From the NCBI GenBank assembly GCA_020402865.1, contig JADBYT010000002.1, positions 310,001 to 374,000 on the forward strand: a stretch of DNA of 64,000 nt, given 5' to 3'. The translations under genes were made by a program, and so were the position numbers. This document shows, one piece after another, positions 1 to 64,000 of this stretch (its first letter is position 1; the number at the start of each line of letters is the position of its first letter). The notes below the pieces were generated by a model. It saw only the letters and a list, made by a program, of their open reading frames with translations. It ran no database searches and had not been told where the DNA came from. Source of the DNA: Bacteroidota bacterium. Its GTDB lineage: Bacteria; Bacteroidota; Bacteroidia; Palsa-965.

Positions 1-969
<969 letters not shown>

Positions 970-973
<4 letters not shown>

Positions 974-1254
974 AGCGAATATTTTCTGTTGGCTCTGCGA
1001 AAATGAATGAATGCCACAAGTGAAAGTTTATCCCTGTTTTGTTTGTAGTAGATGTGGTAAGGGAATCGTGATAAATTTATTTTTCGGATCGAATGTGTAA
1101 CCGGCTTGCCACTTTCGGGGAAAGTGATCAGTGACTGTAGATTAACTTCAATATCATCGAGCAAACTTAATGCCAGAGCTTCATGTATATCGACGTAATA
1201 TTCAACAGCAGATTCAAGTTGTTTGGCGAATAGACGTGACTCAATAATCTGCAT
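970..1254 (-). CDS. RelE/ParE-family toxin
   Basis: A 94-residue protein starting MQIIESRLFAKQLESAVEYY, with the ParE/RelE pattern: two N-terminal helices, then a beta-sheet containing RFPYHIYYK and VAFIHFRRANRKY at the C-terminus. Family members are mRNA interferases (RelE) or gyrase poisons (ParE); the sequence alone does not separate the two. The frame is open further upstream, but the ATG at 1254 lies 14 bp after the antitoxin stop and begins at the conserved domain start. The 3' end overlaps cysQ by 4 bases. The antitoxin gene precedes the toxin, the usual order of a type II pair. Confidence 0.8.
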
Positions 1255-1268
1255 AAAGCACGAAAGAA

Positions 1269-1532
1269 TTATCCGGCCTTGTTTTTTGAATGTGAAATTT
1301 CGGTTCTCAATCTGTTGAGGTGCGCATGCCAACTTTCAGTATGGATAGTTCCGGCCTCAATTTCCTGGTCAGCCTTTAGAATTGAGGCAATTTCATCAGG
1401 TGTTAAATCCTCGCTGGTTTCATTAATCATTGGTAATTGCTCGATAATAGCAGACAACATTTTCAACTGCTGTTCATCATCAATCGAATTGATATGGCGG
1501 ATTATTTCCTCTTTCAGTGATGCAGTTGTCAT
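1269..1532 (-). CDS. Antitoxin of the RelE/ParE-type pair
   Basis: An 87-residue acidic protein (MTTASLKEEI at the start) followed 14 bp downstream by the toxin. The N-terminal half is predicted helical and the C-terminal half contains a DLTPDEIASILKADQEIEAG stretch typical of addiction-module antitoxins, whose C-terminal segment wraps the toxin. I do not see a classical ribbon-helix-helix or Xre domain, so DNA binding is uncertain. The ATG at 1532 was chosen over a TTG at 1550. The call rests mainly on its position directly before the toxin, its size and its composition. Confidence 0.7.
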   Translation of the reverse strand: MTTASLKEEIIRHINSIDDEQQLKMLSAIIEQLPMINETSEDLTPDEIASILKADQEIEAGTIHTESWHAHLNRLRTEISHSKNKAG

Positions 1533-1568
1533 GGCATAATTTTTAATCAACTAAAGTTACTGAATAAA

Positions 1569-2453
1569 TCAGTATTTCGCACCGCCCGCACCAATCTGCT
1601 CAATCGGGTGCCAGGTGGTTTTTACTTCCTGCAGGTCGATAATGAAATACGGATTTTGTGCTGCGGCATCACTCCAGTTGTTTTCGCTCCAGTTGAATGT
1701 ACGTTTCACATTGGCCGCTGCTTTTTCCTGCGCCAGTTTCCAGTCGGCGGCGCTGCCCGCTGCCATTACCAGTGCATTCACATCCATGTGTGAGGCCATG
1801 TGGCTGAGCAGCTCTTTGATTTGGCCGGTGAGAATATTTATCACACCGCCGGGCAAATCGGAAGTAGCCAGCACTTCGCCAAACGTAATGGCGCAAAGCG
1901 GCTTTTGTTCCGAAGCCAGCACCACACAAGTGTTGCCGCCGGCAATTACCGGCGCAATAACCGATACAAGCCCGGCCAGCGACGTATCCTGCGGTGCCAC
2001 CACAGCCACCACGCCCGCAGGCTCTGGCACCGAAAAGTTGAAGTGCGACGATTGCACCGGATTCACCGTGCTGAACAGTTGCTGATATTTATCGCACCAG
2101 CCGGCATAATGCACCAGGCGGTCAACCGAAAGAGCCACTTCTTTTTCGGCGGCGGCTTTGGTGAGGCCCTGCTGCATGAGTTCTTCAATAAACTGTGCCT
2201 TGCGGCCTTCCAGCATTTCGGCTATTCGATAGAGAATCTGACTGCGGTTGTAGCCGTTGCGGCCGCTCCAGCCGCCAAATGCGCCGCGTGCAGCCACCAC
2301 GGCATTCCTGAAATCCTTGCGCGAACTCAGACAAATATTTGCCAGCACCTTGCCCTTTTTATCCGTAAGCGGATAATAACGGCCTGATTCAGTACGCGGA
2401 AATTGTCCGCCAATATAGAGCTTGTAGGTTTTCAGGATTTCGATGCGCGACAT
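1569..2453 (-). CDS. Truncated aldehyde-dehydrogenase-family protein lacking the catalytic domain
   Basis: A 294-residue protein with an ALDH N-terminal fold: LYIGGQFPRTESGRYYPL near the start, then GGNTCVVLASEQKP and LPGGVINILTG around residues 170-205, all corresponding to the NAD-binding half. Full ALDHs have about 480-500 residues. The PWN motif is replaced by APQDTSL, the ELGGK and catalytic-cysteine segments are missing, and the protein ends after VKTTWHPIEQIGAGGAKY. It is therefore probably not a dehydrogenase by itself. Such short ALDH-like proteins are known beside full-length ALDH genes in other bacteria; no partner is visible here. The reading frame is intact. It heads the run into the toxin-antitoxin pair (36-bp gap). 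Confidence 0.75.
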   Translation of the reverse strand: MSRIEILKTYKLYIGGQFPRTESGRYYPLTDKKGKVLANICLSSRKDFRNAVVAARGAFGGWSGRNGYNRSQILYRIAEMLEGRKAQFIEELMQQGLTKAAAEKEVALSVDRLVHYAGWCDKYQQLFSTVNPVQSSHFNFSVPEPAGVVAVVAPQDTSLAGLVSVIAPVIAGGNTCVVLASEQKPLCAITFGEVLATSDLPGGVINILTGQIKELLSHMASHMDVNALVMAAGSAADWKLAQEKAAANVKRTFNWSENNWSDAAAQNPYFIIDLQEVKTTWHPIEQIGAGGAKY

Positions 2454-2472
2454 AACAGGTGAATTTCGTCAT

Positions 2473-2504
2473 CTAAGATACCCAAATCTCCCGAAACAGA
2501 TCAA
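2473..2504 (-). promoter_or_regulatory. Candidate promoter of the ALDH-like gene
   Basis: On the minus strand TATCTTAG (2480-2473) matches the Bacteroidota -7 element TAnnTTTG at all but one defined base, with a TTG 21 bases upstream (2504-2502). It lies about 20 bases before the ATG at 2453. The match is imperfect. Confidence 0.35.
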
Positions 2505-2548
2505 TTTTAGCAGACTTCGATTTGTGCAACACATTCGTTAAGCTGCAT

Positions 2549-2581
2549 AAAAAAAGCTCCGGTTTTGTGTAACCGGAGCTT
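2549..2581 (-). terminator. Rho-independent terminator after the nidogen-domain T9SS gene
   Basis: An 11-bp perfect stem (2554-2564 with 2571-2581, AAGCTCCGGTT/AACCGGAGCTT) with a 6-base loop. Read on the minus strand it is followed by a run of seven T. It lies 24 bases past the stop codon at 2605. Confidence 0.9.
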
Positions 2582-2604
2582 TCAGTTCAATGCGCATATA
2601 TTCC

Positions 2605-4092
2605 TTAATTGCGAATAATTTTTACGCTGGAAACAACGCCATGTTCATTTACAAGCGAACCAAAATACAAGCCTGCCGGTACGCCGCTTAGTTCGATGAG
2701 TTGTGTATGACTGTTGATGCGCGTTTCTGAAACTACCCGCCCGGAAACGTCTGTTAACACAAATACAAGCTGATCAGAAACAGTTGCATCATGGCGAAGT
2801 GTAAGTGCCGTGTTGCCCGGATTAGGGTAAACCTGAAGTGAAGTAACTTCTGCAGGTTCTGAAATGCCGGTTACCGAAGCATCATAGTATGTGCGGATGA
2901 TTACTGTTGATGTTGAAGTTTGTGCAGGAAAACCATTGTCGCTGGCAGTTGCCGTTATTGTATAAACACCGGGAGGAAAGTCTTTCGCTCTGAACGTGCA
3001 AATGTATTCTTTATAGGCATTTTGCATTACGATTGATTCTGTGCTCATCGCTCCTGCGGGAGCATTGGTGGTGAATGAAGCCGTAACGGTCTGGTTGATT
3101 TCAGGTGTAAAAAAGCGAAATGTAATTTGTATCGAATCCTGATTCATTGTCCGCAATGTGTCGCCAGTAAACACGTCAATTGTATCGCACAGCGCACTGT
3201 TCATAATAAAAGGAGGAACGTTGCCCTGAATACCGATATTGAAATATACTTCAAGGTCATCGAGCCAGCTTACTTCATCGGCAGTGCCGTAAGGTCCGTT
3301 AAACGCATAGCCTGATGTATCAAAACGGCCAACCTGAAAATAGTCCACGCCATTTCCCTGGTTCACACCCACTGTGGCCGGCACACCGCCAAAACCATTC
3401 ACCCCTGCCGATGCATCACCTGTTGTCCATTCCATATCGCCGTAGCAGAAGCCTACATTGTTTCCCGGAGGTAAGATGCTGTCTAATCCATTTGTGATGA
3501 TAAGCTGAAAGCTGTTTCGCTTATCTGAATGGATGTTAAAATATCCCACACTATCCCATTTTATAACCATATAAGTGGGAGTAATTTTATAATACACCAA
3601 ACCACTTAAGCTGTCGCGGGTATCCACATCGGCCCAAAACGGGGCAATCATTCCTACACTGGTTGTAGGGAATGAGTCTGCAGTGAAATTGAAGTATGTA
3701 GTATCAAAGGAAATATTTCCATTGTTATTTATAAATACAGCATTTTTGGGTGTGCCGAAGTAATTAAAACTAAATGGCAACGATATACCCGGTGAGGAAA
3801 AATCATCGTTACGGTAATCGGGCGGGAAGGAGCCTTGGAAAGGCACCACAAAAAATGTCGAATCCAGAGGAATCATGCAGTTACACACGTTACTGCTTTG
3901 CAGCTGCACGGGAGGGTTTGAATACCTGGTGTGGGCTGCTTGTGTTGAAGTTGCGTTAAATACGTAACGGGTGTTTGGTTGCAGCTGCCCGGCAAGTTTC
4001 AGTTGCGCATAGGTCTCTGGAGTAATTGTAATAGACTGTGAAACGGCAGCTATTGAAAATGTCAGGAAGAAAAGTAGAAATAGCTTTTTCAT
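2605..4092 (-). CDS. Secreted nidogen (NIDO)-domain protein with T9SS type A sorting domain
   Basis: A 495-residue secreted protein. Residues 1-19 form a signal peptide (MKKLFLLFFLTFSIAAVSQS). Residues about 75-285 resemble the NIDO extracellular domain: LPFSFNYFGTP, VFINNNGNISFD, APFWADVDTRD and the GVNQGNGVDYFQVGRFD region. A beta-sandwich segment follows (about 300-400). The last 75 residues are a T9SS type A sorting domain, with LQVYPNPGNTALTL, LTDVSGRVV, LSGVPAGLYFGSL and a basic C-terminal KIIRN. The sorting domain sends the protein through the type IX system to the cell surface or medium, where it is usually cleaved. The biological target is unknown. Monocistronic, with its own terminator. 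Confidence 0.85.
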   Translation of the reverse strand: MKKLFLLFFLTFSIAAVSQSITITPETYAQLKLAGQLQPNTRYVFNATSTQAAHTRYSNPPVQLQSSNVCNCMIPLDSTFFVVPFQGSFPPDYRNDDFSSPGISLPFSFNYFGTPKNAVFINNNGNISFDTTYFNFTADSFPTTSVGMIAPFWADVDTRDSLSGLVYYKITPTYMVIKWDSVGYFNIHSDKRNSFQLIITNGLDSILPPGNNVGFCYGDMEWTTGDASAGVNGFGGVPATVGVNQGNGVDYFQVGRFDTSGYAFNGPYGTADEVSWLDDLEVYFNIGIQGNVPPFIMNSALCDTIDVFTGDTLRTMNQDSIQITFRFFTPEINQTVTASFTTNAPAGAMSTESIVMQNAYKEYICTFRAKDFPPGVYTITATASDNGFPAQTSTSTVIIRTYYDASVTGISEPAEVTSLQVYPNPGNTALTLRHDATVSDQLVFVLTDVSGRVVSETRINSHTQLIELSGVPAGLYFGSLVNEHGVVSSVKIIRN

Positions 4093-4203
4093 AATTTCCG
4101 GTTTAGGAAAGAGGTAATCCTAAATATCAAGTCGTAAAAATGATTGTGGGTTGCCTGTGAAACGAAGTTCGGGGAAAGATTTTTCTTGAAGTGATTATGA
4201 AGA

Positions 4204-4611
4204 TTAACTGAGGAATTTCTTTCGGATCTCCGGCGTAGGCACCATGCACGCCTCGCGTTTTCCCCACCATTTATAGCGGTTCCGGCCAACCCAGTCATAC
4301 ACGGCATCGCGCAGGAAAGGCGGAACAATAATAAACACAAACAGCAGTGGCCAGGCTCCGCTCATGCGCCGTGCAATGCGCAGCGCGGCAGAGGAACGCT
4401 GATAGATTTTGTCGTTTTCTATCAATGCCACACTGTCTAAATTTTCGGCTTTTATGCCAAAGGGCTCAAGCAGTTTAACGGCAATTTCCGATTGCAGCGG
4501 AGCCACGCGGAAACGGTCTTTCGGGTCGTGTGTAATGATGCGGTTTACCCCGGCATTGCAAAAGTTGCAAACGCCGTCAAACAGCACAATGTATTTGCCT
4601 TCGTGGCTCAT
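4204..4611 (-). CDS. DCC-family thiol-disulfide oxidoreductase (YuxK-like)
   Basis: A 135-residue protein with the family-defining motif DGVCNFCNAGV (residues 11-21), a CxxC pair at the start of a thioredoxin-like fold, followed by DPKDRFRVAPLQSE and a C-terminal hydrophobic segment (WPLLFVFIIVPPFLRDAVYDWVG) ending in a KWWGKREAC tail. Family members are predicted thiol-disulfide exchange proteins, but the physiological substrate is not established. Its start codon overlaps the stop of the upstream lipoprotein gene (ATGA at 4611-4608), which suggests coupled translation and possibly a joint function in maturing the cysteine-containing heme-type domain of that protein; the latter is inference. 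Confidence 0.85.
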   Translation of the reverse strand: MSHEGKYIVLFDGVCNFCNAGVNRIITHDPKDRFRVAPLQSEIAVKLLEPFGIKAENLDSVALIENDKIYQRSSAALRIARRMSGAWPLLFVFIIVPPFLRDAVYDWVGRNRYKWWGKREACMVPTPEIRKKFLS

Positions 4612-6104
4612 GGTCGCACGGCGCAGGAATACGGGTCAACGGCTACTTCTATTTTGCTGCCCGGAATTACGCGCCAGTCGCCGAAGCGGATAAATACCAC
4701 GTTGCCGTTTCGTCCGCCGCAGTTTGTGCTGTGGTGCGGTGCCGGCCCGCCCGAAGCCACGTTGCGGTTGGCCACAAAGCAAATTCCTTTCGCATCATCA
4801 ACGGCCACGCCGTGTGGCTGAAAGCCGGAGTTAAGGCTGGCTTCCACCGTGTTGGTATTCGTATTAATCACATACACCGAGCCTCGGTTGCCGGGGTAAG
4901 TGGCCGTATCTTCCATGCAGGTAATAAACAGGTAAGGCGAGTTTCGTGAAATGGCCAGTTCCTGCGGATACACACCAACCGGAACCGTGGCAATCAGCTG
5001 CATGGTGGCGGCATCGAGCACGCGTATTTTGTTTGAATGCTGGCTGGTTATATAGAGCTTCGTTCCGTCGGGCGAAAAAATCATGTCGTGCGGATTCTCG
5101 CTGTTGGTGTTCAGCGGTTGTGTGGTGCCATCTATCACCACCTTGTCAGGCGAAGTGGTAAACTGCGGATCGCTGATGTCGAATTTATAAATGTAATTGC
5201 CCTGGTTGCAGGTTACGTACAGCGTATCGCCGTTTGGATGTATGGCCGAGCCGTGCGGCTGCACCAGCAGGCCCGAACCCTGAAACATCAGCTCAAACTG
5301 CATGGTGTTCAGGTTTACCTGTGCAATGCGTCCGTTCGGGTTCCAGTCCACCACGTAGGCGCGCTGTCCGTCGGGCGTAATTGAAAACGTATTCCAGCTT
5401 CCGTAGGCAATGTTTGAATTCGGCCCAAGCAAAATACGCCCCACAAACGCATCGTCTGAACAGCGGTACTTTTCAATGTAACGCCCGTTCGAAAACACCA
5501 CGTACCAGAACTGTCCGTCGGGCGAAATTTTTACGTTGTGCGGCGATTCAATTACACCCTCAGCGCCCACTTTTATCTTGCGCATCTGCACGCCTGTTTG
5601 CTGATCAAACACCGTCACTACATCACAACCCTGATTGGTCACGTAATATTTTGCCCGGTTCGGATTATCACTGAATGCCACGTAACCGTTGGCATCGGGC
5701 GCACCGGCATCAATCCAGTTACGCAGACGAATTACCTCTTCGCGGCTCAGCGGTTCGTCCTGCAAAGGCATCGTAGGCTCGGCAAATACGCCCAAATCTT
5801 CGAAATGATTGGTAAACAAAAACAGCGTGCTGTATTCGTGCGCATACGGAATCACCACCGCACCGTTCCTGTCGCCCCGCATCAGCGAAGTCCACGAACT
5901 CAGGTCAAGCCCCGCTGCAGCCCCCGCACTCTGTGCATTGTGGCAGCCCGAAACGGCACATTTGGTAATCAGAATTTTGGCTATTTCTACCGGATATCCG
6001 CGCTCCGTTAAATCGGCCGGCATGTCGCGGCGGCAGCCGCTTACAAACATTCCCGCTGCTATTCCCGCACTTCCCAGCAGCATCAAAAAACGTTGTGCAC
6101 GCAT
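4608..6104 (-). CDS. Lipoprotein with cytochrome-c-like CX4CH domain and YncE-type beta-propeller
   Basis: A 498-residue protein. A lipoprotein signal ends in the lipobox VSGC (cysteine at about residue 24). Residues about 40-135 form a cytochrome-c-like domain with the heme-attachment motif CAVSGCH (CX4CH rather than CX2CH) and a TMP methionine near residue 110 that could be an axial ligand. From about 150 there is a YVTN/YncE-type beta-propeller, with repeats such as VKISPDGQFWYVV, AIHPNGDTLYVTC and MIFSPDGTKLYIT. It is probably an outer-membrane or periplasmic redox or binding protein; no substrate can be named. The gene overlaps the DCC oxidoreductase gene by 4 bases. Confidence 0.8.
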   Translation of the reverse strand: MRAQRFLMLLGSAGIAAGMFVSGCRRDMPADLTERGYPVEIAKILITKCAVSGCHNAQSAGAAAGLDLSSWTSLMRGDRNGAVVIPYAHEYSTLFLFTNHFEDLGVFAEPTMPLQDEPLSREEVIRLRNWIDAGAPDANGYVAFSDNPNRAKYYVTNQGCDVVTVFDQQTGVQMRKIKVGAEGVIESPHNVKISPDGQFWYVVFSNGRYIEKYRCSDDAFVGRILLGPNSNIAYGSWNTFSITPDGQRAYVVDWNPNGRIAQVNLNTMQFELMFQGSGLLVQPHGSAIHPNGDTLYVTCNQGNYIYKFDISDPQFTTSPDKVVIDGTTQPLNTNSENPHDMIFSPDGTKLYITSQHSNKIRVLDAATMQLIATVPVGVYPQELAISRNSPYLFITCMEDTATYPGNRGSVYVINTNTNTVEASLNSGFQPHGVAVDDAKGICFVANRNVASGGPAPHHSTNCGGRNGNVVFIRFGDWRVIPGSKIEVAVDPYSCAVRP

Positions 6105-6187
6105 ACTTTTTGCTTTACCGTAAAGTTAAGGTTTTTTAGACGGGAAGCGAAAGCATGAAACCCGTGTTGAGGTTAAAAAAGGAATTA

Positions 6188-6226
6188 CAAAAAAACAGGC
6201 TGTTTCCGTGTGTCGGAAACAGCCTG
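6188..6226 (-). terminator. Rho-independent terminator after the lipocalin-like lipoprotein gene
   Basis: A 12-bp perfect stem (6196-6207 with 6215-6226, CAGGCTGTTTCC/GGAAACAGCCTG) with a 7-base loop, followed on the minus strand by a T-rich run (6195-6189). It closes the 10.1-6.2 kb transcription unit. Confidence 0.9.
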
Positions 6227-6242
6227 CGAGGACTCGATGATT

Positions 6243-6710
6243 TTACATCTTCTCCAGCTTCATCACCACCGTTTGCCCCGGAAAACCAACGGCATTGGTA
6301 GTGGTAAACTCCATCACACTCTTCTTCCTTTCCTTCACTTCATACACGCCGCTGAAATTCTGGCACTGAATAATGTTTTCTTCCGCCTCGTGACCGCCGC
6401 CGTGTGTGTCTTCAATGCTGCTCTGGTTCGAAAGCTCAAACTTTTTGGCTTTTTCCCTGAACTGCCAGATGAAATGTGCATGGTAGCTGTGGTTGGTCCA
6501 GTCGCCTTTGCATGACGCGCCACCGTAAATATCGCAGTCTTCAAACGTAAGTGTGGGCAAATGATCCTGCGCCACACCATCAACGGTGAGTGTGGTTACT
6601 TTCCATGTAGCGCCGCTCAACCGGTCAGATGCCTGTTTGGTTTTGTTGCAGGCGCCCAGCACAAGCAGCAGGCAGATGGTGATTGAAGCAAAAATGGTGT
6701 TCTTTTTCAT
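6243..6710 (-). CDS. His-containing lipocalin-like lipoprotein
   Basis: A 155-residue protein with a lipoprotein signal (MKKNTIFASITICLLLVLGA, lipobox cysteine at residue 21). The rest, LSGATWKVTTLTVDG near the start and YEVKERKKSVMEFT near the end, resembles the small lipocalin-like lipoproteins of Bacteroidota. Two histidine clusters stand out: NHSYHAHF near residue 75 and DTHGGGHEAEE near residue 105, suggesting metal contact. It lies 21 bp after the 190-residue lipoprotein and is the last gene of the TonB receptor unit, directly before a terminator. No exact family is recognised; the metal-related role is inferred from the histidines and neighbours. Confidence 0.65.
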   Translation of the reverse strand: MKKNTIFASITICLLLVLGACNKTKQASDRLSGATWKVTTLTVDGVAQDHLPTLTFEDCDIYGGASCKGDWTNHSYHAHFIWQFREKAKKFELSNQSSIEDTHGGGHEAEENIIQCQNFSGVYEVKERKKSVMEFTTTNAVGFPGQTVVMKLEKM

Positions 6711-6731
6711 GGTGTGTATCGGTTATTGAGG

Positions 6732-7304
6732 TTATTGAATAATTGTCTGGAAGGTTACATCCACATCCGTATCGCCGGTAGCCACGTTGCCGTTTTTAAT
6801 GCCGGGCTGATGCTTGAGAATGACTTGCGTAGTACCTGTGGAGGCTGCACCGGTGCGGAATTTATTCTGCAAACCGATGGGCAGCGGGGGCGTATTGGTA
6901 TCACTGTCGAGGTAAGTGTGTGTAACGCCGGCGCCGGTAAAGCTGAAGAAGAACTGGTGGTCGTTGGCTTCTTCAAGTACTTCGTTTGAAATGGTATCCA
7001 CCGGACTGGCAAGTGTATTCAACAACACCACATCAACCAGATACGTTTTGGAAGGCTGCAAACGAAGCGTATCCCAGCGCGAGGGAACACCGCTGCCGTC
7101 GCCGTCTGGATCGAGAAAAACTACTGTATCCACCGCATTGCCCGTAGCCGAATCGGTGACCACAAGTTGCAGACTGGTAATAATTTCCTGCTCATTCACC
7201 ACGGGCGGCGGCACAGTTACCTGATCGTCGTCTTTTTTGCAGGCGGTGAAAATTGAAGTTGCGGCTACAGCCACAATGAAGTATTTTTTGAATTGCGTGT
7301 TCAT
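6732..7304 (-). CDS. TonB-receptor-associated surface lipoprotein (conserved Bacteroidota family)
   Basis: A 190-residue lipoprotein: signal sequence, lipobox FTAC (cysteine about residue 21) and then KKDDD, an acidic/lysine stretch that resembles a lipoprotein surface-export signal. The conserved pattern NEQEIITSLQLVVTD, a DPDGDG segment, and NEVLEEANDHQFFFSF is one I recognise from a Bacteroidota lipoprotein family usually encoded beside TonB-dependent receptors, sometimes labelled 'type 1 periplasmic binding fold' without experimental support. It follows the receptor by only 6 bp, so it is very likely a substrate-binding or accessory partner of that receptor. Substrate not known. Confidence 0.7.
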   Translation of the reverse strand: MNTQFKKYFIVAVAATSIFTACKKDDDQVTVPPPVVNEQEIITSLQLVVTDSATGNAVDTVVFLDPDGDGSGVPSRWDTLRLQPSKTYLVDVVLLNTLASPVDTISNEVLEEANDHQFFFSFTGAGVTHTYLDSDTNTPPLPIGLQNKFRTGAASTGTTQVILKHQPGIKNGNVATGDTDVDVTFQTIIQ

Positions 7305-7310
7305 ACTATT

Positions 7311-9683
7311 TTAATGCTGATTGTTTGAATTGTTTGAGGGCCTGAAATTAAATGGTATTTGTACATACAGCCTGATGTTACGGCCCATATCATCGGCATA
7401 GTAACGGAAACGGTTCAGGTAATCGCGGTAGGTTTCGTTCAGTAAATTGGTTACTGTAATTCCCGCGTTTATCTGCTGTCCGTTTGCCCACACAAAACTG
7501 GCACCGGCCTGCATGCGTACTAAGGTATATGCACCCGGTGGCGCAACAAAATCGCTGTTTTGTGGTACTCTGAATTGTTTGTTCACATATTGCACTCCGG
7601 CACCGGCATAGGCATTGCGGATGCGCTTTTTGTCTTTCCAGTCGTACTGCAAACCAAGTTCAAAACGATCGGCAGGCATAAGAATGAGCCAGTCGTTAAG
7701 ATCATGGTTCCATGCGCGGAGTATGGATGCTTTACCTGTGGCCGAAATGCCCCGGGAAAGTGTACGCCGCACTGAAAAGTCAGCACCGCGCAGCGTTACA
7801 TTGGCCTGCGAAAAACGGAAGGTGGGAAATGCACCCTGAATACTCACCGTGGGCGGCATTACCGGCCGGGCAAAAATGAAACCGGCAATGTAGTTGTAAT
7901 ACACACTCACTTCGGCATCCATTACTTCGTGTTCGTGCCAGTTAAACGCTGCGGTGGCATTGTAGGCCGTTTCGGGCGTGAGGTTGCGGTCGCCAATTTC
8001 TACCGATGCAGCGCCGTGGTGCAGGCCATCGCTGTAAAGCTCGTTTACCGAAGGCGAGCGCCAGGCCGTGCCGGCATTAATAAGCAACATTGCTTTTTCG
8101 CTGAAACGGAAGGTGGCACCCAAAATGGCCGTGGCGTTGGCAAAGGTGTGAACCGGCGTTATCACCACGTTGTTTTCCCATTTAAACACTTCCAGCTTCC
8201 GGTACTCGGCGCGCACACCGGCTTCGAGTGTAAGCAGCGAGTCGCCATGCCAGCGTTCGGTGGCCCACACGGCAGCGGTGCGGTTCCGGAAATTGGGAAT
8301 GAAAAACCGCCCGGCATAGGTGTTTGCCTGATGCTGCGCTGTAACGCCAAACGCGCCTGTAAACCGCCCCACTGCTTTATGCTCGGCCAGCACTTCGGCA
8401 AAATGCGAAGTGATTTCGTAGCTCAGGTCGGGGCGGTTGAGTGCTGCCAGCGAATCGTTTCGCGGCCGGTGCTTGTCGTACTCTAAGCGCTTGTTGTACT
8501 GCCGCGCATACACGGCTTCCAGCGTCCACACATCACTTAAATGGTAATGCAGTTTTGCTTTGGCCAGTTCATGTTCCACCTGCTGAAACGGCCGGCCAAT
8601 GGTGTAGCTGAACGAATCGGGAGCAAGCGGGCGCACGCTGTTAAACGCGGTGTACAAATCGGTAATGTTGCCGATGTGCGAGCCGGAGAAGATGCCAATT
8701 TTGGTGTTGAACTGGCTGTAATACACTTCGGCTTCCATGCGCTCGCGGTGCCAGCCGGCGGCGGCCGAGAAATTGGCTTCGCTTACTCCGGTGTTCCACA
8801 GGCGGTAGTTGGGCGTATTTACATTTCCGCCCCGGCGCAGCGTACCCTGCACACGCCAGCTCAGCGAAGGCAAACGGGCAAAGTTCTGTTCAACCATAAG
8901 CGAAGCATTCCCTTCGCGGTTGTTGCTGAAACCGGCCAGATGCATTTCACCGCCAAGTCCGGCGCTGTCGCGCAGGGCACCGGGTTCTACCAGTACCACG
9001 CCGCCCAGTGCATCGCTGCCGTAGCGCATACTGCCGGCGCCTTTTATAACCGTAATGCGCTTTGCGGTAAACGGATCTATTTCGGGCGCATGCTCAAGCC
9101 CCCATTGCTGGCCTTCCTGCCGCACACCGTTGTTCAGTATCAGAATACGGTTGCTGTGCAGGCCGTGAATCATGGGTTTGGCAATGTTTGAGCCGGTTTG
9201 CAGCGCAGTAACACCGGTTATGGCTGTAAGCGCCTCGCCCAGCGATTTGCCGCGCACCTGATCGAGTGTGCGGCCGCTGAGTTCTTCGCGGGGCTGACTG
9301 ATGCCTGTGGCCGGAGCCTGCTCGCTTATTACCACTGTGGGGCCGGTGTGCTCGTGGTGCGGAAGCCCGAAGTCGAGCACTGTGTTTTCGGTAAGCGAAA
9401 ACGTTTTGCGCATCATTTCGCAGTTCAGGTGCGAGCATTCGGCCGTGTACTCGCCACTGCAAAGTGCACGGAAACCGTAACGGCCCTTTTCATCGGCATA
9501 GGTCGCAGTAACGGCGCCCGAGCCCAGATGCCGGAGCCGTATAAATGCATACGGCAGCACCTCGCTCCGCCCCGAATCGCGCACCACGCCCGAAAGCGAT
9601 AAACTGCATCCGGCCAATGCCTGTTGTGCCTGCAGCGGCAAATACAGCATTGCACCGAACATCAGTAAAATGAATGTTCGCAT
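7311..9683 (-). CDS. TonB-dependent outer-membrane receptor, ZnuD-like
   Basis: A 790-residue receptor. After a signal peptide (about 1-20), a carboxypeptidase-regulatory-like domain (about 28-105: LSGVVRDSGRSEVLPYAFIR) precedes the plug, with SLGEALTAITGVTALQTGSN, MIHGLHSNRILILNNGVRQE and VIKGAGSMRYGSDALGGVV. A 22-strand barrel occupies the rest. A histidine cluster (LPHHEHTG, about residue 108) and the EHAPEIDPF plug motif are features of the metal-type receptors related to ZnuD. Transport across the outer membrane is driven by TonB-ExbBD. The gene lies 62 bp after a His-rich secreted protein gene and 6 bp before a lipoprotein gene. Zinc as substrate is inference; copper, nickel or a metallophore are alternatives. 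Confidence 0.85.
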   Translation of the reverse strand: MRTFILLMFGAMLYLPLQAQQALAGCSLSLSGVVRDSGRSEVLPYAFIRLRHLGSGAVTATYADEKGRYGFRALCSGEYTAECSHLNCEMMRKTFSLTENTVLDFGLPHHEHTGPTVVISEQAPATGISQPREELSGRTLDQVRGKSLGEALTAITGVTALQTGSNIAKPMIHGLHSNRILILNNGVRQEGQQWGLEHAPEIDPFTAKRITVIKGAGSMRYGSDALGGVVLVEPGALRDSAGLGGEMHLAGFSNNREGNASLMVEQNFARLPSLSWRVQGTLRRGGNVNTPNYRLWNTGVSEANFSAAAGWHRERMEAEVYYSQFNTKIGIFSGSHIGNITDLYTAFNSVRPLAPDSFSYTIGRPFQQVEHELAKAKLHYHLSDVWTLEAVYARQYNKRLEYDKHRPRNDSLAALNRPDLSYEITSHFAEVLAEHKAVGRFTGAFGVTAQHQANTYAGRFFIPNFRNRTAAVWATERWHGDSLLTLEAGVRAEYRKLEVFKWENNVVITPVHTFANATAILGATFRFSEKAMLLINAGTAWRSPSVNELYSDGLHHGAASVEIGDRNLTPETAYNATAAFNWHEHEVMDAEVSVYYNYIAGFIFARPVMPPTVSIQGAFPTFRFSQANVTLRGADFSVRRTLSRGISATGKASILRAWNHDLNDWLILMPADRFELGLQYDWKDKKRIRNAYAGAGVQYVNKQFRVPQNSDFVAPPGAYTLVRMQAGASFVWANGQQINAGITVTNLLNETYRDYLNRFRYYADDMGRNIRLYVQIPFNFRPSNNSNNQH

Positions 9684-9707
9684 GAGTATTAACTGAATAG
9701 ATCACAC

Positions 9708-9729
9708 GTTGCATTGTGTAAAATGCAAC
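9708..9729. promoter_or_regulatory. Inverted repeat upstream of the TonB receptor, candidate operator
   Basis: A perfect 8-6-8 inverted repeat, GTTGCATT-N6-AATGCAAC, in the 62-bp gap between the His-rich protein gene and the receptor start (25 bases before the ATG at 9683). The length and symmetry fit a dimeric metalloregulator such as a Fur/Zur-family protein. There is no T-tract, so it is not a typical terminator. The identity of the regulator is inference. Confidence 0.5.
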
Positions 9730-9745
9730 AACCGGAAAAGCGGTG

Positions 9746-10093
9746 TTAACCTATCAGCTGCGGCGGGCCGCGCAGAAAAAGAAAAGAGGGTTCGGAAAGG
9801 AAAACCGGACTTACTACCAGTGCCGCGTGCGCATAGCTGTGTGCGGCAATTACCGGTCTGAAAATAAACTCATGTGCTGCACACGATTCGCCTTCAAGCT
9901 GCTCAAATGTACAATGCACGTGTGCGTGGCCGATTGTAGTTCCGGCTTTGCTAACGGCTGTAATCTCGTGCTCGGTATCGTTGTGCGGAAATAACTCGTG
10001 AATGAGTTCCTGCGGAAGCAAATGCACGGCAAACAGCAGCATGGCCACCCATGCTCCCTGCTTTTTTACAAACTGCCGTGTACGTTGCAACAT
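9746..10093 (-). CDS. Small His-rich exported protein upstream of the TonB receptor
   Basis: A 115-residue protein. The N-terminus is basic then hydrophobic (RTRQFVKKQGAWVAMLLFAV), consistent with a signal peptide or single membrane anchor. Ten of 115 residues are histidine, in the groups ELFPHNDTEHE, IGHAHVHC and AAHSYAHAA, and there are two cysteines. It ends with FLFLRGPPQLIG. I do not recognise a named family, but small proteins with this layout sit in front of TonB receptor genes in Bacteroidota. A metal-binding or sensing role is inferred. A second in-frame methionine (residue 18, base 10042) could be the start if transcription begins at the -7 element at 10098-10105. Confidence 0.55.
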   Translation of the reverse strand: MLQRTRQFVKKQGAWVAMLLFAVHLLPQELIHELFPHNDTEHEITAVSKAGTTIGHAHVHCTFEQLEGESCAAHEFIFRPVIAAHSYAHAALVVSPVFLSEPSFLFLRGPPQLIG

Positions 10094-10097
10094 GTCG

Positions 10098-10105
10098 CAA
10101 AGTTA
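10098..10105 (-). promoter_or_regulatory. -7 promoter element before the His-rich protein gene
   Basis: The minus strand reads TAACTTTG, an exact TAnnTTTG match, ending 4 bases before the ATG at 10093. A start of transcription about 7 bases downstream would make the mRNA almost leaderless, or the true start codon is the later one at 10042. No clear -33 TTG is seen. Confidence 0.35.
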
Positions 10106-10146
10106 TACAATAATATCAGGGTGGTAATTAAAGTAATTATTGCAGC

Positions 10147-12375
10147 CTACTGAATAATTAACCTGCGGTGTGCCGTGGCTCCGCTGTGTGTGGTAATCTG
10201 GCAAATGTACATACCTGAAACCAGCGCGCCCGTATTTACTGTACTCAGCGGAGACGTAAGCATTTCCTGATGCACAAGCTGTCCGTTTATATTATACATG
10301 CGAAGTACCGAAGGCTTCACGGCCGTGGCAGTGGTTTGCATTTGTACCTGAGCTGTGGCGGGATTGGGGAATAAAGTAAATGCCACAGTTTCATTGTTTA
10401 TTTCTCCGCCTGTAGATACATTATTATCACCCCAGAAAGCGTGCAGTCCGCCGGAATAGTTGCCAATAATCAGGTCAATTACACCGTCGTTGTTTATATC
10501 TGCACCTGTAGGTGCAATGCGCGAACCAAAGCGGCGGTCGATGTACACCGAATCGGTGAGGGTAAATGTGCCGGTAAGGTTGTTGTCGATATTATCGTAA
10601 CGGAAAAGATAGCCGCGTTCTGAACCTACGAGCAGCACCGAAGCGCCGTTTTCGCGAAACAGGAAGGGTGTGCTGTAGCCGGTGGTAAACATAACCTGAT
10701 TTACGGTAACGCCGCCCAGAAACTGTGTAATTACTGTAAACTGCGGTGCCGTGGCGGTGCCGGTGTTGCGGAAATAGTTTACCCGGCCATCCTGTTCGCC
10801 GATCAGCAGATCAAGCTTGCCGTCGTTGTCCACATCCACCAACTGTGGTGTGGCAAAATTACCCACATCTATGCCCTGGTAATTGGCGCCGGCAAGCACA
10901 AAATTATCGGGCTGTCCGGGGTCTTTGCGGAAGAAATGAATTTTGCCCACTACATCACCCACAATCAAATCCTTGTCGCCATCGCCGTCAATATCACCAA
11001 AGGTGGGCGCCATTGCCACAATATTGAGGTTGAGCGCATTTATGCCGGCAAAGTCTGTGGTAAGTAACTGATAAATGGGCGATGCGTTGGTGCCGTTGTT
11101 CCTGAACAAGGCAATTTTTGAAGGATACGCCCCTGCACTGTTAAAATAGCCGTAGTTGCCCACAAACAAATCAAAATCACCATCGCCGTCGTAGTCATGC
11201 AGTGTGGGTGTAGCGCCTTCGCCCAGATCAATCATGTCTTTTTGCAAAAAGTTGCTTTCTACAAAAGAAGACACCACACTGTCGTTATCGCCGGTGTTTT
11301 TGTAAAGCCACACGCTGGTGTGGTTTTCAGAAGTATTCGGTGCGTTGGGCGCAAAAATCAGGTCCTTTTTCCCGTCGTTGTCAATATCCAGATGATAACC
11401 GCAGGGAAACAGCGGGATATTTACCGAATAACTTTGCGGATACACATAATCTACCAGATCCATTTGTGCAGCAGCGGGTGTGCCGCCATTACGCAGGTAA
11501 GTCATAAACGGGTTGGTTAAATCGCCAATCACCAGATCAAGGTCGGCATCGTTGTTGGTGTTGATGCATTCGATGCACGAACCGGCGTGGCGGCTGTTGT
11601 TTCCGGTGCGCAGCACAGGTGTTTGGGCCGGGTCAAGTGGTGCAATGGGGGGCGGAAGGCATGTAGTGCCAAGTGTAATGCTGGCATTTAGTGCATTTTC
11701 ATCAAACTTGCCCCAGCACTGGTCTTCAAGTTTGTAATGCAGACTATCGCAAATGCCATAGGTTTCCATGCTGTAGTTGCGGTGCCATTCAACGGTGGTG
11801 CCGGCAATGCCAAAGGTGAGTACATCCATGTCGCCGTCGCCGTCCACATCGCGTATGGCGGGAATATCAACTGCACTTACATACAGGTTGCTCATGAAAT
11901 TAGTGCTGTTTGGCGATAAATTGGTGTACACCAGAAACGACACCATTTGAAACTGAAGCCCCGATGAAAGAGTGGAAATATTTTTATACACCGAAAAGCC
12001 AGCCACCGAATAAGAGAAAATATCCATCTTCCCGTCGCAATTGTAATCGCGGAGCAACACCCAGTCGTGCAGGAGCGGGAAACGATTAATATACTCAGGC
12101 GCAAAACGGTAGTCGCTTTGGTTGGGTGTACCGTTATTTACCCATGTCAGTATTTTGTTTCCCGTGCGGTCAAACGAAAACAAATCCATGGTGCCGTCCT
12201 GGTCAAGATCAATTTCGCTGAACTGGCAGAAATTCATGCCACCCGCCCAGGGAAAGGGGAGGAGCTGGCTGTTGGCCACAACCGGAATGGTATCAACCCG
12301 GTTAAAGGTAAGTTGTGCCGCAAGCGGAGTGGTAAGAAGCAAAGCAGCAAGAACAGGAGTAAAAATGGTTTTCAT
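10147..12375 (-). CDS. Secreted FG-GAP/VCBS-repeat protein with T9SS type A sorting domain
   Basis: A 742-residue secreted protein with a signal peptide (MKTIFTPVLAALLLTTPLAA). About seven calcium-binding-type FG-GAP/VCBS repeats are spread along it: DLDQDGTMDLFSFD, DVDGDGDMDVLTFG, DIDNDGKKDLIF, DYDGDGDFDLFVGN, DIDGDGDKDLIVGD, DVDNDGKLDLLIGE and DINNDGVIDLIIGN. These repeats build an integrin-like beta-propeller. The final 80 residues are a T9SS sorting domain (FTLFPNPATAQVQM, MYNINGQLVH, LVSGMYICQI). It is presumably displayed on the surface and may act in adhesion; the ligand is unknown. No neighbour shares its strand closely enough to form an operon with certainty (53 bp to the His-rich gene, which starts upstream of a promoter-like element). 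Confidence 0.85.
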   Translation of the reverse strand: MKTIFTPVLAALLLTTPLAAQLTFNRVDTIPVVANSQLLPFPWAGGMNFCQFSEIDLDQDGTMDLFSFDRTGNKILTWVNNGTPNQSDYRFAPEYINRFPLLHDWVLLRDYNCDGKMDIFSYSVAGFSVYKNISTLSSGLQFQMVSFLVYTNLSPNSTNFMSNLYVSAVDIPAIRDVDGDGDMDVLTFGIAGTTVEWHRNYSMETYGICDSLHYKLEDQCWGKFDENALNASITLGTTCLPPPIAPLDPAQTPVLRTGNNSRHAGSCIECINTNNDADLDLVIGDLTNPFMTYLRNGGTPAAAQMDLVDYVYPQSYSVNIPLFPCGYHLDIDNDGKKDLIFAPNAPNTSENHTSVWLYKNTGDNDSVVSSFVESNFLQKDMIDLGEGATPTLHDYDGDGDFDLFVGNYGYFNSAGAYPSKIALFRNNGTNASPIYQLLTTDFAGINALNLNIVAMAPTFGDIDGDGDKDLIVGDVVGKIHFFRKDPGQPDNFVLAGANYQGIDVGNFATPQLVDVDNDGKLDLLIGEQDGRVNYFRNTGTATAPQFTVITQFLGGVTVNQVMFTTGYSTPFLFRENGASVLLVGSERGYLFRYDNIDNNLTGTFTLTDSVYIDRRFGSRIAPTGADINNDGVIDLIIGNYSGGLHAFWGDNNVSTGGEINNETVAFTLFPNPATAQVQMQTTATAVKPSVLRMYNINGQLVHQEMLTSPLSTVNTGALVSGMYICQITTHSGATAHRRLIIQ

Positions 12376-12738
12376 AGATTAGCCTGAAGCCTTAATATAA
12401 CGAAATAACCAGCGGGGAGATGCTTCAAATATACGCTTAAATCGGGTTTGCGACTTTTGCAGAAGACGTGTTCTGTATCGCTAAATCCGAAATTCAGCTG
12501 TTTTTAATCACATTTTTCGGGAATAAATCAGTGGCTTGCAGTGATTTCGGTAGCGATTATGTATTTCAAGTTGCTGATTTTTAGGTGCTTGTAAATAAAA
12601 ATGTTAAAAACTTTCCTGCGAAAACAGCAGCTTGCAGCCGGAGGCTTGTGAATCCTATTTTTCTTCTATATTTGCAGCCTCCATTTTGGAAAGGTGTAAC
12701 CCGTTGATTCACTTTCCGGTGGGTATTTCGCAATAGCT
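12376..12738. other. 363-bp divergent intergenic region
   Basis: Lies between the divergently transcribed FG-GAP gene and secDF. It holds the secDF promoter (12645-12674); apart from that I see only AT-rich sequence with no ORF, repeat or convincing hairpin. Confidence 0.6.
12645..12674 (+). promoter_or_regulatory. secDF promoter
   Basis: TTG at 12645-12647, 19-base spacer, then TATATTTG (12667-12674), an exact fit to the Bacteroidota -33/-7 pattern. It lies 64 bases before the secDF ATG. Confidence 0.7.
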
Positions 12739-15700
12739 ATGCAAAACATTAAAGGAGCCATCCGTATTTTCGCCATTTTGATGGCGCTGAGCTGTATCTT
12801 TTACCTCTCATTCACCTTCGTAACCCGAAGCTGGGAGAAGAAAGCCGATGCTTACGCAACGAATTATCTGAACACCAAAAGTGTAAAGGATCTGATTGCC
12901 GCAACCAATGGCAACAAGCAGCTCGAAAAACACATTATTGATTCGGTAAAAGATGCCCGTTTCCGTTTCTTCCTCGAAGATTCGATTGCCGGCAAGAAAA
13001 TCTATCTGAAGTATTTTACCTATCAGCAGTGTAAGGAAAAAGAACTCAGTCTCGGTCTCGACCTTCAGGGCGGTATGAACGTTACCCTTGAGGTATCTAC
13101 CCCTGAAATTGTAAGAGCACTCGCCGGTAACTCTACCGATCCTGCTTTTACCCAGGCAATGGCGCTTGCAATTGACCGCGACAAAACCAGCAATCAGGAT
13201 TTTATTACCCTGTTTGGTGCTGCCTACGCCGAGAAAAATCCGCAGGGCCGCCTGTCGAGCTACTTCGCTGCCAGTCTGAAAGACAACAACATTACCTACA
13301 ACTCAACCAACGAGCAGGTGCTTGCGGCCATCCGTAAGGAAGCTGATGCCGCCATTGACCGTGCCAAGCTGGTTCTCGAAAGCCGTATCAACAAATTCGG
13401 TGTGGCTCAGCCCAACATCCAGAAGCTCGAATCATCAAACCGCATTCTGGTGGAGCTTCCCGGTGTGAAAGACAAAGCCCGTGTGCGTAAGCTCATTCAG
13501 GGTTCGGCTAATCTCGAATTCTGGGAAACCTACGAAGTGGCCGAAGTTGCCCAGAAAGTATTTGATGCCAATGAGCGTTTGAAAGTAATTATGGGCATCA
13601 AAGATTCGGTGAAGGTTGATTCTGCTGCCTACAAGCCTGACTTTGCCAACGCAAAAACCACCGCCGACTCAGCCAAAGCCCGTGAAGTAGCCCAGAAACT
13701 CGGCGACAGCATCAAAAAGGCCGACAGCATTAAACTGGCCGGTGATACCACCAAGAAGAAAAACGAGCGCCAGCCGCTGTTTGAGCGTTTCCAGTTTAAC
13801 CTCTCTCAGCAGGGTCAGGCGCCCAAAGGCCCGGTGCTTGGCTTTGCCGCACAAAAAGATACGGCTTATGTAATGAGCCTGTTCCGCAATCCCGAAGTAG
13901 CACGTATTCTGCCTTCAGATCTTCGTCTGATGTGGAACTTCAAAGGCGAAACCGGCGAAAACGGCGGTTCTCCCTTCTATACGCTTATTGCACTCAAAGC
14001 TGGCCGTAATGGTCGTGCTGCCATGCAGGGCGATGTAATTACCAATGCCCGCAAGCAAAGCAGCCAGAGCGGCACTGCCGGTTACGAAATTAGTATGAGC
14101 ATGAATGCCGCCGGCTCAAGCGAGTGGGCGCGCATTACCCGCAAAAATGTGGGCCGCAGCATTGCCATTGTGCTTGATAACAGCGTGTATTCGTACCCCA
14201 CCGTAAATGGCGAAATTACCGGCGGTGTATCACAAATCACCGGCCAATTCAGCAGCCAGGATGCGGATGACCTTGTAAACGTACTTAACACCGGTAAGCT
14301 GCCTGCTCCGGCCCGCATCGTGGAAGAAACCGTAGTAGGGCCTTCACTCGGTCAGGAAGCCGTTCGCTCAGGTCTGCTTTCTTTCGTGGTGGCGCTGCTG
14401 GTTGTACTGCTTTACATGGGCTTCTACTACAACCGCGCAGGCTGGGTGGCCAGCATTGCACTGTTTGTAAACGTATTCTTTATTGTAGGTATTCTCGCCT
14501 CACTTGGTGCTGTACTTACACTGCCTGGTATTGCCGGTGTAATTCTCACCATCGCCCTTTCGGTTGACGCCAACATCCTCATTTTTGAGCGTGTGCGCGA
14601 AGAACTCCGTGAAGGAAAAGGACTGGCGCTGGCCATTGCCGATGGTTACAAGCACGCCATGTCGTCTATTCTCGACTCAAACCTTACTACCCTCATCCTC
14701 GGTATTATTCTTTACTCGTTCGGTACGGGTCCGGTTCAGGGCTTTGCCACCACGCTGATCATCGGTATTCTCAGCTCGCTGTTCTGCGCTATTTTCATTA
14801 CGCGCATGATTTTCGACGGCATGCTGAAGCGTGATGCCAAGATTAACTTCTCAATTCCGGCCACCGAGCATGTGCTGCTTGGCAAGAACTTCGATTTCGT
14901 AGGAAAGCGTCGTATTTTCTACATGATTTCGGGCGCTATCATTGCGCTTGGTGTGGTGTTCTTCTTCAAAAACGATGGTTTCCGTCTGGGTGTTGATTTC
15001 AGCGGCGGCCGTACATTCACCGTGTCGTTTGTAAATGAAGTAAACACCGATGCCGTTCGTCAGGCACTTACTCCCGAATTCGGAACCACACCGGAGGTGA
15101 AAACAGCCGGAGGTAACAACCAGCTTAAAATCACCACCAACTTTATGGCTACAGATGTATCAGACAAAGCTGATACCACTGTAAATCAAAAACTGCGCAG
15201 CGGCTTAAATAAAGTTGCGGGTGGTGCAGCCAATTACACCATCGAAGGTTCATCGCAGGTTGGTCCGTCAATTGCCAAAGACGTGGTAAACCGTTCGTAT
15301 GTGGTAATCATTGCCTCCTGCGTGCTCATGTTCCTCTTCATTCTGTTCCGCTTCCGCAAGTGGCAGTTTGGTCTTGGTGCTGTAGCCGCGCTGTTGCACG
15401 ACGTGCTGGTGGTACTTTCGTTCTTCGTAATCTTCGAAGGCATTGTACCCTTCCCGCTCGAAATCGACCAGCACTTTGTGGCTGCTATCCTCACAGTAAT
15501 GGCTTACTCGATGACGGATACCGTGGTTGTGTTCGACCGTATCCGCGAGTTCCTTACCGGTAAGGGCACTCAAATGCAGGGTGCCGAACAGCGCCGTCTC
15601 ATTAACTACGCGCTTAACAGCACACTTTCACGTACCATTAACACCTCCATGATTACCTTCTTCGTACTGCTTGCCATCTTCATCTTTGGCGGCGATACAA

Positions 15701-15825
15701 TCCGCGGCTTTGCTTTCGCGCTGGTAATTGGTATTGTAATCGGTACCTATTCTTCGCTTTGCATTGCTACTCCGGTTGTGGTTGATTTCGACCGCAGCAA
15801 GGATGATGGCAGCACAAAAGCATAA
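12739..15825 (+). CDS. secDF: Fused protein translocase subunit SecDF
   Basis: A 1028-residue fusion of SecD and SecF, the normal form in Bacteroidota. The SecD half carries LSLGLDLQGGMNVTLEV (about residue 107) and the large periplasmic P1 region; six membrane segments follow (LLSFVVALLVVLLYMGFYY and onward) with the SecD motif LSVDANILIFERVREEL. The SecF half begins about residue 715, with FRLGVDFSGGRTFTV and a second set of six membrane segments containing YSMTDTVVVFDRIRE. SecDF uses the proton motive force to pull exported proteins through SecYEG. Between about 290 and 355 there is a charged Lys/Ala/Asp-rich insertion in P1. The gene has its own promoter and a strong terminator. Confidence 0.97.
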   Translation: MQNIKGAIRIFAILMALSCIFYLSFTFVTRSWEKKADAYATNYLNTKSVKDLIAATNGNKQLEKHIIDSVKDARFRFFLEDSIAGKKIYLKYFTYQQCKEKELSLGLDLQGGMNVTLEVSTPEIVRALAGNSTDPAFTQAMALAIDRDKTSNQDFITLFGAAYAEKNPQGRLSSYFAASLKDNNITYNSTNEQVLAAIRKEADAAIDRAKLVLESRINKFGVAQPNIQKLESSNRILVELPGVKDKARVRKLIQGSANLEFWETYEVAEVAQKVFDANERLKVIMGIKDSVKVDSAAYKPDFANAKTTADSAKAREVAQKLGDSIKKADSIKLAGDTTKKKNERQPLFERFQFNLSQQGQAPKGPVLGFAAQKDTAYVMSLFRNPEVARILPSDLRLMWNFKGETGENGGSPFYTLIALKAGRNGRAAMQGDVITNARKQSSQSGTAGYEISMSMNAAGSSEWARITRKNVGRSIAIVLDNSVYSYPTVNGEITGGVSQITGQFSSQDADDLVNVLNTGKLPAPARIVEETVVGPSLGQEAVRSGLLSFVVALLVVLLYMGFYYNRAGWVASIALFVNVFFIVGILASLGAVLTLPGIAGVILTIALSVDANILIFERVREELREGKGLALAIADGYKHAMSSILDSNLTTLILGIILYSFGTGPVQGFATTLIIGILSSLFCAIFITRMIFDGMLKRDAKINFSIPATEHVLLGKNFDFVGKRRIFYMISGAIIALGVVFFFKNDGFRLGVDFSGGRTFTVSFVNEVNTDAVRQALTPEFGTTPEVKTAGGNNQLKITTNFMATDVSDKADTTVNQKLRSGLNKVAGGAANYTIEGSSQVGPSIAKDVVNRSYVVIIASCVLMFLFILFRFRKWQFGLGAVAALLHDVLVVLSFFVIFEGIVPFPLEIDQHFVAAILTVMAYSMTDTVVVFDRIREFLTGKGTQMQGAEQRRLINYALNSTLSRTINTSMITFFVLLAIFIFGGDTIRGFAFALVIGIVIGTYSSLCIATPVVVDFDRSKDDGSTKA

Positions 15826-15846
15826 CTGTTTGACAAAAAATAACAG

Positions 15847-15877
15847 CAGTCCCCGCGTTTTCGCGGGGACTGTTTTG
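15847..15877 (+). terminator. Rho-independent terminator of secDF
   Basis: An 11-bp perfect GC-rich stem (15847-15857 with 15862-15872, CAGTCCCCGCG/CGCGGGGACTG), TTTT loop and trailing TTTTG. Confidence 0.95.
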
Positions 15878-15899
15878 TTTATGGACGAATGCAAAGCAC

Positions 15900-15907
15900 T
15901 ACCTTTG
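15900..15907 (+). promoter_or_regulatory. -7 promoter element of the TatA/B gene
   Basis: Exact TACCTTTG, with a TTTTG (15873-15877) 22 bases upstream inside the secDF terminator tail. The ATG is only 16 bases further on. Confidence 0.6.
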
Positions 15908-15923
15908 CAGAGTAAATTGCACA

Positions 15924-16424
15924 ATGACGTTATTCACTGCATTTCCGCTGTTTCTGAATCTGGGCTCAGGCGAGATCTTTCTGATCGTAATCCTGATTGT
16001 GCTTTTTTTCGGAACCGATAAGCTGCCCGAAATGGTACGCGGCTTTGCACGCGGCATGCGCGAAATGCGCAACGCAGCCGGCGAAATACAGCGCGAAATT
16101 GAAACCAGTGTAAACGAAGTGCAGCGCGACATCAATCTGAAACAGCATATTGATGAAATTGCCGACTCCGCCCGCACCATGGCCAATTCGGTGGAAGAAG
16201 AAGTGCGCACGATTGATGCCGCCAATCCCGATGCTGTGCCACCGGTTACTGTAATTTACAATACACAAACCCCGCCAGCCGAAGTGGCAGTTGAAGCCAA
16301 TATAGCTGAAACGGCAGATTTGGAATTGCCGGAAAATTCTACAGATCCTTCTGAAACACCTCCCTCGGATGATTCTCCCGAAAATCCGCTTGTGCCTCCG
16401 CATATTATTAGCCGGAAGGGGTAG
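15924..16424 (+). CDS. tatA: Sec-independent (Tat) translocase TatA/TatB-type protein
   Basis: A 166-residue TatA/B/E-family protein. A short periplasmic N-terminus and one membrane segment (GSGEIFLIVILIVLFFGTDK) are followed by the FGxxKLPE-type hinge (FFGTDKLPEMVRGFARGM) and an amphipathic helix. A long acidic/proline-rich tail fills residues 85-166. TatA forms the pore that moves folded proteins across the inner membrane; TatB is the receptor partner. Length and the long tail fit TatB as well as TatA; Bacteroidota genes of this form are usually named tatA or tatA/E. The tatC gene is not in the window. Confidence 0.85.
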   Translation: MTLFTAFPLFLNLGSGEIFLIVILIVLFFGTDKLPEMVRGFARGMREMRNAAGEIQREIETSVNEVQRDINLKQHIDEIADSARTMANSVEEEVRTIDAANPDAVPPVTVIYNTQTPPAEVAVEANIAETADLELPENSTDPSETPPSDDSPENPLVPPHIISRKG

Positions 16425-16464
16425 TGCGGGGTGTTTGTTGGGGGCGTGTCTTGTTTTGGTATAG

Positions 16465-16542
16465 TTTCTTCGCTTCGCTCAGTTTTTTTGTTTCTTCGCT
16501 TCGCTCAGTTTTTTTGTTTCTTCGCTTCGCTCAGTTTTGGGG
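16465..16542. repeat. Three tandem 26-bp repeats
   Basis: Units at 16465-16490, 16491-16516 and 16517-16542. The first two are identical; the third differs only in the last bases. Each contains TTTCTTCGCTTCGCTCAG followed by a T-run. They lie just after the TatA/B gene in a 357-bp non-coding stretch (16425-16781). No coding role. Confidence 0.9.
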
Positions 16543-16610
16543 CTTCTGAATAGTTAGAGATACGCTGCATCTCCATATCCCTGTGTCGGATACTTGTTAG
16601 GAATACTCGC

Positions 16611-16632
16611 TGGGCGCGATGCATCGCGCCCA
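16611..16632. repeat. 22-bp perfect palindrome
   Basis: A self-complementary sequence with 11-base arms (TGGGCGCGATG on each strand), GC-rich in an AT-rich intergenic region. It could be a protein-binding site or a cruciform; nothing in the sequence decides. Confidence 0.85.
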
Positions 16633-16655
16633 AACGGGAATCTGGCAGCGTGCAT

Positions 16656-16717
16656 AAGTTATCTTTTTTTATCTGTACCCCTCCCAAAGGAGGGGTACAG
16701 ATAAAAAAAGATAACTT
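16656..16717. terminator. 29-bp perfect inverted repeat with 4-base loop, probable bidirectional terminator
   Basis: Arms 16656-16684 and 16689-16717 are perfectly complementary with a CAAA loop. The stem has a GC core (GTACCCCTCC/GGAGGGGTAC) flanked by T7/A7 runs and ends in a T-run (16716-16721). It would terminate transcription from the TatA/B gene and lies directly before the glnN promoter. The great length of the stem is unusual for a plain terminator; a small MITE-like element is an alternative. Confidence 0.65.
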
Positions 16718-16743
16718 TTTTACATAGTACCCCCTCAAAAAAT

Positions 16744-16751
16744 TACCTTTG
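16744..16751 (+). promoter_or_regulatory. -7 promoter element of glnN
   Basis: Exact TACCTTTG, 30 bases before the ATG at 16782. No clear TTG is found at -33; the long hairpin's right arm ends 26 bases upstream. Confidence 0.6.
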
Positions 16752-16781
16752 CCCCCGAAATCAACCAAAAATCAAAAAAAC

Positions 16782-18971
16782 ATGTCAACCATCCGTTTCA
16801 ACGCGCTTGCTGATACCATGCACCGCAAGCCTGTGGAAGTAGCTGTGCCGGCCGGCACGGTAGCCAACTACTTTGGCGAGAATGTGTTTGGGAAAGACGC
16901 CATGCGTCAGTTCCTTTCCGAAGAGGCCTATGCCAGCGTAATGGCCGCCATTGAAAAAGGAGAGGCGCTCGACCGTAAAATGGCCGATCAGATTGCTTCG
17001 GGCATGAAAGCCTGGGCTGCTTCAAAAGGTGCTTCGCACTACACCCACTGGTTTCAGCCGCTTACCGGAGCAACCGCCGAGAAACACGATGCGTTTTTTG
17101 AACCCGTAGAAGGCGGCCGCGCTATTGAACGCTTTGGTGGCGGACAGCTTGTGCAGCAGGAGCCCGATGCGTCGAGCTTCCCCAATGGCGGAATCCGTAA
17201 TACATTTGAAGCCCGTGGCTACACCGCATGGGATCCTTCTTCGCCGGCTTTCATTATTGGTGATACACTTTGCATTCCCACCATTTTCGTGTCGTACACC
17301 GGCGAGGCGCTCGATTTCAAAACGCCGCTGCTCAAAGCCCTGCATGCGCTAGATAAAGCCGCAGTGGAAGTGTGCCAGTATTTCGACCGGAACGTAACCA
17401 AAGTGGTGGCTACGCTGGGTTGGGAACAGGAATATTTTTTGGTTGATGAAGCCCTGTTCAATGCCCGCCCTGACCTTGCCATTACCGGCCGCACGTTGTT
17501 TGGTGCTGCTCCGGCAAAAGGCCAGCAGCTTGAAGATCACTACTTCGGATCAATTCCCGAACGCGTTACAGCCTTCATGCTCGACCTCGAAATTGAGGCG
17601 CATAAACTGGGCATTCCCATCAAAACCCGCCACAACGAAGTAGCGCCTAACCAGTTTGAGTGTGCACCGGTGTACGAAGAAATCAACCTTGCTGTTGATC
17701 ACAACCAGTTGCTGATGGATATTATGGACAAAATTTCGCGCCGCCATAAATTCCGCGTACTGCTTCACGAAAAACCTTTTGCAGGCGTAAACGGCAGCGG
17801 TAAACACAACAACTGGTCGCTGGCTACCAACACCGGCAAAAACCTGCTCAGCCCCGGCAAAACGCCCAAAACCAACCTGCAGTTTCTTACCTTCTTCATC
17901 AATACCATCAAGGCGTTTCATGATAATGCCGATTTGCTGCGCGCCACCATTGCCAGCGCCGGCAACGATCACCGCCTCGGCGCAAACGAAGCGCCCCCGG
18001 CCATTATGTCGGTATTCCTCGGCACACAGCTTTCAAAAGTGCTTGATGAACTGGAGGAAAAACTCAAAGGCGGCAAAATGACGCCCGATGAAAAAACCGC
18101 ACTCAAACTCAACATCGGCAAAATTCCCGACATTCTGCTTGATAATACCGACCGCAACCGCACTTCGCCGTTTGCTTTTACCGGCAATAAGTTTGAGTTC
18201 CGCGCCGTAGGCTCATCAGCCAACTGCGCAGGTGCCATGACTGTGCTGAACACCATTATGGCTGATCAGCTTATCAAATTCCACAAGGAAGTGGAAGCGC
18301 TCATTGCCAAAGGCAAAGAGAAAGACGAAGCCATCTTCCAGATTCTGCGCAACTACATCGTTGATTCAAAACGCATCCGTTTTGAAGGAAACGGCTACGG
18401 CGAAGAATGGGTAAAAGAAGCCAAAAAACGCGGCCTGAATAATTTCAAAACCACGCCCGAAGCCCTCCTCGCATGGACACGCAAGGAGTTTGTGCAGTTG
18501 TTTGAACGTCACCACGTAATGAATGATCGTGAGCAGCATGCGCGTTATGAGATTTATCTGGAAATGTATGTGAAGAAAATCCAGATCGAAGCGCGTGTAA
18601 TGGGCGATCTGGCTGTGAACAGCATTATTCCCACCGCGCTTCAGTATCAGAACACCCTCATCAGCAACGTGCGTGGTTTGAAAGAAGTGCTTTCTGCTGC
18701 AGAGTTTAAGAAAGCCGCCGCCATTCAGCTTGATATGATTAAAGAGGTGTCTGATCATGTGGCTGCCATTAAAACCAATGTGGATGCCATGATTGAAGAG
18801 CGCAAGAAGGCAAACAATATTGAAGACTGGAAGAAAAAAGCCGAGGCATACTGCAACAAAGTGAAGCCGTACTTTGATGTAATCCGCGATAATGCAGATA
18901 AACTTGAAATGCTGGTGGCCGACGAAGCCTGGCCGTTGCCCAAGTACCGTGAATTGTTGTTTACTAAATAA
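16782..18971 (+). CDS. glnN: Type III glutamine synthetase (GSIII)
   Basis: A 729-residue protein, the same length as the Bacteroides GSIII enzymes. Signatures include GGxQ-type N-terminal motif FGGGQLVQQEPDASS, the GSIII stretch RHNEVAPNQFECAPVYEE, the ATP-binding FAGVNGSGKHNNWSL (about residue 335), and RTSPFAFTGNKFEFRAVGSS near residue 465. It makes glutamine from glutamate, ammonia and ATP in the cytoplasm and forms double-ring dodecamers. The frame is open from an upstream TTG at 16749, but that lies inside the -7 element; the ATG at 16782 after an A-rich leader is the start. Regulation by nitrogen is likely but no site is visible. Confidence 0.97.
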   Translation: MSTIRFNALADTMHRKPVEVAVPAGTVANYFGENVFGKDAMRQFLSEEAYASVMAAIEKGEALDRKMADQIASGMKAWAASKGASHYTHWFQPLTGATAEKHDAFFEPVEGGRAIERFGGGQLVQQEPDASSFPNGGIRNTFEARGYTAWDPSSPAFIIGDTLCIPTIFVSYTGEALDFKTPLLKALHALDKAAVEVCQYFDRNVTKVVATLGWEQEYFLVDEALFNARPDLAITGRTLFGAAPAKGQQLEDHYFGSIPERVTAFMLDLEIEAHKLGIPIKTRHNEVAPNQFECAPVYEEINLAVDHNQLLMDIMDKISRRHKFRVLLHEKPFAGVNGSGKHNNWSLATNTGKNLLSPGKTPKTNLQFLTFFINTIKAFHDNADLLRATIASAGNDHRLGANEAPPAIMSVFLGTQLSKVLDELEEKLKGGKMTPDEKTALKLNIGKIPDILLDNTDRNRTSPFAFTGNKFEFRAVGSSANCAGAMTVLNTIMADQLIKFHKEVEALIAKGKEKDEAIFQILRNYIVDSKRIRFEGNGYGEEWVKEAKKRGLNNFKTTPEALLAWTRKEFVQLFERHHVMNDREQHARYEIYLEMYVKKIQIEARVMGDLAVNSIIPTALQYQNTLISNVRGLKEVLSAAEFKKAAAIQLDMIKEVSDHVAAIKTNVDAMIEERKKANNIEDWKKKAEAYCNKVKPYFDVIRDNADKLEMLVADEAWPLPKYRELLFTK

Positions 18972-18994
18972 TTGAGTGAAATAAGTTGAAGTGT

Positions 18995-19028
18995 CCGGAC
19001 AGAAAAATAGTTTTCTGTCCGGATTTTT
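18995..19028 (+). terminator. Rho-independent terminator of glnN
   Basis: A 12-bp perfect stem (18995-19006 with 19011-19022, CCGGACAGAAAA/TTTTCTGTCCGG), ATAG loop, then ATTTTTTG. Confidence 0.95.
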
Positions 19029-19146
19029 TGTATCTAATTTCCGGCGAGGCGTTATAAGTGTAAATACAGCCAGCGGATCCACGGTTGTAAATAAACAAAA
19101 GGCAGAAATAACGCTGCCTGCAAGGTTTAACCCATACACGATACAG

Positions 19147-21240
19147 ATGAAACGCATTTTAGTATGCATGCTGCTGGCATGCAGCCTCACCGGCTATGCC
19201 CAATTGCGAACGGCACATCAGCTTTACGAACGCGGCCAGTATGCGGCGGCTTATACCTATTATAATAATTCAAAGGAAAAGGTCTCAAAGCAGGATAAGG
19301 CTCTTATTTATTTCCGTATGGCTGAATGCAGCCGCCGCCTCTGCAAATTTGAAGATGCAGCCAAAGACTACGGTCGTGCCGTAAAAGCCGGGTATGCCGA
19401 TGATAAGGCGTTGCTGCTGCAGGGCGATATGCTTATGGCTGCAGGAAAGTATGAGCAGGCGCTGGGCGTTTATAACGCTTATCAGGAGCGCGTACCGAGC
19501 GATCCTGCCGGGGCGCGCGGCATTACTTCGGCCCGTTTGGCAGCACGGTGGATAAACGAAATAAATTCCTGCTGGACGGTGAGCAACGTAAAATCACTCA
19601 ATACGAAGGAGAGTGAGTTTTCGCCTACCTGGGTAGATAAAAAGCACAGTGGCATTGCGTTTACAGCGCAGCGGGCCATTGAAACAGGCAACATAGGCGG
19701 CCCGCCGGTTGACCCGATTTCAGGCGGCTTTTTCAGCGATGTGTTTGAAGCGCGGCTTGATAAAAAAGGGAGCTGGAGTGCGCCGGCTGGCATTAATGGC
19801 GAGGTAAACCGCCCGGTGGCCAACGAAGGCTCGTCGTGCATTCTTGCCAAAGGAAACCGCATGTACTTTACGCGCTCAGAGCGTTTGCGCCGCAAGTATC
19901 AGACCTGTCATATTTACTATGCCGACAAACTTGGCGCTGCATGGGGCGTGCCACAAATGGTTGATTTCGGACTGGATGCGGAGGTGCTGGATAATTACAA
20001 CTTTCGTCACCCCGCCATCAGTGCCGACGGGCAGGTGATGGTGTTTACATCTGATATGCCCGGCAATTTGGGCGGCGTTTGTTCTGATTTGTGGGTGTCG
20101 AACTGGGATGCACGCAGCAAAACATGGGGCAGGCCCGAACATTTGGGAAGCATGATAAACACCACAGGCCGCGAAGGTTTTCCGTATATCCACGACGATG
20201 GCTCGCTTTATTTTTCGAGCGACGGGCTGGCGGGGCTGGGCGGTTTGGATTTGTTTCGGGCGCCGAAACTTCCGGGCAGCAAATGGGCGTGGGGGCAGCC
20301 CGAAAACCTGCGCCTGCCATTTAATTCGCCGCAAGATGATTTCGGGATTTTGTTTGACGGGCTTAAACAGCGCGGCTACCTTTCTTCAAACCGCGAAGGT
20401 GGTAAAGGCAAAGATGACATCTGGTCGTTTGAAGCCGCACCCAAAAACGCACAGGGCCTTGTTACCGATTGCGACACAAAGCAGCCCGTAGGCGGTGCCG
20501 TAATTACGGTTACGCCCTCGGCAGGTGCAGCCTTTGCGGTAAGCAGCAATGCTGATGGAAGTTTTGGGTTCACCGGCCGCCACGGCACCAGCTATGTGCT
20601 TTCGATAGATGGCAGCAAGGCCAGCTGCGGCCAAACCACCGGTTATCTCAGTTTGCCTGCTTTACTGCGCCCGGTAATAAAATTTGATGCCGATTCGGTG
20701 TGCAGTATCAGCACACAAAGCTGCCTCACGGCTATTCCGCCCAAAGAAGAAATTGCCTTTCCGGCCGTGCTTTACAAACTGGCCAGCGCCGAGCTGGAGC
20801 CGTCGTCAAAAGACTCACTCGATTTTCTGTACCGCCTGCTCACCGAAAACCCAGCTATGGTGATCGAAATTGCGGCACACACCGATAGTCGCGGTTCAGA
20901 AAAGGCCAATCTTACGCTCTCCGAAAGACGCGCACAGGCCTGTGTAAATTATCTGGTGCATGAAAAAGGCGTTGATCCGCGTCGTATAGTGGCTAAAGGC
21001 TTTGGCGAGTTACGCCCGCTGAAATTAGCAAACGGCACTGCATTAACAGAGGCTTACATCAATTCACGCCCCGAAAACGAACGCGAAGCATTGCATCAGT
21101 TAAACCGGCGCACGGTTTTCCGGATTGTAGCAAATAACTTTCAGAATCCTGCCGGTTCGGGAGTAACACCCGAGGTAAAAAAGGGCTTTTTCGATGATAG
21201 CATCGAACTTTCTCCGGCCGAAGACACAGAAAAAGACTAA
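19147..21240 (+). CDS. porE: PorE-type T9SS periplasmic protein: TPR, PD40 propeller, CRD and OmpA domains (copy 1)
   Basis: A 697-residue protein. Signal peptide at 1-19 (MKRILVCMLLACSLTGYAQ). Residues about 20-150 form TPR-like helices (AHQLYERGQYAAAYTYYNNS, YFRMAECSRRL). Residues about 170-430 form a PD40/WD40-type propeller with FSPTWVDKKHSGIAFT, HPAISADGQVMVFTSD, LYFSSDGLAGLGGLDLF. A carboxypeptidase-regulatory-like domain lies at about 440-530, and an OmpA peptidoglycan-binding domain from about 560 (HTDSRGSEKANLTLSERRA, KGFGELRPL). This order is that of Porphyromonas PorE, which tethers the type IX secretion machinery to peptidoglycan. A longer upstream frame overlaps the glnN terminator and is rejected. 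A second copy follows directly. Confidence 0.85.
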   Translation: MKRILVCMLLACSLTGYAQLRTAHQLYERGQYAAAYTYYNNSKEKVSKQDKALIYFRMAECSRRLCKFEDAAKDYGRAVKAGYADDKALLLQGDMLMAAGKYEQALGVYNAYQERVPSDPAGARGITSARLAARWINEINSCWTVSNVKSLNTKESEFSPTWVDKKHSGIAFTAQRAIETGNIGGPPVDPISGGFFSDVFEARLDKKGSWSAPAGINGEVNRPVANEGSSCILAKGNRMYFTRSERLRRKYQTCHIYYADKLGAAWGVPQMVDFGLDAEVLDNYNFRHPAISADGQVMVFTSDMPGNLGGVCSDLWVSNWDARSKTWGRPEHLGSMINTTGREGFPYIHDDGSLYFSSDGLAGLGGLDLFRAPKLPGSKWAWGQPENLRLPFNSPQDDFGILFDGLKQRGYLSSNREGGKGKDDIWSFEAAPKNAQGLVTDCDTKQPVGGAVITVTPSAGAAFAVSSNADGSFGFTGRHGTSYVLSIDGSKASCGQTTGYLSLPALLRPVIKFDADSVCSISTQSCLTAIPPKEEIAFPAVLYKLASAELEPSSKDSLDFLYRLLTENPAMVIEIAAHTDSRGSEKANLTLSERRAQACVNYLVHEKGVDPRRIVAKGFGELRPLKLANGTALTEAYINSRPENEREALHQLNRRTVFRIVANNFQNPAGSGVTPEVKKGFFDDSIELSPAEDTEKD

Positions 21241-21283
21241 AGTGTTTGTTGAAAATCCGGGCGGCCAACCCCGCTTTTACAGC

Positions 21284-21317
21284 CCCCGTTCCCGTGCCGC
21301 CTGAGCCGGGAGCGGGG
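21284..21317 (+). other. GC-rich hairpin between the two porE-like genes
   Basis: An 11-bp stem with one G-T pair (21284-21294 with 21307-21317, CCCCGTTCCCG/CGGGAGCGGGG) and a 12-base loop. There is no T-tract, so termination is uncertain; it may be a processing or stability element. The surrounding 289-bp gap holds no gene. Confidence 0.5.
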
Positions 21318-21529
21318 TCGCTGATTAAATTAATGAGATTGATATACAGCCTGTTGTGCTTAGCCCGCAAAAGCGGTCGTATCTTCTGCCGGGGCAGTCG
21401 TTATACAAATGACTGTTAAGAATATCCGGCAGGTTGCGCATAAAAAAATGTGTGTCAATTTCGATATTTGAAGGATTTGTATATCTTAGCAGCCACGTCA
21501 AACCCAAAGAAACACTAACGCAGCACCCT

Positions 21530-23845
21530 ATGAAACTCGTTAAGGTACTCTCTGCGATTCTTGTTTTTCTGCTTGCATTCACCGCTACGGCGCATGCACA
21601 GAAAAATTTTATCCGCGATGCAGATCGTGCTTTTCAATCGGAACAGTATTACAGTGCGATTGATTTGTACAAAAAGGGCATGTCCAAGATTAAAAACAAA
21701 CAGGAGAAAGCCCGAATCACCTTCCAGATTGCTGAATGCTACCGCAAAATCAACGACTGGAAACAGGCCGAAAGTTGGTACAACAAGGCCATCAAAGCCA
21801 AGCACACAGATGATAAAATGTATCTCTGGGTAGCCGAAGCCAAAAAAATTAACCAGAAATACGATGAGGCCATCACCGCATTTCAGGAGTACCAGAAAAT
21901 GGTGCCTTCTGATCCTGCCGGCGAAAATGGCATCAAGTCGAGCGAGCTTTCACAGAAATGGAAAGACGCGCCCACCCGTTGGGTAGTAGAAAACGTAGCT
22001 CAGATTAATTCGAAAGACTACGATTTTTCTCCCACCTACGGCGATAAAAAACACACCACCCTTATTTTCACTTCGCAGCGCGAAGGCCAGACCGGCAATA
22101 AAGTGGACCCGATTTCGGGTACCATGTATTCCGACCTGTTTGAAACCAAGGTGGACAAAAACGGCAAATGGAGTTCGCCCGGTGTGCTGCAGGGCGATGT
22201 AAACAGCGGCCTCGGCAACGAAGGTGCCAGCTGTGTAAACAAAAAGGCCGACAAAATTTATTTCACCCGTTGCGATCAGGCCAAGAAATCGCTCATTACC
22301 TGCAAAATTTACATGGCTGCCAAAAAAGGCAACGCATGGGGTGAGCCCGAACTGGTTGACTTTGGTCTTGATGCTGCCGTGCTCGACAGCTTCCACTTCC
22401 GTCACCCCACCATCAGTGCCGATGATCAGGTAATGGTGTTCTCTTCAGACATGAAAGGAACCACCGGTGGTTTGAAGTCTGACCTGTGGATGTCTGTATA
22501 TGACAAAAAAGCCAAGAAATGGGGCAAACCCAGCAACCTTGGCGCTGCCATTAACACCGCCGGCCGCGAAGGTTTCCCCTTCCTGCACGAAAGTGGTGAT
22601 CTTTACTTCTCTTCAGACGGACATCTCGGTATGGGTGGTCTTGATATTTTCAAGGCGGCCAAACAGCCCGGTGATGCCTGGAAATGGGGCAACGTAGAAA
22701 ACCTCAAATACCCGATGAACTCGCCCGGCGACGATTTCGGTATCGTGTTTGACGGTAAAAAAGAACGCGGCTTCCTCACCTCAAACCGCGAAGGCACCAA
22801 AGGATCTGATGATATCTGGTCTTTTTACATGCCGCCGCTGGTGTTTAAACTTGAAGGTGTGGTAACCGACTGCAAATATGGTCCTTCCATTTTTGTACAA
22901 GGTGCTTCCGTTCGTATTGTGGGTTCCGACGGTTCGGCTGTGGAAGTTCCCACAGACGCACAGGGTAAATATTCGGCTTCACTTCTTCCCGAAGTATCAT
23001 ACGTGGTTACGGTATTCTCCGATAAAGGCCGCAGCTCTAAGGCTGAAAACTACCTGAACCTGCCCGATAAAGACAAAGGCAAACTCACCACAATTGGTCA
23101 GAACGAGTCGAAAAATTACACACTTGATTTCTGTCTGGTACCGGCCGAAACTGAAATCCGTTTCCCCGCCGTACTGTATGACCTTAACAAGTCGAACCTG
23201 CGTCCTGAGTCGAAAGATTCACTCAACTTCCTCTATCAGACGTTGATTGATAACCCGACCATCATTATCGAAATTGGTTCACATACTGACTCTCGTTCTT
23301 CAAACGCCTACAACCAGAAACTTTCACAGGCACGTGCTCAGGCCTGCGTTGATTACCTTACCAAAGAAAAAGGTATCCCCGCAGCCCGCATGGTAGCCAA
23401 AGGTTACGGCGAAGAGCGTCCGCTGCGTATGGGCGATGGCAATGTACTCACCGAGAAGTACATTATGAGCCAGAAAACCAAGCAGGAGCAGGAAGCACTG
23501 CACCAGCTTAACCGCCGCACGGTATTCCGCGTAATCAGCTGGGATTATGTTGATCCTACCAAACCTGCCGATCCGAACCAGCGTAAAATTGTTCGTCCGA
23601 AAGTTCTTTCAGGTGCGTTTGACGACATGGGTGATACCACAGGTGCAGATGTAAAAGAAGAACCGCAGCAGCAGGCACCCGCTCCGGCGCCAGCACCCGC
23701 TCCGGCTCCCGGCACACCGAAGCCCGGTGCCACCACACCTGCCGGCAGCAAGCCCGGTGCCACTACACCCGCAGGCAGCAAGCCCGCAGGCACCACGCCT
23801 CCCAAAACACAGCCTGCTACTACTCCGGCAAAGCCCAAGTACTAA
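21530..23845 (+). CDS. PorE-type T9SS periplasmic protein (copy 2) with Pro/Ala-rich tail
   Basis: A 771-residue paralogue of the preceding protein with the same domain order. Signal peptide MKLVKVLSAILVFLLAFTAT; TPR region with FQSEQYYSAIDLYKKGM and WYNKAIKAKHTDDKM; PD40 propeller with FSPTYGDKKHTTLIFTSQRE, HPTISADDQVMVFSSDMKG and LYFSSDGHLGMGGLDIFKA; carboxypeptidase-regulatory-like domain; OmpA domain with SHTDSRSSNAYNQKLSQARA and KGYGEERPLR. It adds a low-complexity tail (about residues 715-771) of APAPAPAP and TTPAGSKPGA repeats, possibly a cell-wall-spanning linker. The in-frame region upstream of the ATG at 21530 has no signal peptide, so this start is preferred. Likely arose by tandem duplication. 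Confidence 0.85.
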   Translation: MKLVKVLSAILVFLLAFTATAHAQKNFIRDADRAFQSEQYYSAIDLYKKGMSKIKNKQEKARITFQIAECYRKINDWKQAESWYNKAIKAKHTDDKMYLWVAEAKKINQKYDEAITAFQEYQKMVPSDPAGENGIKSSELSQKWKDAPTRWVVENVAQINSKDYDFSPTYGDKKHTTLIFTSQREGQTGNKVDPISGTMYSDLFETKVDKNGKWSSPGVLQGDVNSGLGNEGASCVNKKADKIYFTRCDQAKKSLITCKIYMAAKKGNAWGEPELVDFGLDAAVLDSFHFRHPTISADDQVMVFSSDMKGTTGGLKSDLWMSVYDKKAKKWGKPSNLGAAINTAGREGFPFLHESGDLYFSSDGHLGMGGLDIFKAAKQPGDAWKWGNVENLKYPMNSPGDDFGIVFDGKKERGFLTSNREGTKGSDDIWSFYMPPLVFKLEGVVTDCKYGPSIFVQGASVRIVGSDGSAVEVPTDAQGKYSASLLPEVSYVVTVFSDKGRSSKAENYLNLPDKDKGKLTTIGQNESKNYTLDFCLVPAETEIRFPAVLYDLNKSNLRPESKDSLNFLYQTLIDNPTIIIEIGSHTDSRSSNAYNQKLSQARAQACVDYLTKEKGIPAARMVAKGYGEERPLRMGDGNVLTEKYIMSQKTKQEQEALHQLNRRTVFRVISWDYVDPTKPADPNQRKIVRPKVLSGAFDDMGDTTGADVKEEPQQQAPAPAPAPAPAPGTPKPGATTPAGSKPGATTPAGSKPAGTTPPKTQPATTPAKPKY

Positions 23846-23868
23846 GCCGCTGTAAGGCATAAAAGCAC

Positions 23869-23876
23869 TACCTTTG
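23869..23876 (+). promoter_or_regulatory. -7 promoter element of purM
   Basis: Exact TACCTTTG, 48 bases before the purM ATG. It abuts the terminator of the upstream gene, so transcripts would start within the hairpin sequence. Confidence 0.55.
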
Positions 23877-23913
23877 AGGCCTCTTCCGCAAAACCGGGAG
23901 AGGCTTCTTTTTT
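23876..23913 (+). terminator. Rho-independent terminator of the second porE-like gene
   Basis: A 12-bp stem with two G-T pairs (23876-23887 with 23896-23907) followed by six T (23908-23913). Confidence 0.8.
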
Positions 23914-23923
23914 GCCACAGCAA

Positions 23924-25099
23924 ATGACAGATTTACGCTATAACCAGCGGGGCGTTTCGGCCTCGAAAGAAGATGTGCACAATGCCATTGCACGCATTGA
24001 TAAAGGCCTTTTTCCTGCAGCATTTTGCAAAATTGTGCCCGATTTGCTTACCGGCAGTGAGGAACACTGCATTGTAATGCACGCCGACGGAGCGGGCACA
24101 AAATCGTCGCTGGCATACCTGTGGTGGAAAGAAACCGGCGACCTGAGCGTGTGGAAAGGTATTGCACAGGATGCCATAGTAATGAATACCGACGACTTGC
24201 TGTGTGTAGGCGCTACAGACAATATCCTGCTCTCGTCAACCATCGGCCGCAACAAAAACCTGATTCCCGGCGAAGTGCTTTCGGCCATTATCAATGGCAC
24301 GGAAGAAGTGCTTGAAATGCTGCGCAGCCTGGGCATTGGCATTGCCAGCACCGGCGGCGAAACAGCCGATGTGGGCGATCTCGTACGTACAATTATTGTG
24401 GACTCAACCGTTACCGCCCGCATGCAACGCAGCGAGGTAATCAGTAACGATGGCATTCGTGCAGGCGACGTAATTGTGGGGCTTGCCTCATTCGGGCAGG
24501 CTACCTATGAAACCGAATACAATGGCGGCATGGGCAGCAACGGACTCACGTCGGCCCGGCACGATGTGTTTGCAAATTACCTGGCCGCTAAATACCCCGA
24601 AAGTTTTGACCCGGCCGTTAACCCTGAACTGGTGTACAGCGGCAGTGTAAACTTAACCGATGAAATAGACATTGGCAATGGCCAAACCATGCCCGCCGGC
24701 AAACTGGTGCTTTCGCCAACGCGCACGTATGCACCGGTAATCAAGCAACTGCTGGCCGAAATGCGTGCGCACATACACGGGCTTGTGCATTGCAGCGGTG
24801 GTGCACAAACCAAAGTGCTGCACTTTCTGAAAGAGGGGCATGTAATAAAAGATAACCTGTTTGATGTACCCCCTTTGTTTGCACTTATTCAGGAGCAAAG
24901 TCAAACACCCTGGGCCGAAATGTACAAGGTGTTTAACATGGGGCACCGGATGGAAGTATATCTGGCTCCCGAACATGCCCAGCGTGTAATTGCCATATCA
25001 AAAGGGTTTGGCATTGATGCACAAATTGTGGGGCGGGTAGAAGCAGGTGCAAAAAAACTCACCATTCGTTCAGATAAAGGGGAGTTTATCTATCAGTAA
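23924..25099 (+). CDS. purM: Phosphoribosylformylglycinamidine cyclo-ligase (AIR synthase)
   Basis: A 391-residue AIR synthase, the length usual in Bacteroidota. Start MTDLRYNQRGVSASKEDV, followed by VMHADGAGTKSSLAYLW, VMNTDDLLCVGATDNIL, GGETADVGDL (about residue 145) and FNMGHRMEVY, which are the ATP-binding and FGAM-binding segments of the PurM/ThiL superfamily. It closes the imidazole ring of FGAM with ATP to give AIR in purine synthesis. A TTG at 23912 also opens the frame but lies in the terminator's T-run; the ATG at 23924 is chosen. prfA follows 28 bp later and pyrF after that. Confidence 0.95.
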   Translation: MTDLRYNQRGVSASKEDVHNAIARIDKGLFPAAFCKIVPDLLTGSEEHCIVMHADGAGTKSSLAYLWWKETGDLSVWKGIAQDAIVMNTDDLLCVGATDNILLSSTIGRNKNLIPGEVLSAIINGTEEVLEMLRSLGIGIASTGGETADVGDLVRTIIVDSTVTARMQRSEVISNDGIRAGDVIVGLASFGQATYETEYNGGMGSNGLTSARHDVFANYLAAKYPESFDPAVNPELVYSGSVNLTDEIDIGNGQTMPAGKLVLSPTRTYAPVIKQLLAEMRAHIHGLVHCSGGAQTKVLHFLKEGHVIKDNLFDVPPLFALIQEQSQTPWAEMYKVFNMGHRMEVYLAPEHAQRVIAISKGFGIDAQIVGRVEAGAKKLTIRSDKGEFIYQ

Positions 25100-25127
25100 A
25101 CAATAGAAATAAAGATATTCAATACAT

Positions 25128-26201
25128 ATGATTGATAAGTTAGCGGCTATTGAAGAGCGTTTCAAAGACGTGGAACAGCGCCTTGCCGAACCGGCAGCAA
25201 TGGCTGATATGAAGCTTTTTGCACAGCTTAACCGCGAATACAAGGAGTTGAAAATTATTTCGGAAGCCTATCACAGCTATAAACAGCTGCTTGAGAATAT
25301 TGAATCGGCCAAACGGGTGCTGGCTACTGAAAAGGATCCTGACTTTATAGCCATGGCTAAAGAGGAGTTGGAAGAATTGCATCCCAAACAGCAGGCTGAA
25401 GAAGAACGTATCCGCACCTTGCTTATTCCGAAAGATCCGGAAGATGCCCGCAATGCCGTGCTCGAAATACGTGGCGGCACCGGTGGCGATGAAGCCGCAC
25501 TTTTTGCCGGCGATTTATTCCGCATGTACTCGCGCTTTTGTGAGCAAAATAATTTAAAAGTAGAAGTAGTCGATTTCAGCGAGGGCACCATGGGCGGCTA
25601 CAAGGAAATTATTGCCAATATTATTGGCGATAATGCCTATGGTACGCTGAAATACGAATCAGGTGTACACCGTGTGCAGCGAGTGCCGGATACCGAAACA
25701 CAGGGACGCGTGCATACTTCTGCGGCTACGGTTGTAATTATGCCCGAGGCTGAAGATGTGGATATACAGCTCAACCCGTCAGACATTGACATGCAAACTG
25801 CTCGCTCGGGCGGTGCCGGCGGGCAAAATGTAAACAAGGTGGAGTCGAAAGTAATTCTTACACACAAGCCTTCGGGTATTGTGGTAACCTGCCAGGTAGA
25901 GCGCACCCAGCTGGGCAACCGTGAACGCGCCATGCAAATGTTGCGCACACGTTTGTATGAGCTGGAGTACAATAAGAAAATGGGTGATATTGCCCGTCGC
26001 CGCAAAACGCTTGTAAGTACCGGCGACCGTTCGGCCAAAATACGCACCTACAACTATCCGCAAAGCCGCATTACCGATCATCGAATCGGTTTAACCCAGC
26101 ACAATCTTGAGGCTTTTCTGGCCGGCGATATTGGCAGTATGCTTGAAGCCCTGCAGGTAGCCGAAAATGCCGAACGTTTGCGAGAGGGAACAACCGCCTA
26201 A
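25128..26201 (+). CDS. prfA: Peptide chain release factor 1
   Basis: A 357-residue class I release factor. The catalytic GGQ lies in [16 protein letters not shown] (about residue 230), and the RF1 stop-codon tripeptide has the form PxT (PDT) in [14 protein letters not shown], which assigns it to RF1 (UAA/UAG) rather than RF2 (SPF). The upstream helical domain (about 1-110) and [18 protein letters not shown] are also typical. It acts on the ribosome at termination. Lies between purM and pyrF on the same strand with short gaps, so it is probably part of one transcript. Confidence 0.97.
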
Positions 26202-26212
26202 CCCAAGTAAAG

Positions 26213-27028
26213 ATGAACCGTGCCCAGCTTTTTGAGCAAATATCCCAGCGCAAAAGTTTTTTGTGCGTAGGTCTTGATACAGACAGTGCCAAACTACCGC
26301 CGCATCTGCTCAGTCACCCCGATCCGGTGGCCGAGTTTAACCGGCAGATAATAGAAGCTACTGCCGAGTATTGTGTGGCCTACAAGCCCAACCTGGCATT
26401 TTATGAGGCCGATGGTATAAAAGGTATGCAAAGCCTGCAGGCCACTATGCAGCATATACCCGCCACGCATTTTACCATAGCCGATGCCAAGCGGGGCGAT
26501 ATTGGCAACACATCAGCCATGTATGCGCGTTCGTTTTTCGGGCACTACGGGTTTGATTCGGTAACCGTGGCACCCTACATGGGCAGCGATTCGGTAAAGC
26601 CTTTTCTGGGCTACGAAGGCAAGTGGGTAATATTGCTTGCGCTCACCTCAAACGAAGGCGCGGCCGATTTTCAATTTGAAACACTACAAAGTGGCGGGCA
26701 ATTGTATGAGAAAGTGCTTCGCACCTCGCAGCAATGGGGCACAGCCGATAATCTGATGTATGTGGTAGGCGCCACCAAGGCCGATAAGCTGGCTCATATA
26801 CGCACCCTTGTGCCTGATCATTTTTTACTGGTTCCCGGCGTGGGCGCCCAGGGCGGAAGCCTTGCCGAAGTGGCGCTGTATGGTATGAATAAACAGTGTG
26901 GCCTGTTGGTAAATGCATCGCGCAGTATTTTATATGCATCAAATGGCGAAGACTTTGCCGATAAAGCCCGCGAAGAAGCCAAACGAATGCAGCAGGAAAT
27001 GGAAATTTTACTCGATAAGTACTGCTGA
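26213..27028 (+). CDS. pyrF: Orotidine 5'-phosphate decarboxylase (type 2)
   Basis: A 271-residue decarboxylase of the longer type-2 form. [14 protein letters not shown] at the start, [11 protein letters not shown] near residue 60 and the active-site motif [20 protein letters not shown] (about residue 92) with the catalytic Asp/Lys are visible, and [12 protein letters not shown] forms the phosphate loop. It converts OMP to UMP in pyrimidine synthesis. The gene starts 11 bp after prfA. No terminator is obvious in the 214 bases that follow, which hold no gene. Confidence 0.95.
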
Positions 27029-27242
27029 GCATTTTTTGTTACAGAATAAAGTGTTGTTGGTATTGCTTGGTTAATAGTGGTTTACGCGCCAAGAGCCTGC
27101 GTGTAGCCGTTTGTATTCGTTTGTAATCGAATAATTTATTGAAAGGACTTGACAGAGGGTATTGGCAGGGCTTAGCTTTGTGGAAGTTTATTGGATAGGA
27201 TTTAAGTTTTGTATAGTATGTATTTATTAAATAGAATTTCAA

Positions 27243-28553
27243 ATGACAGAGGATTTTCTCCACTATATATGGAAAACCCGCCAGTATAATCCATCACATC
27301 TAATCACTTCTCAGGGAGAGCTTGTGCAGGTTATTGATCCCGGCACACACAACAAAGATTCAGGGCCTGATTTTTTTAATGCCCGGCTTAAAATAGGTAC
27401 GCACTACTGGGCCGGTAATGTAGAAATCCACATCCGCACAAGTGACTGGCTTCGGCACGGGCACCAGTTTGATGCAGCTTACAACAATGTGGTGTTGCAT
27501 GTGGTTTACGACGATGATTCTTCGGCACCGGGCATCAGGCAGCTCATGCCCGCACATACCCCTACACTTGCGCTTAAGGGCCGTTTGGAAAACGATTTAT
27601 TTGCCCGTTACGAGTACTTTCTGGCCAGCCACAAGTGGATACCCTGTGCATCTGAACTTGGGCAGGTGCCCGCAATTATTACTACGGGCTGGCTTGCGCG
27701 GCTCATGGCGGAGCGGCTTGAAATAAAAGTAAGCACTATAAAACAAGAGCTTGAACAAACCGGTATGGATTGGGAGCTTGCATTCTACCGCATGCTGCTG
27801 CGTAGTTTTGGCACGCGCGTAAATGCCGAGCCTTTTTCATGGCTTGCGCGCAGCCTGCCGTGGCATCTGCTTGCGCGCAAACAGGATCAGCCCGAGGTTC
27901 TGGAGGCACTTTTGCTGGGGCAGGCCGGTTTACTCCCCGAGTTTCCACCCGACGACTATTGCCGCACACTCAGTCAAACGTATCAAAGCTTTTGTGTCTT
28001 GCACAAGCTGCAGCCTCAGCCCGGCCACAACTGGAAGCATCTGCGTATGCGCCCGGCCAATTTCCCGGCGGTGAGGCTGGCCCAGCTGGCCGCAATTATG
28101 CACAAAACCCCACGCCTGTTTCAAAAACTACTTGTTTGTGATACCCCCCAAGAGGCGCTGGCCCTGTTTAACGTTCAAGCAGGTGAGTACTGGCGCACCC
28201 ATTTTATTCCCGGTTTGGTGGCGGCGCCCTCCAACAAAAAGCCCGGCACACAAATGCAACTACTCATTCTCATTAATGTAGTTATTCCATTTATGTTTAC
28301 ACGCGGCACACTGCTCGATGAACCCCGTCTCAAAGAAAAAGCCATGAATTGGTTTGAAGCTTTGCAACCCGAGCAAAACAACCTCATCGGCCAGTGGAAA
28401 AAGCAGGGCCTGTGTGCCACAAATGCCACTGAAAGTCAGGCACTTATTCACCTGCATAAAAACTATTGCAGCCATAAAATGTGCCTTAACTGCACAATCG
28501 GGCGCTATTTGCTGGAAGCCCCGCTTAAAGCGGCAGTTAGAAAAGCAGGTTAG
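27243..28553 (+). CDS. DUF2851 family protein
   Basis: A 436-residue member of the DUF2851 family, recognised from MTEDFLHYIWKTRQYNP, GPDFFNARLKIG and NVEIHIRTSDWLRHGH in the first 90 residues. The family is common in Bacteroidota and of unknown function; the N-terminal pattern of conserved His, Asp and Glu (DPGTHNKDSGPDFFNA, VEIH) looks like a metal-dependent nuclease-type site, but that is only a resemblance. A C-terminal CSHKMCLNCTIG cluster with three cysteines may bind metal. Start ATG at 27243 in an A/T-rich leader. No signal peptide, so probably cytoplasmic. Confidence 0.85.
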   Translation: MTEDFLHYIWKTRQYNPSHLITSQGELVQVIDPGTHNKDSGPDFFNARLKIGTHYWAGNVEIHIRTSDWLRHGHQFDAAYNNVVLHVVYDDDSSAPGIRQLMPAHTPTLALKGRLENDLFARYEYFLASHKWIPCASELGQVPAIITTGWLARLMAERLEIKVSTIKQELEQTGMDWELAFYRMLLRSFGTRVNAEPFSWLARSLPWHLLARKQDQPEVLEALLLGQAGLLPEFPPDDYCRTLSQTYQSFCVLHKLQPQPGHNWKHLRMRPANFPAVRLAQLAAIMHKTPRLFQKLLVCDTPQEALALFNVQAGEYWRTHFIPGLVAAPSNKKPGTQMQLLILINVVIPFMFTRGTLLDEPRLKEKAMNWFEALQPEQNNLIGQWKKQGLCATNATESQALIHLHKNYCSHKMCLNCTIGRYLLEAPLKAAVRKAG

Positions 28554-28798
28554 CTTACTGTAGCTGCAGAAAGTTTTAAAGCGGGTATTGTCCGGCTATT
28601 TCACACAACATACATACATGATCAGTATGTAAACAAATGCTTGTTTTGAGAATGATGCAATTCGTCTTTAAATTATCAGGACTATTTGTAAATAATGAGG
28701 GGTGAATAATTCATCTTATCAAACGAATCTCCGTAAAACCGATTTCACAGCACATTAAATATTTGCATCATTCCCTGAATACATTGTACATTAATGCT

Positions 28799-30559
28799 AT
28801 GAAGCAACTCGCGCTGTTTTTTGTGTTCCTTTTTTGGGCTAACAAAGCCGTTGCAGCCGTATGGTTTGCATCGCCATCCGGCAGTAGTTCAGCATCAGGG
28901 AGCATGGCTTCACCGTGGGATTTGCAAACGGCGCTTTCACACCCCATGCCTTTGCTGGCCGGTGATACGCTCTATTTGCGCGGAGGGATTTATTCAGGCA
29001 ACTATGTAAGTGCTCTAACGGGTAGTCCGGGCAATTACATTGTAGTTATGCCTTATTCCGGCGAGCGGGCCACCCTGGCAGATAACCGGCAATATGCATC
29101 AGGCGCCACATTACAGGTAAACGGCGCGTGGACAATTTATCAGGATTTCGAAGTCACCAATACAACGTCAATCCGTAGCAGTACATCCTCCTCTTCATTC
29201 AGGCCAATGGGTGTGCAGGCTCAGGGAGCTCACTGCAAATTCATTCATTTGGTGATACATGATACGGGGCACGGTTTTGGTTTTTGGAAAGAAGCAGTTG
29301 ATGCCGAAATTTATGGCTGTCTGATCTATAATTGCGGCACTTCAAACAGTATTGGTAACTACATTACGCACGGGCATGGTATATACACGCAAAACGATAG
29401 CGGGGTAAAACATATCAGCCACAATATTATTTTCAATCAATTTGGTTTTGGCATACATCTCTATCCCAATCCGGGGCATGTGCGGGGCTTTGAGCTCAAC
29501 GGCAATATGCTTTTTCATAATGGGATTTTAACAGATACCGGTTTCAGGTTAAATAACCTACTTGTTGAAACCTATGCGCCCTATCAGGCTACAGACATAC
29601 GCATAGCCCGCAATTTTACGTATGATAAGGATACGGGTTATATTCATACCAGTTTGTATGATTTTGATGTACTAGCGGGTACACCCGCTTCTTCTTACGG
29701 TTCATTGGAGATAGACAGTAACTATTTCGCCGGAAATGGCCGGGCTGGTCTGGCTGTAATTAATTGGGATACAGCACAGGTGCAGTTTAATCATACATTT
29801 TATAGAAGTGGTACTGCGGCAGCCCTTTTCCCGGGAGGTAGTAGCTATGCTTGGAACAACAACACGTATTTCGGTACTATGCCCGGCGGGCAGTTTGCTT
29901 TCCAGTCGGGCCAGCCGTCGCCGTTTGCAAGCTGGGTGCAGCAAAGCGGGTTTGATATTAACAGCACATATACCAATTCAATACCAACGGGTACAGTAGT
30001 TTTTCAACAGGCAGACCAGTATGAAGCAGGGCGTTCCATGCTCATCGTATATAACTGGGCGATGCAGCCAGCCGTGTCAGTTAGCCTGCAGGGATTAGCC
30101 AATGGCGATGCCTTTGAAGTTGTGGATGCGCAAAATTATTACGGTCCTCCGGTGTATAGCGGCGTTTTCAATACGGCTTCGCCCTCAATCATGCTGCCAC
30201 TTCAGCACACGCAGGTGGCAGTTCCGCTGGGCTGGAATGCTGTACCGCATACCAGCAGGCAGTTCAACTGTTTTATTGTACGCAAAGCATTGGGCACGGC
30301 TGTGCAGGCTGCTCCGGCTATGCAGCCTTTATACATATATCCGGTGCCCGCATCAGATATTGTAATGCTGCAATTTGAGCCGGAGCCGGAAGCCGAAATA
30401 CGGGTATTAGATACATCTGGCCGGGAGGTGCTTCAGTATTACATACCTCAAGGCCAAAGCAGGTGTACCCTGTCTGTGGCAGGCCTTGCACGCGGGGCAT
30501 ATTTTATGGAGTACCGCTCGGCCAGAAATAGAACAATACAAAAACTGGTGTTGCAATGA
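28799..30559 (+). CDS. Secreted right-handed beta-helix protein with T9SS sorting domain
   Basis: A 586-residue secreted protein. Signal peptide MKQLALFFVFLFWANKAVAA; then GDTLYLRGGIYSGNY and a series of short beta-helix turns (residues about 60-330, for example GHGIYTQNDSGVKHISHNII and FGIHLYPNPGH) as in pectate-lyase-like parallel beta-helix proteins. A beta-sandwich domain follows, and the last 75 residues are a sorting domain with YIYPVPASDIVMLQF, LDTSGREVLQYY and LARGAYFMEYRS. Enzymatic residues of a lyase or hydrolase are not clearly recognisable, so binding or cleaving of a surface polysaccharide is a guess. The frame is open 12 codons upstream, but the ATG at 28799 starts the signal peptide. 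Confidence 0.8.
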   Translation: MKQLALFFVFLFWANKAVAAVWFASPSGSSSASGSMASPWDLQTALSHPMPLLAGDTLYLRGGIYSGNYVSALTGSPGNYIVVMPYSGERATLADNRQYASGATLQVNGAWTIYQDFEVTNTTSIRSSTSSSSFRPMGVQAQGAHCKFIHLVIHDTGHGFGFWKEAVDAEIYGCLIYNCGTSNSIGNYITHGHGIYTQNDSGVKHISHNIIFNQFGFGIHLYPNPGHVRGFELNGNMLFHNGILTDTGFRLNNLLVETYAPYQATDIRIARNFTYDKDTGYIHTSLYDFDVLAGTPASSYGSLEIDSNYFAGNGRAGLAVINWDTAQVQFNHTFYRSGTAAALFPGGSSYAWNNNTYFGTMPGGQFAFQSGQPSPFASWVQQSGFDINSTYTNSIPTGTVVFQQADQYEAGRSMLIVYNWAMQPAVSVSLQGLANGDAFEVVDAQNYYGPPVYSGVFNTASPSIMLPLQHTQVAVPLGWNAVPHTSRQFNCFIVRKALGTAVQAAPAMQPLYIYPVPASDIVMLQFEPEPEAEIRVLDTSGREVLQYYIPQGQSRCTLSVAGLARGAYFMEYRSARNRTIQKLVLQ

Positions 30560-30809
30560 GAGGCTGCTTAAATAATCATCATTTGGATTTTTTATGGCCT
30601 GTTTTTCCTCATCCGGTGTTAAGTTTTTTGTTAATTCACTTCAAGTGTCGTCTTTCCCGCTATTTCAGCAGGACGCCATGTCTGAGAAAAAATCGGCTCA
30701 CCACAAACCTCGAAAACGCATTTTAAACAGCCTCGGAAATTAAAATCTGTTTTTCGTTAGCAGGCATCATTTCTTTGCAAAGTCTTTTTTTCTTAAATTA
30801 GTGATGATT

Positions 30810-30817
30810 AGCTTTGC
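30810..30817 (+). promoter_or_regulatory. -7 promoter element of the pspC-like gene
   Basis: Exact TAGCTTTG, 21 bases before the ATG at 30839. The 279-bp gap upstream otherwise shows no supported gene. Confidence 0.5.
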
Positions 30818-30838
30818 ACTACCAAACACATCCGGTAT

Positions 30839-31084
30839 ATGACAGGTATTCCATTCATCGATCGTATTGCATCATGGTTTGAACAACAAGCCTTTGGTGT
30901 ATGCACCTGGTGGGGGAAAAAACTGGGCATCAGGCCCACCCGCATCAGGATGTATTTCATCTATCTCTCGTTTTTTACCGTAGGTTCGCCGGTAATTCTG
31001 TATTTCATAATGGCATTTTTTCTCGAGCATAAAGAGTTTTTCCCTTTTCGTCGTAAACGCCGTTCAAGTGTTTGGGAGTTGTAG
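30839..31084 (+). CDS. PspC-domain small membrane protein
   Basis: An 81-residue protein with the PspC-domain pattern: GVCTWWGKKLGIRPTRIRMY (a GVC..ahyfgidptlvRl-like motif) followed by one membrane segment (FIYLSFFTVGSPVILYFIMA) and a basic tail (RRKRRSSVWEL). PspC in enterobacteria senses envelope stress with PspB; stand-alone PspC-domain proteins are widespread in Bacteroidota with no defined role. The start of a potassium channel gene lies 42 bases after its stop, so they may be co-transcribed. Confidence 0.75.
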   Translation: MTGIPFIDRIASWFEQQAFGVCTWWGKKLGIRPTRIRMYFIYLSFFTVGSPVILYFIMAFFLEHKEFFPFRRKRRSSVWEL

Positions 31085-31126
31085 GCACAGGATGCCCATT
31101 TGTTAAGCCATCCTCAACTCGCAACA

Positions 31127-32146
31127 ATGCTTCCTTTTCAGCAATTCCGTAAATTATATATCACCGCGTGTCTGCTCTTGCTCGTAATTTTCGGAGGCAC
31201 GTTCGGGTTTTTGCTGCTTAACCCGAAATATACATTCATAGAGGCGTTATACATGACCGTAATCACCATTGGTACGGTTGGGTTCCGTGAAGTATATAAT
31301 CCCTCCCCTCCGGAAAAGGTATTTATCATTTTTCTTATCGTAACCGGTTTTGGTATTTTTGCATATGCCATTACCACACTCACGGTGTATGTAATGGATG
31401 GCGAGTTTGGCCGCTACTATAAAACCTACAAAACGGTGAATGCAATTAATGAGTTAGAGGGGCACGTAATTATTTGCGGCTATGGTCGCAATGGCCGGCA
31501 GGCTGCCCATGTGCTGAAAAAGCACAGCAAACGTTTTGTGGTAATTGAAAGCAGACAGGAAGTAGTGGATACACTGCTCAGTCACCGCCATTCTGATCTA
31601 GTGGTGAAAGGAGATGCCACACAGGATGAAGTGCTCGAAAAAGCCGGTATTCAACGCGCATCGGCACTAATTACCACACTGCCTGTTGATGCGGATAACC
31701 TCTTTATTGTACTAACGGCCCGCTCGCTCAGGTCAAACCTTACCATTATCAGTCGCGCCTCTGATGATAATTCAGACAAAAAGCTTAAAACGGCCGGAGC
31801 TAACAATGTAATCATGCCCGACAGGATTGGCGGCGCACATATGGCTTCGCTTGTACTGAAGCCTGATGTAATTGAGTTTGTGGATTTTATTACCGGACAG
31901 GGTGGCCCGGATATCAACCTTGAAGAAATTACTTACGAAAGTTTGCCCGAACATTTGCGCAACCGCAGCATACGTGAACTTGAAATACGCAATCGCTCCG
32001 GCGCAAATATTGTGGGTTTCAAATCGGGAAGCGGTGAGTATGTAATTAACCCCTCGCCCGAAACACCTTTTTTGCCCGACGGCAAGTTGTTTGTGCTGGG
32101 CACCCCCGAACAGATTACCAAACTCAAGGCGCTGTTAGCTCACTAA
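31127..32146 (+). CDS. Two-transmembrane K+ channel with RCK (TrkA-N/TrkA-C) domain
   Basis: A 339-residue protein: two membrane segments (ITACLLLLVIFGGTFGFLLL and FIIFLIVTGFGIFAYAIT) around the pore helix and selectivity filter TVITIGTVGFREV, then a cytoplasmic RCK module with the Rossmann loop GHVIICGYGRNGRQAA, VVKGDATQDEVLEKAGI and a TrkA-C domain (about residues 255-335). The architecture is that of MthK-type channels gated by ligand binding to the RCK domain. The filter reads TVGFRE instead of TVGYGD, a variant I recognise from Bacteroidota. A TTG at 31100 also opens the frame; the ATG at 31127 is preferred. Followed 10 bp later by an SDR gene. Confidence 0.88.
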   Translation: MLPFQQFRKLYITACLLLLVIFGGTFGFLLLNPKYTFIEALYMTVITIGTVGFREVYNPSPPEKVFIIFLIVTGFGIFAYAITTLTVYVMDGEFGRYYKTYKTVNAINELEGHVIICGYGRNGRQAAHVLKKHSKRFVVIESRQEVVDTLLSHRHSDLVVKGDATQDEVLEKAGIQRASALITTLPVDADNLFIVLTARSLRSNLTIISRASDDNSDKKLKTAGANNVIMPDRIGGAHMASLVLKPDVIEFVDFITGQGGPDINLEEITYESLPEHLRNRSIRELEIRNRSGANIVGFKSGSGEYVINPSPETPFLPDGKLFVLGTPEQITKLKALLAH

Positions 32147-32155
32147 CCGTGATGC

Positions 32156-33115
32156 ATGGCAGCAAAACATCTGCATATGCCCAAAACCATACTCATAACC
32201 GGAAGTAACGGCCTGCTTGGTCAGAAACTGGTGTACAACCTGCTTGGCCGTAACAAAAACGGCGCATCCTTTCATATTGTGGCTACTTCCAAAGGGCCCA
32301 ACCGGCTGCGCATTCAGGATGGTTATTCTTATGTGCCGCTAGATATTACCGATGCCGGTGAAGTAAATAATGTATTTGCACAGTATCGTCCGGATGTGGT
32401 AATTAATACCGCCGCCATGACCAATGTGGATGCCTGTGAAACCCGGCGCGATGAAGCCCGGCTGCTTAATGTTGAAGCGGTATCGCATCAGCTTGCCGCG
32501 CTGGAAAGCCTGCAAACAGAAAGCTACCGGCCCCATTTCATTCATCTTTCAACCGACTTTATTTTCGATGGTGAGGCCGGCCCTTACCGCGAAGATGATA
32601 AGCCCAATCCGCTTAGCTGGTATGCACAAACCAAGCTCGATGCCGAGCATGCCGTAATGCAATCGGGTCTGCGCTGGGCCATTTTGCGCACCATCATTGT
32701 GTACGGCATTGCCGATTTTATGAGCCGCTCAAACGTGGTGCTCTGGGCACGCGAAGCATTGAGCAACGGTAAAGCCATAAACGTGGTAAACGACCAGTTT
32801 CGCACCCCCACGCTGGCCGAAGACCTTGCCGAAGGCTGCATACTTTGCGCCGAAAAAGAAGCGCAGGGCGTTTACCACGTATCAGGCAAAGATTTTATGA
32901 GCATACTCGAACTTGTGTATGCCGTGGCCGATTACTGGAACCTCGATAAATCGCTCATTACTCCCACACAATCGGCCACCATAAACCAGCCTGCACGCCG
33001 CCCGCCGCGCACAGGATTTGTGATAGACAAAGCCCGTGAGGCATTTGGCTACACACCACGCAGTTTCAGCGAAGGACTGGCTTTACTTGATTTGCAGCTG
33101 CAAAACGAGCAGTAA
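32156..33115 (+). CDS. RmlD-like extended SDR (dTDP-4-dehydrorhamnose-reductase-like NAD(P) protein)
   Basis: A 319-residue extended short-chain dehydrogenase. Rossmann motif TGSNGLLGQK near the start, VVINTAAMTNVDACE (residues about 80-95), LSTDFIFDGEAGPY and the YxxxK pair in SWYAQTKLDAE (about 160), in the RmlD/RfbD-like order. The true substrate is uncertain because the rest of a rhamnose operon is absent. Ten bases separate it from the channel gene. A second ATG at 32177 (MPKTILITG) is an equally likely start. Convergent with the following gene, with 5 bases between stops. Confidence 0.8.
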   Translation: MAAKHLHMPKTILITGSNGLLGQKLVYNLLGRNKNGASFHIVATSKGPNRLRIQDGYSYVPLDITDAGEVNNVFAQYRPDVVINTAAMTNVDACETRRDEARLLNVEAVSHQLAALESLQTESYRPHFIHLSTDFIFDGEAGPYREDDKPNPLSWYAQTKLDAEHAVMQSGLRWAILRTIIVYGIADFMSRSNVVLWAREALSNGKAINVVNDQFRTPTLAEDLAEGCILCAEKEAQGVYHVSGKDFMSILELVYAVADYWNLDKSLITPTQSATINQPARRPPRTGFVIDKAREAFGYTPRSFSEGLALLDLQLQNEQ

Positions 33116-33120
33116 GTGCT

Positions 33121-33798
33121 TTATTTGGCAGGAGAAAAGGGTAAGGATGACTTGTGAACGATAATGCGGAGTTTTCCGTCTTTGCCTTTTTTAAACACCC
33201 ACGTTTTATCCACCATTACTTCTTTGCCTGATTTATCGGTAACCCATACATTACCCATCGTTATGGCTATTGAACCATAAATCTGTATGCCTTCATTGTT
33301 TGATCCGGCATTGTCGTAGCGGGCTTTTACCCAGGGTGTTAATGCAAATCCTTTATCGTTCGGGTAATCCGGGTCGCCGCCAATGAAATAGGCAAGAGCT
33401 CCTTTTTTGTCGTTTCTGAAAGTCTGGTCGCCAAAAGCCAGAGTGGGTTTAAAAAACACTTTACCATAATCATAGTTGTAAGCGTCAGATAAAACCTGCT
33501 CGGCAAAGGCTTTGTAATCGCCACCCTCTTCCTTGAGCTGCCCAATTTTCACCAGCGCATCGCACCAGGCCTGCTGTGCCGCATTTACCTCCTCATAGGT
33601 AATAATTGTTTGAGCACCTTCTTCTACATACACCAGTCCGAGGTCATCAATTACTTTTTGTACTTCGGGTTTAGTAGTTACACCCTGAACAATGGCCTGA
33701 GTAATTGAGTCTTTTTTTTCTTTTAAAGTAGTTTCTGAGCATGAGACCAGTAAAATGGCGGAGCACAAAACCAGGGCTAAGATGTGTCTTACTTGCAT
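33121..33798 (-). CDS. Uncharacterised lipoprotein, probable NTF2/ketosteroid-isomerase-like fold
   Basis: A 225-residue lipoprotein. The signal MQVRHILALVLCSAILLVSC ends with the lipobox cysteine at about residue 20. The mature part starts with a helical region (VIDDLGLVYVEEGAQTIITY) and then FFKPTLAFGDQTFRNDKKGA, IYGSIAITMGNVWVTDKSGK and VDKTWVFKKGKDGKLRIIVH, the last resembling the C-terminal sheet of SnoaL/DUF4440-type NTF2-fold proteins. No enzyme activity can be assigned. An upstream in-frame extension without a signal peptide is not used. It faces the DUF2452 gene divergently across 134 bases. Confidence 0.6.
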   Translation of the reverse strand: MQVRHILALVLCSAILLVSCSETTLKEKKDSITQAIVQGVTTKPEVQKVIDDLGLVYVEEGAQTIITYEEVNAAQQAWCDALVKIGQLKEEGGDYKAFAEQVLSDAYNYDYGKVFFKPTLAFGDQTFRNDKKGALAYFIGGDPDYPNDKGFALTPWVKARYDNAGSNNEGIQIYGSIAITMGNVWVTDKSGKEVMVDKTWVFKKGKDGKLRIIVHKSSLPFSPAK

Positions 33799-33874
33799 AG
33801 ATATGAAATTTAGTTGCCTACTTTTTGTACAGTGTTCGGCTTGTCTGTATGGCATTTTGATAAACGATTCGTAT

Positions 33875-33882
33875 TATTTTTG
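33875..33882 (+). promoter_or_regulatory. -7 promoter element of the DUF2452 gene
   Basis: Exact TATTTTTG, 50 bases before the ATG at 33933, in the divergent spacer. A TTTTG at 33855-33859 is 15 bases upstream, shorter than the usual spacing. Confidence 0.4.
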
Positions 33883-33932
33883 TGATCAATACAGGCAAAG
33901 CAACATTCTGCGCATTTGCTTGTTCTTTTAGC

Positions 33933-34400
33933 ATGAGCGAAAACCAACCGGTTAACGAATCAATCGTAAATCCGATCGAAGCCTGGAAAACAGCATCCAA
34001 CCCGGGTTTGCTGCCTTATGCGCACACGGCCGGCAGCGCAATTATCCGGCCTATAGATAAAGGCCGTACCAAGGGCAATGCCATGCAGGCTATGTATGAG
34101 CAAACCAACCGGCAGCTCGATCAGATTCGAAAGCAGGTAGAGTTGCTTATGGCGCAGGCACAAGGCATTCACGACAGGGTAGAAATGTCTGAGCGTATTT
34201 ACAAGGCCGACATGAATTTCAAACCTGTAATCGGGCATATTTATCATTTGTATGAGCGGCGGAAAGATGGGAAAGATGTACTTTCTATGGTGTCGCCTGA
34301 AGAGTGGGGCGCAAATTCGCCGATGATCTGGCTTGCCACACTGCGTTTACTTGCTGATCATACGTGGGAAATTTCGGCGCAGGCCGAACACGTGGCGTAG
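33933..34400 (+). CDS. DUF2452 family protein
   Basis: A 155-residue cytoplasmic protein of the DUF2452 family, recognised from NPGLLPYAHTAGSAIIRP, DKGRTKGNAMQAMYEQTN and KPVIGHIYHLYERRKDGKD. The middle is helical and predicted to form a coiled coil (residues about 50-90, QLDQIRKQVELLMAQAQ). Function unknown. The frame is open from a GTG at 33882, but that codon sits on the -7 element, and the ATG at 33933 begins the conserved region. Convergent with the small SD-led gene (12 bases between stops). Confidence 0.8.
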   Translation: MSENQPVNESIVNPIEAWKTASNPGLLPYAHTAGSAIIRPIDKGRTKGNAMQAMYEQTNRQLDQIRKQVELLMAQAQGIHDRVEMSERIYKADMNFKPVIGHIYHLYERRKDGKDVLSMVSPEEWGANSPMIWLATLRLLADHTWEISAQAEHVA

Positions 34401-34412
34401 CAAATAAACTGC

Positions 34413-34679
34413 TCAGCTTATTTTCACGATGGCGTGAACCGGAATTACCCGGCCTCCCTTGAGTACCACGTGTTTATCTGTACAATGCCAGATTGTGGTT
34501 ACTACCTTACGGGTTCCCTCGCTGCACATAAATTCAATTGCCACCTTTACTTTATGCAGGTTGCTTGCCAGCACGGCATTTCCAATAGAACGCATACGTT
34601 CTGTACGTTCTGCTTCACTCGGCAGTACATCGTACTTCGGAAACCGCAATTCGGCAATTTGTTCTTTGCTTATTTCCAT
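34413..34679 (-). CDS. Conserved small Bacteroidota protein with a strong SD
   Basis: An 88-residue soluble protein: MEISKEQIAELRFPKYDVLP, then VKVAIEFMCSEGTRKVVTT and TIWHCTDKHVVLKGGRVIPV. I believe this matches a family of unknown function seen in many Bacteroidota, but I cannot name it. The C-terminal half looks like a small beta-sheet domain. No signal peptide or membrane segment. What distinguishes it is its translation start, a GGGGAGGT stretch 5 bases before the ATG, unlike almost every other gene in the window. It is convergent with the DUF2452 gene and lies 117 bases before the sensor kinase stop region. Confidence 0.65.
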   Translation of the reverse strand: MEISKEQIAELRFPKYDVLPSEAERTERMRSIGNAVLASNLHKVKVAIEFMCSEGTRKVVTTIWHCTDKHVVLKGGRVIPVHAIVKIS

Positions 34680-34683
34680 GATA

Positions 34684-34691
34684 ACCTCCCC
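34684..34691 (-). promoter_or_regulatory. Strong Shine-Dalgarno sequence of the 88-residue protein gene
   Basis: The minus strand reads GGGGAGGT; the GGAGG core lies 5 bases before the ATG at 34679. Bacteroidota mRNAs rarely carry such a site, so it is likely to be regulatory. Confidence 0.75.
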
Positions 34692-34796
34692 TTCACATCT
34701 GGTGAATTTATTCTACTACAATTACAAATATGCAACGCAATAGAAGGGAAGAAATGAAAGCAAAATTAAGAAGCAGGCAAACCGGTTAATGTCACA

Positions 34797-36194
34797 TTAA
34801 GCCTTGCGTCCGGTGTGGCGTTGCACGGTCATGGTGACTACCGTGCCTTTATTAAGTTCTGATACAAGCTGCAAATCGCCGCCATGCAGTTCACAGATAC
34901 GCCGGGCAAGAGGCAGCCCCAGTCCGTGGCCGCGTATGCCTCCTGTGTTGCTGGCCCTGAAAAAACGACCAAAAACTTTTTCTTTCTCCGCATCCGGCAC
35001 ACCAATACCGTGGTCGATGCATTGAAGCACAATGTTTTCTTGTGTAAGGCCTACCCGCAATTCAGCTTTGTGGTTGGGAGAATATTTGCAGGCATTATCG
35101 AGAATATTTACCAGCGCAATGCGCAGCAGGTTGTTGTTGCCTGTGGCATTAAAAAGTTCATCGTCTTCCGGGAACTCGTCATAATCCACATCTACCTGCC
35201 AGTTTTTATCGCGCTTAAGGATATCCACAATAGCATCGTCCACCAGTTCATCAACACGGTAATTTATAGTGGGCATATCCACAATGGCGTCTGTTTTTGC
35301 CAGTGTAAGCAAGCCGTTGGTGAGTTCAGTAAGGCGGTTGAGGTCGTCGGTAAGTGATTCGAGCAGGCTTCGGTATTCGCTTTCGCTGCGCGGCTGGCGC
35401 AGGGCTACTTCAATTTGTCCGGCCAGGGCCGTAAGCGGTGAGCGGAGTTCATGCGAGGCGCTGGCCACAAAGTTGCGTTGCGCGTCGAGCGATTGTTCTA
35501 TGCGCTGCAGCATCCGGTTTAGCGTAACAGCAAGGCGTTCAAGTTCATCGCGTTCTTTGCCTGTGCTCAGGCGTTTGCCACGGCGCGTACCTGCCGAGAG
35601 CGCATTTATTTCGCTGATCTCATTCACCATGCGCGTAATGGGGTGCAGCATCCGGCCCGAATACACATAGCCAAGCGGAGCCGCAAGCAACATTGCCGCC
35701 AAACAGCATGTAAAAAGAATCAGCCGCAAAAACCGGAGTTGTTCGAGTCCCCAGTAATCAACCGCCGAAATAACCACATTGCAGACTTTACCTTTATGTG
35801 TGTAGGTAAATGTTACAAAATCACGGTTATTGTCAGAGCCCTGATGGAGCTGCTCTGATTTGGTTTTCGCGGTTGTTTGCAGAAACCCGGCATGGAGTAC
35901 TGGTGCAGAGGCCCCATCGGTATTGAAAATAATTTCACCATTCTGTCCATGTATGGTAAGGTATTCACCCACCATAGAAGAATCAGCATCTTTTATTTTC
36001 CGCAGCAGCGATGAGTTTACTTCATCAACCGTAAAAAATAAACTAATTGTGTGCTGTGCTTCATTATACAGCCGCTCATCAAACTCCTGCTGGCGGTGGT
36101 AGGATGAAAAGCCATAAACAATAAGCGAAATGGCAATGGTAATTGCCGAAACAATGGTGGTAAACCGTAAGGTAAGCCTGGCCCTTATGGTCAT
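34797..36194 (-). CDS. Sensor histidine kinase of a two-component system
   Basis: A 465-residue membrane kinase. Two membrane segments (about 9-28, ITIAISLIVYGFSSY; and about 158-180, LRLILFTCCLAAMLLAAPLG) enclose a periplasmic sensor domain of about 125 residues. A HAMP linker (YSGRMLHPITRMVNEISE), a HisKA domain with the phospho-accepting His in ASASHELRSPLTALAG (about 243), and a HATPase domain with NILDNACKYSPN, DHGIGVPDAEKEKVFGRFFR and GHGLGLPLARRI follow. The order and motifs are those of the CusS/ArlS type. It overlaps its response regulator by 4 bases (ATGA at 36194-36191). The signal is unknown. Confidence 0.92.
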   Translation of the reverse strand: MTIRARLTLRFTTIVSAITIAISLIVYGFSSYHRQQEFDERLYNEAQHTISLFFTVDEVNSSLLRKIKDADSSMVGEYLTIHGQNGEIIFNTDGASAPVLHAGFLQTTAKTKSEQLHQGSDNNRDFVTFTYTHKGKVCNVVISAVDYWGLEQLRFLRLILFTCCLAAMLLAAPLGYVYSGRMLHPITRMVNEISEINALSAGTRRGKRLSTGKERDELERLAVTLNRMLQRIEQSLDAQRNFVASASHELRSPLTALAGQIEVALRQPRSESEYRSLLESLTDDLNRLTELTNGLLTLAKTDAIVDMPTINYRVDELVDDAIVDILKRDKNWQVDVDYDEFPEDDELFNATGNNNLLRIALVNILDNACKYSPNHKAELRVGLTQENIVLQCIDHGIGVPDAEKEKVFGRFFRASNTGGIRGHGLGLPLARRICELHGGDLQLVSELNKGTVVTMTVQRHTGRKA

Positions 36195-36883
36195 GCCGCT
36201 TCGGCTACTTTAATCACATACCCCATACCAATAATGGTATGAATCAGTTTTGTGTCGAAATTTTTGTCGATTTTTTTGCGCAGGAAATTGATATATACAT
36301 CAATTACATTCGTACCGGTATCGAATCGGATATCCCATACTTTCTCGGCAATTTCAGCGCGGCTAAGTACACGGCCGGCATTGCGGATAAGTAATTCGAG
36401 CAAGGCAAACTCACGCGCAGTAAGCTGTATGTGGCGACCGCTGCGGGTAACTGTTTTTGCGTGCAAATCCATTACCAGATCGCCAATGGCAAGCTGATTT
36501 TCTTCGTTTGCGCTGATGTTGCGTTTCATCAGCACTTTGGTGCGCGCCAGTAATTCTCTGAACTCAAAAGGTTTGGGCAAATAATCATCGGCACCTGCTT
36601 CAAATCCGGTAAGTTTATCATCAAGCGTGCCCAGTGCGGTAAGCATAAGCACAGGAACACTTGAGTTTTGCTGGCGCAAAATTTTACACAATTCCAAACC
36701 ATTCAGGCGCGGCAGTTGCAGATCGAGAATAATTAGGTCGTAGTTATTAGCGAGCGCAAGCGATTTTCCAACCATACCATCGGCAGCATGATCCACCTGA
36801 AAACTTTCTTCGCGTAAGCCACGGGTAATAAAATCAGCCACTTTTGGCTCATCTTCTACAACAAGAACTCGGGAGTTGGGCAT
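36191..36883 (-). CDS. OmpR-family response regulator
   Basis: A 230-residue regulator. The receiver domain carries VVEDEPKVADF, the phosphorylated Asp in YDLIILDLQLPRLNGLE (about residue 52), VLMLTALGTLDDK and the Lys in ADDYLPKPFEFRELLAR. The C-terminal winged helix (about 130-225) has RHIQLTAREFALLELLIRNA and GTNVIDVYINFLRKKID, the OmpR/PhoB type DNA-binding domain. The start was set at the ATG 36883; a TTG two codons earlier is also possible. It is the first gene of the pair, followed by the kinase with a 4-base overlap, so both are coordinately made. Targets are not visible. Confidence 0.92.
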   Translation of the reverse strand: MPNSRVLVVEDEPKVADFITRGLREESFQVDHAADGMVGKSLALANNYDLIILDLQLPRLNGLELCKILRQQNSSVPVLMLTALGTLDDKLTGFEAGADDYLPKPFEFRELLARTKVLMKRNISANEENQLAIGDLVMDLHAKTVTRSGRHIQLTAREFALLELLIRNAGRVLSRAEIAEKVWDIRFDTGTNVIDVYINFLRKKIDKNFDTKLIHTIIGMGYVIKVAEAA

Positions 36884-36975
36884 GGACAAATGATTTTAAG
36901 CGGTTTGTTTATGTTAGTTGCTGATTTATGCTTTTAATCCTTAAACATACCAGTATAAGGTTTGTTCAGTCCGCA

Positions 36976-37641
36976 TTAAAAATGTTTGAGTGCTTCGCGC
37001 AAGCTGAGTGCCGGCAGAGGGGTGTTTTTTACAAATTTCTGGACGTTTCCAGGCTTAATTCGGGCGTATTGTCTTAGCGACCAGCCAATTGCCTTTTTAA
37101 TAAAAAATTCATCAACCCCTGCCATTTCCCGGCAAAGTGAAAAAAGCAATTCTTCATCAGTTTGCTGCTTATAGGTCATCTGAAACAACAGTGCCGAGCG
37201 CATAAGCCAGATATTGCTGCTGTTACGCCATTTTTTTATTGTATGGTTGCGCAGATCGGGGTAGCGGATAAAGTGGGGGCCGCAAAGGTGCGGGCTGATA
37301 TAATCCACACTATCCCACCAGGAGTTGTTGAGAATGAGTTCTTCATACAGGGTGAGCCGTTCGGGCGGCGCTTTTTTGGCCAGTTTTCCGCAAAGCTCCA
37401 TGGCAAAGTAATGCAGTTCGCGTTCGGGCAACTGCCATATTGCACGCACGGTATCTTCGGGGCGTTCGGGCAGGCCATGCTGTTTAATGAACGTGTTGCC
37501 CAGTACCCGTCGTGGTGTGGCTTTAATGCCAAAAAATACAAAGTTGTTTTTCATGTAGGCAGCCATGGCCACTGCCTCGGCCGGGTTGCCTTGTGCGGCA
37601 AAAAAGCGGCGCAGCGCCTGTGCGTATGCTGCAGGTGTCAT
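36976..37641 (-). CDS. DNA alkylation repair protein (AlkD-like HEAT-repeat glycosylase)
   Basis: A 221-residue all-helical protein of the AlkD family. Signature residues fit AlkD: a Trp/Asp pair in ILNNSWWDSVDYISPHL (about 110-125) and an Arg in NIWLMRSALLFQM (about 145). FAMELCGKLAKK and the C-terminal AIGWSLRQYARIKPG are also characteristic. AlkD removes positively charged alkylated bases such as 3-methyladenine and 7-methylguanine from DNA without base flipping. The frame is open three codons further upstream (TTG), but the ATG at 37641 is the better start. nhaD lies 11 bases upstream on the same strand, so the two may be one transcript. Confidence 0.85.
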   Translation of the reverse strand: MTPAAYAQALRRFFAAQGNPAEAVAMAAYMKNNFVFFGIKATPRRVLGNTFIKQHGLPERPEDTVRAIWQLPERELHYFAMELCGKLAKKAPPERLTLYEELILNNSWWDSVDYISPHLCGPHFIRYPDLRNHTIKKWRNSSNIWLMRSALLFQMTYKQQTDEELLFSLCREMAGVDEFFIKKAIGWSLRQYARIKPGNVQKFVKNTPLPALSLREALKHF

Positions 37642-37652
37642 ATCGGTCAAAT

Positions 37653-38930
37653 TTATGCGTGTATCAGCGCAGCCATGCTCATATACACCAGCGCCCCGGC
37701 AAAATAGCCCATAAGCGCCGGAAACGAAATGCGGCGCACGTACCAGAAAAACTCAATGCGTTCGATACCCATAATAGCCACCCCGGCTGCCGAACCAATC
37801 ACCAGAATGCTTCCGCCCGTGCCGGCGCAGTAGGCGAGGAATTCCCAAAAATAATGATCAGTCGGAAAGCTGTTCAGGCTGTACATGCCCTGAGCCGCAG
37901 CCACCAGTGGCACATTGTCCACCACGGCCGAACTCAGGCCAATGGCCAGCGTAATTAAATCTATATTTCCAATGGCCTGATCCATGCCCTGTGCCAGTGC
38001 CGTAAGCAGCCCCGCACTTTGCAACGCACCAATAGCCAGCAGTATGCCCAGAAAGAACAGCACACTCGGCGTATCCACCCGCTGTAACGCGCGCGCCACT
38101 GAAAGCGAAGCCTTTTCCTCATCATTTTTCCGCTTATGAATAATTTCCGTCACTACCCATAACATGCCTACACCCAACAAAATACCCATAAACGGCGGCA
38201 GATGAGTGACCGATTTAAACACCGGCACAAACAGCAAAACGCCTACGCCCGTGGCAAACACCGTAAGCTGCTCGCCACGTGTAGAGGGCGCGCACCGCAC
38301 CTGCTCCTGCGGCAATTCGGGCCGGGCAATGCTGCCTTTTACCTTGCGCAGCATGAGCAGCATGGGCACCAGCAGGCATACCAGCGAGGGCACAATCAGC
38401 TTAAGAATAATATTCACGCTGGTAATCTGCCCGCCCACCCAAAGCATGGTGGTGGTTACATCGCCAATTGGCGACCACACCCCGCCCGCATTGGCCGCAA
38501 TAATTACCAGCCCGGCAAAATAGCGCCGGTCCTCGGCATCGGCCACCAGCTTACGCAGCAGCGAAATCATTACAATAGCCGTAGTCAGGTTGTCGAGCAC
38601 TGCAGAAAGGAAAAAGGCCGTAATCCCCACAACCATAAACAGCTTTTTTTTGCTGGTGGTGGTAATTCGGCTGGTAATTACTTCAAACCCGTCGTGCGCA
38701 TCAATCAGCTCCACAATGGTCATGGCGCCAAGCAGGAAAAATAAAATTCCCGAGAGTTCGCCCATCTGATGCAGCAGTTCTTCATTAATCAGGTGCGCCT
38801 CACCCATAAGCACCAGCACAGTCCAGCAAACCACCCCCGTAATCAGCGCCGAGGCCGATTTGTTGAGCTTAAGCGGATGCTCAAGTACAATGGCGGCATA
38901 GCCCAGCATAAAAAGAATTGTTAGCAACAT
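37653..38930 (-). CDS. nhaD: Na+/H+ antiporter NhaD
   Basis: A 425-residue antiporter of the NhaD family with 11-13 predicted membrane segments. Typical stretches are the N-terminal MLGYAAIVLEHPLKLNKSAS, LSAVLDNLTTAIVMISLLRK (an intramembrane segment with conserved Asp/Asn/Thr), AANAGGVWSPIGDVTTTMLW (about residues 140-160) and LSSAVVDNVPLVAAAQGMY near 340. The enzyme exchanges cytoplasmic Na+ or Li+ for H+ in the inner membrane, mainly in alkaline or saline conditions. The gene is divergent from an amino-acid permease and just upstream of alkD. Confidence 0.92.
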   Translation of the reverse strand: MLLTILFMLGYAAIVLEHPLKLNKSASALITGVVCWTVLVLMGEAHLINEELLHQMGELSGILFFLLGAMTIVELIDAHDGFEVITSRITTTSKKKLFMVVGITAFFLSAVLDNLTTAIVMISLLRKLVADAEDRRYFAGLVIIAANAGGVWSPIGDVTTTMLWVGGQITSVNIILKLIVPSLVCLLVPMLLMLRKVKGSIARPELPQEQVRCAPSTRGEQLTVFATGVGVLLFVPVFKSVTHLPPFMGILLGVGMLWVVTEIIHKRKNDEEKASLSVARALQRVDTPSVLFFLGILLAIGALQSAGLLTALAQGMDQAIGNIDLITLAIGLSSAVVDNVPLVAAAQGMYSLNSFPTDHYFWEFLAYCAGTGGSILVIGSAAGVAIMGIERIEFFWYVRRISFPALMGYFAGALVYMSMAALIHA

Positions 38931-38974
38931 AGCCTGTAAAATTACATTGTTAGCCGAATTTCGGGCAGTTCTTC

Positions 38975-38982
38975 TATATTTG
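38975..38982 (+). promoter_or_regulatory. -7 promoter element of the first amino-acid permease gene
   Basis: Exact TATATTTG, 41 bases before the ATG at 39024. A TTG at 38947-38949 is 25 bases upstream, longer than the usual spacing. Confidence 0.5.
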
Positions 38983-39023
38983 GCAATTCAACTGTTTTAC
39001 AAAAAGCACTACATACTACTATT

Positions 39024-40508
39024 ATGAGTCTATTTCGTAAGAAATCCCTTGATTCGCTGCTGGCTCAGGCCGCCGATTCGGAAAAGGGGCTGAAACGCAC
39101 ACTGGGTGCCGGAAGCCTTGTTGCACTGGGTATCGGAGCCATTATTGGAGCCGGCCTTTTTGTGCGTACTGCTGCTGCCGCCGGCGAAGCCTCCGGTTCA
39201 GCCGTTACCATTTCGTTTATCATTGCGGCCATTGGTTGTGCATTTGCCGGCCTCTGTTATGCCGAGTTTGCTTCCATGATTCCCATTGCAGGAAGCGCAT
39301 ACACCTATGCTTACGCCACCATGGGCGAGCTTGTGGCATGGATTATTGGCTGGGCGCTTGTACTTGAATATGCACTTGGCGCAGCTACAGTTTCTATCGC
39401 ATGGAGTGAATACTTAAATAATTTGCTTGGAGGGGCAATACCATATGAATGGTGCCATAGTCCATTTGAAGTAGCTGCCGATGGTACCCGTGGCTTTATC
39501 AACCTGCCCGCTCTTGGCATTCTGCTTGCCCTCACCATGCTTCTTATCCGCGGCACACAGGCTTCGGCCTGGGTAAATGCAGTTATTGTATTCATTAAGG
39601 TTGCCATTGTACTTGTATTCATTGCCATTGGCTGGCAGTTTATCAATCCCGCTAACCATACTCCGTACATGATTCCCGAAGGCACACCCGATGTGCTTAA
39701 CGGAGCGGGTAAAGTTGTAGTTAGTTACAAAGGTGTGTTTGAGCATGGCTGGGGCGGTGTGCTTGGCGGTGCGGCTATTGTGTTCTTTGCCTTTATTGGT
39801 TTTGATGCGGTTTCAACCGCTGCACAGGAAGCCAAAAACCCCAAGCGCGATATGCCCATTGGTATTCTCGGCTCACTGCTGGTGTGCACCATTCTTTATA
39901 TCCTTTTCGGACACGTATTAACCGGTGTGGCACCGTGGAGCGATTTTGCAAATCCCGAACTTGGTAAAGAAGCATCAGTAGCCTATACCATCAAAACCTA
40001 TATGAAAGGTTACGAGTGGCTCGAAACTTCGGTAACCATTGCTATTCTGGCTGGTTTCTCTTCTGTAATTCTCGTAATGCTTATGGGGCAGAGCCGAGTG
40101 TTTTTCTCAATGGCTAACGATGGCCTGTTGCCCAAAGTATTCTCTGCGCTTCACCCCAAACACAAAACGCCGTACAAATCAAACTGGATTCTGTTTGTAT
40201 TTGTTGGCCTTTTTGCCGCATTTATTCCCGGCAGCGTAGCGGGCGATTTAACAAGTATAGGTACGCTGTTTGCGTTTGTGCTGGTGTGCGTAGGGGTTAT
40301 TCTCATGCGCCGCAGCGAGCCCAATGCCGTGCGTCCGTTTAAAACACCGCTTGTGCCGCTTGTGCCAATTCTGGGCATTCTGGTGTGCAGTGCCATGATT
40401 TTCTCGCTCGATCATGTAACCCAGTTCAGCGCGCTTGGCTGGATGGCTATTGGATTGGTGATTTACTTCAGCTACGGCAGTGTAAACAGCAAACTCAAGT
40501 CGAAGTAA
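39024..40508 (+). CDS. APC-family amino acid permease, cationic-type (CAT-like)
   Basis: A 494-residue permease with about 12-14 membrane segments. The first membrane helix contains the unwound APC motif GIGAIIGAGLFVRTAAAAG, and GSAYTYAYATMGELVAWIIG follows in the region of helix 3. FAFIGFDAVSTAAQEAKNPK with conserved residues is typical of the cationic amino acid (CAT/YfnA) subgroup. It imports amino acids with H+ or by exchange across the inner membrane; the actual substrate cannot be read. A palindromic terminator separates it from a second APC gene 64 bases downstream. Confidence 0.88.
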   Translation: MSLFRKKSLDSLLAQAADSEKGLKRTLGAGSLVALGIGAIIGAGLFVRTAAAAGEASGSAVTISFIIAAIGCAFAGLCYAEFASMIPIAGSAYTYAYATMGELVAWIIGWALVLEYALGAATVSIAWSEYLNNLLGGAIPYEWCHSPFEVAADGTRGFINLPALGILLALTMLLIRGTQASAWVNAVIVFIKVAIVLVFIAIGWQFINPANHTPYMIPEGTPDVLNGAGKVVVSYKGVFEHGWGGVLGGAAIVFFAFIGFDAVSTAAQEAKNPKRDMPIGILGSLLVCTILYILFGHVLTGVAPWSDFANPELGKEASVAYTIKTYMKGYEWLETSVTIAILAGFSSVILVMLMGQSRVFFSMANDGLLPKVFSALHPKHKTPYKSNWILFVFVGLFAAFIPGSVAGDLTSIGTLFAFVLVCVGVILMRRSEPNAVRPFKTPLVPLVPILGILVCSAMIFSLDHVTQFSALGWMAIGLVIYFSYGSVNSKLKSK

Positions 40509-40523
40509 AACGTATATCTCCGC

Positions 40524-40555
40524 AAAAGCCGTTTCTGAATTCAGAAACGGCTTTT
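40524..40555. terminator. Bidirectional terminator hairpin between the two permease genes
   Basis: A 32-base perfect palindrome, AAAAGCCGTTTCTGAA with its complement, giving a 16-bp arm with A-run and T-run ends. It would stop the first permease transcript and also work in the reverse direction. Confidence 0.85.
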
Positions 40556-40572
40556 GTGTTAAACTCCCGTTG

Positions 40573-42042
40573 ATGAGCGAAAACTCCAAACTCCACCGCG
40601 TACTTGGCCTTACCGATGCCACCCTGCTGGTTGCCGGTTCCATGATTGGTTCGGGCATTTTTCTGGTAAGTGCCGATATGGCCCGCGATCTGGGTGCTTC
40701 GGGCTGGCTGCTGCTGGCCTGGCTGGTAACCGGCGTTATTACAATGGCCGCCGCCCTCAGCTATGGCGAGCTGGCCGGCATGATGCCCGAAGCCGGCGGC
40801 CAGTATGTATATATTCGCCGCGCTTTCGGGCGGCTTACGGCGTTTTTATACGGGTGGACGGTTTTCTCGGTAATCCAGACCGGCGTAATTGCCGCCGTGG
40901 CCATGGCTTTTGCCAACTATGCTTCGGAGCTGGTGCCGGTGTTCAGTCAGAAAAATGTGCTGTTCAGTGCGGGCAGTTTCAGCATTACGGCACGGCATGT
41001 GGTGGCTGTGCTGCTTATTGTGTTTCTCACCTTCGTTAATTCGCGCGGGGTCGAAGGCGGTTCGCTGGTGCAGCGGGTGTTTACCTCGGCCAAATTGCTG
41101 GCGTTGTTTGCGCTTATTGTGCTGGGCATAGGTATCGGCATTGGCAGCGGCACGCTCGAAGCCAATTTCACCGATATGTGGAGCGCCGCACAAACCACGC
41201 AGGATGTAGATTCAAAAGTGTGGAACACCACGGTGCTTGGCGGCCTCTCGCTGCTGGCGGTGTTTGGTACTACCATGATCAATTCACTCTTTTCGAGTGA
41301 TGCGTGGAACAACGTCACCTTCATTGCCGGCGAAATAAAAGAGCCGCAGCGCAATATTCCGCGCAGCCTCATGCTGGGCACCGCCATTGTTACCGTGCTT
41401 TATATTCTGGCCAATGTGGCCTACCTCTGTCTGCTTCCGCTTAAAGGCAGCCCCGAAGGGGCCGATGCCGTGGCGCGGGGCATGCAGTTTGCCACCGAAG
41501 GCCGCGTAGGCACAGCTGCCGCCACCGTCATTTTTGGCAATGTGGCCACCACAATAATGGCTGTGCTTATTATGATTTCTACTTTCGGCTGCAACAACGG
41601 CATCATTCTGGCCGGGGCACGCCTGTTTTATGCCATGGGGCAAGACAAACTTTTCTTTGCCCGCGCCGCCACGCTCAACAGCAAAGGTGTACCGGCCTTT
41701 GCGCTGTGGATTCAGTGCATCTGGGCTTCGGGGCTTTGCTTCTCGGGCAGCTACAGCGATTTGCTCACTTACGCCACCTTTGCCTCGCTGCTTTTTTACA
41801 TGGTAACCATTGCCGGCATTTTCGTATTGCGCCGCCGCGAACCCGATGCACCGCGCCCATACCGCGCCCTCGGGTATCCGTGGCTGCCTGCGTTTTACAT
41901 CATTGCTGCAGCCGCCATTTGTATTGATCTGCTCATTTTTCAGCCGCGCAATACGGTGGGCGGACTTATTATTGTAGCCATTGGCGTGCCGTTGTATTTT
42001 ATTGCCAGCCGGGGTGGAAAAAATACCGGGCACCATCAATAA
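40573..42042 (+). CDS. APC-family amino acid permease (second copy)
   Basis: A 489-residue permease with 12 predicted membrane segments. The APC motif is VAGSMIGSGIFLVSADMARD in helix 1, followed by ALSYGELAGMMPEAGGQYVY at helix 3. VIFGNVATTIMAVLIMISTF and GCNNGIILAGARLFYAMGQ are in the middle. It differs from its neighbour and resembles the L-type/exchanger branch more than the cationic branch. A TTG one codon upstream (40570) opens the frame; the ATG at 40573 was chosen. It is followed 75 bases later by a helix-hairpin-helix gene. Substrate unknown. Confidence 0.87.
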   Translation: MSENSKLHRVLGLTDATLLVAGSMIGSGIFLVSADMARDLGASGWLLLAWLVTGVITMAAALSYGELAGMMPEAGGQYVYIRRAFGRLTAFLYGWTVFSVIQTGVIAAVAMAFANYASELVPVFSQKNVLFSAGSFSITARHVVAVLLIVFLTFVNSRGVEGGSLVQRVFTSAKLLALFALIVLGIGIGIGSGTLEANFTDMWSAAQTTQDVDSKVWNTTVLGGLSLLAVFGTTMINSLFSSDAWNNVTFIAGEIKEPQRNIPRSLMLGTAIVTVLYILANVAYLCLLPLKGSPEGADAVARGMQFATEGRVGTAAATVIFGNVATTIMAVLIMISTFGCNNGIILAGARLFYAMGQDKLFFARAATLNSKGVPAFALWIQCIWASGLCFSGSYSDLLTYATFASLLFYMVTIAGIFVLRRREPDAPRPYRALGYPWLPAFYIIAAAAICIDLLIFQPRNTVGGLIIVAIGVPLYFIASRGGKNTGHHQ

Positions 42043-42117
42043 AAATTACCATTCGTATCAACGAATTTCGATACGCAATTTGCAGGTGAAACAGCACAAA
42101 CCGGCATCTTTACCCCG

Positions 42118-43044
42118 ATGCCGCGCCAGCCTCATCCGCTTTTCCGTTTTACACGCAACGAACAGCGTGCCCTTGTGGTGCTGGGTGTGGCAGTTATTGT
42201 GCTGTGCGGCGTTCATTTCTGGATGGGTGCCACGCAAACACTGCCAGAGCGCAATTACGATACGTTCAACAAACTGCTGGCGGCTGTTCACACTGAGGCT
42301 GCAACCGATTCGCAGTCTGTGTTGCCCGAAATTCAGCTCGAACAGGTGCATGAACTGGCCAGCGAACATTCCATCTATTCGCGCCGTGAGAAGTTTTACT
42401 TCAATCCCAACCAGTTGCCCGAATACAAATGGATTGAGCTTGGTCTTAGTCCGGCTCAGGCCCGTTCGGTAAAAAAATTCGAGGCTTCGGGCGGGAAGTT
42501 CGTGTACCGGCAGGATGTGAAAAAACTGTTTGTCGTTTCGGCCGAATTATACACCGAACTCGAGCCGTTTATTGTATTGCCCGATGAGCCTGCCGGGGAC
42601 AAGCAATTCCACCTTCCGGTGGCCGCGCATCAAACAAAGCCATTGCCGCCGGTAGTCGAGCTTAATGCTGCAGATACCTCGGCACTGATGAAGCTCGAAG
42701 GAATAGGCCCGGTGTTTGCCCGGCGCATTGTGGCCTACCGGCAACGGCTGGGAGGCTTTCACTCGCCCGATCAGTTGCTCGAAGTGTTTGGCTTTGATCA
42801 GGAACGGCTGGAACTGCTCGATGGCAAAGTGAAAACAGACAGTTCCTATATCCGCAAAGTAAACATAAACACGGCCTCTGCGGCCGAGCTGCGGCGGCAT
42901 CCTTATTTCACGCCCGCGCTGGCGGTTGCACTGGTTAATTACCGCAATACACACGGCCCGTTTCGCACCCTGCCCGATGTGATGCGCTGCCAGTTGTTCG
43001 GCCCCGATTTATACCGTAAACTTGCGCCGTATCTTACTCTTTAA
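42118..43044 (+). CDS. Membrane-anchored helix-hairpin-helix (ComEA-like) protein
   Basis: A 308-residue protein with one N-terminal membrane segment (LVVLGVAVIVLCGVHFWMGA). Three helix-hairpin-helix type segments follow: NPNQLPEYKWIELGLSPAQA, then VVELNAADTSALMKLEGIGP with GPVFARRIVAYRQRLGGFHS, and VNINTASAAELRRHPYFTPA with NYRNTHGPFRTLPDVM. The HhH pattern and the anchor resemble ComEA, which binds DNA outside the inner membrane for transformation, but here there is no comEC neighbour, so a DNA-uptake role is only possible. apt follows with a GTG start 3 bases after its stop. Confidence 0.8.
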   Translation: MPRQPHPLFRFTRNEQRALVVLGVAVIVLCGVHFWMGATQTLPERNYDTFNKLLAAVHTEAATDSQSVLPEIQLEQVHELASEHSIYSRREKFYFNPNQLPEYKWIELGLSPAQARSVKKFEASGGKFVYRQDVKKLFVVSAELYTELEPFIVLPDEPAGDKQFHLPVAAHQTKPLPPVVELNAADTSALMKLEGIGPVFARRIVAYRQRLGGFHSPDQLLEVFGFDQERLELLDGKVKTDSSYIRKVNINTASAAELRRHPYFTPALAVALVNYRNTHGPFRTLPDVMRCQLFGPDLYRKLAPYLTL

Positions 43045-43047
43045 CTC

Positions 43048-43569
43048 GTGGATCAGATCAGAAACGCCATACGCGACATTCCCGATTTCCCCAAGCCGGG
43101 CATCCTTTTCAAAGACATTACCCCGCTGCTCCATAAACCCGAACTGGGGCCCGTAATCGTAAACGGCTTCATCGAACGCCTTGGCAACCACCGCCCCGAT
43201 GCCGTGCTGGGTATCGAAAGCCGTGGATTTTTGTTTGGCTATGCCTTGGCGCAGGCCCTTAAAGTGCCCTTTGTGCCGGTGCGTAAATCGGGCAAGCTGC
43301 CCGCCAAAACCATTGGCATTGAGTATGCCCTCGAATACGGCACCGCCCGCATCGAAATGCACGCCGACGCGCTGCAGCCGGGTATGAATGTGCTCGTACA
43401 CGACGATTTGCTGGCTACCGGGGGCACCGCTGCTGCTGCCGCTGCGCTTGCCACACAGCTTGGAGCGCACATCAGCGGTTTTGCGTTTGTGGTTGAACTG
43501 GAGTTTTTAAATGGCCGCGCCCCGCTTTTGCCCTTCAGCAACTCCATTCACAGTCTGGTTACGTATTAA
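43048..43569 (+). CDS. apt: Adenine phosphoribosyltransferase
   Basis: A 173-residue purine phosphoribosyltransferase. [37 protein letters not shown] and the PRPP-binding loop [17 protein letters not shown] (about 122-138) are standard Apt signatures, with [20 protein letters not shown] in between. It salvages adenine to AMP with PRPP. The start codon is GTG at 43048, 3 bases after the preceding stop; no in-frame ATG lies near the N-terminus, and [18 protein letters not shown] is the expected start. A terminator-like hairpin overlaps the stop codon. Confidence 0.95.
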
Positions 43570-43601
43570 AATCAGCCTAAATTACAGGCAGACTGATTTT
43601 T
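43568..43601 (+). terminator. Probable terminator of the permease-apt unit
   Basis: AAAATCAG (43568-43575) pairs with CTGATTTT (43593-43600), with an inner CCT/AGG pair and a bulge, then T. The stem is imperfect but the T-run is present. Confidence 0.6.
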
Positions 43602-43638
43602 GATGATAAACGGTAGCTGCACATCGCTTCCGCTGTTG

Positions 43639-43646
43639 TATTTTTG
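43639..43646 (+). promoter_or_regulatory. -7 promoter element of the acyl-CoA dehydrogenase gene
   Basis: Exact TATTTTTG, 33 bases before the ATG at 43680. No good -33 TTG was found. Confidence 0.5.
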
Positions 43647-43679
43647 CGCTCCCGTTTAATTCAGCCATTTAAACCCGCT

Positions 43680-44819
43680 ATGGAATATACGCAGAATGAA
43701 AATCAGGCAATGATTGCCGATGTCATCCGCAAGTTTGGTGAAGAACACATCCGCCCGCACTTTATGGAGTGGGACGAATCGCAGGAGTTCCCCATTCACA
43801 TTATGAAACAACTGGGCGAACTCGGTTTGCTTGGTGTGCTTGTGCCTGAAGAATATGGCGGAGCCGGTTTCGGCTATTTTGAATATGTAACTGCCATTAC
43901 CGAACTCGGCAAAATCTGCGGTTCCATCGGTCTTTCCATGGCGGCACACAATTCACTTTGTACAGGCCACATTCTGCAATTCGGTAACGAAGCGCAGAAG
44001 AAAAAATGGCTGCCCAAATTAGCCACAGGTGAGTGGATTGGCTCCTGGGGCCTTACCGAACCCAACACCGGCTCTGATGCCATGCGCATGAAATGCACCG
44101 CCGTGCAGGATGGCGACTACTGGGTAATTAACGGTACCAAGTGCTGGATCACACACGGCATTTCGTCGGATGTAATTGTAGTGCTCGTGCGCACCGGCGA
44201 ACTGCTCGACTCCAAAGGCATTACAGCTTTTGTGGTAGAACGCGGCACACCCGGTTTCAGTGCAGGCAAAAAAGAAAACAAACTCGGTATGCGCGCCAGC
44301 GAAACAGCCGAAGTGATTTTCGATAATTGCCGTGTACACAAAGACAATATTCTGGGCGAAGTAGGGCAGGGCTTTGTGCAGGCCATGAAAGTGCTCGACG
44401 GTGGCCGTATTTCCATTGCCGCGCTTTCGCTGGGCATTGCCAAAGGTGCCTACGAAGCCTCGCTCAAATACGCACAGGAACGCCAGCAGTTTGGTCAGCC
44501 AATTGCCCACTTTCAGGCCATCGGCTTCAAACTGGCCGATATGGCTACCGAAATTGAAGCCGCCGAACTGCTCACCTTCCAGGCCGCCGACCTCAAAAAC
44601 CGTGGCGAGAAGATGACCAAAGAAAGCGCCTTTGCAAAATATTACGCCTCCGAAGTATGCGTAAAAGTGTCGAACGAAGCCGTACAGGTTTTTGGCGGAT
44701 ATGGCTACACAAAGGATTTTCCGGTAGAAAAATATTACCGCGATTCTAAACTCTGTACCATTGGCGAAGGCACCTCCGAAATTCAGAAGCTGGTAATTGC
44801 CCGCGAAATTTTAAAATAA
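43680..44819 (+). CDS. Acyl-CoA dehydrogenase (short/medium-chain type)
   Basis: A 379-residue FAD enzyme. GSWGLTEPNTGSDAMRMKCT (about residue 120, FAD-binding signature 1), WITHGISSDVIVVLVRTGE and QVFGGYGYTKDFPVEKYYRD (signature 2) are visible. The catalytic Glu is in CTIGEGTSEIQKLVIAREIL near the C-terminus, as in butyryl-CoA dehydrogenase. It oxidises acyl-CoA to trans-2-enoyl-CoA in beta-oxidation or amino-acid degradation and passes electrons to ETF. No other beta-oxidation gene lies beside it; a subtilase gene follows 18 bases after its stop. Start ATG at 43680, with an in-frame extension upstream that overlaps the -7 element. Confidence 0.93.
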   Translation: MEYTQNENQAMIADVIRKFGEEHIRPHFMEWDESQEFPIHIMKQLGELGLLGVLVPEEYGGAGFGYFEYVTAITELGKICGSIGLSMAAHNSLCTGHILQFGNEAQKKKWLPKLATGEWIGSWGLTEPNTGSDAMRMKCTAVQDGDYWVINGTKCWITHGISSDVIVVLVRTGELLDSKGITAFVVERGTPGFSAGKKENKLGMRASETAEVIFDNCRVHKDNILGEVGQGFVQAMKVLDGGRISIAALSLGIAKGAYEASLKYAQERQQFGQPIAHFQAIGFKLADMATEIEAAELLTFQAADLKNRGEKMTKESAFAKYYASEVCVKVSNEAVQVFGGYGYTKDFPVEKYYRDSKLCTIGEGTSEIQKLVIAREILK

Positions 44820-44837
44820 CTGCTTATCTGATCCTCA

Positions 44838-46433
44838 ATGAACAAACTCTTTTTAGGCATTGCCGTTTTTACAGCGTCGCTCCTCGGCGCACAAAACGCC
44901 AAAGCTCCCGAAAACTGGTTTAACCTTTCTTTTGCACAGGATGGTGTGCGTGGTGTAAAAACCGAACAAACCTATGCCGACCTTGTAAAAGGCCGCAAAG
45001 GCGATACGGTAATTGTGGCCGTACTCGATGGCGGTGTGGATTATAAACACGAAGACCTTGCCCCCGTAATGTGGGTAAACCGCAAGGAAATTGCCGGAAA
45101 TGGCATTGATGACGATAAAAACGGCTACGTGGATGATATCCACGGCTGGAATTTTCTGGGCAATAAAGACGGCCGTAACGTACAGTACGATCAACTCGAG
45201 CGTACGCGCCAGCTTAAACCGCTCATGAAGCGGTTTAAAAACAAAACAGCCGCCGATATTTCAGCTACAGAACAGGCCGATTATCAGCGTTACATCAAGA
45301 TGAAGGCCGATCATGACAAGGAACTTGCGGAGATGAGCAAATATCTTGAGCAACTTCGTCCGGTAAAAAAACTCATGGATGGCATGGTAGCCGACATTAA
45401 AGTGCAGCGTGGTGTAGATACAGTAATGTATGAAGACTTTGCCGCCTATAAGCCGTCAGAGAAATATGAAAAATTCCATAGCCGCATCAAACTCCTCATT
45501 ATTAAAGATCAGGAGTCATGGGGAAATTTTCAAACTGAAATTGCCGAAGGATATGCACAGCTTTATGCCCGTGTAAATTATCACCTTGATCTGGATTATG
45601 ATTCACGTTCAATTGTGGGTGATAATTACGAGGATCCTTCCGAACAGTTTTACGGAAACAACGATGTGAAAGGCCCCGATGCTTCGCACGGCACACACGT
45701 AGCCGGTATTATTGCCGGTGTGCGCGATAACAACATAGGCATTAAAGGTGTGGCGCAGTTTGTGAAAATTATGGGTGTGCGTTGCGTGCCCGATGGTGAT
45801 GAGCGCGATAAGGATGTGGCCAACGCCATCCGCTATGCAGTTGATAACGGTGCGCAAATCATAAATATGAGCTTCGGTAAATCCTATGGCAGCAATAAGA
45901 GTGTGGTTGATGATGCGGTGCGATATGCACAGAGCAAAGGCGTGCTGCTCATTCATGCTGCCGGCAACGACAGCAAAGACAACGATGCTACCGATAATTT
46001 TCCCAACAACGATTTCCTTGGCGGCGGCAGTGCTGATAACTGGATTGAAGTAGGCGCCCTTTCGTGGAAAAGCGGAAAAGCCTCGGTTGCTCCTTTCAGC
46101 AACTATGGCAAAATGCAGGTTGATGTGTTTGCCCCCGGTGTGGATATCAACTCCTGCAAAGTAAACGGTGGCTATATTCCCCAAAGCGGAACCAGCATGG
46201 CCGCTCCCGTTTGTGCCGGTGTGGCCGCCGTACTCAAGTCGTATTTCCCCAAACTCACCGCAGCTCAGTTAAAACAAATTATCGAAAACTCAACCGATAA
46301 GTCGCTTGCCAAAAAGAAAGTGGTAAAGCCGGGCAGCAAGAAGAAGAAGATTAAATTCAGCAAACTCAGCCTTACCGGCGGAGTGGTTGACTTGTATGCC
46401 GCGTTTCAAATGGCCGAGCAGATGAGCAAGTAA
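44838..46433 (+). CDS. Secreted S8 (subtilisin-type) serine peptidase with a large insertion
   Basis: A 531-residue protease. Signal peptide MNKLFLGIAVFTASLLGAQ. The catalytic triad is clear: Asp in IVAVLDGGVDYKHEDL (about residue 62), His in DASHGTHVAGIIAGVRD (about 283) and Ser in QSGTSMAAPVCAGVAAV (about 453). About 220 residues separate Asp and His instead of the usual 30-40, with a lysine- and glutamate-rich helical stretch between. There is no T9SS sorting domain; the end is VDLYAAFQMAEQMSK. It is thus probably periplasmic or secreted otherwise. It follows the acyl-CoA dehydrogenase by 18 bases, but the functions are unrelated. Confidence 0.9.
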   Translation: MNKLFLGIAVFTASLLGAQNAKAPENWFNLSFAQDGVRGVKTEQTYADLVKGRKGDTVIVAVLDGGVDYKHEDLAPVMWVNRKEIAGNGIDDDKNGYVDDIHGWNFLGNKDGRNVQYDQLERTRQLKPLMKRFKNKTAADISATEQADYQRYIKMKADHDKELAEMSKYLEQLRPVKKLMDGMVADIKVQRGVDTVMYEDFAAYKPSEKYEKFHSRIKLLIIKDQESWGNFQTEIAEGYAQLYARVNYHLDLDYDSRSIVGDNYEDPSEQFYGNNDVKGPDASHGTHVAGIIAGVRDNNIGIKGVAQFVKIMGVRCVPDGDERDKDVANAIRYAVDNGAQIINMSFGKSYGSNKSVVDDAVRYAQSKGVLLIHAAGNDSKDNDATDNFPNNDFLGGGSADNWIEVGALSWKSGKASVAPFSNYGKMQVDVFAPGVDINSCKVNGGYIPQSGTSMAAPVCAGVAAVLKSYFPKLTAAQLKQIIENSTDKSLAKKKVVKPGSKKKKIKFSKLSLTGGVVDLYAAFQMAEQMSK

Positions 46434-46451
46434 CCGCTTGATTTTTAATCG

Positions 46452-46459
46452 TAAATTTG
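46452..46459 (+). promoter_or_regulatory. -7 promoter element of the methyltransferase gene
   Basis: Exact TAAATTTG, directly followed by the subtilase terminator stem, 53 bases before the next ATG at 46512. Confidence 0.5.
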
Positions 46460-46488
46460 CAGCCCGGACAATTTTGTCCGGGCTGTTT
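46460..46488 (+). terminator. Rho-independent terminator of the subtilase gene
   Basis: An 11-bp perfect stem (46460-46470 with 46475-46485, CAGCCCGGACA/TGTCCGGGCTG), ATTT loop, then TTT. Confidence 0.85.
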
Positions 46489-46511
46489 ACCTTTAAGAAA
46501 GGCATTGCCCG

Positions 46512-47276
46512 ATGTTTCATTTTCTGCTTCGCGTTATTCCGCGTCCCATTCTCATACAGTTCAGTCTGCTGTTTAGTAAAATAGCGCCTTATCTCTATAA
46601 AGGCACCCGCTATACCGATCCGATCAGCGGCAAATCATACCGCAAGTTTTTGCCCTACGGCTATTCGGGCCATGCCAAACGCAAAAATGTACTTTGCCCC
46701 GGCAGCCTTTCGCTCGAACGCCACCGCCTGCTCTGGCTCTGGCTTAAAAACCGTACCGACTTTTTTACCCGCAACACATCCATGCTGCACGTTGCACCCG
46801 AACAGTGTTTCTACAAACTGTTCCGCAAAATGGATAACCTGAAATACACCACCGCTGATCTCAACTCGCCCATTGCCGATGTACACATGGATTTGCACAA
46901 TCCGCCCTTCGGCGATAATGAGTTTGATGTGATTTTCTGCAACCATGTACTTGAGCATGTGGACGATGCTAATGTGTGCATGCGCCAGCTCTACCGCATC
47001 ATGAAACCGGGCGGCTGGGGCGTGTTTCAGGTGCCGCTTGATACCAACCGCGAAAAAACCTACGAAGACAAATCAATCACCGACCCGCGTGAACGCGAAA
47101 AGCATTTCTGGCAAAAAGACCATGTACGCCTTTTCGGACTCGATTACAAAGACCGCTTAGCCGCAGCCGGTTTCCGCGTGGTAGTTGATGATTACGTAAA
47201 TCAACTCACGCCTGAAGAGGTCGATCGCTATCGCTTACCGGCCGGCGAAATGATTTACGTGTGCTACAAAGACTAA
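46512..47276 (+). CDS. SAM-dependent methyltransferase (type-11-like)
   Basis: A 254-residue class I methyltransferase-like protein. An N-terminal hydrophobic or amphipathic stretch (FHFLLRVIPRPILIQFSLLF) precedes SGKSYRKFLPYGYSGHAKRK. The SAM fold includes SMLHVAPEQCFYKLFRKMDN, the acidic loop in TTADLNSPIADVHMDLHNPP and FCNHVLEHVDDANVCMRQLY with MKPGGWGVFQVP, typical of the Methyltransf_11 clan. No substrate can be named. It lies convergent with the heptose operon (5 bases between stops), so a link to surface sugar modification is only speculation. Confidence 0.8.
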   Translation: MFHFLLRVIPRPILIQFSLLFSKIAPYLYKGTRYTDPISGKSYRKFLPYGYSGHAKRKNVLCPGSLSLERHRLLWLWLKNRTDFFTRNTSMLHVAPEQCFYKLFRKMDNLKYTTADLNSPIADVHMDLHNPPFGDNEFDVIFCNHVLEHVDDANVCMRQLYRIMKPGGWGVFQVPLDTNREKTYEDKSITDPREREKHFWQKDHVRLFGLDYKDRLAAAGFRVVVDDYVNQLTPEEVDRYRLPAGEMIYVCYKD

Positions 47277-47280
47277 GCAA

Positions 47281-47988
47281 CTAATCGCTTACGCCCAGTT
47301 CAAGCTGCGCGCGGGCATAGTCTTCGGGAATCCCGATATCAATAAAATAACCATCGCTAACGAAGCCATGCAAATGCGCTTCAGGTGCCTGTCTGGCAAA
47401 AAAATCGTATTCAATGCTGAATGCTGAATCGGCCGGTGTGGCGGCAAGATAGTACGCGCGGTTTAGTACATACACGCCGCCGTTTATCAAAGCAGGGCCG
47501 GTTATTTCTGCCGATTTTTCGCGGAAAGCCGTCACGCGGCGGCCCTCAAGCGAAATGGTTCCGTAACGCGAACCATCTTCAACCGGCCGCAAAGCCAGCG
47601 AGGCCATCGCTCCCGATTCATTGTGCGCTTTAAAGTATTCCTCAAGCGGCACGGCAAAAAAAGAATCGCCGTTAAGCACCAGCACATTTTCAGTGTGGCA
47701 ATGCTCCAGTGCCAGACGTATTCCGCCGCCGGTGCCCAGTGGCGTTTTTTCTTCACAGTAGGCTATTTCCATGCCGCAATATTCGTGGCCAAAATGTGTG
47801 CGCACTTTCTCGGCCATGTAGCCGGTAGAAAGTACCACACGCTTAATTCCGGCGGCGGCAATATATTCCAGAAGATAATGCAGAAACGGGCTGCCGTTTA
47901 CCGGGGCCATGGGCTTGGGCACATCGCTTACCACTGCTTTGAGCCGGGTACCAAAGCCGCCGGCAAGTATTACAGCTTCGGTAATCAT
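47281..47988 (-). CDS. hddC: D-glycero-alpha-D-manno-heptose 1-phosphate guanylyltransferase
   Basis: A 235-residue nucleotidyltransferase with the N-terminal motif AVILAGGFGTRLKAVVSDVP (GXGTRL-type), KPMAPVNGSPFLHYLL and NGDSFFAVPLEEYFKAHN. These fit the sugar-nucleotide transferase family; the company of gmhA and hddA makes HddC the best assignment. It transfers GMP to D-glycero-alpha-D-manno-heptose 1-phosphate to give the GDP-heptose used in S-layer or surface glycans. Its ATG overlaps the stop of gmhA (ATGA at 47988-47985). An in-frame upstream extension reading through gmhA sequence is not used. A glucose- or mannose-1-phosphate specificity cannot be excluded by sequence alone. Confidence 0.85.
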   Translation of the reverse strand: MITEAVILAGGFGTRLKAVVSDVPKPMAPVNGSPFLHYLLEYIAAAGIKRVVLSTGYMAEKVRTHFGHEYCGMEIAYCEEKTPLGTGGGIRLALEHCHTENVLVLNGDSFFAVPLEEYFKAHNESGAMASLALRPVEDGSRYGTISLEGRRVTAFREKSAEITGPALINGGVYVLNRAYYLAATPADSAFSIEYDFFARQAPEAHLHGFVSDGYFIDIGIPEDYARAQLELGVSD

Positions 47989-48572
47989 GCTTTGGGGAAA
48001 AGCTGCTGTTCCACAATTTCGCATAGCGTGTGGCCAAGCAGCATGTGGCATTCCTGAATACGCGGCGTATCAGTAGAAGGAATATTAATGAGGTAATCGC
48101 TAAGCGGTTTCATTTTACCGCCGGTTTCGCCGGTGAAGCCTACGGTGGTTACGCCCATTTCGCGGGCCTTTTCAAAGGCTTTCACCACATTACCCGAATT
48201 GCCGCTGGTAGAAAGGCCGATCAGTATATCGCCCTTGCGGCACATGGCCTGCACAAGACGGCTGTACACCTGATCGTAGCTGTAATCATTAGCCACGGCT
48301 GTCATGTACGATGTATTTACATGCAGCGCATCCGAGTTAAGGGGGGCACGATCATAATAAAAACGACCCGAAAGTTCGGCGGCAAGATGCTGTGCATCGG
48401 CTGCGCTGCCGCCATTGCCGCACCACATCACTTTATTGCCGTTGCGGTAGGCTTCGGCAGCCAGTTCGGCTACGCGGGTTACTGTTTGCAAAATGGCTTC
48501 ATTGGTAAGAAGCGATTGTTTGAGTTGCACCGAAGCCGTGATACGGCTTTGCAAAAGATTCAGCAGGTCCAT
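47985..48572 (-). CDS. gmhA: Sedoheptulose 7-phosphate isomerase (SIS domain)
   Basis: A 195-residue SIS-domain protein with the GmhA pattern: MDLLNLLQSRITASVQLKQS, VMWCGNGGSAADAQHLAAEL (phosphosugar site), LNSDALHVNTSYMTAVANDY, GDILIGLSTSGNSGNVVKAF and a C-terminal ECHMLLGHTLCEIVEQQLF. GmhA isomerises sedoheptulose 7-phosphate to D-glycero-D-manno-heptose 7-phosphate, the first step of the pathway, in the cytoplasm. The gene overlaps hddA by 13 bases and hddC by 4 bases, so the operon is very tight. Confidence 0.92.
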   Translation of the reverse strand: MDLLNLLQSRITASVQLKQSLLTNEAILQTVTRVAELAAEAYRNGNKVMWCGNGGSAADAQHLAAELSGRFYYDRAPLNSDALHVNTSYMTAVANDYSYDQVYSRLVQAMCRKGDILIGLSTSGNSGNVVKAFEKAREMGVTTVGFTGETGGKMKPLSDYLINIPSTDTPRIQECHMLLGHTLCEIVEQQLFPKA

Positions 48573-49588
48573 GTGGTTAATCCGTGTTCTGTAAATGTAA
48601 ACGATTTGGCTTGCCCGCCGAATTTTTCAAGCGTTTGCTGCACATTCAGCTTGCTGGTGCCCGGGCAGTAAAAAAACATAAAGCCTCCGCCTCCGGCACC
48701 CGAAATTTTTCCTCCGCTGGCGCCTGCATGCAACGCAGCTTCATAAATATCATCCAGCATGGAATTGGAAATGGATGCGGCCATTTTTTTCTTGTTCAGC
48801 CAGCCCATATTAAGCACATCGCCAATTTTGTCCACTTCTCCCCGCAGCAAACATTCTTTCATTTGTACCGCCTGCTCTTTCAGCCGGTGCATGGCCTCTA
48901 CAGCTTCGGTATTATTCTTCTTCACATTCTCCACCTGATGGGTAATGATCTGTGCCGAGTCGCGGTTGGTGGCGGTGAAGTAGAGAAGAAGATTCATTTC
49001 CAGCTCCGCCAGCACATCCTGTTTTACAGTAAGCGGGTTTACAATTACTTTGTCGTTTGCAAGGAATTCCAGAAAGTTTACTCCGCCAAAGGTTGCCGCA
49101 TATTGGTCTTGCTTGCCTCCGGCCATCTTCATCTCTATACGCTCAATTTCAAAGGCCATGTGCGCAATGTCGTATTGCCCGAGAGGAAGATTGAGCCATT
49201 CTTTAAACGCACCGATAATCGCTACCACCAGTGTTGACGAAGTGCCAAGTCCGGAGCCTTGCGGCGCTTCAATCCAGGTGGTGAGTTTAAACGAGAGCGG
49301 CTTGCCTCCATTGAATTGGCGTACAATGCGGTTGTACACGCCTACCTGTAATTCGTAACTGCGGTCGTCGAAAGGAAGTTCGGCAGTGGCTTCGTACCTG
49401 CGCGTACGTTCAGGCGAACCCGATACAAGTTCGATCTGGCCGTTGTCGAGCGGCTCAAGCACAGCAAAGGCGTAACTGCTTATTGTGGCATTCAGAATGG
49501 CTCCGCCATGCAAATCAGAATAAGGCGAAACGTCGGTGCCGCCACCGGCTAACCCGAGTCTGAGCGGAGCTTTACTTTTAATCATCAT
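48560..49588 (-). CDS. hddA: D-glycero-alpha-D-manno-heptose 7-phosphate kinase (GHMP family)
   Basis: A 342-residue GHMP kinase. KAPLRLGLAGGGTDVSPYSD at the start and the ATP-binding GLGTSSTLVVAIIGA (about residue 117, P-X-G-X-G-L-X-S-S-like PQGSGLGTSS) are diagnostic. GASGGKISGAGGGGFMFFYC (about residue 290) is the third GHMP motif. The kinase phosphorylates the heptose 7-phosphate at C1. ATG at 49588 overlaps the stop codon of the glycosyltransferase gene upstream. Together with gmhA and hddC it gives three of the four steps to GDP-heptose; the phosphatase gmhB is not in the window. Confidence 0.92.
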   Translation of the reverse strand: MMIKSKAPLRLGLAGGGTDVSPYSDLHGGAILNATISSYAFAVLEPLDNGQIELVSGSPERTRRYEATAELPFDDRSYELQVGVYNRIVRQFNGGKPLSFKLTTWIEAPQGSGLGTSSTLVVAIIGAFKEWLNLPLGQYDIAHMAFEIERIEMKMAGGKQDQYAATFGGVNFLEFLANDKVIVNPLTVKQDVLAELEMNLLLYFTATNRDSAQIITHQVENVKKNNTEAVEAMHRLKEQAVQMKECLLRGEVDKIGDVLNMGWLNKKKMAASISNSMLDDIYEAALHAGASGGKISGAGGGGFMFFYCPGTSKLNVQQTLEKFGGQAKSFTFTEHGLTTWTC

Positions 49589-50730
49589 ACGCGTGGCGCA
49601 ATTTTTTTATAAAGATCAGCAACAACATCGCACATAACTTCCCAGCTGTACTTTTTCTTTTCGGCTATAGTAGCTGCTGTAAATGCCGCTTCACGTGAAT
49701 TCTGGTAATAATCCACAATGCTGTCGGCTACAGCCTTTACCTCAGGAGCCACCACATAGCCCGACTGGCCGTGGGTAATAATTTCACCAAGTCCGCCCAC
49801 ATTGGTTACCAGCGAGGGCTTGTCGAACTGCAGCGCTATTTTGGTTACGCCGCTTTGTGTGGCTGTGTGGTAGGTTTGAGCAACCATGTCGCAGGCGCTG
49901 AAATACCAGCGCACATCATCGTCGGCAATAAAATGCGTGTGCATTACCAGCCTGTCGGCCAGCCCGTGCCTGTCAATGATGGCCTGATAAGGCGCCTGAT
50001 CTTCGTAGTATTCGCCAGCCACAATAAGTTTTACACCCAATGCCTTCACGCGCTCATCGGCCATGGCTTCAAGCAACAGGTCAAGGCCCTTGTATTTGCG
50101 GATCAGCCCGAAAAACAGCAGGTAGCGCCCGTTTGCATCAAGTTTCAGTTTTTCACGGGCCGCAGGTTTAGGTTCGGGTTCGCCGAATGATGTGTAAAGC
50201 GGATGCTCAGTAAATACTTTATTCGGCGAGTCGGTAAACTGCCGCAAATCGTTCAGCACCGATTTCGACATGGTCAGGTAGCCGTGGCAGGCACGGAGAA
50301 AATAGCGGGCAAAAGCCGTATCTCCCGGCCGTTTTTCGTGTGGAATGGCATTGTCAACCAATGCAATTACACGCGTATGCCCGTTTTTGCGGGCAATACG
50401 TGCAATACTGCCAAGTGCCGGGCCCATAAACGGCAGCCAGAAACGGATAATCAGCAAATCAGGCTTTTCGCGTTTGATGCGGCGGCCCACACGGAGCCAG
50501 TTAAACGGGTTAACCGAATTAATCCATGTGTCAATGCGCACACCGGCAGGTGCAATACCCGTTTCATTGTATTGGGTGGTGCCGGGAAATAAAAACGAAG
50601 GATATTGCAGCGAAAATGAAACAATCCGCGAATCATGCCCGGCTTGTTGCAAAGCCCGGCAAAGTAGTTCGTTAAAGGTGGCCAGCCCCCCGCGCAGCGG
50701 AAATGCAGGACCAATGATGAATATTTTCAA
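49585..50730 (-). CDS. Family 4-type glycosyltransferase (GT-B fold)
   Basis: A 381-residue GT-B glycosyltransferase if started at the TTG at 50730 (reading MKIFIIGPAFPLRGGLATFN). The C-terminal half carries GRYLLFFGLIRKYKGLDLLL, LIVAGEYYEDQAPYQAI, the ATQSGVTKIALQFDKPSLVT region with VTNVGGLGEIITHGQSG, the nucleotide-sugar site of GT4 enzymes. It is cytosolic or membrane-associated. As the first gene of the heptose operon it may transfer the GDP-heptose made by the following genes, or an adjacent sugar. The frame is open further to a TTG at 50832, but no conserved sequence lies there and the shorter start leaves a normal divergent spacer to rpsU. Confidence 0.85.
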   Translation of the reverse strand: MKIFIIGPAFPLRGGLATFNELLCRALQQAGHDSRIVSFSLQYPSFLFPGTTQYNETGIAPAGVRIDTWINSVNPFNWLRVGRRIKREKPDLLIIRFWLPFMGPALGSIARIARKNGHTRVIALVDNAIPHEKRPGDTAFARYFLRACHGYLTMSKSVLNDLRQFTDSPNKVFTEHPLYTSFGEPEPKPAAREKLKLDANGRYLLFFGLIRKYKGLDLLLEAMADERVKALGVKLIVAGEYYEDQAPYQAIIDRHGLADRLVMHTHFIADDDVRWYFSACDMVAQTYHTATQSGVTKIALQFDKPSLVTNVGGLGEIITHGQSGYVVAPEVKAVADSIVDYYQNSREAAFTAATIAEKKKYSWEVMCDVVADLYKKIAPRV

Positions 50731-50824
50731 AGGCTTTTGCTGATCTGAAGCCGTAAAGATAAGCCGCAGCAACAAGTTGCGGCAAAGATTTTTAAGGTTT
50801 TCACAGCCTAAATGTGAAAAATAC

Positions 50825-50855
50825 TTGCTCAAATAAAAATCACTCCATACATTTG
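50825..50855 (+). promoter_or_regulatory. rpsU promoter
   Basis: TTG at 50825-50827, 20-base spacer, TACATTTG at 50848-50855 (exact), 33 bases before the rpsU ATG. Confidence 0.7.
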
Positions 50856-50888
50856 CACCCCTAATAAAACAAAACCAATCAGTTCAAA

Positions 50889-51083
50889 ATGATTATCGTT
50901 GCTGTAAAAGAAGGCGAATCGCTCGAAAAAGCACTCAAAAAGTTCAAGAAGAAATTCGAGAAAACCGGCGTAGTTCGTGCCCTGCGCGATCGCCAGAAAT
51001 TCACCAAGCCTTCTGTTCGCAAACGCGAAACCAAACTCAAAGCGATTTATCGCCAGCAAATGCACCAGAACCTCGAAGCGTAA
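50889..51083 (+). CDS. rpsU: 30S ribosomal protein bS21
   Basis: A 64-residue basic protein, MIIVAVKEGESLEKALKKFK at the start and EKTGVVRALRDRQKFTKPSV in the middle, a full match to bS21 of Bacteroidota. It binds the 30S platform near the 3' end of 16S rRNA. In this phylum bS21 is known to help block the anti-SD sequence, and rpsU of some species carries its own SD for autoregulation. Here the leader before the ATG (CCAATCAGTTCAAA) has no SD. xerC follows after 110 bases with a large hairpin between. Confidence 0.97.
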   Translation: MIIVAVKEGESLEKALKKFKKKFEKTGVVRALRDRQKFTKPSVRKRETKLKAIYRQQMHQNLEA

Positions 51084-51126
51084 GCTTCAGGCTGGCCGCA
51101 TCGCTTTTTTGAGGCCTTACATATTG

Positions 51127-51185
51127 GAAATACACACTCTCCGGGCAACTTTTTTAAGTTGATCTCGTTCAAGAGTGTGTATTTC
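51127..51185 (+). other. Large stem-loop between rpsU and xerC
   Basis: A 14-bp outer stem (51127-51140 with 51172-51185, GAAATACACACTCT/AGAGTGTGTATTTC) encloses a 6-bp inner hairpin (CAACTT/AAGTTG at 51146-51151 with 51156-51161). The right arm ends 8 bases before the xerC GTG and is followed by TTTTT. It may terminate or attenuate rpsU transcription, or control xerC translation. Confidence 0.65.
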
Positions 51186-51193
51186 TTTTTCTC

Positions 51194-52114
51194 GTGAGCG
51201 AAGACAGCATCTCCCGTTTTATCGACTATCTCGCATTTGAAAAGCGATTCTCCCCGCATACGCAAACCGCTTATCGGGCTGATCTTATTCAATTACGTGA
51301 TTATCTGGTTGTTACTTACGATAACATCCTTCCCGAAGAAGCCAATTACCAGCTCATCCGTTCATGGATTGTTGAGCTGATGAATCAGGGCATATCTGCC
51401 CGCTCCGTAAACCGGAAAATTACCACCCTGCGCACATTTTACCGCTTTCTCATGCGCGAAGGCCGGGTAAAAGTAAATCCCATGCTCAAAATTCAGGGCC
51501 CAAAAACAGCCCGCCGCCTGCCCGAGTATGTGGAAGAAAAACAAATGCAGCAACTGCTCGACGGACGCGCATTTAATCCCGGCGAAGGAGAAGATACCTA
51601 CGATGCCGAACTGGCCCGGCTTATAGTGGAACTTTTGTACGGCACCGGCATCCGCCTGGCCGAACTCATCGGTTTGCGGCAGGATGATTTTAATTTCTCC
51701 CGCAATACCATTAAAGTACTCGGCAAACGAAACAAGGAACGCATTGTGCCTGTGCCCGTTGCCCTTGCCGAACTTGCGAAAGGCTTCGTTGCCCTCAAAA
51801 CCACACGCCATATTCAACCCGACCCCGACGATGGTATAGTGTATCTGCTCCAGCAAAATACCGGAAAAAAACTTCCCCGGAAGTTTGTGTACACGCTTGT
51901 GAGACGTTACCTTAGCTTAGTCACTACTATTGATAAAAGAAGTCCACACGTGCTGCGTCACACTTTTGCCACCCACATGCTCAATAATGGCGCTGATCTC
52001 AACGCCATCAAAGAGCTTCTGGGCCACGCAAACCTCTCTGCCACCCAGGTGTACACGCACAACACGGTTGAAAAGTTGAAAAACATCTATCAGCAGGCAC
52101 ATCCCCGTGCCTGA
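51194..52114 (+). CDS. xerC: Tyrosine recombinase XerC/XerD-type
   Basis: A 306-residue tyrosine recombinase. The N-terminal SAM-like DNA-binding domain (FIDYLAFEKRFSPHTQTAYR) precedes the catalytic domain, with Arg in YGTGIRLAELIGLRQDDF, Lys in VLGKRNKERIVPVP, the HxxR box in SPHVLRHTFATHMLNNG, LLGHANLSATQVYTH (His and the nucleophilic Tyr near residue 290). It resolves chromosome dimers at dif with a partner recombinase. The start is GTG at 51194. In Bacteroidota xerC commonly lies between rpsU and hpf, as here. Confidence 0.92.
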   Translation: MSEDSISRFIDYLAFEKRFSPHTQTAYRADLIQLRDYLVVTYDNILPEEANYQLIRSWIVELMNQGISARSVNRKITTLRTFYRFLMREGRVKVNPMLKIQGPKTARRLPEYVEEKQMQQLLDGRAFNPGEGEDTYDAELARLIVELLYGTGIRLAELIGLRQDDFNFSRNTIKVLGKRNKERIVPVPVALAELAKGFVALKTTRHIQPDPDDGIVYLLQQNTGKKLPRKFVYTLVRRYLSLVTTIDKRSPHVLRHTFATHMLNNGADLNAIKELLGHANLSATQVYTHNTVEKLKNIYQQAHPRA

Positions 52115-52127
52115 TTAACACACTAAA

Positions 52128-52134
52128 AAGGAGG
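52128..52134 (+). promoter_or_regulatory. Strong Shine-Dalgarno sequence of hpf
   Basis: AAGGAGG with an 8-base spacer to the ATG at 52143, complementary to the usual 16S rRNA 3' end. The neighbouring starts (rpsU, xerC, tuf, rplL) have nothing similar. Confidence 0.85.
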
Positions 52135-52142
52135 AACTTGTT

Positions 52143-52442
52143 ATGGACATTCAAATTCAATCCATACACTTCGACGCCGATCGAAAACTCATCAGCTTTA
52201 TTGAAGAAAAAGTAGGAAAACTCACCCATTTCTACGACGGCATCATCCGCAGCGAAATCTTCCTGCGCCTCGATAAATCCGACAGCTCAACGAATAAAGT
52301 AGCCGAAATTAAACTCAACGTACCCGGTACTGATCTCTACGTAAAGCGCCAGTGCCGCACCTTCGAAGAAGCTATCGATACCGGAATCGAAGCAATAAGC
52401 CGTCAGGTGAAAAAACATAAGGAAAAATTGAGGGGAAAGTAA
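52143..52442 (+). CDS. hpf: Ribosome hibernation promoting factor (short HPF/RaiA type)
   Basis: A 99-residue S30AE-domain protein: MDIQIQSIHFDADRKLISFI, KVGKLTHFYDGIIRSEIFLR, and basic C-terminal helix SRQVKKHKEKLRGK, all typical of HPF/RaiA. It binds the decoding centre of the 30S subunit and stops translation in slow-growth or stationary phase. Unlike the long HPFs it lacks the C-terminal dimerisation domain. It has a strong SD, in contrast to its neighbours, and a rho-independent terminator. It is the last gene of the rpsU-xerC-hpf run. Confidence 0.92.
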   Translation: MDIQIQSIHFDADRKLISFIEEKVGKLTHFYDGIIRSEIFLRLDKSDSSTNKVAEIKLNVPGTDLYVKRQCRTFEEAIDTGIEAISRQVKKHKEKLRGK

Positions 52443-52463
52443 ATTTCCCCGGCAGAGAGGTTG

Positions 52464-52498
52464 CCCGGCTCACAGTTTATCTGTAGCCGGGTTTTTTT
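52464..52498 (+). terminator. Rho-independent terminator of hpf
   Basis: CCCGGCT pairs with AGCCGGG (52464-52470 with 52485-52491), with an inner ACAG/CTGT helix and a TTTAT loop, and seven T follow (52492-52498). Confidence 0.93.
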
Positions 52499-52603
52499 AT
52501 TGATAATCAAGGAGGTGCGAAAACCGGTTGGTTTAAGGGCTTCAAATGCAGCGAGAGATAAATGATGTAAAGTGCGGCGATACAGAAAAAAAACATGCGT
52601 GAA

Positions 52604-52634
52604 TTTGTTGCGTGATAAAAGTTTTATACATTTG
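52604..52634 (+). promoter_or_regulatory. Promoter of the tRNA-tuf cluster
   Basis: TTTG at 52604-52607, 19-base spacer, TACATTTG at 52627-52634 (exact). It lies 88 bases before the first tRNA. Confidence 0.75.
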
Positions 52635-52721
52635 CAGTCCTTTTTGGGGGGCAAAGCATAAAAACTCCCTGCGTTCTTTGAGTAAAACAGTGCATAATTG
52701 TCCGTTACACGAAGCATTCCA

Positions 52722-52794
52722 GCCGGTGTAGCTCAGCTGGTAGAGCAGCTGATTTGTAATCAGCAGGTCGGGGGTTCGAGTCCCTTCGCCGGCT
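52722..52794 (+). tRNA. tRNA-Thr (TGT)
   Basis: A 73-base cloverleaf: acceptor GCCGGTG/CGCCGGC, D-loop GCTCAGCTGGTAGAGC, anticodon arm CTGATTTGTAATCAG with anticodon TGT, T-loop TTCGAGT. The 3' CCA is not encoded. Confidence 0.97.
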
Positions 52795-52830
52795 CATTTT
52801 TGTTTTTGTGCCGGACAAGGCAAAAATATT

Positions 52831-52912
<82 letters not shown>

Positions 52913-52962
52913 CAGGCAAAACAACTGGGTTTTGCAGCCGGTTAAGCAGCAAACCAGTATAA

Positions 52963-53035
52963 GCGGAAGTAGCTCATTTGGTAGAGCATCAGCCTTCCAA
53001 GCTGAGGGTGGCCGGTTCGAGCCCGGTCTTCCGCT
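52963..53035 (+). tRNA. tRNA-Gly (TCC)
   Basis: A 73-base cloverleaf: acceptor GCGGAAG/CTTCCGC, anticodon arm CAGCCTTCCAAGCTG with anticodon TCC, T-loop GTTCGAGCC. CCA not encoded. Confidence 0.97.
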
Positions 53036-53062
53036 CCAAAAGTGCCGGAGCACTGTTTATTA

Positions 53063-53134
<72 letters not shown>

Positions 53135-53271
53135 CAGCTTTTAAAAGGCTGTTCGCATTGCGGGCAGCCTTCAAATGCAATCGGTCCGCTTCGTGGTCAA
53201 CACCCTGCGGTTTTGATAAAATTTTTTGACAACAACACAAACAGTAAATCACCTAACACAAACCAATAGCA

Positions 53272-54459
53272 ATGGCAAAAGAGAAATTTGACCGTTCCAA
53301 GCCGCACGTAAACGTAGGCACCATCGGTCACGTTGACCACGGCAAAACCACCCTCACCGCTGCAATCACTTCAGTGCTTGCTTCAAAAGGTCTGGCTGAG
53401 GTGCGTGACTTCTCGTCAATTGACAACGCTCCTGAGGAAAAAGAACGTGGTATCACCATCAACACCTCGCACGTAGAGTATCAGACAGCTAACCGTCACT
53501 ACGCTCACGTTGACTGCCCGGGTCACGCTGACTATGTGAAGAACATGGTTACCGGTGCTGCCCAGATGGACGGTGCTATTCTCGTTGTTGCTGCTACAGA
53601 CGGCCCCATGCCCCAGACCCGTGAGCACATCCTGCTCGCCCGTCAGGTTGGTGTTCCCCAGCTTGTGGTGTTCATGAACAAAGTAGATATGGTTGACGAC
53701 CTCGAACTTCTCGACCTCGTTGAGATGGAGATCCGTGAACTCCTTTCTTTCTACAAGTTCGATGGCGACAACACCCCCATCATCCGTGGTTCTGCCCTCG
53801 GCGGCCTGAACAACGAGCCGAAATGGGTTGAGAAGATCATGGAACTCATGGACGCAGTTGATTCTTACATCCCGACACCTGCTCGCGATAAAGATAAGCC
53901 GTTCCTGATGCCCGTGGAAGACGTATTCACCATCACCGGTCGTGGTACTGTTGCCACAGGCCGTATCGAAACCGGCGTTGTAAACGTAGGTGACGAACTC
54001 GTGATCCTCGGCATGGGTACTGAGAGCTTCAAAACCACCTGTACCGGTGTGGAAATGTTCCGCAAGCTGCTCGATCGCGGCGAAGCTGGTGACAACGTAG
54101 GTATCCTCCTCCGTGGTATCGACAAGAAAGATATCCGTCGTGGTATGGTTATCGCGAAGCCCGGTTCTATCACCCCGCACACCGAGTTCAAAGCTGAGGT
54201 GTACGTACTGAAGAAAGAAGAAGGCGGCCGTCATACCCCCTTCCACAACAAATACCGTCCCCAGTTCTACTTCCGTACCACAGACGTTACCGGCGAAATC
54301 ACCCTGCCGGAAGGTCGTGAGATGGTAATGCCTGGCGATAACGTAACCATCAGCGTTAACCTGATCGTTCCCATCGCTATGGACAAAGGTCTCCGTTTCG
54401 CTATCCGCGAAGGTGGCCGTACCGTAGGTGCTGGTCAGGTAATCGAAATCGTGAAGTAA
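53272..54459 (+). CDS. tuf: Elongation factor Tu
   Basis: A 395-residue EF-Tu with the G motifs [10 protein letters not shown] (residues 19-28), [12 protein letters not shown] (about 81), [10 protein letters not shown] (about 136) and GSALGGLN. Domains 2 and 3 include KFMPVEDVF-like [18 protein letters not shown] and the C-terminal [11 protein letters not shown]. It brings aminoacyl-tRNA to the ribosome with GTP. It follows four tRNA genes, an arrangement seen also in E. coli (tyrU-glyT-thrT-tufB). The leader has no SD. tRNA-Trp follows it. Confidence 0.98.
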
Positions 54460-54486
54460 TCTTCACGGTCCAGAACCGATCAAAAA

Positions 54487-54526
54487 CAGCGAAAGGTGCC
54501 CCGTTTTTTCGTGGCACCTTTCGCTG
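54487..54526 (+). other. Long hairpin after tuf
   Basis: A 14-bp perfect stem (54487-54500 with 54513-54526, CAGCGAAAGGTGCC with its complement) and a 12-base T-rich loop. There is no T-tract after it, so it may be a processing site between tuf and tRNA-Trp rather than a terminator. Confidence 0.6.
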
Positions 54527-54559
54527 CCAAATAAAACCCGTCTGCTACGGCAGACAAAC

Positions 54560-54630
54560 ACGGGCATAGTTCAATGGTAGAATAGCGGTCTCCAAAACCG
54601 TTGATGGGAGTTCGAATCTCTCTGCCCGTG
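54560..54630 (+). tRNA. tRNA-Trp (CCA)
   Basis: A 71-base cloverleaf: acceptor ACGGGCA/TGCCCGT, anticodon arm CGGTCTCCAAAACCG with anticodon CCA, T-loop TTCGAAT. It sits between tuf and secE; CCA at the 3' end is not encoded. Confidence 0.96.
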
Positions 54631-54643
54631 CAACAATAGCGCT

Positions 54644-54835
54644 ATGAACAAACTCAGAGCATACTTCGACGAAGTGTACCAGGAAATGGTTCACAAAGTG
54701 AGCTGGCCTACTTGGAGCGAACTGCAGGAAAGCGCAATTATTGTAATGATTGCTTCGGTAATCTTTTCAATAGTTGTGGCTCTCATGGATTTAGCATTCC
54801 GTGGTGGCATGTCGTTCCTCTACAAATTCATCTGA
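54644..54835 (+). CDS. secE: Preprotein translocase subunit SecE
   Basis: A 63-residue protein with a short amphipathic N-terminus (MNKLRAYFDEVYQEMVHKVS), the conserved SWPTWSELQESA and one membrane segment (IIVMIASVIFSIVVALMDLA). This short single-span form is usual outside the enterobacteria. SecE clamps SecY in the SecYEG channel. It lies between tRNA-Trp and nusG, the normal order, with 13 bases after the tRNA. Confidence 0.96.
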   Translation: MNKLRAYFDEVYQEMVHKVSWPTWSELQESAIIVMIASVIFSIVVALMDLAFRGGMSFLYKFI

Positions 54836-54882
54836 TCAGAATCTGATAAGCCTGATCATCTCAATTTTTTATCAGCCGAACG

Positions 54883-55449
54883 ATGACTGAAGTAAGCAAT
54901 ACCAACGATACGCAAGCCAAGAAATGGTACGTACTGCGCGTGGTAAACGGGCAGGAAAAGAAAATCAAGCAGTATGTGGAGTCGGAAGTAACCCGCCTCG
55001 GCCTGCAGGATTTCGTGTCGCAGGTACTTATTCCGATGGAAAAGGTAATCCAGATCCGCAATGGCAAAAAAGTAGCCAAAGAGCGGAATATTTTCCCCGG
55101 GTATGTAATGCTTGAAGGTATCCTGGTGGGCGAAATCCCCCACGTACTTAAAAATATTACCGGTGTCATCGGTTTTCTGGGTTCAAAAACAGGCGACCCT
55201 GTCCCCCTGCGCGATCACGAAGTGAAGCGCATGCTGGGCAAGGTTGATGAACTCACCGGAGCCGAGGAAACCATGCTCAATACGTATGTAGTGGGCGAAA
55301 CCGTGAAAGTGATCGATGGTCCTTTCAACACGTTCAGCGGTGTTATCGAAGAAATCAACGAAGAGAAGAAAAAACTCAAGGTGATGGTAAAAATCTTCGG
55401 TCGCAAAACCCCGCTCGAACTCAGTTACATGCAGGTGGAAAAAGAATAA
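54883..55449 (+). CDS. nusG: Transcription termination/antitermination factor NusG
   Basis: A 188-residue NusG: NGN domain with KKWYVLRVVNGQEKKIKQYV and NIFPGYVMLEGILVGEIPHV, and a C-terminal KOW domain with VGETVKVIDGPFNTFSGVIE and LKVMVKIFGRKTPLELSYMQ. It binds RNA polymerase near the clamp and influences elongation and Rho termination. It is preceded by secE (47-base gap) and followed 65 bases later by rplK. Confidence 0.97.
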   Translation: MTEVSNTNDTQAKKWYVLRVVNGQEKKIKQYVESEVTRLGLQDFVSQVLIPMEKVIQIRNGKKVAKERNIFPGYVMLEGILVGEIPHVLKNITGVIGFLGSKTGDPVPLRDHEVKRMLGKVDELTGAEETMLNTYVVGETVKVIDGPFNTFSGVIEEINEEKKKLKVMVKIFGRKTPLELSYMQVEKE

Positions 55450-55514
55450 CCTGCTTTAGATCCGCTGTTACGCGCTTCCAACATAACAGAAAAACAACGC
55501 ATTAAAACTGCAAA

Positions 55515-55958
55515 ATGGCGAAAGAAGTAAGTGCTCTGATTAAGCTTCAGATTAAGGGTGGCGCAGCCAACCCTTCACCGCCCATTGGTCCCGCTCTCGG
55601 TGCCAAAGGTGTGAACATCATGGAGTTTTGCAAGCAGTTCAACGCCCGGACGCAGGATCGCCCCGGCAAAGTGCTGCCGGTTATCATTACGGTTTACTCA
55701 GACAAATCGTTTGAGTTCATTATCAAACAACCGCCGGTAGCCGTTCAGCTTAAAGATGCCGCAAAGATCCAGTCTGGTTCAGCAGAATCGAACCGTAAAA
55801 AAGTAGGTTCGGTTTCATGGGATCAGGTGCGTCAGATTGCTGAGTCTAAAATGCCCGACCTGAATTGTTTCACCATTGAGTCAGCAATGAGCATGGTGGC
55901 CGGTACAGCTCGAAGCATGGGTCTCACAGTCGCCGGCGAGAGCCCGCTGAAGAAGTAA
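55515..55958 (+). CDS. rplK: 50S ribosomal protein uL11
   Basis: A 147-residue L11 with the N-terminal [40 protein letters not shown] and the C-terminal RNA-binding motif [11 protein letters not shown]. It binds the GTPase-associated centre of 23S rRNA. Start ATG at 55515 after an A-rich leader. Followed by rplA, in the standard order. Confidence 0.98.
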
Positions 55959-56020
55959 TTTTAACCTGACGGAGTTTCGGGAAAGGCCTGAAACGTTTGC
56001 ACGTCAAAATTTCAATCCGA

Positions 56021-56713
56021 ATGGCCCGTATAGCTAAAAAACGGAAGGCAGCCCTGGCCAAGTATGATATGACTAAAGCATATTATATGACAGAAGCTGT
56101 TAAAGTGGTGAAAGACATCACTACTACCAAATTCGACGCATCAGTTGATATCAGCGTTCGTCTTGGCGTAGATCCGCGCAAAGCCAATCAAATGGTGCGT
56201 GGCATGGTTACACTGCCGCACGGTACCGGTAAAACGGTTCGTGTGCTTGTACTTTGCACACCCGATAAAGAAGCAGAGGCACAAGCTGCCGGTGCTGATT
56301 TTGTTGGTGCTGACGACTACATTGCCAAGATCAAAGAAGGTTGGACTGATGTGGACGTAATCATCACCACACCCAGCATGATGGGTAAAGTGGGTGCTTT
56401 GGGTAAAATCCTCGGTCCCCGCGGACTGATGCCGAACCCGAAAACCGGAACGGTGACAATGGAAGTAGGAAAAGCGGTAAAAGACGCAAAAGGTGGTAAA
56501 ATTGATTTCAAAGTTGACAAAGCAGGTATTGTACATGCTTCAGTTGGCAAAGTATCATTTACTGCCGAAATGCTTGCTGAAAACGCGAATGAGCTTCTCT
56601 CTACAATCCTGAAGTTGAAGCCGTCATCTGCAAAAGGTGCTTATGTGCGCAGCATATACCTTTCGAGCACGATGAGCCCCAGCGTTCAGGTAGAAACCAA
56701 AACGCTTGCTTAA
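56021..56713 (+). CDS. rplA: 50S ribosomal protein uL1
   Basis: A 230-residue L1: [54 protein letters not shown] and the [15 protein letters not shown] signature near residue 130. It binds the L1 stalk of 23S rRNA and its own mRNA. An upstream in-frame ATG-like extension (8 codons) is not needed; the ATG at 56021 fits the family start. Followed by rplJ after 34 bases, with no obvious L10-type leader hairpin in that gap. Confidence 0.97.
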
Positions 56714-56747
56714 TGCTCGGTTTGATCCGGCTTAATACTCAACAAGT

Positions 56748-57272
56748 ATGACAAAACAAGAAAAAACACAGATTATCGAAAACCTGGCAGCGAAACTTGC
56801 CGACAGCAAGCATTTCTACCTGGCCGATACTTCTGAGCTCCCGTCTGAAAAGACGAGTGCTTTGCGGAGAATGTGTTTTAACCAGAACATTGAACTCATC
56901 GTTGTAAAGAATACCCTCCTGCGCAAGGCGCTTGAGCGTACCAACGATGGTGAGTACAGCCCGATGTACGATGCCCTCAAAGGCCCCGTATCCATCATGT
57001 TCTCGGAGTCGAATTCAGCTCCTGCGAAACTCATTAAAGAGTTCCGTAAAGACGGCAAAAAGCCTCTGCTGAAAGCGGCTTACGTAGAACAGAGCGTGTA
57101 CCTCGGCGACGAGTCGCTTGATGCACTGGCCTCTATCAAATCGCGCGATGAACTTATCGCCGACGTGGTGGCTATGCTTCAGTCTCCTGCCCAAAACGTT
57201 ATCTCTGCACTGCAGAGTGCGGGCGGCACACTCTCGGGTCTGGTAAAAACCCTTTCGGAACGTCCGGAGTAA
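56748..57272 (+). CDS. rplJ: 50S ribosomal protein uL10
   Basis: A 174-residue L10 with MTKQEKTQIIENLAAKLADS, FYLADTSELPSEKTSALRRM, LRKALERTNDGEYSPMYDAL and FSESNSAPAKLIKEFRK. It anchors the L7/L12 dimers on the ribosomal stalk; L10-L7/L12 binds its mRNA in many bacteria, but no leader motif is evident here. Lies directly before rplL (84 bases). Confidence 0.96.
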   Translation: MTKQEKTQIIENLAAKLADSKHFYLADTSELPSEKTSALRRMCFNQNIELIVVKNTLLRKALERTNDGEYSPMYDALKGPVSIMFSESNSAPAKLIKEFRKDGKKPLLKAAYVEQSVYLGDESLDALASIKSRDELIADVVAMLQSPAQNVISALQSAGGTLSGLVKTLSERPE

Positions 57273-57356
57273 TTCCCGGCCGACTACAATTGAGAATCCG
57301 TTCTCGCAAACAAACAACACAATTCAACAAAGTCTAATTATCCAAAAACAATAAAA

Positions 57357-57731
57357 ATGGCAGACGTAAAAGCCCTTGCTGATCAGCTCGTAAACCTCAC
57401 CGTGAAAGAAGTGAAAGAACTTGCTGACATTCTTGAAAACGAATACGGTATTAAGCCCGCTGCTGCTGCAGTTGTTGCAGCTCCGGCCGGTGGTGCAGGT
57501 GCTCCTGCTGCCGCTGAGAAAACCGCTTTCGACGTAGTTCTCAAGAACGGTGGTGCTAACAAACTTCAGGTAGTGAAAGTAGTGAAAGACGCTACCGGTC
57601 TCGGCCTGAAAGAAGCTAAAGATCTCGTTGACGGTGCTCCCAAAGCAGTAAAAGAGGGCATCAGCAAAGAGGACGCAGAAGCGCTCAAGAAAGCACTTGT
57701 TGACGCAGGTGCTGAAGTGGAGGTGAAGTAA
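57357..57731 (+). CDS. rplL: 50S ribosomal protein bL7/bL12
   Basis: A 124-residue L7/L12: N-terminal dimerisation part ([20 protein letters not shown]), an alanine-rich hinge ([20 protein letters not shown]), and the C-terminal factor-binding domain with [20 protein letters not shown]. It recruits GTPase factors to the ribosome. The leader is A-rich (CCAAAAACAATAAAA) and lacks an SD. A strong hairpin follows before rpoB. Confidence 0.98.
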
Positions 57732-57763
57732 TTCATCCCGGGCTTCAGCCTGCAATACGGGTT

Positions 57764-57808
57764 TAAGACCTGCGGCGTTTTCGCTTAGAAAACGCCCAGG
57801 TCTTTCCT
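57764..57808 (+). terminator. Attenuator-like hairpin between rplL and rpoB
   Basis: AAGACCTG-CG-GCGTTTTC (57765-57782) pairs with GAAAACGC-C-CAGGTCTT (57788-57804), a 16-bp stem with a small internal bulge, followed by TTCC. In E. coli a partial terminator and a processing site lie in the same place, so read-through to rpoB with attenuation is plausible. Confidence 0.7.
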
Positions 57809-57853
57809 CGTTTCAAGTTGCTTTAGCGTTTTTGTTCACTTAAAATATTATAC

Positions 57854-60800
57854 ATGGCCTTGGAAACCAGCAAAAAACAGCAACGCATCAACTTTGCCAA
57901 AAGCAAAGCACAGGTGGATTACCCGGATTTCCTTGAAATCCAGCTCAAGTCGTTTCAAGACTTCTTCCAGCTTGAAACAACCAGCGAAAACCGTCAGGAC
58001 GAAGGACTCTTTAAAGTGTTCAGCGAGAACTTTCCGATTTCGGATGCCCGCAACAACTTCGTGCTTGAATTTCTTGATTATTTCGTAGATCCTCCGCGCT
58101 ACTCCATCGACGAGTGTATTGAGCGCGGACTTACCTACAGTGTTCCGCTCAAAGCGAAACTCAAACTCTATTGCACCGATCCCGAACACGAAGATTTCGA
58201 AACCATCGTGCAGGACGTGTACCTGGGAACCATCCCGTACATGACCCCGCGCGCTACTTTCGTGATCAACGGTGCCGAACGTGTTATCGTTTCGCAGCTG
58301 CACCGCTCACCGGGCGTGTTTTTCGGCCAGAGCCGTCACGCAAACGGTACCAAGCTGTACAGCGCACGCGTAATTCCGTTCAAAGGTTCGTGGATTGAAT
58401 TTGCCACGGACATCAACAACGTGATGTATGCGTACATCGACCGTAAGAAAAAGCTTCCGGTTACTACGCTGCTCCGTGCTATCGGTTACGAAACCGATAA
58501 ACACATTCTCGAACTCTTCGACCTTGCCGACGAGGTGAAGGTGAGCAAAGCCGCCCTCAAAGCGGTGCTCGGCCGTAAACTGGCTGCGCGTGTGCTCAAA
58601 ACCTGGGTTGAAGACTTTGTAGATGAAGATACCGGCGAAGTTGTGTCTATCGAGCGTAACGAGGTGATCATTGACCGCGAAACCGTTCTCGAAGCACAGC
58701 ACATCGACCAGATTGTGGAAGCCAACGTGAAGTCGGTAATTCTGCACAAAGAAGACGGTGCAAATCTCGATTACACCATCATCTACAACACCCTTCAGAA
58801 AGATACATCCAACTCGGAGAAAGAAGCTGTGGAGCATATCTACCGCCAGCTTCGTAATGCCGAGCCGCCCGATGAAGAAACCGCCCGTGGTATCATCGAC
58901 AAGCTCTTCTTCTCCGACAAACGTTACGACCTCGGCGAAGTGGGCCGCTACCGCCTCAACAAGAAGCTCAAGCAAACCACCTCGAACGAGACCCGCGTTC
59001 TCACCAAAGACGATATCATCCAGATCATCAAGTATTTGATTGAACTGATCAATTCCAAGGCCGATATTGATGATATCGATCACCTGTCGAACCGCCGCGT
59101 TCGTACGGTTGGTGAACAGCTTTACGCACAATTCGGTGTTGGTCTGGCCCGTATGGCCCGCACCATCCGTGAGCGCATGAACGTGCGCGACAACGAGGTG
59201 TTTACACCTACCGACCTGATTAACGCGAAAACACTTTCGTCGGTAATCAACTCGTTCTTCGGAACTAACCAGCTTTCGCAGTTCATGGACCAGACCAATC
59301 CGCTGGCCGAGATTACGCACAAGCGTCGTCTCTCGGCACTCGGGCCGGGTGGTCTCAGCCGCGAACGTGCCGGTTTCGAGGTGCGCGACGTACACTATAC
59401 ACACTACGGCCGCCTCTGCACCATCGAAACACCGGAAGGTCCGAACATTGGTCTTATTTCTTCGCTTTGCGTGTACGCTAAGATTAATAAGCTCGGCTTC
59501 ATCGAAACACCTTACCACACAGTAACAGAAGGTAAGGCGGATATCGACAAGCCGGTTATTTATCTCTCGGCCGAAGAAGAAGACGCCAAAATGATCGCTC
59601 AGGCCAACATGACCCTCGACGAGAAAGGCAACTTCAAAGAAACACGCGTGCGTGCCCGCCTTGAAGGTGACTTCCCGGTGATCGAGCCTGAGAAGCTTTC
59701 GCTCATGGACGTAGCGCCGAACCAGATTGCTTCAATCGCGGCTTCGCTCATTCCGTTCCTTGAGCACGACGACGCCAACCGTGCGCTCATGGGTTCAAAC
59801 ATGCAGCGCCAGGCTGTTCCGCTGCTTCGTCCCGAAGCACCCATTGTGGGCACCGGTCTCGAAGGCCTCATTGCCCGCGATTCGCGTGTGCTTGCGGCTG
59901 CCGAAGGCGAAGGCGTGGTAGAGTTTGTGGATGCCAACGAAATCCACATCCGTTACAACCGCACCGACAACCAGCGTCTGGTTAGCTTCGACGACGATCT
60001 GAAAGTTTACAAACTCACCAAGTTCCGCAAAACCAACCAGAGCACCTGCATCAACATCAAACCGATGGTGCGTAAAGGTGATAAGGTGAAGCCCGGCCAG
60101 ATTCTCTGCGAAGGCTACGCCACCAAGGATGCTGAACTTGCCCTCGGCCGTAACCTGAAAGTTGCTTTCATGCCCTGGAAAGGTTACAACTTCGAGGATG
60201 CTATCGTAATTAACGAACGCGTAGTACGCGACGACATCTTTACCTCGATTCACATCGACGAGTATGTGATGGAAGTGCGCGATACCAAACGCGGCCTTGA
60301 AGAACTTACGGCTGATATTCCGAACGTATCGGAAGAAGCGACCAAAGACCTCGACGAAACCGGCCTTATCCGCATTGGTGCCGAGGTAAAAGAAGGCGAT
60401 ATCCTTATCGGTAAAATCACCCCCAAAGGTGAAACCGATCCTTCGCCGGAAGAAAAGCTTCTCCGTGCCATCTTCGGTGATAAAGCAGGCGACGTGAAAG
60501 ACGCTTCACTGAAAGTTCCGCCGTCAATCCGCGGTGTGGTAATCGACAAGAAGCTCTTCTCGCGTGCGATTAAAGACAAGAAGGCCAAAGCCGATGAGAA
60601 AACCCTGGTTGAGAAAATCGACAAGGAGCAGCTCATGGAAGAGGCCGGTCTGAAAGCCGTTCTCGTAGAGAAACTGAGTGCAATTCTGAATGGAAAAACT
60701 TCTGCCGGTGTGTTCAACAACCTCAAGGAAGAAGTGATTTCGAAAGGCACCAAGTTTACCCAGAAAGTGCTTGAGAAAGTTGATTTCCTGAATGTGGAGC

Positions 60801-61669
60801 CCACCAAGTGGACCGCAGAGAAGGAAACCAACGATCTGGTGCGTGCCGTACTGCACAACTACGGAATTCGTTTCAACGAAATCAGTGGTGAGTACAAGCG
60901 CCGCAAGTTTGCACTGCAGGTGGGCGACGAACTCCCGGCAGGCATTGTTCAGCTGGCCAAAGTATATATTGCCAAGAAGCGTAAGCTGAAAGTAGGTGAT
61001 AAGATGGCCGGCCGTCACGGTAACAAGGGTATTGTAGCCCGTATTGTTCGTGACGAAGACATGCCGTTCCTCGAAGACGGAACACCGGTTGACATTGTAC
61101 TCAACCCGCTGGGCGTACCTTCGCGTATGAACCTGGGTCAGATTTATGAAACCGTTCTTGGCTGGGCCGGACAGAAGCTGGGTCTGAAATTCTCGACTCC
61201 GATCTTCGACGGTGCAAGCATTGACGAGATCAATAAGTACACCGACGAGGCAGGCGTACCGCGCTACGGCCGTACCTTCCTGCACGATGGTGGAACCGGC
61301 GAGCGTTTTGACCAGCCGGCCACAGTGGGCATTATTTACATGCTCAAACTTGGTCACATGGTTGACGACAAGATGCACGCCCGTTCAATCGGACCGTACT
61401 CGCTCATTACCCAGCAGCCGTTGGGTGGTAAAGCGCAGTTTGGCGGACAGCGTTTCGGTGAGATGGAGGTGTGGGCACTCGAAGCATTCGGTGCAGCCAA
61501 CATTCTGCAGGAAATCCTGACCATCAAATCAGACGACGTGGCCGGCCGTGCCAAAGCCTACGAAGCAATCGTGAAAGGCGAAAACATGCCGCCGGCAGGC
61601 ATCCCCGAATCGTTCAACGTACTGTTGCACGAACTTCGCGGCCTTGCACTCAACGTTAGCCTCGATTAA
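57854..61669 (+). CDS. rpoB: RNA polymerase beta subunit
   Basis: A 1271-residue beta subunit. The rifampicin pocket reads [20 protein letters not shown] followed by [20 protein letters not shown] (about residues 475-515), with the sensitive-type Asp, His and Ser present, so no classical resistance change is seen. [40 protein letters not shown] and [18 protein letters not shown] are further conserved regions, and [20 protein letters not shown] lies near the C-terminus. It forms the catalytic core with beta'. rpoC starts 35 bases after its stop. Confidence 0.98.
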
Positions 61670-61704
61670 AGGAACTTCTGATTCACGAACGAAAAACAAG
61701 CGAT

Positions 61705-64000
61705 ATGTCATTTCGCAAAGAAGTCAAAGTAAAGAGCAACTTCTCGCACATCACCATCAGTCTCGCCTCTCCCGAGTCGATTCTGGAGCGTTCGAGCGGA
61801 GAAGTGCTCAAGCCCGAAACCATCAACTACCGCACCTACAAGCCCGAACGCGACGGCCTGTTCTGCGAGCGTATTTTCGGGCCGGTGAAAGACTGGGAAT
61901 GCCACTGCGGTAAATACAAACGTATCCGCTATAAAGGCATTACCTGCGACCGTTGCGGTGTGGAAGTGACCGAGAAAAAAGTGCGCCGCGAGCGCATGGG
62001 TCACATCAACCTTACCGTGCCGGTAGCGCATATCTGGTACTTCCGCTCACTGCCGAACAAAATCGGCTACCTGCTCGGACTGCCCACCAAGAAGCTCGAT
62101 ATGATTATCTATTACGAGCGTTATGTGGTGATTCAGCCCGGGGTAAAAGGGAAAGACGGAATCCAGTACATGGACTTCCTCACCGAAGAACAGTACCTCG
62201 AAATTCTCGAAACCCTGCCCAAAGAGAATCAGTATCTCGACGATACCGATCCCAACAAATTTGTGGCTAAAATGGGTGCCGAAGCCCTCTACGATCTGCT
62301 CCGCGGTATCAACCTCGATGAGCTTTCGTATGAACTCCGTCACAAAGCAAACACCGAAACCTCGCAGCAGCGTAAGAACGAAGCGCTCAAGCGCCTGCAG
62401 GTGGTAGAAGCTTTCCGTCAGGCCAACAAAGTGGTTGAAAACAACCCCGGCTGGATGATCATTAAAGTAGTTCCGGTGATTCCGCCCGAACTCCGTCCGC
62501 TCGTTCCGCTGGATGGTGGCCGTTTTGCTACGTCTGACCTTAACGACCTCTACCGTCGTGTAATCATTCGTAACAACCGTCTCAAGCGACTGATTGAGAT
62601 CAAGGCTCCTGATGTAATTCTCCGTAACGAGAAACGTATGCTTCAGGAAGCGGTTGACTCACTCTTCGACAACAGCCGTAAATCGAACGCGGTGAAAACC
62701 GAATCGAACCGCGCACTGAAGTCACTGTCCGACTCACTGAAAGGTAAGCAGGGCCGTTTCCGTCAGAACCTGCTCGGTAAGCGTGTTGACTATTCAGCAC
62801 GTTCGGTAATTGTGGTTGGTCCTGAGTTGAAACTTCACGAGTGCGGTTTGCCGAAAGAAATGGCGGCCGAGCTCTTCAAGCCGTTTATCATCCGCAAACT
62901 CATTGAGCGCGGAATCGTGAAAACGGTGAAGTCGGCCAAGAAAATTGTGGACCGCAAAGACGCCGTGGTTTGGGATATTCTCGAAAACGTACTGAAAGGC
63001 CACCCGGTGCTGCTTAACCGCGCCCCGACGCTGCACCGTCTCGGTATTCAGTCGTTCCAGCCCAAACTTATTGAAGGAAAAGCTATCCAGCTGCACCCGC
63101 TCGTATGTACGGCTTTCAACGCCGACTTCGACGGTGACCAGATGGCTGTGCACGTGCCCCTGGGCAATGCCGCCATCCTCGAAGCGCAGGTGCTTATGCT
63201 TGCTTCGCACAACATCCTGAACCCTGCAAACGGTGCGCCTATCGCGGTTCCCTCGCAGGACATGGTACTTGGTCTGTACTACATGACCAAGGGCATGAAG
63301 ACGGATGATAAGATCACGGTTAAAGGTCAGGGTCTGCGTTTCTACAATGCCGAAGAAGCAATTATCGCATACAACGAAGGCCGCGTTCACCTGAACGCCC
63401 ACGTATATGTGAAGATTGACAACTACCGCGAAAAAGACGGAGACGGTACACTTTCAACCAAAGTGATCGAAACCACGCTTGGCCGTATCCTGTTCAACCA
63501 GGTGGTGCCGCGCGAAGTTGGTTATATCAACGAACTGCTCACCAAGAAATCGCTTCGCGACATTATCGGTTACGTATTGAAAGAAACCGGTATGGCTGCC
63601 ACCTCGAAGTTCCTCGATGATATCAAGGAACTCGGATTTAAAGCAGCTTTCCGTGGTGGCCTTTCGTTCAACCTCGGCGATATTATTATCCCCGAAGAAA
63701 AGGAAACGCTTATTGCCAAAGCCCACGAAGAAGTGGAAGAAGTGATGAACAACTACAACATGGGTTTCATCACCAACAACGAGCGTTACAACCAGATCAT
63801 CGACATCTGGACACACACCAACTCGAAAGTAACCAAGCGCGTACTCGATCAGCTTTCATCAGACCGTCAGGGATTCAACCCGGTTTACATGATGCTCGAT
63901 TCAGGTGCCCGTGGTTCGAAAGAGCAGATCAAACAGCTCGGCGGTATGCGTGGTCTTATGGCCAAGCCGTCGAAAGCAGGTTCTGCCGGCGGCGAGATTA
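61705..64000 (+). CDS. rpoC: RNA polymerase beta' subunit, N-terminal 765 residues (cut by window end)
   Basis: The frame from ATG 61705 stays open to the window end. [20 protein letters not shown] starts the protein; the zinc site is in [16 protein letters not shown] and [14 protein letters not shown] (about residues 66-90). [20 protein letters not shown] and the catalytic magnesium motif [12 protein letters not shown] (about residue 473) are intact. The end of the window lies in the bridge-helix region ([13 protein letters not shown]-like). The full protein should be about 1400-1450 residues. No frameshift or inserted element is seen. Confidence 0.97.

Follow-up and report, generated by a model that had tools for sequence, protein, structure and literature searches.

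A candidate outer-membrane zinc-acquisition operon of Bacteroidota with a ZnuD-like receptor and partner proteins

We propose that four adjoining genes of a Bacteroidota bacterium form an outer-membrane zinc-acquisition operon of this phylum, made up of a ZnuD-like receptor and its partners, and we assign this reading a probability of about 0.78. The genes lie in the window, by which we mean the whole 64,000-nucleotide stretch that was analyzed (G000:C2:310001-374000). The proposal is sequence-based, drawing on operon structure, homology, ligand conservation and, in relatives, a Zur-type box together with zur/zigA linkage. An earlier note on this DNA had suggested a metal (zinc-like) uptake unit with undescribed partners; that suggestion is now carried by ZnuD homology including the ligands, by Zur-type boxes and by zur, zigA and merC neighbors in relatives, and not by the histidine clusters and the palindrome from which it had been argued. 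The literature searched, which included few subscription journals and is not proof of absence, held no description of a Bacteroidota Zur regulon or of a zinc receptor with a lipoprotein. The box, the 190-aa lipoprotein and the small protein were likewise not described there, in agreement with the earlier view of the lipoproteins and the small His-rich protein as undescribed. Nor did we find in that literature an account of zinc passage across the Bacteroidota outer membrane, for which the operon is a widespread candidate, with related receptors in 133 of the 395 sampled genomes of the class. It offers an operator that can be tested, a probable Zur for Bacteroidota and two uncharacterized protein families that the proposal ties to zinc, and relatives are present in cultured genera, e.g. 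Dyadobacter, Runella, Spirosoma and Chitinophaga.

The operon and its receptor

Four minus-strand open reading frames run in one direction from 10093 to 6243, and their products are 115, 790, 190 and 155 aa long; from gene 1 to gene 4 the intervening gaps measure 62, 6 and 21 bases. We confirmed the collinearity, the coordinates, the gaps of 6-62 bases and the 10 histidines of the 115-aa protein as noted before; the PHHEH, NHSYHAH and DTHGGGHE stretches were also present, and genes 3 and 4 each have a lipobox Cys. An intrinsic terminator that the earlier note did not contain ends the operon after gene 4 (6189..6227, minus strand), with a 14-bp stem (6227-6195; -25.2 kcal/mol, z -5.8) and a T run after it. 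The strength of this terminator suggests that the minus-strand gene at 6104-4608 is probably not part of the operon. The latter gene encodes a cytochrome c/beta-propeller lipoprotein, a homologue of which also follows gene 4 in the same-genus genome G002 (L043, gap of 111 bases).

Gene 2 (7311..9683, minus strand) was identified as a ZnuD-like TonB-dependent receptor by homology and by ligand alignment. The protein carries the Pfam domains Plug, TonB barrel and CarboxypepD_reg, and it fell below the cut-off of every NCBIfam receptor model, including the SusC/RagA signature TIGR04057 (14.7 bits, cut-off 46.2). The nearest solved structure was that of ZnuD, with an E value of 1e-16 for the single sequence and 6.4e-43 for a profile of 50 relatives. 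The zinc ligands of ZnuD are Asp99, His100, Glu340 and His499 (PMC4557270). Asp99 aligns with E197 of gene 2 (40 E and 10 D among the 50 relatives), His100 with H198 and His499 with H555, each of the two histidines being present in 50/50 relatives, and the alignment of Glu340 is ambiguous between the invariant E401 and the variable E423. Three of the four ZnuD ligands map in this way to candidate zinc ligands, namely E197 and H198 in the plug and H555 in a barrel loop. The closeness to ZnuD among solved structures and the conserved ligands bear out the description of the receptor as ZnuD-like, but the PHHEH cluster that had been read as a metal signal proved variable, with H112 of this stretch found in only 7/50 receptors.

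Gene 2 and ZnuD of Neisseria meningitidis (PDB 4rdr; NF038289) have in common the receptor fold and three of the four zinc ligands. They differ in that gene 2 scored 84.9 bits against the curated ZnuD cut-off of 950 bits, and in its N-terminal CarboxypepD_reg domain and its lipoprotein companion, which was found in 54/61 loci. The ZnuD family is under Zur control, as are many relatives of the window operon by prediction, whereas the window operon itself has no Zur box.

Partner proteins and conservation of the gene set

The survey comprised 395 sampled genomes of the class, from which 61 loci were examined, and a second set of 80 further loci was taken from named genomes. The 190-aa lipoprotein family was linked to the receptor in 54 of the 61 loci (L082 counted as linked) and the small Cys/His protein family was present in 44, while the lipocalin-like gene was recovered in only 7, always immediately 3' of the lipoprotein gene. 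In the named set the lipoprotein was linked in 65/80 loci, the small gene was present in 35/80 and the lipocalin-like gene in 1/80. The receptor and the 190-aa lipoprotein, usually joined by the small Cys/His protein, make up the conserved core; the lipocalin-like gene is a local addition confined to few lineages. The lipoprotein had rightly been placed in a family found beside such receptors; across the loci examined, linkage held for the receptor/lipoprotein pair, and often for the small gene, but not for the lipocalin-like gene. The receptor was split over two reading frames in L005, L006 and L082 (G004:C10; same-genus genome, 72% complete), through either sequencing error or gene decay.

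Gene 3 (6732..7304, minus strand) is the core partner of the receptor, as judged by its linkage, its invariant residues and its structural model. Besides the lipid-bearing Cys, the family invariants are E40, H116, G144, L163, H165 and D180, and the model is a beta-sandwich with a pLDDT of 89. No family model and no solved relative matched the family, no match to DUF4876 (the PG1019 family) was obtained among 45 family members at E 0.01, and a Foldseek search of the fold against the PDB gave nothing under E 0.001. A likeness of the fold to a nuclear-pore chain was unconvincing, the best Z of 8.9 being near the usual background, and a homology between genes 3 and 4, raised by an iterated gene 3 profile that pulled in gene 4, was treated as profile contamination. 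The C-K-K-D-D-D start is similar to the signal for surface export in Bacteroidota lipoproteins and, together with the invariant His and acidic residues, suggests that the gene 3 product acts at the cell surface, capturing zinc or capping the receptor. We put forward, tentatively and at a little below even odds, that members of the gene 3 family may work with the ZnuD-like receptor by capturing zinc at the surface or acting as a lid, in a lipoprotein-assisted zinc uptake of Bacteroidota, and that a small Cys/His protein dedicated to carrying zinc in the envelope would go with it. There is precedent for lipoprotein-assisted uptake in the SusD-like proteins, which assist sugar uptake, and in HmuY and XusB, which assist iron uptake.

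Gene 1 (9746..10093, minus strand), an open reading frame whose family is the small Cys/His-rich one counted above, encodes a protein with 10 His, or 8.7%, compared to an average of 2.5% and a 95th percentile of 6.1% among the remaining proteins of 80-200 aa encoded at these loci. The protein has a hydrophobic N-terminus and a C-terminal RGPP, and in the family alignment (A1) H32, H37, C61 and the C-terminal RGPP/RAPP are nearly invariant. It had no Pfam match. The product is probably a membrane-anchored envelope metal carrier.

Gene 4 (6243..6710, minus strand) reached no Pfam cut-off, META alone appearing at 13.6 of 24 bits, and its assignment as a lipocalin-like lipoprotein comes from the fold model. 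The model (pLDDT 83.7) matched 5epq with a Z of 11.3 and an rmsd of 2.7 over 102 residues, and 4qrl with a Z of 10.6 and an rmsd of 2.2 over 98 residues, pointing to a predicted lipocalin-type barrel at the level of fold only. Such a barrel is common to gene 4 and to Bacteroides lipocalin-like proteins (e.g. PDB 4qrl), from which gene 4 differs by the lack of a family-level sequence match and by adjoining a metal receptor gene. The His clusters of gene 4 are kept within the genus and are absent in L060 and L061. Given this loss and the variability of PHHEH, we do not count the histidine clusters in three of the four proteins as evidence for metal uptake.

Control sites and zur linkage

The box TGCAACnnnGTTGCA is a palindrome that lies 7 to 60 bases 5' of many of the operons. 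With at most two mismatches it preceded 15 of the 61 operons, compared to none for two control patterns, and it was found at 39 of the 80 named loci, compared to 3 for a control pattern. Its presence followed that of a Zur-like Fur-family gene, as 14/27 genomes with such a gene but 1/34 without it had the box (p 1e-5), and the same held when taxonomic families were counted (10/15 vs 1/14, p 0.002). In seven genomes, belonging to six families (G233, G242, G343, G085, G266, G193 and G361), a Zur-like gene was located less than 1 kb from the receptor, where random placement would give about 0.07 genomes. Across the class, receptors and Zur-like genes co-occur weakly (60/133 vs 88/262, p 0.03). 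The nearest relatives of the window's receptor are mostly without zur and box, so that zinc is argued there from homology and conserved ligands.

Several arrangements of these genes were recovered: box-lipoprotein-receptor-zur in L251, L254 and L255, receptor-lipoprotein-zur-MerC in Dyadobacter (L173 and others), and receptor-ZigA-lipoprotein in Runella (L217). The box also lies 5' of zur and the zinc GTPase ZigA in L143 and 5' of a MerC-FolE-ZigA operon in L144, with ZigA scores of up to 572 bits in the box regulon, and in G351 (L120) a gene 3 family member away from the receptor has an exact box of its own, placed between it and MerC. In G365 (L122) an exact box separates MerC from an ABC ATPase/FtsX-type permease pair.

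A candidate zinc island was found in G363 (L250), where an exact box directly precedes zur and a two-mismatch box directly precedes a divergent small Cys/His gene. The zur-headed run comprises about 13 genes (L250:4394-16394) and is collinear from the small Cys/His gene onward, in the order small Cys/His protein, ZigA, two NicO-type transporters, a ferredoxin-like protein, a short ORF, a second COG0523 GTPase, a WD40 protein, an HMA-domain protein, receptor, lipoprotein, lipocalin-like lipoprotein and a His-rich coiled-coil protein. This single zur-headed island thus brings together the four gene types of the window, and its receptor is 48% identical to that of the window. Coiled-coil proteins with His at about every seventh residue (HEAWVKQ...EHKATEEKH...), possibly metal-binding rods, are also encoded by the third gene past the receptor in L048 and by the gene ahead of the receptor in L076.

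At the window's own operon, we found no Zur-type box at standard spacing with up to three mismatches. A Bacteroidota-type -7 element TAACTTTG, putatively assigned by eye, and a near-Zur-box TTGCGACATGTTGCAA occupy 10082..10104 (minus strand); this near-Zur-box, TTGCGACA-TGTTGCAA, covers the gene 1 start codon and has a spacer one base below consensus. Between genes 1 and 2 lies the perfect palindrome GTTGCATT-N6-AATGCAAC (9708..9729), the arms of which hold GTTGCA, the half-site of the Zur box, in everted order. Only 9/2000 shuffles of this gap produced a perfect 8-bp inverted repeat of any kind, which places the palindrome beyond chance. The same-genus genome G002 lacks it and has another hairpin at that place, and no second exact copy was found in the window's genome; the palindrome reported in front of the receptor is therefore real, but it does not hold up as a conserved operator.

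The window's genome does contain a Zur-like gene (G000:C21:33234-33623), divergent from a ZigA gene (556 bits, cut-off 600) with a one-mismatch box between them (G000:C21:33174). The operon lacks a standard-spacing box even though zur and zigA are in the genome, and Zur control here is a matter of inference. Both genes are absent from G002, suggesting that the operon in this genus may have another control and that G000 may have gained its zur/ZigA pair recently, possibly by transfer. The pair (G000:C21:31932-33623; L130, L246) is missing from genus and family mates. Genes for the nearest relatives of the G000 regulator (L134, L135, L137, L139, L142 and L145) are divergent from a gene for a thioredoxin-reductase-like oxidoreductase, with box-like sites between the two in most; we know of no zinc link for this oxidoreductase. 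A one-mismatch box before a ZIP-containing operon of the window's genome (L108) was not counted because the chance expectation of one-mismatch sites is about the number seen.

Known systems, mechanism and choice of metal

Zur-controlled zinc TonB receptors are known in other phyla, in Pseudomonas, Caulobacter, Acinetobacter and Anabaena (PMC6103462). A Zur box, a COG0523/ZigA GTPase, FolE and a TonB receptor belong to one regulon there, as they appear to in the Bacteroidota relatives; the predicted Bacteroidota set differs by its own box, by the frequent presence of MerC and by two partner families that are absent from PMC6103462. The zinc exoprotein ZepA was considered and rejected, its homologues being reported only in phyla other than Bacteroidota (PMC10957091).

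The mechanism that follows is inferred as to what is transported and in which direction, what each partner does and how the operon is regulated in the window's genome. The gene 2 receptor would take up zinc, free or chelated, at E197 and H198 of the plug and H555 of the barrel loop, and TonB energy would release the zinc into the periplasm. The gene 3 surface lipoprotein, as the constant partner of the receptor, would capture zinc or cap the receptor, and the gene 1 protein and, in this lineage, the gene 4 lipoprotein would probably buffer envelope zinc on its way to an inner-membrane transporter. In many relatives, Zur would repress the operon at plentiful zinc.

TonB receptor and lipoprotein pairs for iron or haem, such as HmuR/HmuY, XusA/XusB and PG1019-1022, are common in Bacteroidota, and the operon shares with them a lipoprotein gene adjoining the receptor gene. 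A haem or iron uptake system is nonetheless unlikely in our estimation. It is favored by the structural relatedness of ZnuD itself to haem receptors, by the haem receptor model TIGR01785 as the best NCBIfam match of gene 2 and by H555, which aligns with the loop histidine in haem receptors as well, and we also counted for it the iron regulation of PG1019-1022 (PMC10434189). The TIGR01785 score of 157.7 bits is, however, below the cut-off of 316.85 bits, and in the profile search against solved structures ZnuD was ahead of haem receptors by about 96 bits. The known pairs are iron-regulated and have other lipoprotein families, to which gene 3 has no sequence match, the DUF4876 family of PG1019 included, whereas the present operon type has Zur-type boxes and ZigA, MerC and FolE as neighbors.

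The same Zur-type context argues against a unit for copper uptake or homeostasis, the least probable of the alternatives and a very unlikely one. Gene 1 has a weak similarity to LpqS, a mycobacterial copper protein (NF052429; 14.4 bits, E 0.035, cut-off 35), but none of 36 gene 1 family members matched LpqS at E 0.01. Of the receptor types among the solved relatives, the copper receptor OprC comes second in its length range, and in L250 an HMA-domain protein is encoded ahead of the receptor; on the other side, OprC binds copper through Cys and Met, the gene 2 plug has no Cys, and the TonB-copper model TIGR01778 gave 41.6 bits against a cut-off of 472.45. A nickel (or cobalt) uptake system under a nickel-sensing Fur-family regulator deserves consideration because TTGCAA-N5-TTGCAA, the form of the box, resembles the Nur box of Streptomyces, and because the L250 island has two NicO-type transporter genes, but we regard it as distinctly improbable, more so than haem or iron. 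The receptor is nearest to ZnuD, and the box regulon includes ZigA and the operon of L144 in which ZigA, FolE and MerC are joined. In addition, the G000 regulator scored 27.5 bits with M. tuberculosis Zur and 20.7 bits with 3eyy, which we take to be Nur; the closer resemblance to Zur, together with ZigA and FolE, supports zinc over nickel.

Follow-up and report, generated by a model that had tools for sequence, protein, structure and literature searches.

A Shine-Dalgarno sequence recurs upstream of the ribosome hibernation factor gene hpf in Bacteroidia

Introduction

The closest described system is the extended Shine-Dalgarno (SD) sequence of rpsU, the gene for bS21, in F. johnsoniae and other Bacteroidota (McNutt et al. 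2023, PMC9976891). According to the relevant passages of that paper, the 16S rRNA tail of F. johnsoniae is held by bS21, bS18 and bS6, and loss of bS21 frees it. When bS21 is lost, reporters with a strong SD are translated more, tuf with AGGAGGU among them. For GFP with an introduced AGGAGGU, the effect was more than 2-fold in the bS21 delta-C strain, 70% in Y54A and 40–70% in the depletion strain. In the wild type, a strong SD gave no increase in expression. Autoregulation by bS21 needs the extended SD, and in the view of the same passages SDs exert control in Flavobacteriales through this autoregulation only. They also note, citing Jha et al. 2021, that ribosomal genes such as rpsR, rplE, rplF and rplI carry moderate SDs in some Bacteroidia.

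Here, we analysed a 64,000-nucleotide stretch of DNA from a Bacteroidota bacterium (the window) in which an SD precedes hpf. As in the rpsU system, a gene with a role in translation has an SD in a phylum whose ribosomes conceal the anti-SD. In contrast to what those passages of PMC9976891 describe, it belongs to hpf, two cistrons from an rpsU that itself has no SD; its helix is 8 bp rather than 9–13 bp; and the genome has further SD-led genes. The moderate ribosomal-gene SDs of the same source fall in the same range of helix strength, and rplE, rplF and rplI are SD-led here too. Unlike that set, hpf, gldK, gldM, gldN, porP/sprF and nrdB do not encode ribosomal proteins, and the relevant passages leave them unmentioned. 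Our literature search found no published hpf SD in Bacteroidota; the lists of Jha et al. 2021 may already contain hpf. The term hpf occurs 0 times and hibernation once in PMC9976891. Both terms are missing from PMC8710568 and PMC6847099, and hibernation from PMC3155529 and PMC10783764.

Results

The rpsU-xerC-hpf locus

The locus comprises the following features, numbered by window position.

50848–50855, plus strand: TACATTTG, a -7 promoter motif match upstream of rpsU, fitting TAnnTTTG
50889–51083, plus strand: rpsU (bS21, 64 aa, Tyr54 present; S21p, PF01165), no SD
51126–51190, plus strand: terminator-like long hairpin and U-run in the rpsU-xerC gap, from the fold of 51084–51210
51194–52114, plus strand: xerC-type tyrosine recombinase gene, no SD; GTG start uncertain
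52127–52134, plus strand: hpf SD, AAAGGAGG, with 8 consecutive pairs to the 16S tail possible
52143–52442, plus strand: hpf, short-type ribosome hibernation promoting factor, 99 aa (TIGR00741, PF02482)
52464–52498, plus strand: terminator-like stem-loop, CCCGGCT...AGCCGGG plus T7, 3' of hpf, found by reading the sequence and absent from the pattern-scan list

The hpf product (HPF/YfiA, Ribosomal_S30AE) scores above both family cut-offs, with 44.0 against 40.9 bits for TIGR00741 and 70.3 against 23.7 bits for PF02482. Its start codon was set by homology. In the leader, ACACTAAAAAGGAGGAACTTGTTATGGAC, AAGGAGG occupies 52128–52134 and an 8-nt spacer (52135–52142) leads to the ATG at 52143, exactly as an earlier sequence-only reading had described; the stop codon ends at 52442. 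Pairing of AAAGGAGG with the 16S tail yields -12.2 kcal/mol (ViennaRNA duplexfold), and the SD is largely unpaired in the centroid fold. The sequence complements CCUCC and sits at SD spacing ahead of the true start, which makes hpf an SD-led gene. The same contig yielded 308 ORFs over 454 kb, of which hpf ranked second for SD strength, with starts taken from a crude codon score that missed nrdB through start choice. The earlier reading was also right that rpsU and xerC lack an SD. The rpsU leader is A-rich, with a best pairing of -1.3, and xerC has none. The best match of the xerC-type gene is TIGR02224, under its cut-off (293 against 335 bits).

The 16S 3' end could be read in three genomes of the same order (G002, G009 and G010). 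In all three it reads GGAATACCTCCTTTCT and contains CCUCC, the anti-SD that the earlier reading presupposed; the genome's own copy stops at the contig end. The corresponding loci in G010, G002 and G009 (L091, L092 and L093) have the 3' end AAUACCUCCUUUCU. We take AACACCUCC to be the usual 16S 3' end of Bacteroidia, and this order may differ from it in the base preceding A1534. In F. johnsoniae, Tyr54 of bS21 stacks on A1534. This residue is present in 11/11 bS21 sequences of the order, where the pocket was read at bS21 only. In the class it occurs in 76 of 83 rpsU products, and in 36/36 of these whose hpf has an SD (read by absolute position). Tyr54, redirecting the 16S tail, is one mark of the extended-SD class. 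Another is a helix beyond about -13 kcal/mol that is the strongest of the ribosomal genes; hpf, at -12.2, falls short of this, the energies in the relevant passages of PMC9976891 coming from another program, free_scan.

The hpf SD within the order

Twelve genomes in three genera represent the window's order, with hpf in 11/12 and rpsU in 11/12. All 11 genomes with hpf have rpsU upstream of it, on the same strand and within 2.5 kb. The main hpf has GGAGG in six of these, a weakened form in three and neither in two; the tail used to score hpf and rpsU leaders within the order carried E. coli-like 5' bases. Five order genomes contain extra divergent hpf paralogues outside the rpsU locus, one or two each and six in all (L014–L019), of which L018 has an in-frame stop. 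None of the six is preceded by an SD. Hence, the SD trait is tied to the rpsU-xerC-hpf locus rather than to hibernation factors as such.

The hpf SD across Bacteroidia

A strong SD was defined as one of -8 kcal/mol or below within -22 to -4 of the start, using duplexfold and the tail ACCUCCUUUCU. The class set covered about 14 kb around hpf (less near contig ends) in 100 genomes, with homology-anchored starts. Strong SDs precede hpf in 39 of 101 Bacteroidia genomes and 17 of 45 families. These 101 are the 11 of the order and 90 high-scoring genomes picked from about 155 listed places (hpf occurs in 282/296 genomes), so low-scoring hpf is under-represented. Outside the order the count is 33/90. 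Control genes rarely have a strong SD: xerC 1/96, tuf 0/68, secE 1/65, nusG 3/62, rplK 0/65, rplA 2/65, rplJ 1/65, rplL 0/64 and rpoB 0/64. Together these nine give 8/614 over the 101 genomes, and what the earlier reading said of neighbouring genes, that they lack SDs, is true of the nine taken as a group.

A chance purine run, or a sequence bound by a protein that recognises RNA or DNA, could mimic an SD. Such an origin would fit the finding, in this one genome, that AGGAGG-N4-10-ATG is no commoner than the reversed pattern (108 against 131 genome-wide); a general enrichment of SDs was accordingly rejected. However, shuffling all 101 hpf leaders over 100 rounds produced a mean of 1.6 strong SDs and a maximum of 6, against 39 observed, and a mock window gave 2/101. 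The distance to the ATG is also fixed, at 4–9 nt in 38/38 leaders with a GGAGG or GGGGG core, and similar SDs occur on unrelated genes. We regard a chance or protein-binding origin as highly improbable. Its recurrence, its constant distance to the ATG and the rarity of such sites before neighbouring genes show that the SD is genuine and selectively maintained. From these leader comparisons it is real, recurs beyond chance and appears selected, and its presence in many lineages suggests that it is kept for a purpose.

The distribution is patchy by family. All sampled members of f4, f20, f32, f38 and f55 have the SD, and none of f2, f15, f52 and others. A further sample comprised 80 named contigs, and 42 of them have an hpf SD (L247, L248 and L276 among them having G runs, not GGAGG), but these loci were drawn with a partly SD-bearing hpf alignment and overlap the class set, so 42/80 is no independent rate. 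Among the named contigs, Pedobacter (3/3), Mucilaginibacter and Daejeonella, all Sphingobacteriaceae, carry an SD on rpsU as well as on hpf. On rpsU alone, an SD is found in the records of Algoriphagus, Lunatimonas, Cyclobacterium and Lunatibacter. On hpf alone, it is found in many MAGs labelled Bacteroidales, in agreement with the relevant passages of PMC9976891, which report strong rpsU SDs to be absent in Bacteroidales.

Relation to the rpsU SD

No strong SD precedes rpsU in the 11 order genomes that hold it. In the class, strong rpsU SDs occur at 18/83 loci and in 11/39 families. In the remaining 18 genomes rpsU was found outside the hpf locus, with SDs of -8 or below in 3/18 (G021, -17.6; G052, -13.5; G286, -8.0) when the count is restricted to the start closest to the usual N-terminus. 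Over all genomes, the strongest helix at the locus is -13.9 kcal/mol for hpf, against -17.2 for the extended SDs of rpsU.

We placed both traits on a FastTree phylogeny of 100 genomes (35/100 rows under half filled, one row left out). On this tree there are at least 17 changes of the hpf SD, and 11 of the rpsU SD. The hpf SD is, hence, dispensable. A trade-off between the two SDs was rejected: there are 9 independent pairs with a median p of 1, which is no association on the tree, and Sphingobacteriaceae carry both. As judged from this tree and these leaders, the hpf SD is easily gained or lost and is no fixed substitute for rpsU autoregulation.

Transcripts and reinitiation

The motif TAnnTTTG, which we take to be the Bacteroidota -7 promoter motif, lies within -80 to -15 of rpsU at 76/83 class loci and in 11/11 order genomes. 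For other genes the same interval holds 0 to 6 matches per gene (62–101 loci each), and no comparable motif was found near xerC or hpf at the class loci. A promoter for hpf inside xerC was considered and rejected: matches occur within -200 to -15 at 35/100 loci but within -80 to -15 at only 3/101. The distant matches can be read as xerC coding sequence, namely His-Thr-Phe-Ala codons. The hairpin between rpsU and xerC has a z of -4.59, and 0/200 shuffles of 51084–51210 fold equally well. Across the class, 51/82 rpsU-xerC gaps combine a T-run with a stem of at least 12 pairs, against 1.9 in shuffles. Since this terminator-like hairpin follows rpsU and the promoter motif is conserved at rpsU only, the transcripts that encode bS21 and HPF probably differ in amount. 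For its part, hpf is probably transcribed either through read-through or from a promoter not yet recognised. Downstream of hpf, the window has tRNA-like stretches and then tuf.

Another reading is reinitiation, in which the SD holds ribosomes finishing xerC so that they restart at hpf. The median xerC-hpf gap of 18 nt in SD-bearing genomes would suit this, and most SD-led genes here start 12–51 nt past a same-strand gene or overlap it. However, the gap is alike in SD-bearing (37, median 18) and SD-less genomes (59, median 23; p = 0.54). The SD is also retained where no adjacent xerC was found (2/2 genomes of family f27) and at gaps of 50–211 nt (3/3 genomes of family f20). Operon-internal genes are not enriched at -8 or below (3/139 against 2/166). 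Given the equal gaps and this lack of enrichment, reinitiation was rejected, and we consider it quite unlikely.

Other SD-led genes in this genome

Readable AGGAGG-N4-10-ATG contexts from 454 kb of contig C2, the window and loci L371–L425 number 89 distinct cases. An open, coding-like frame follows in 23 rows, and about 18 genes remain once a duplicate count of one gene and four apparent internal ATGs are removed. Strong SDs precede gldK, gldM, gldN, two porP/sprF genes, rplE (L5), rplF (L6; GGAGG), rplI (L9), nrdB and argC. An OmpA/PD40 protein gene and a sigma-factor-like gene are also SD-led. Here, argC was named by eye and gldK by place and sequence, its Pfam match being the FGE-sulfatase domain. 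Hence, hpf is one of a small SD-led set in an otherwise SD-poor genome, and the idea that it is the sole SD-led gene was rejected. The sequence-only reading suggested that hibernation factor synthesis, rather than bS21 itself, is tied to anti-SD availability. This is supported in part, insofar as the hpf SD recurs and rpsU has no strong SD in 11/11 order genomes. It is not supported as a singling out of hpf, since equal SDs precede about ten or more of this genome's other genes.

Within the order, the gldN SD occurs in 8/8 genomes of genera g1 and g3 and 0/3 of g2, scoring one of several family members per genome (not the best-scoring in G011; none in G009). The rplI GGAGG was seen by eye in 7/8 and 0/3, and the nrdB SD in 7/10. 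The gldN and rplI SDs are better conserved in the order than that of hpf. The rpsR leaders were judged in 7/11 rows, three being anchored on an internal GTG and one cut. In the class outside the order, SDs occur at gldN in 5/28 and at nrdB in 0/29, against 33/90 for hpf, which makes hpf the most widely recurrent of the three genes checked at this level.

The main rival to a regulatory role is a plain constitutive one. The pocket would be leaky, and the SD would set the start codon and make selected genes more productive whatever the bS21 status. The functionally mixed SD-led set fits such tuning of expression better than a hibernation switch, as does the nrdB SD, common in the order and absent from 29/29 class genomes outside it. 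On the other side, SD-like sequence is scarcer before starts than expected (mean -1.00/-0.80 against -1.51/-2.05 for mock), and the wild-type F. johnsoniae result in the passages of PMC9976891 cited above speaks against a constitutive gain. We treat a constitutive SD as a serious possibility, though one that falls short of even chances.

Discussion

We place about even confidence in the following explanation. The hpf SD is genuine and selectively maintained, belongs to a small SD-led set, and lets 30S subunits with an exposed anti-SD favour hpf. In Bacteroidia, the anti-SD is normally hidden in the bS21-bS18-bS6 pocket, as is known in F. johnsoniae. We infer from this that hpf mRNA would be initiated best by the 30S subpopulation whose anti-SD is exposed, for example subunits lacking bS21. 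Accumulation of immature or bS21-poor subunits might then raise the level of hibernation factor. The hpf SD is about as strong as AGGAGGU and weaker than the extended rpsU SD; hence, a modest rise in hpf translation would be expected with bS21-poor ribosomes. The same effect would act jointly on the gld and por genes, rplE, rplF, rplI and nrdB in this lineage, not on hpf alone.

A wider proposal, which we find rather doubtful, is a regulon of anti-SD exposure in Bacteroidia. It would comprise hpf, most widely, together with the type IX secretion/gliding genes gldK, gldM, gldN and porP/sprF, the genes for the large-subunit proteins L5, L6 and L9, and nrdB, in a small set tuned by lineage. The 30S platform pocket would switch these genes together by holding or releasing the 16S tail, and bS21-poor ribosomes would make hibernation factor and shift their output to the set. 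If an SD before hpf is a recurrent feature of other Bacteroidia, entry into hibernation could be under the control of ribosomes whose anti-SD is exposed. If true, the physiological role of 'specialised ribosomes' would extend past supplying the protein that they themselves lack.

Two details of the SD-bearing sequences deserve record. A second AAGGAGGTG lies at 52509–52517, in the gap beyond the hpf terminator. No start codon follows it at a distance suited to an SD: the closest ATG, at 52546, is 28 nt on and opens a short frame only. This copy is probably due to chance. The gliding/type IX secretion operon has a strong SD on three of four genes (gldK, gldM and gldN, not gldL). At locus L371 (G000, contig C8:1–12500), gldN lies at 753–1613, gldM at 1642–3291 and gldK at 4283–5689, all on the minus strand.
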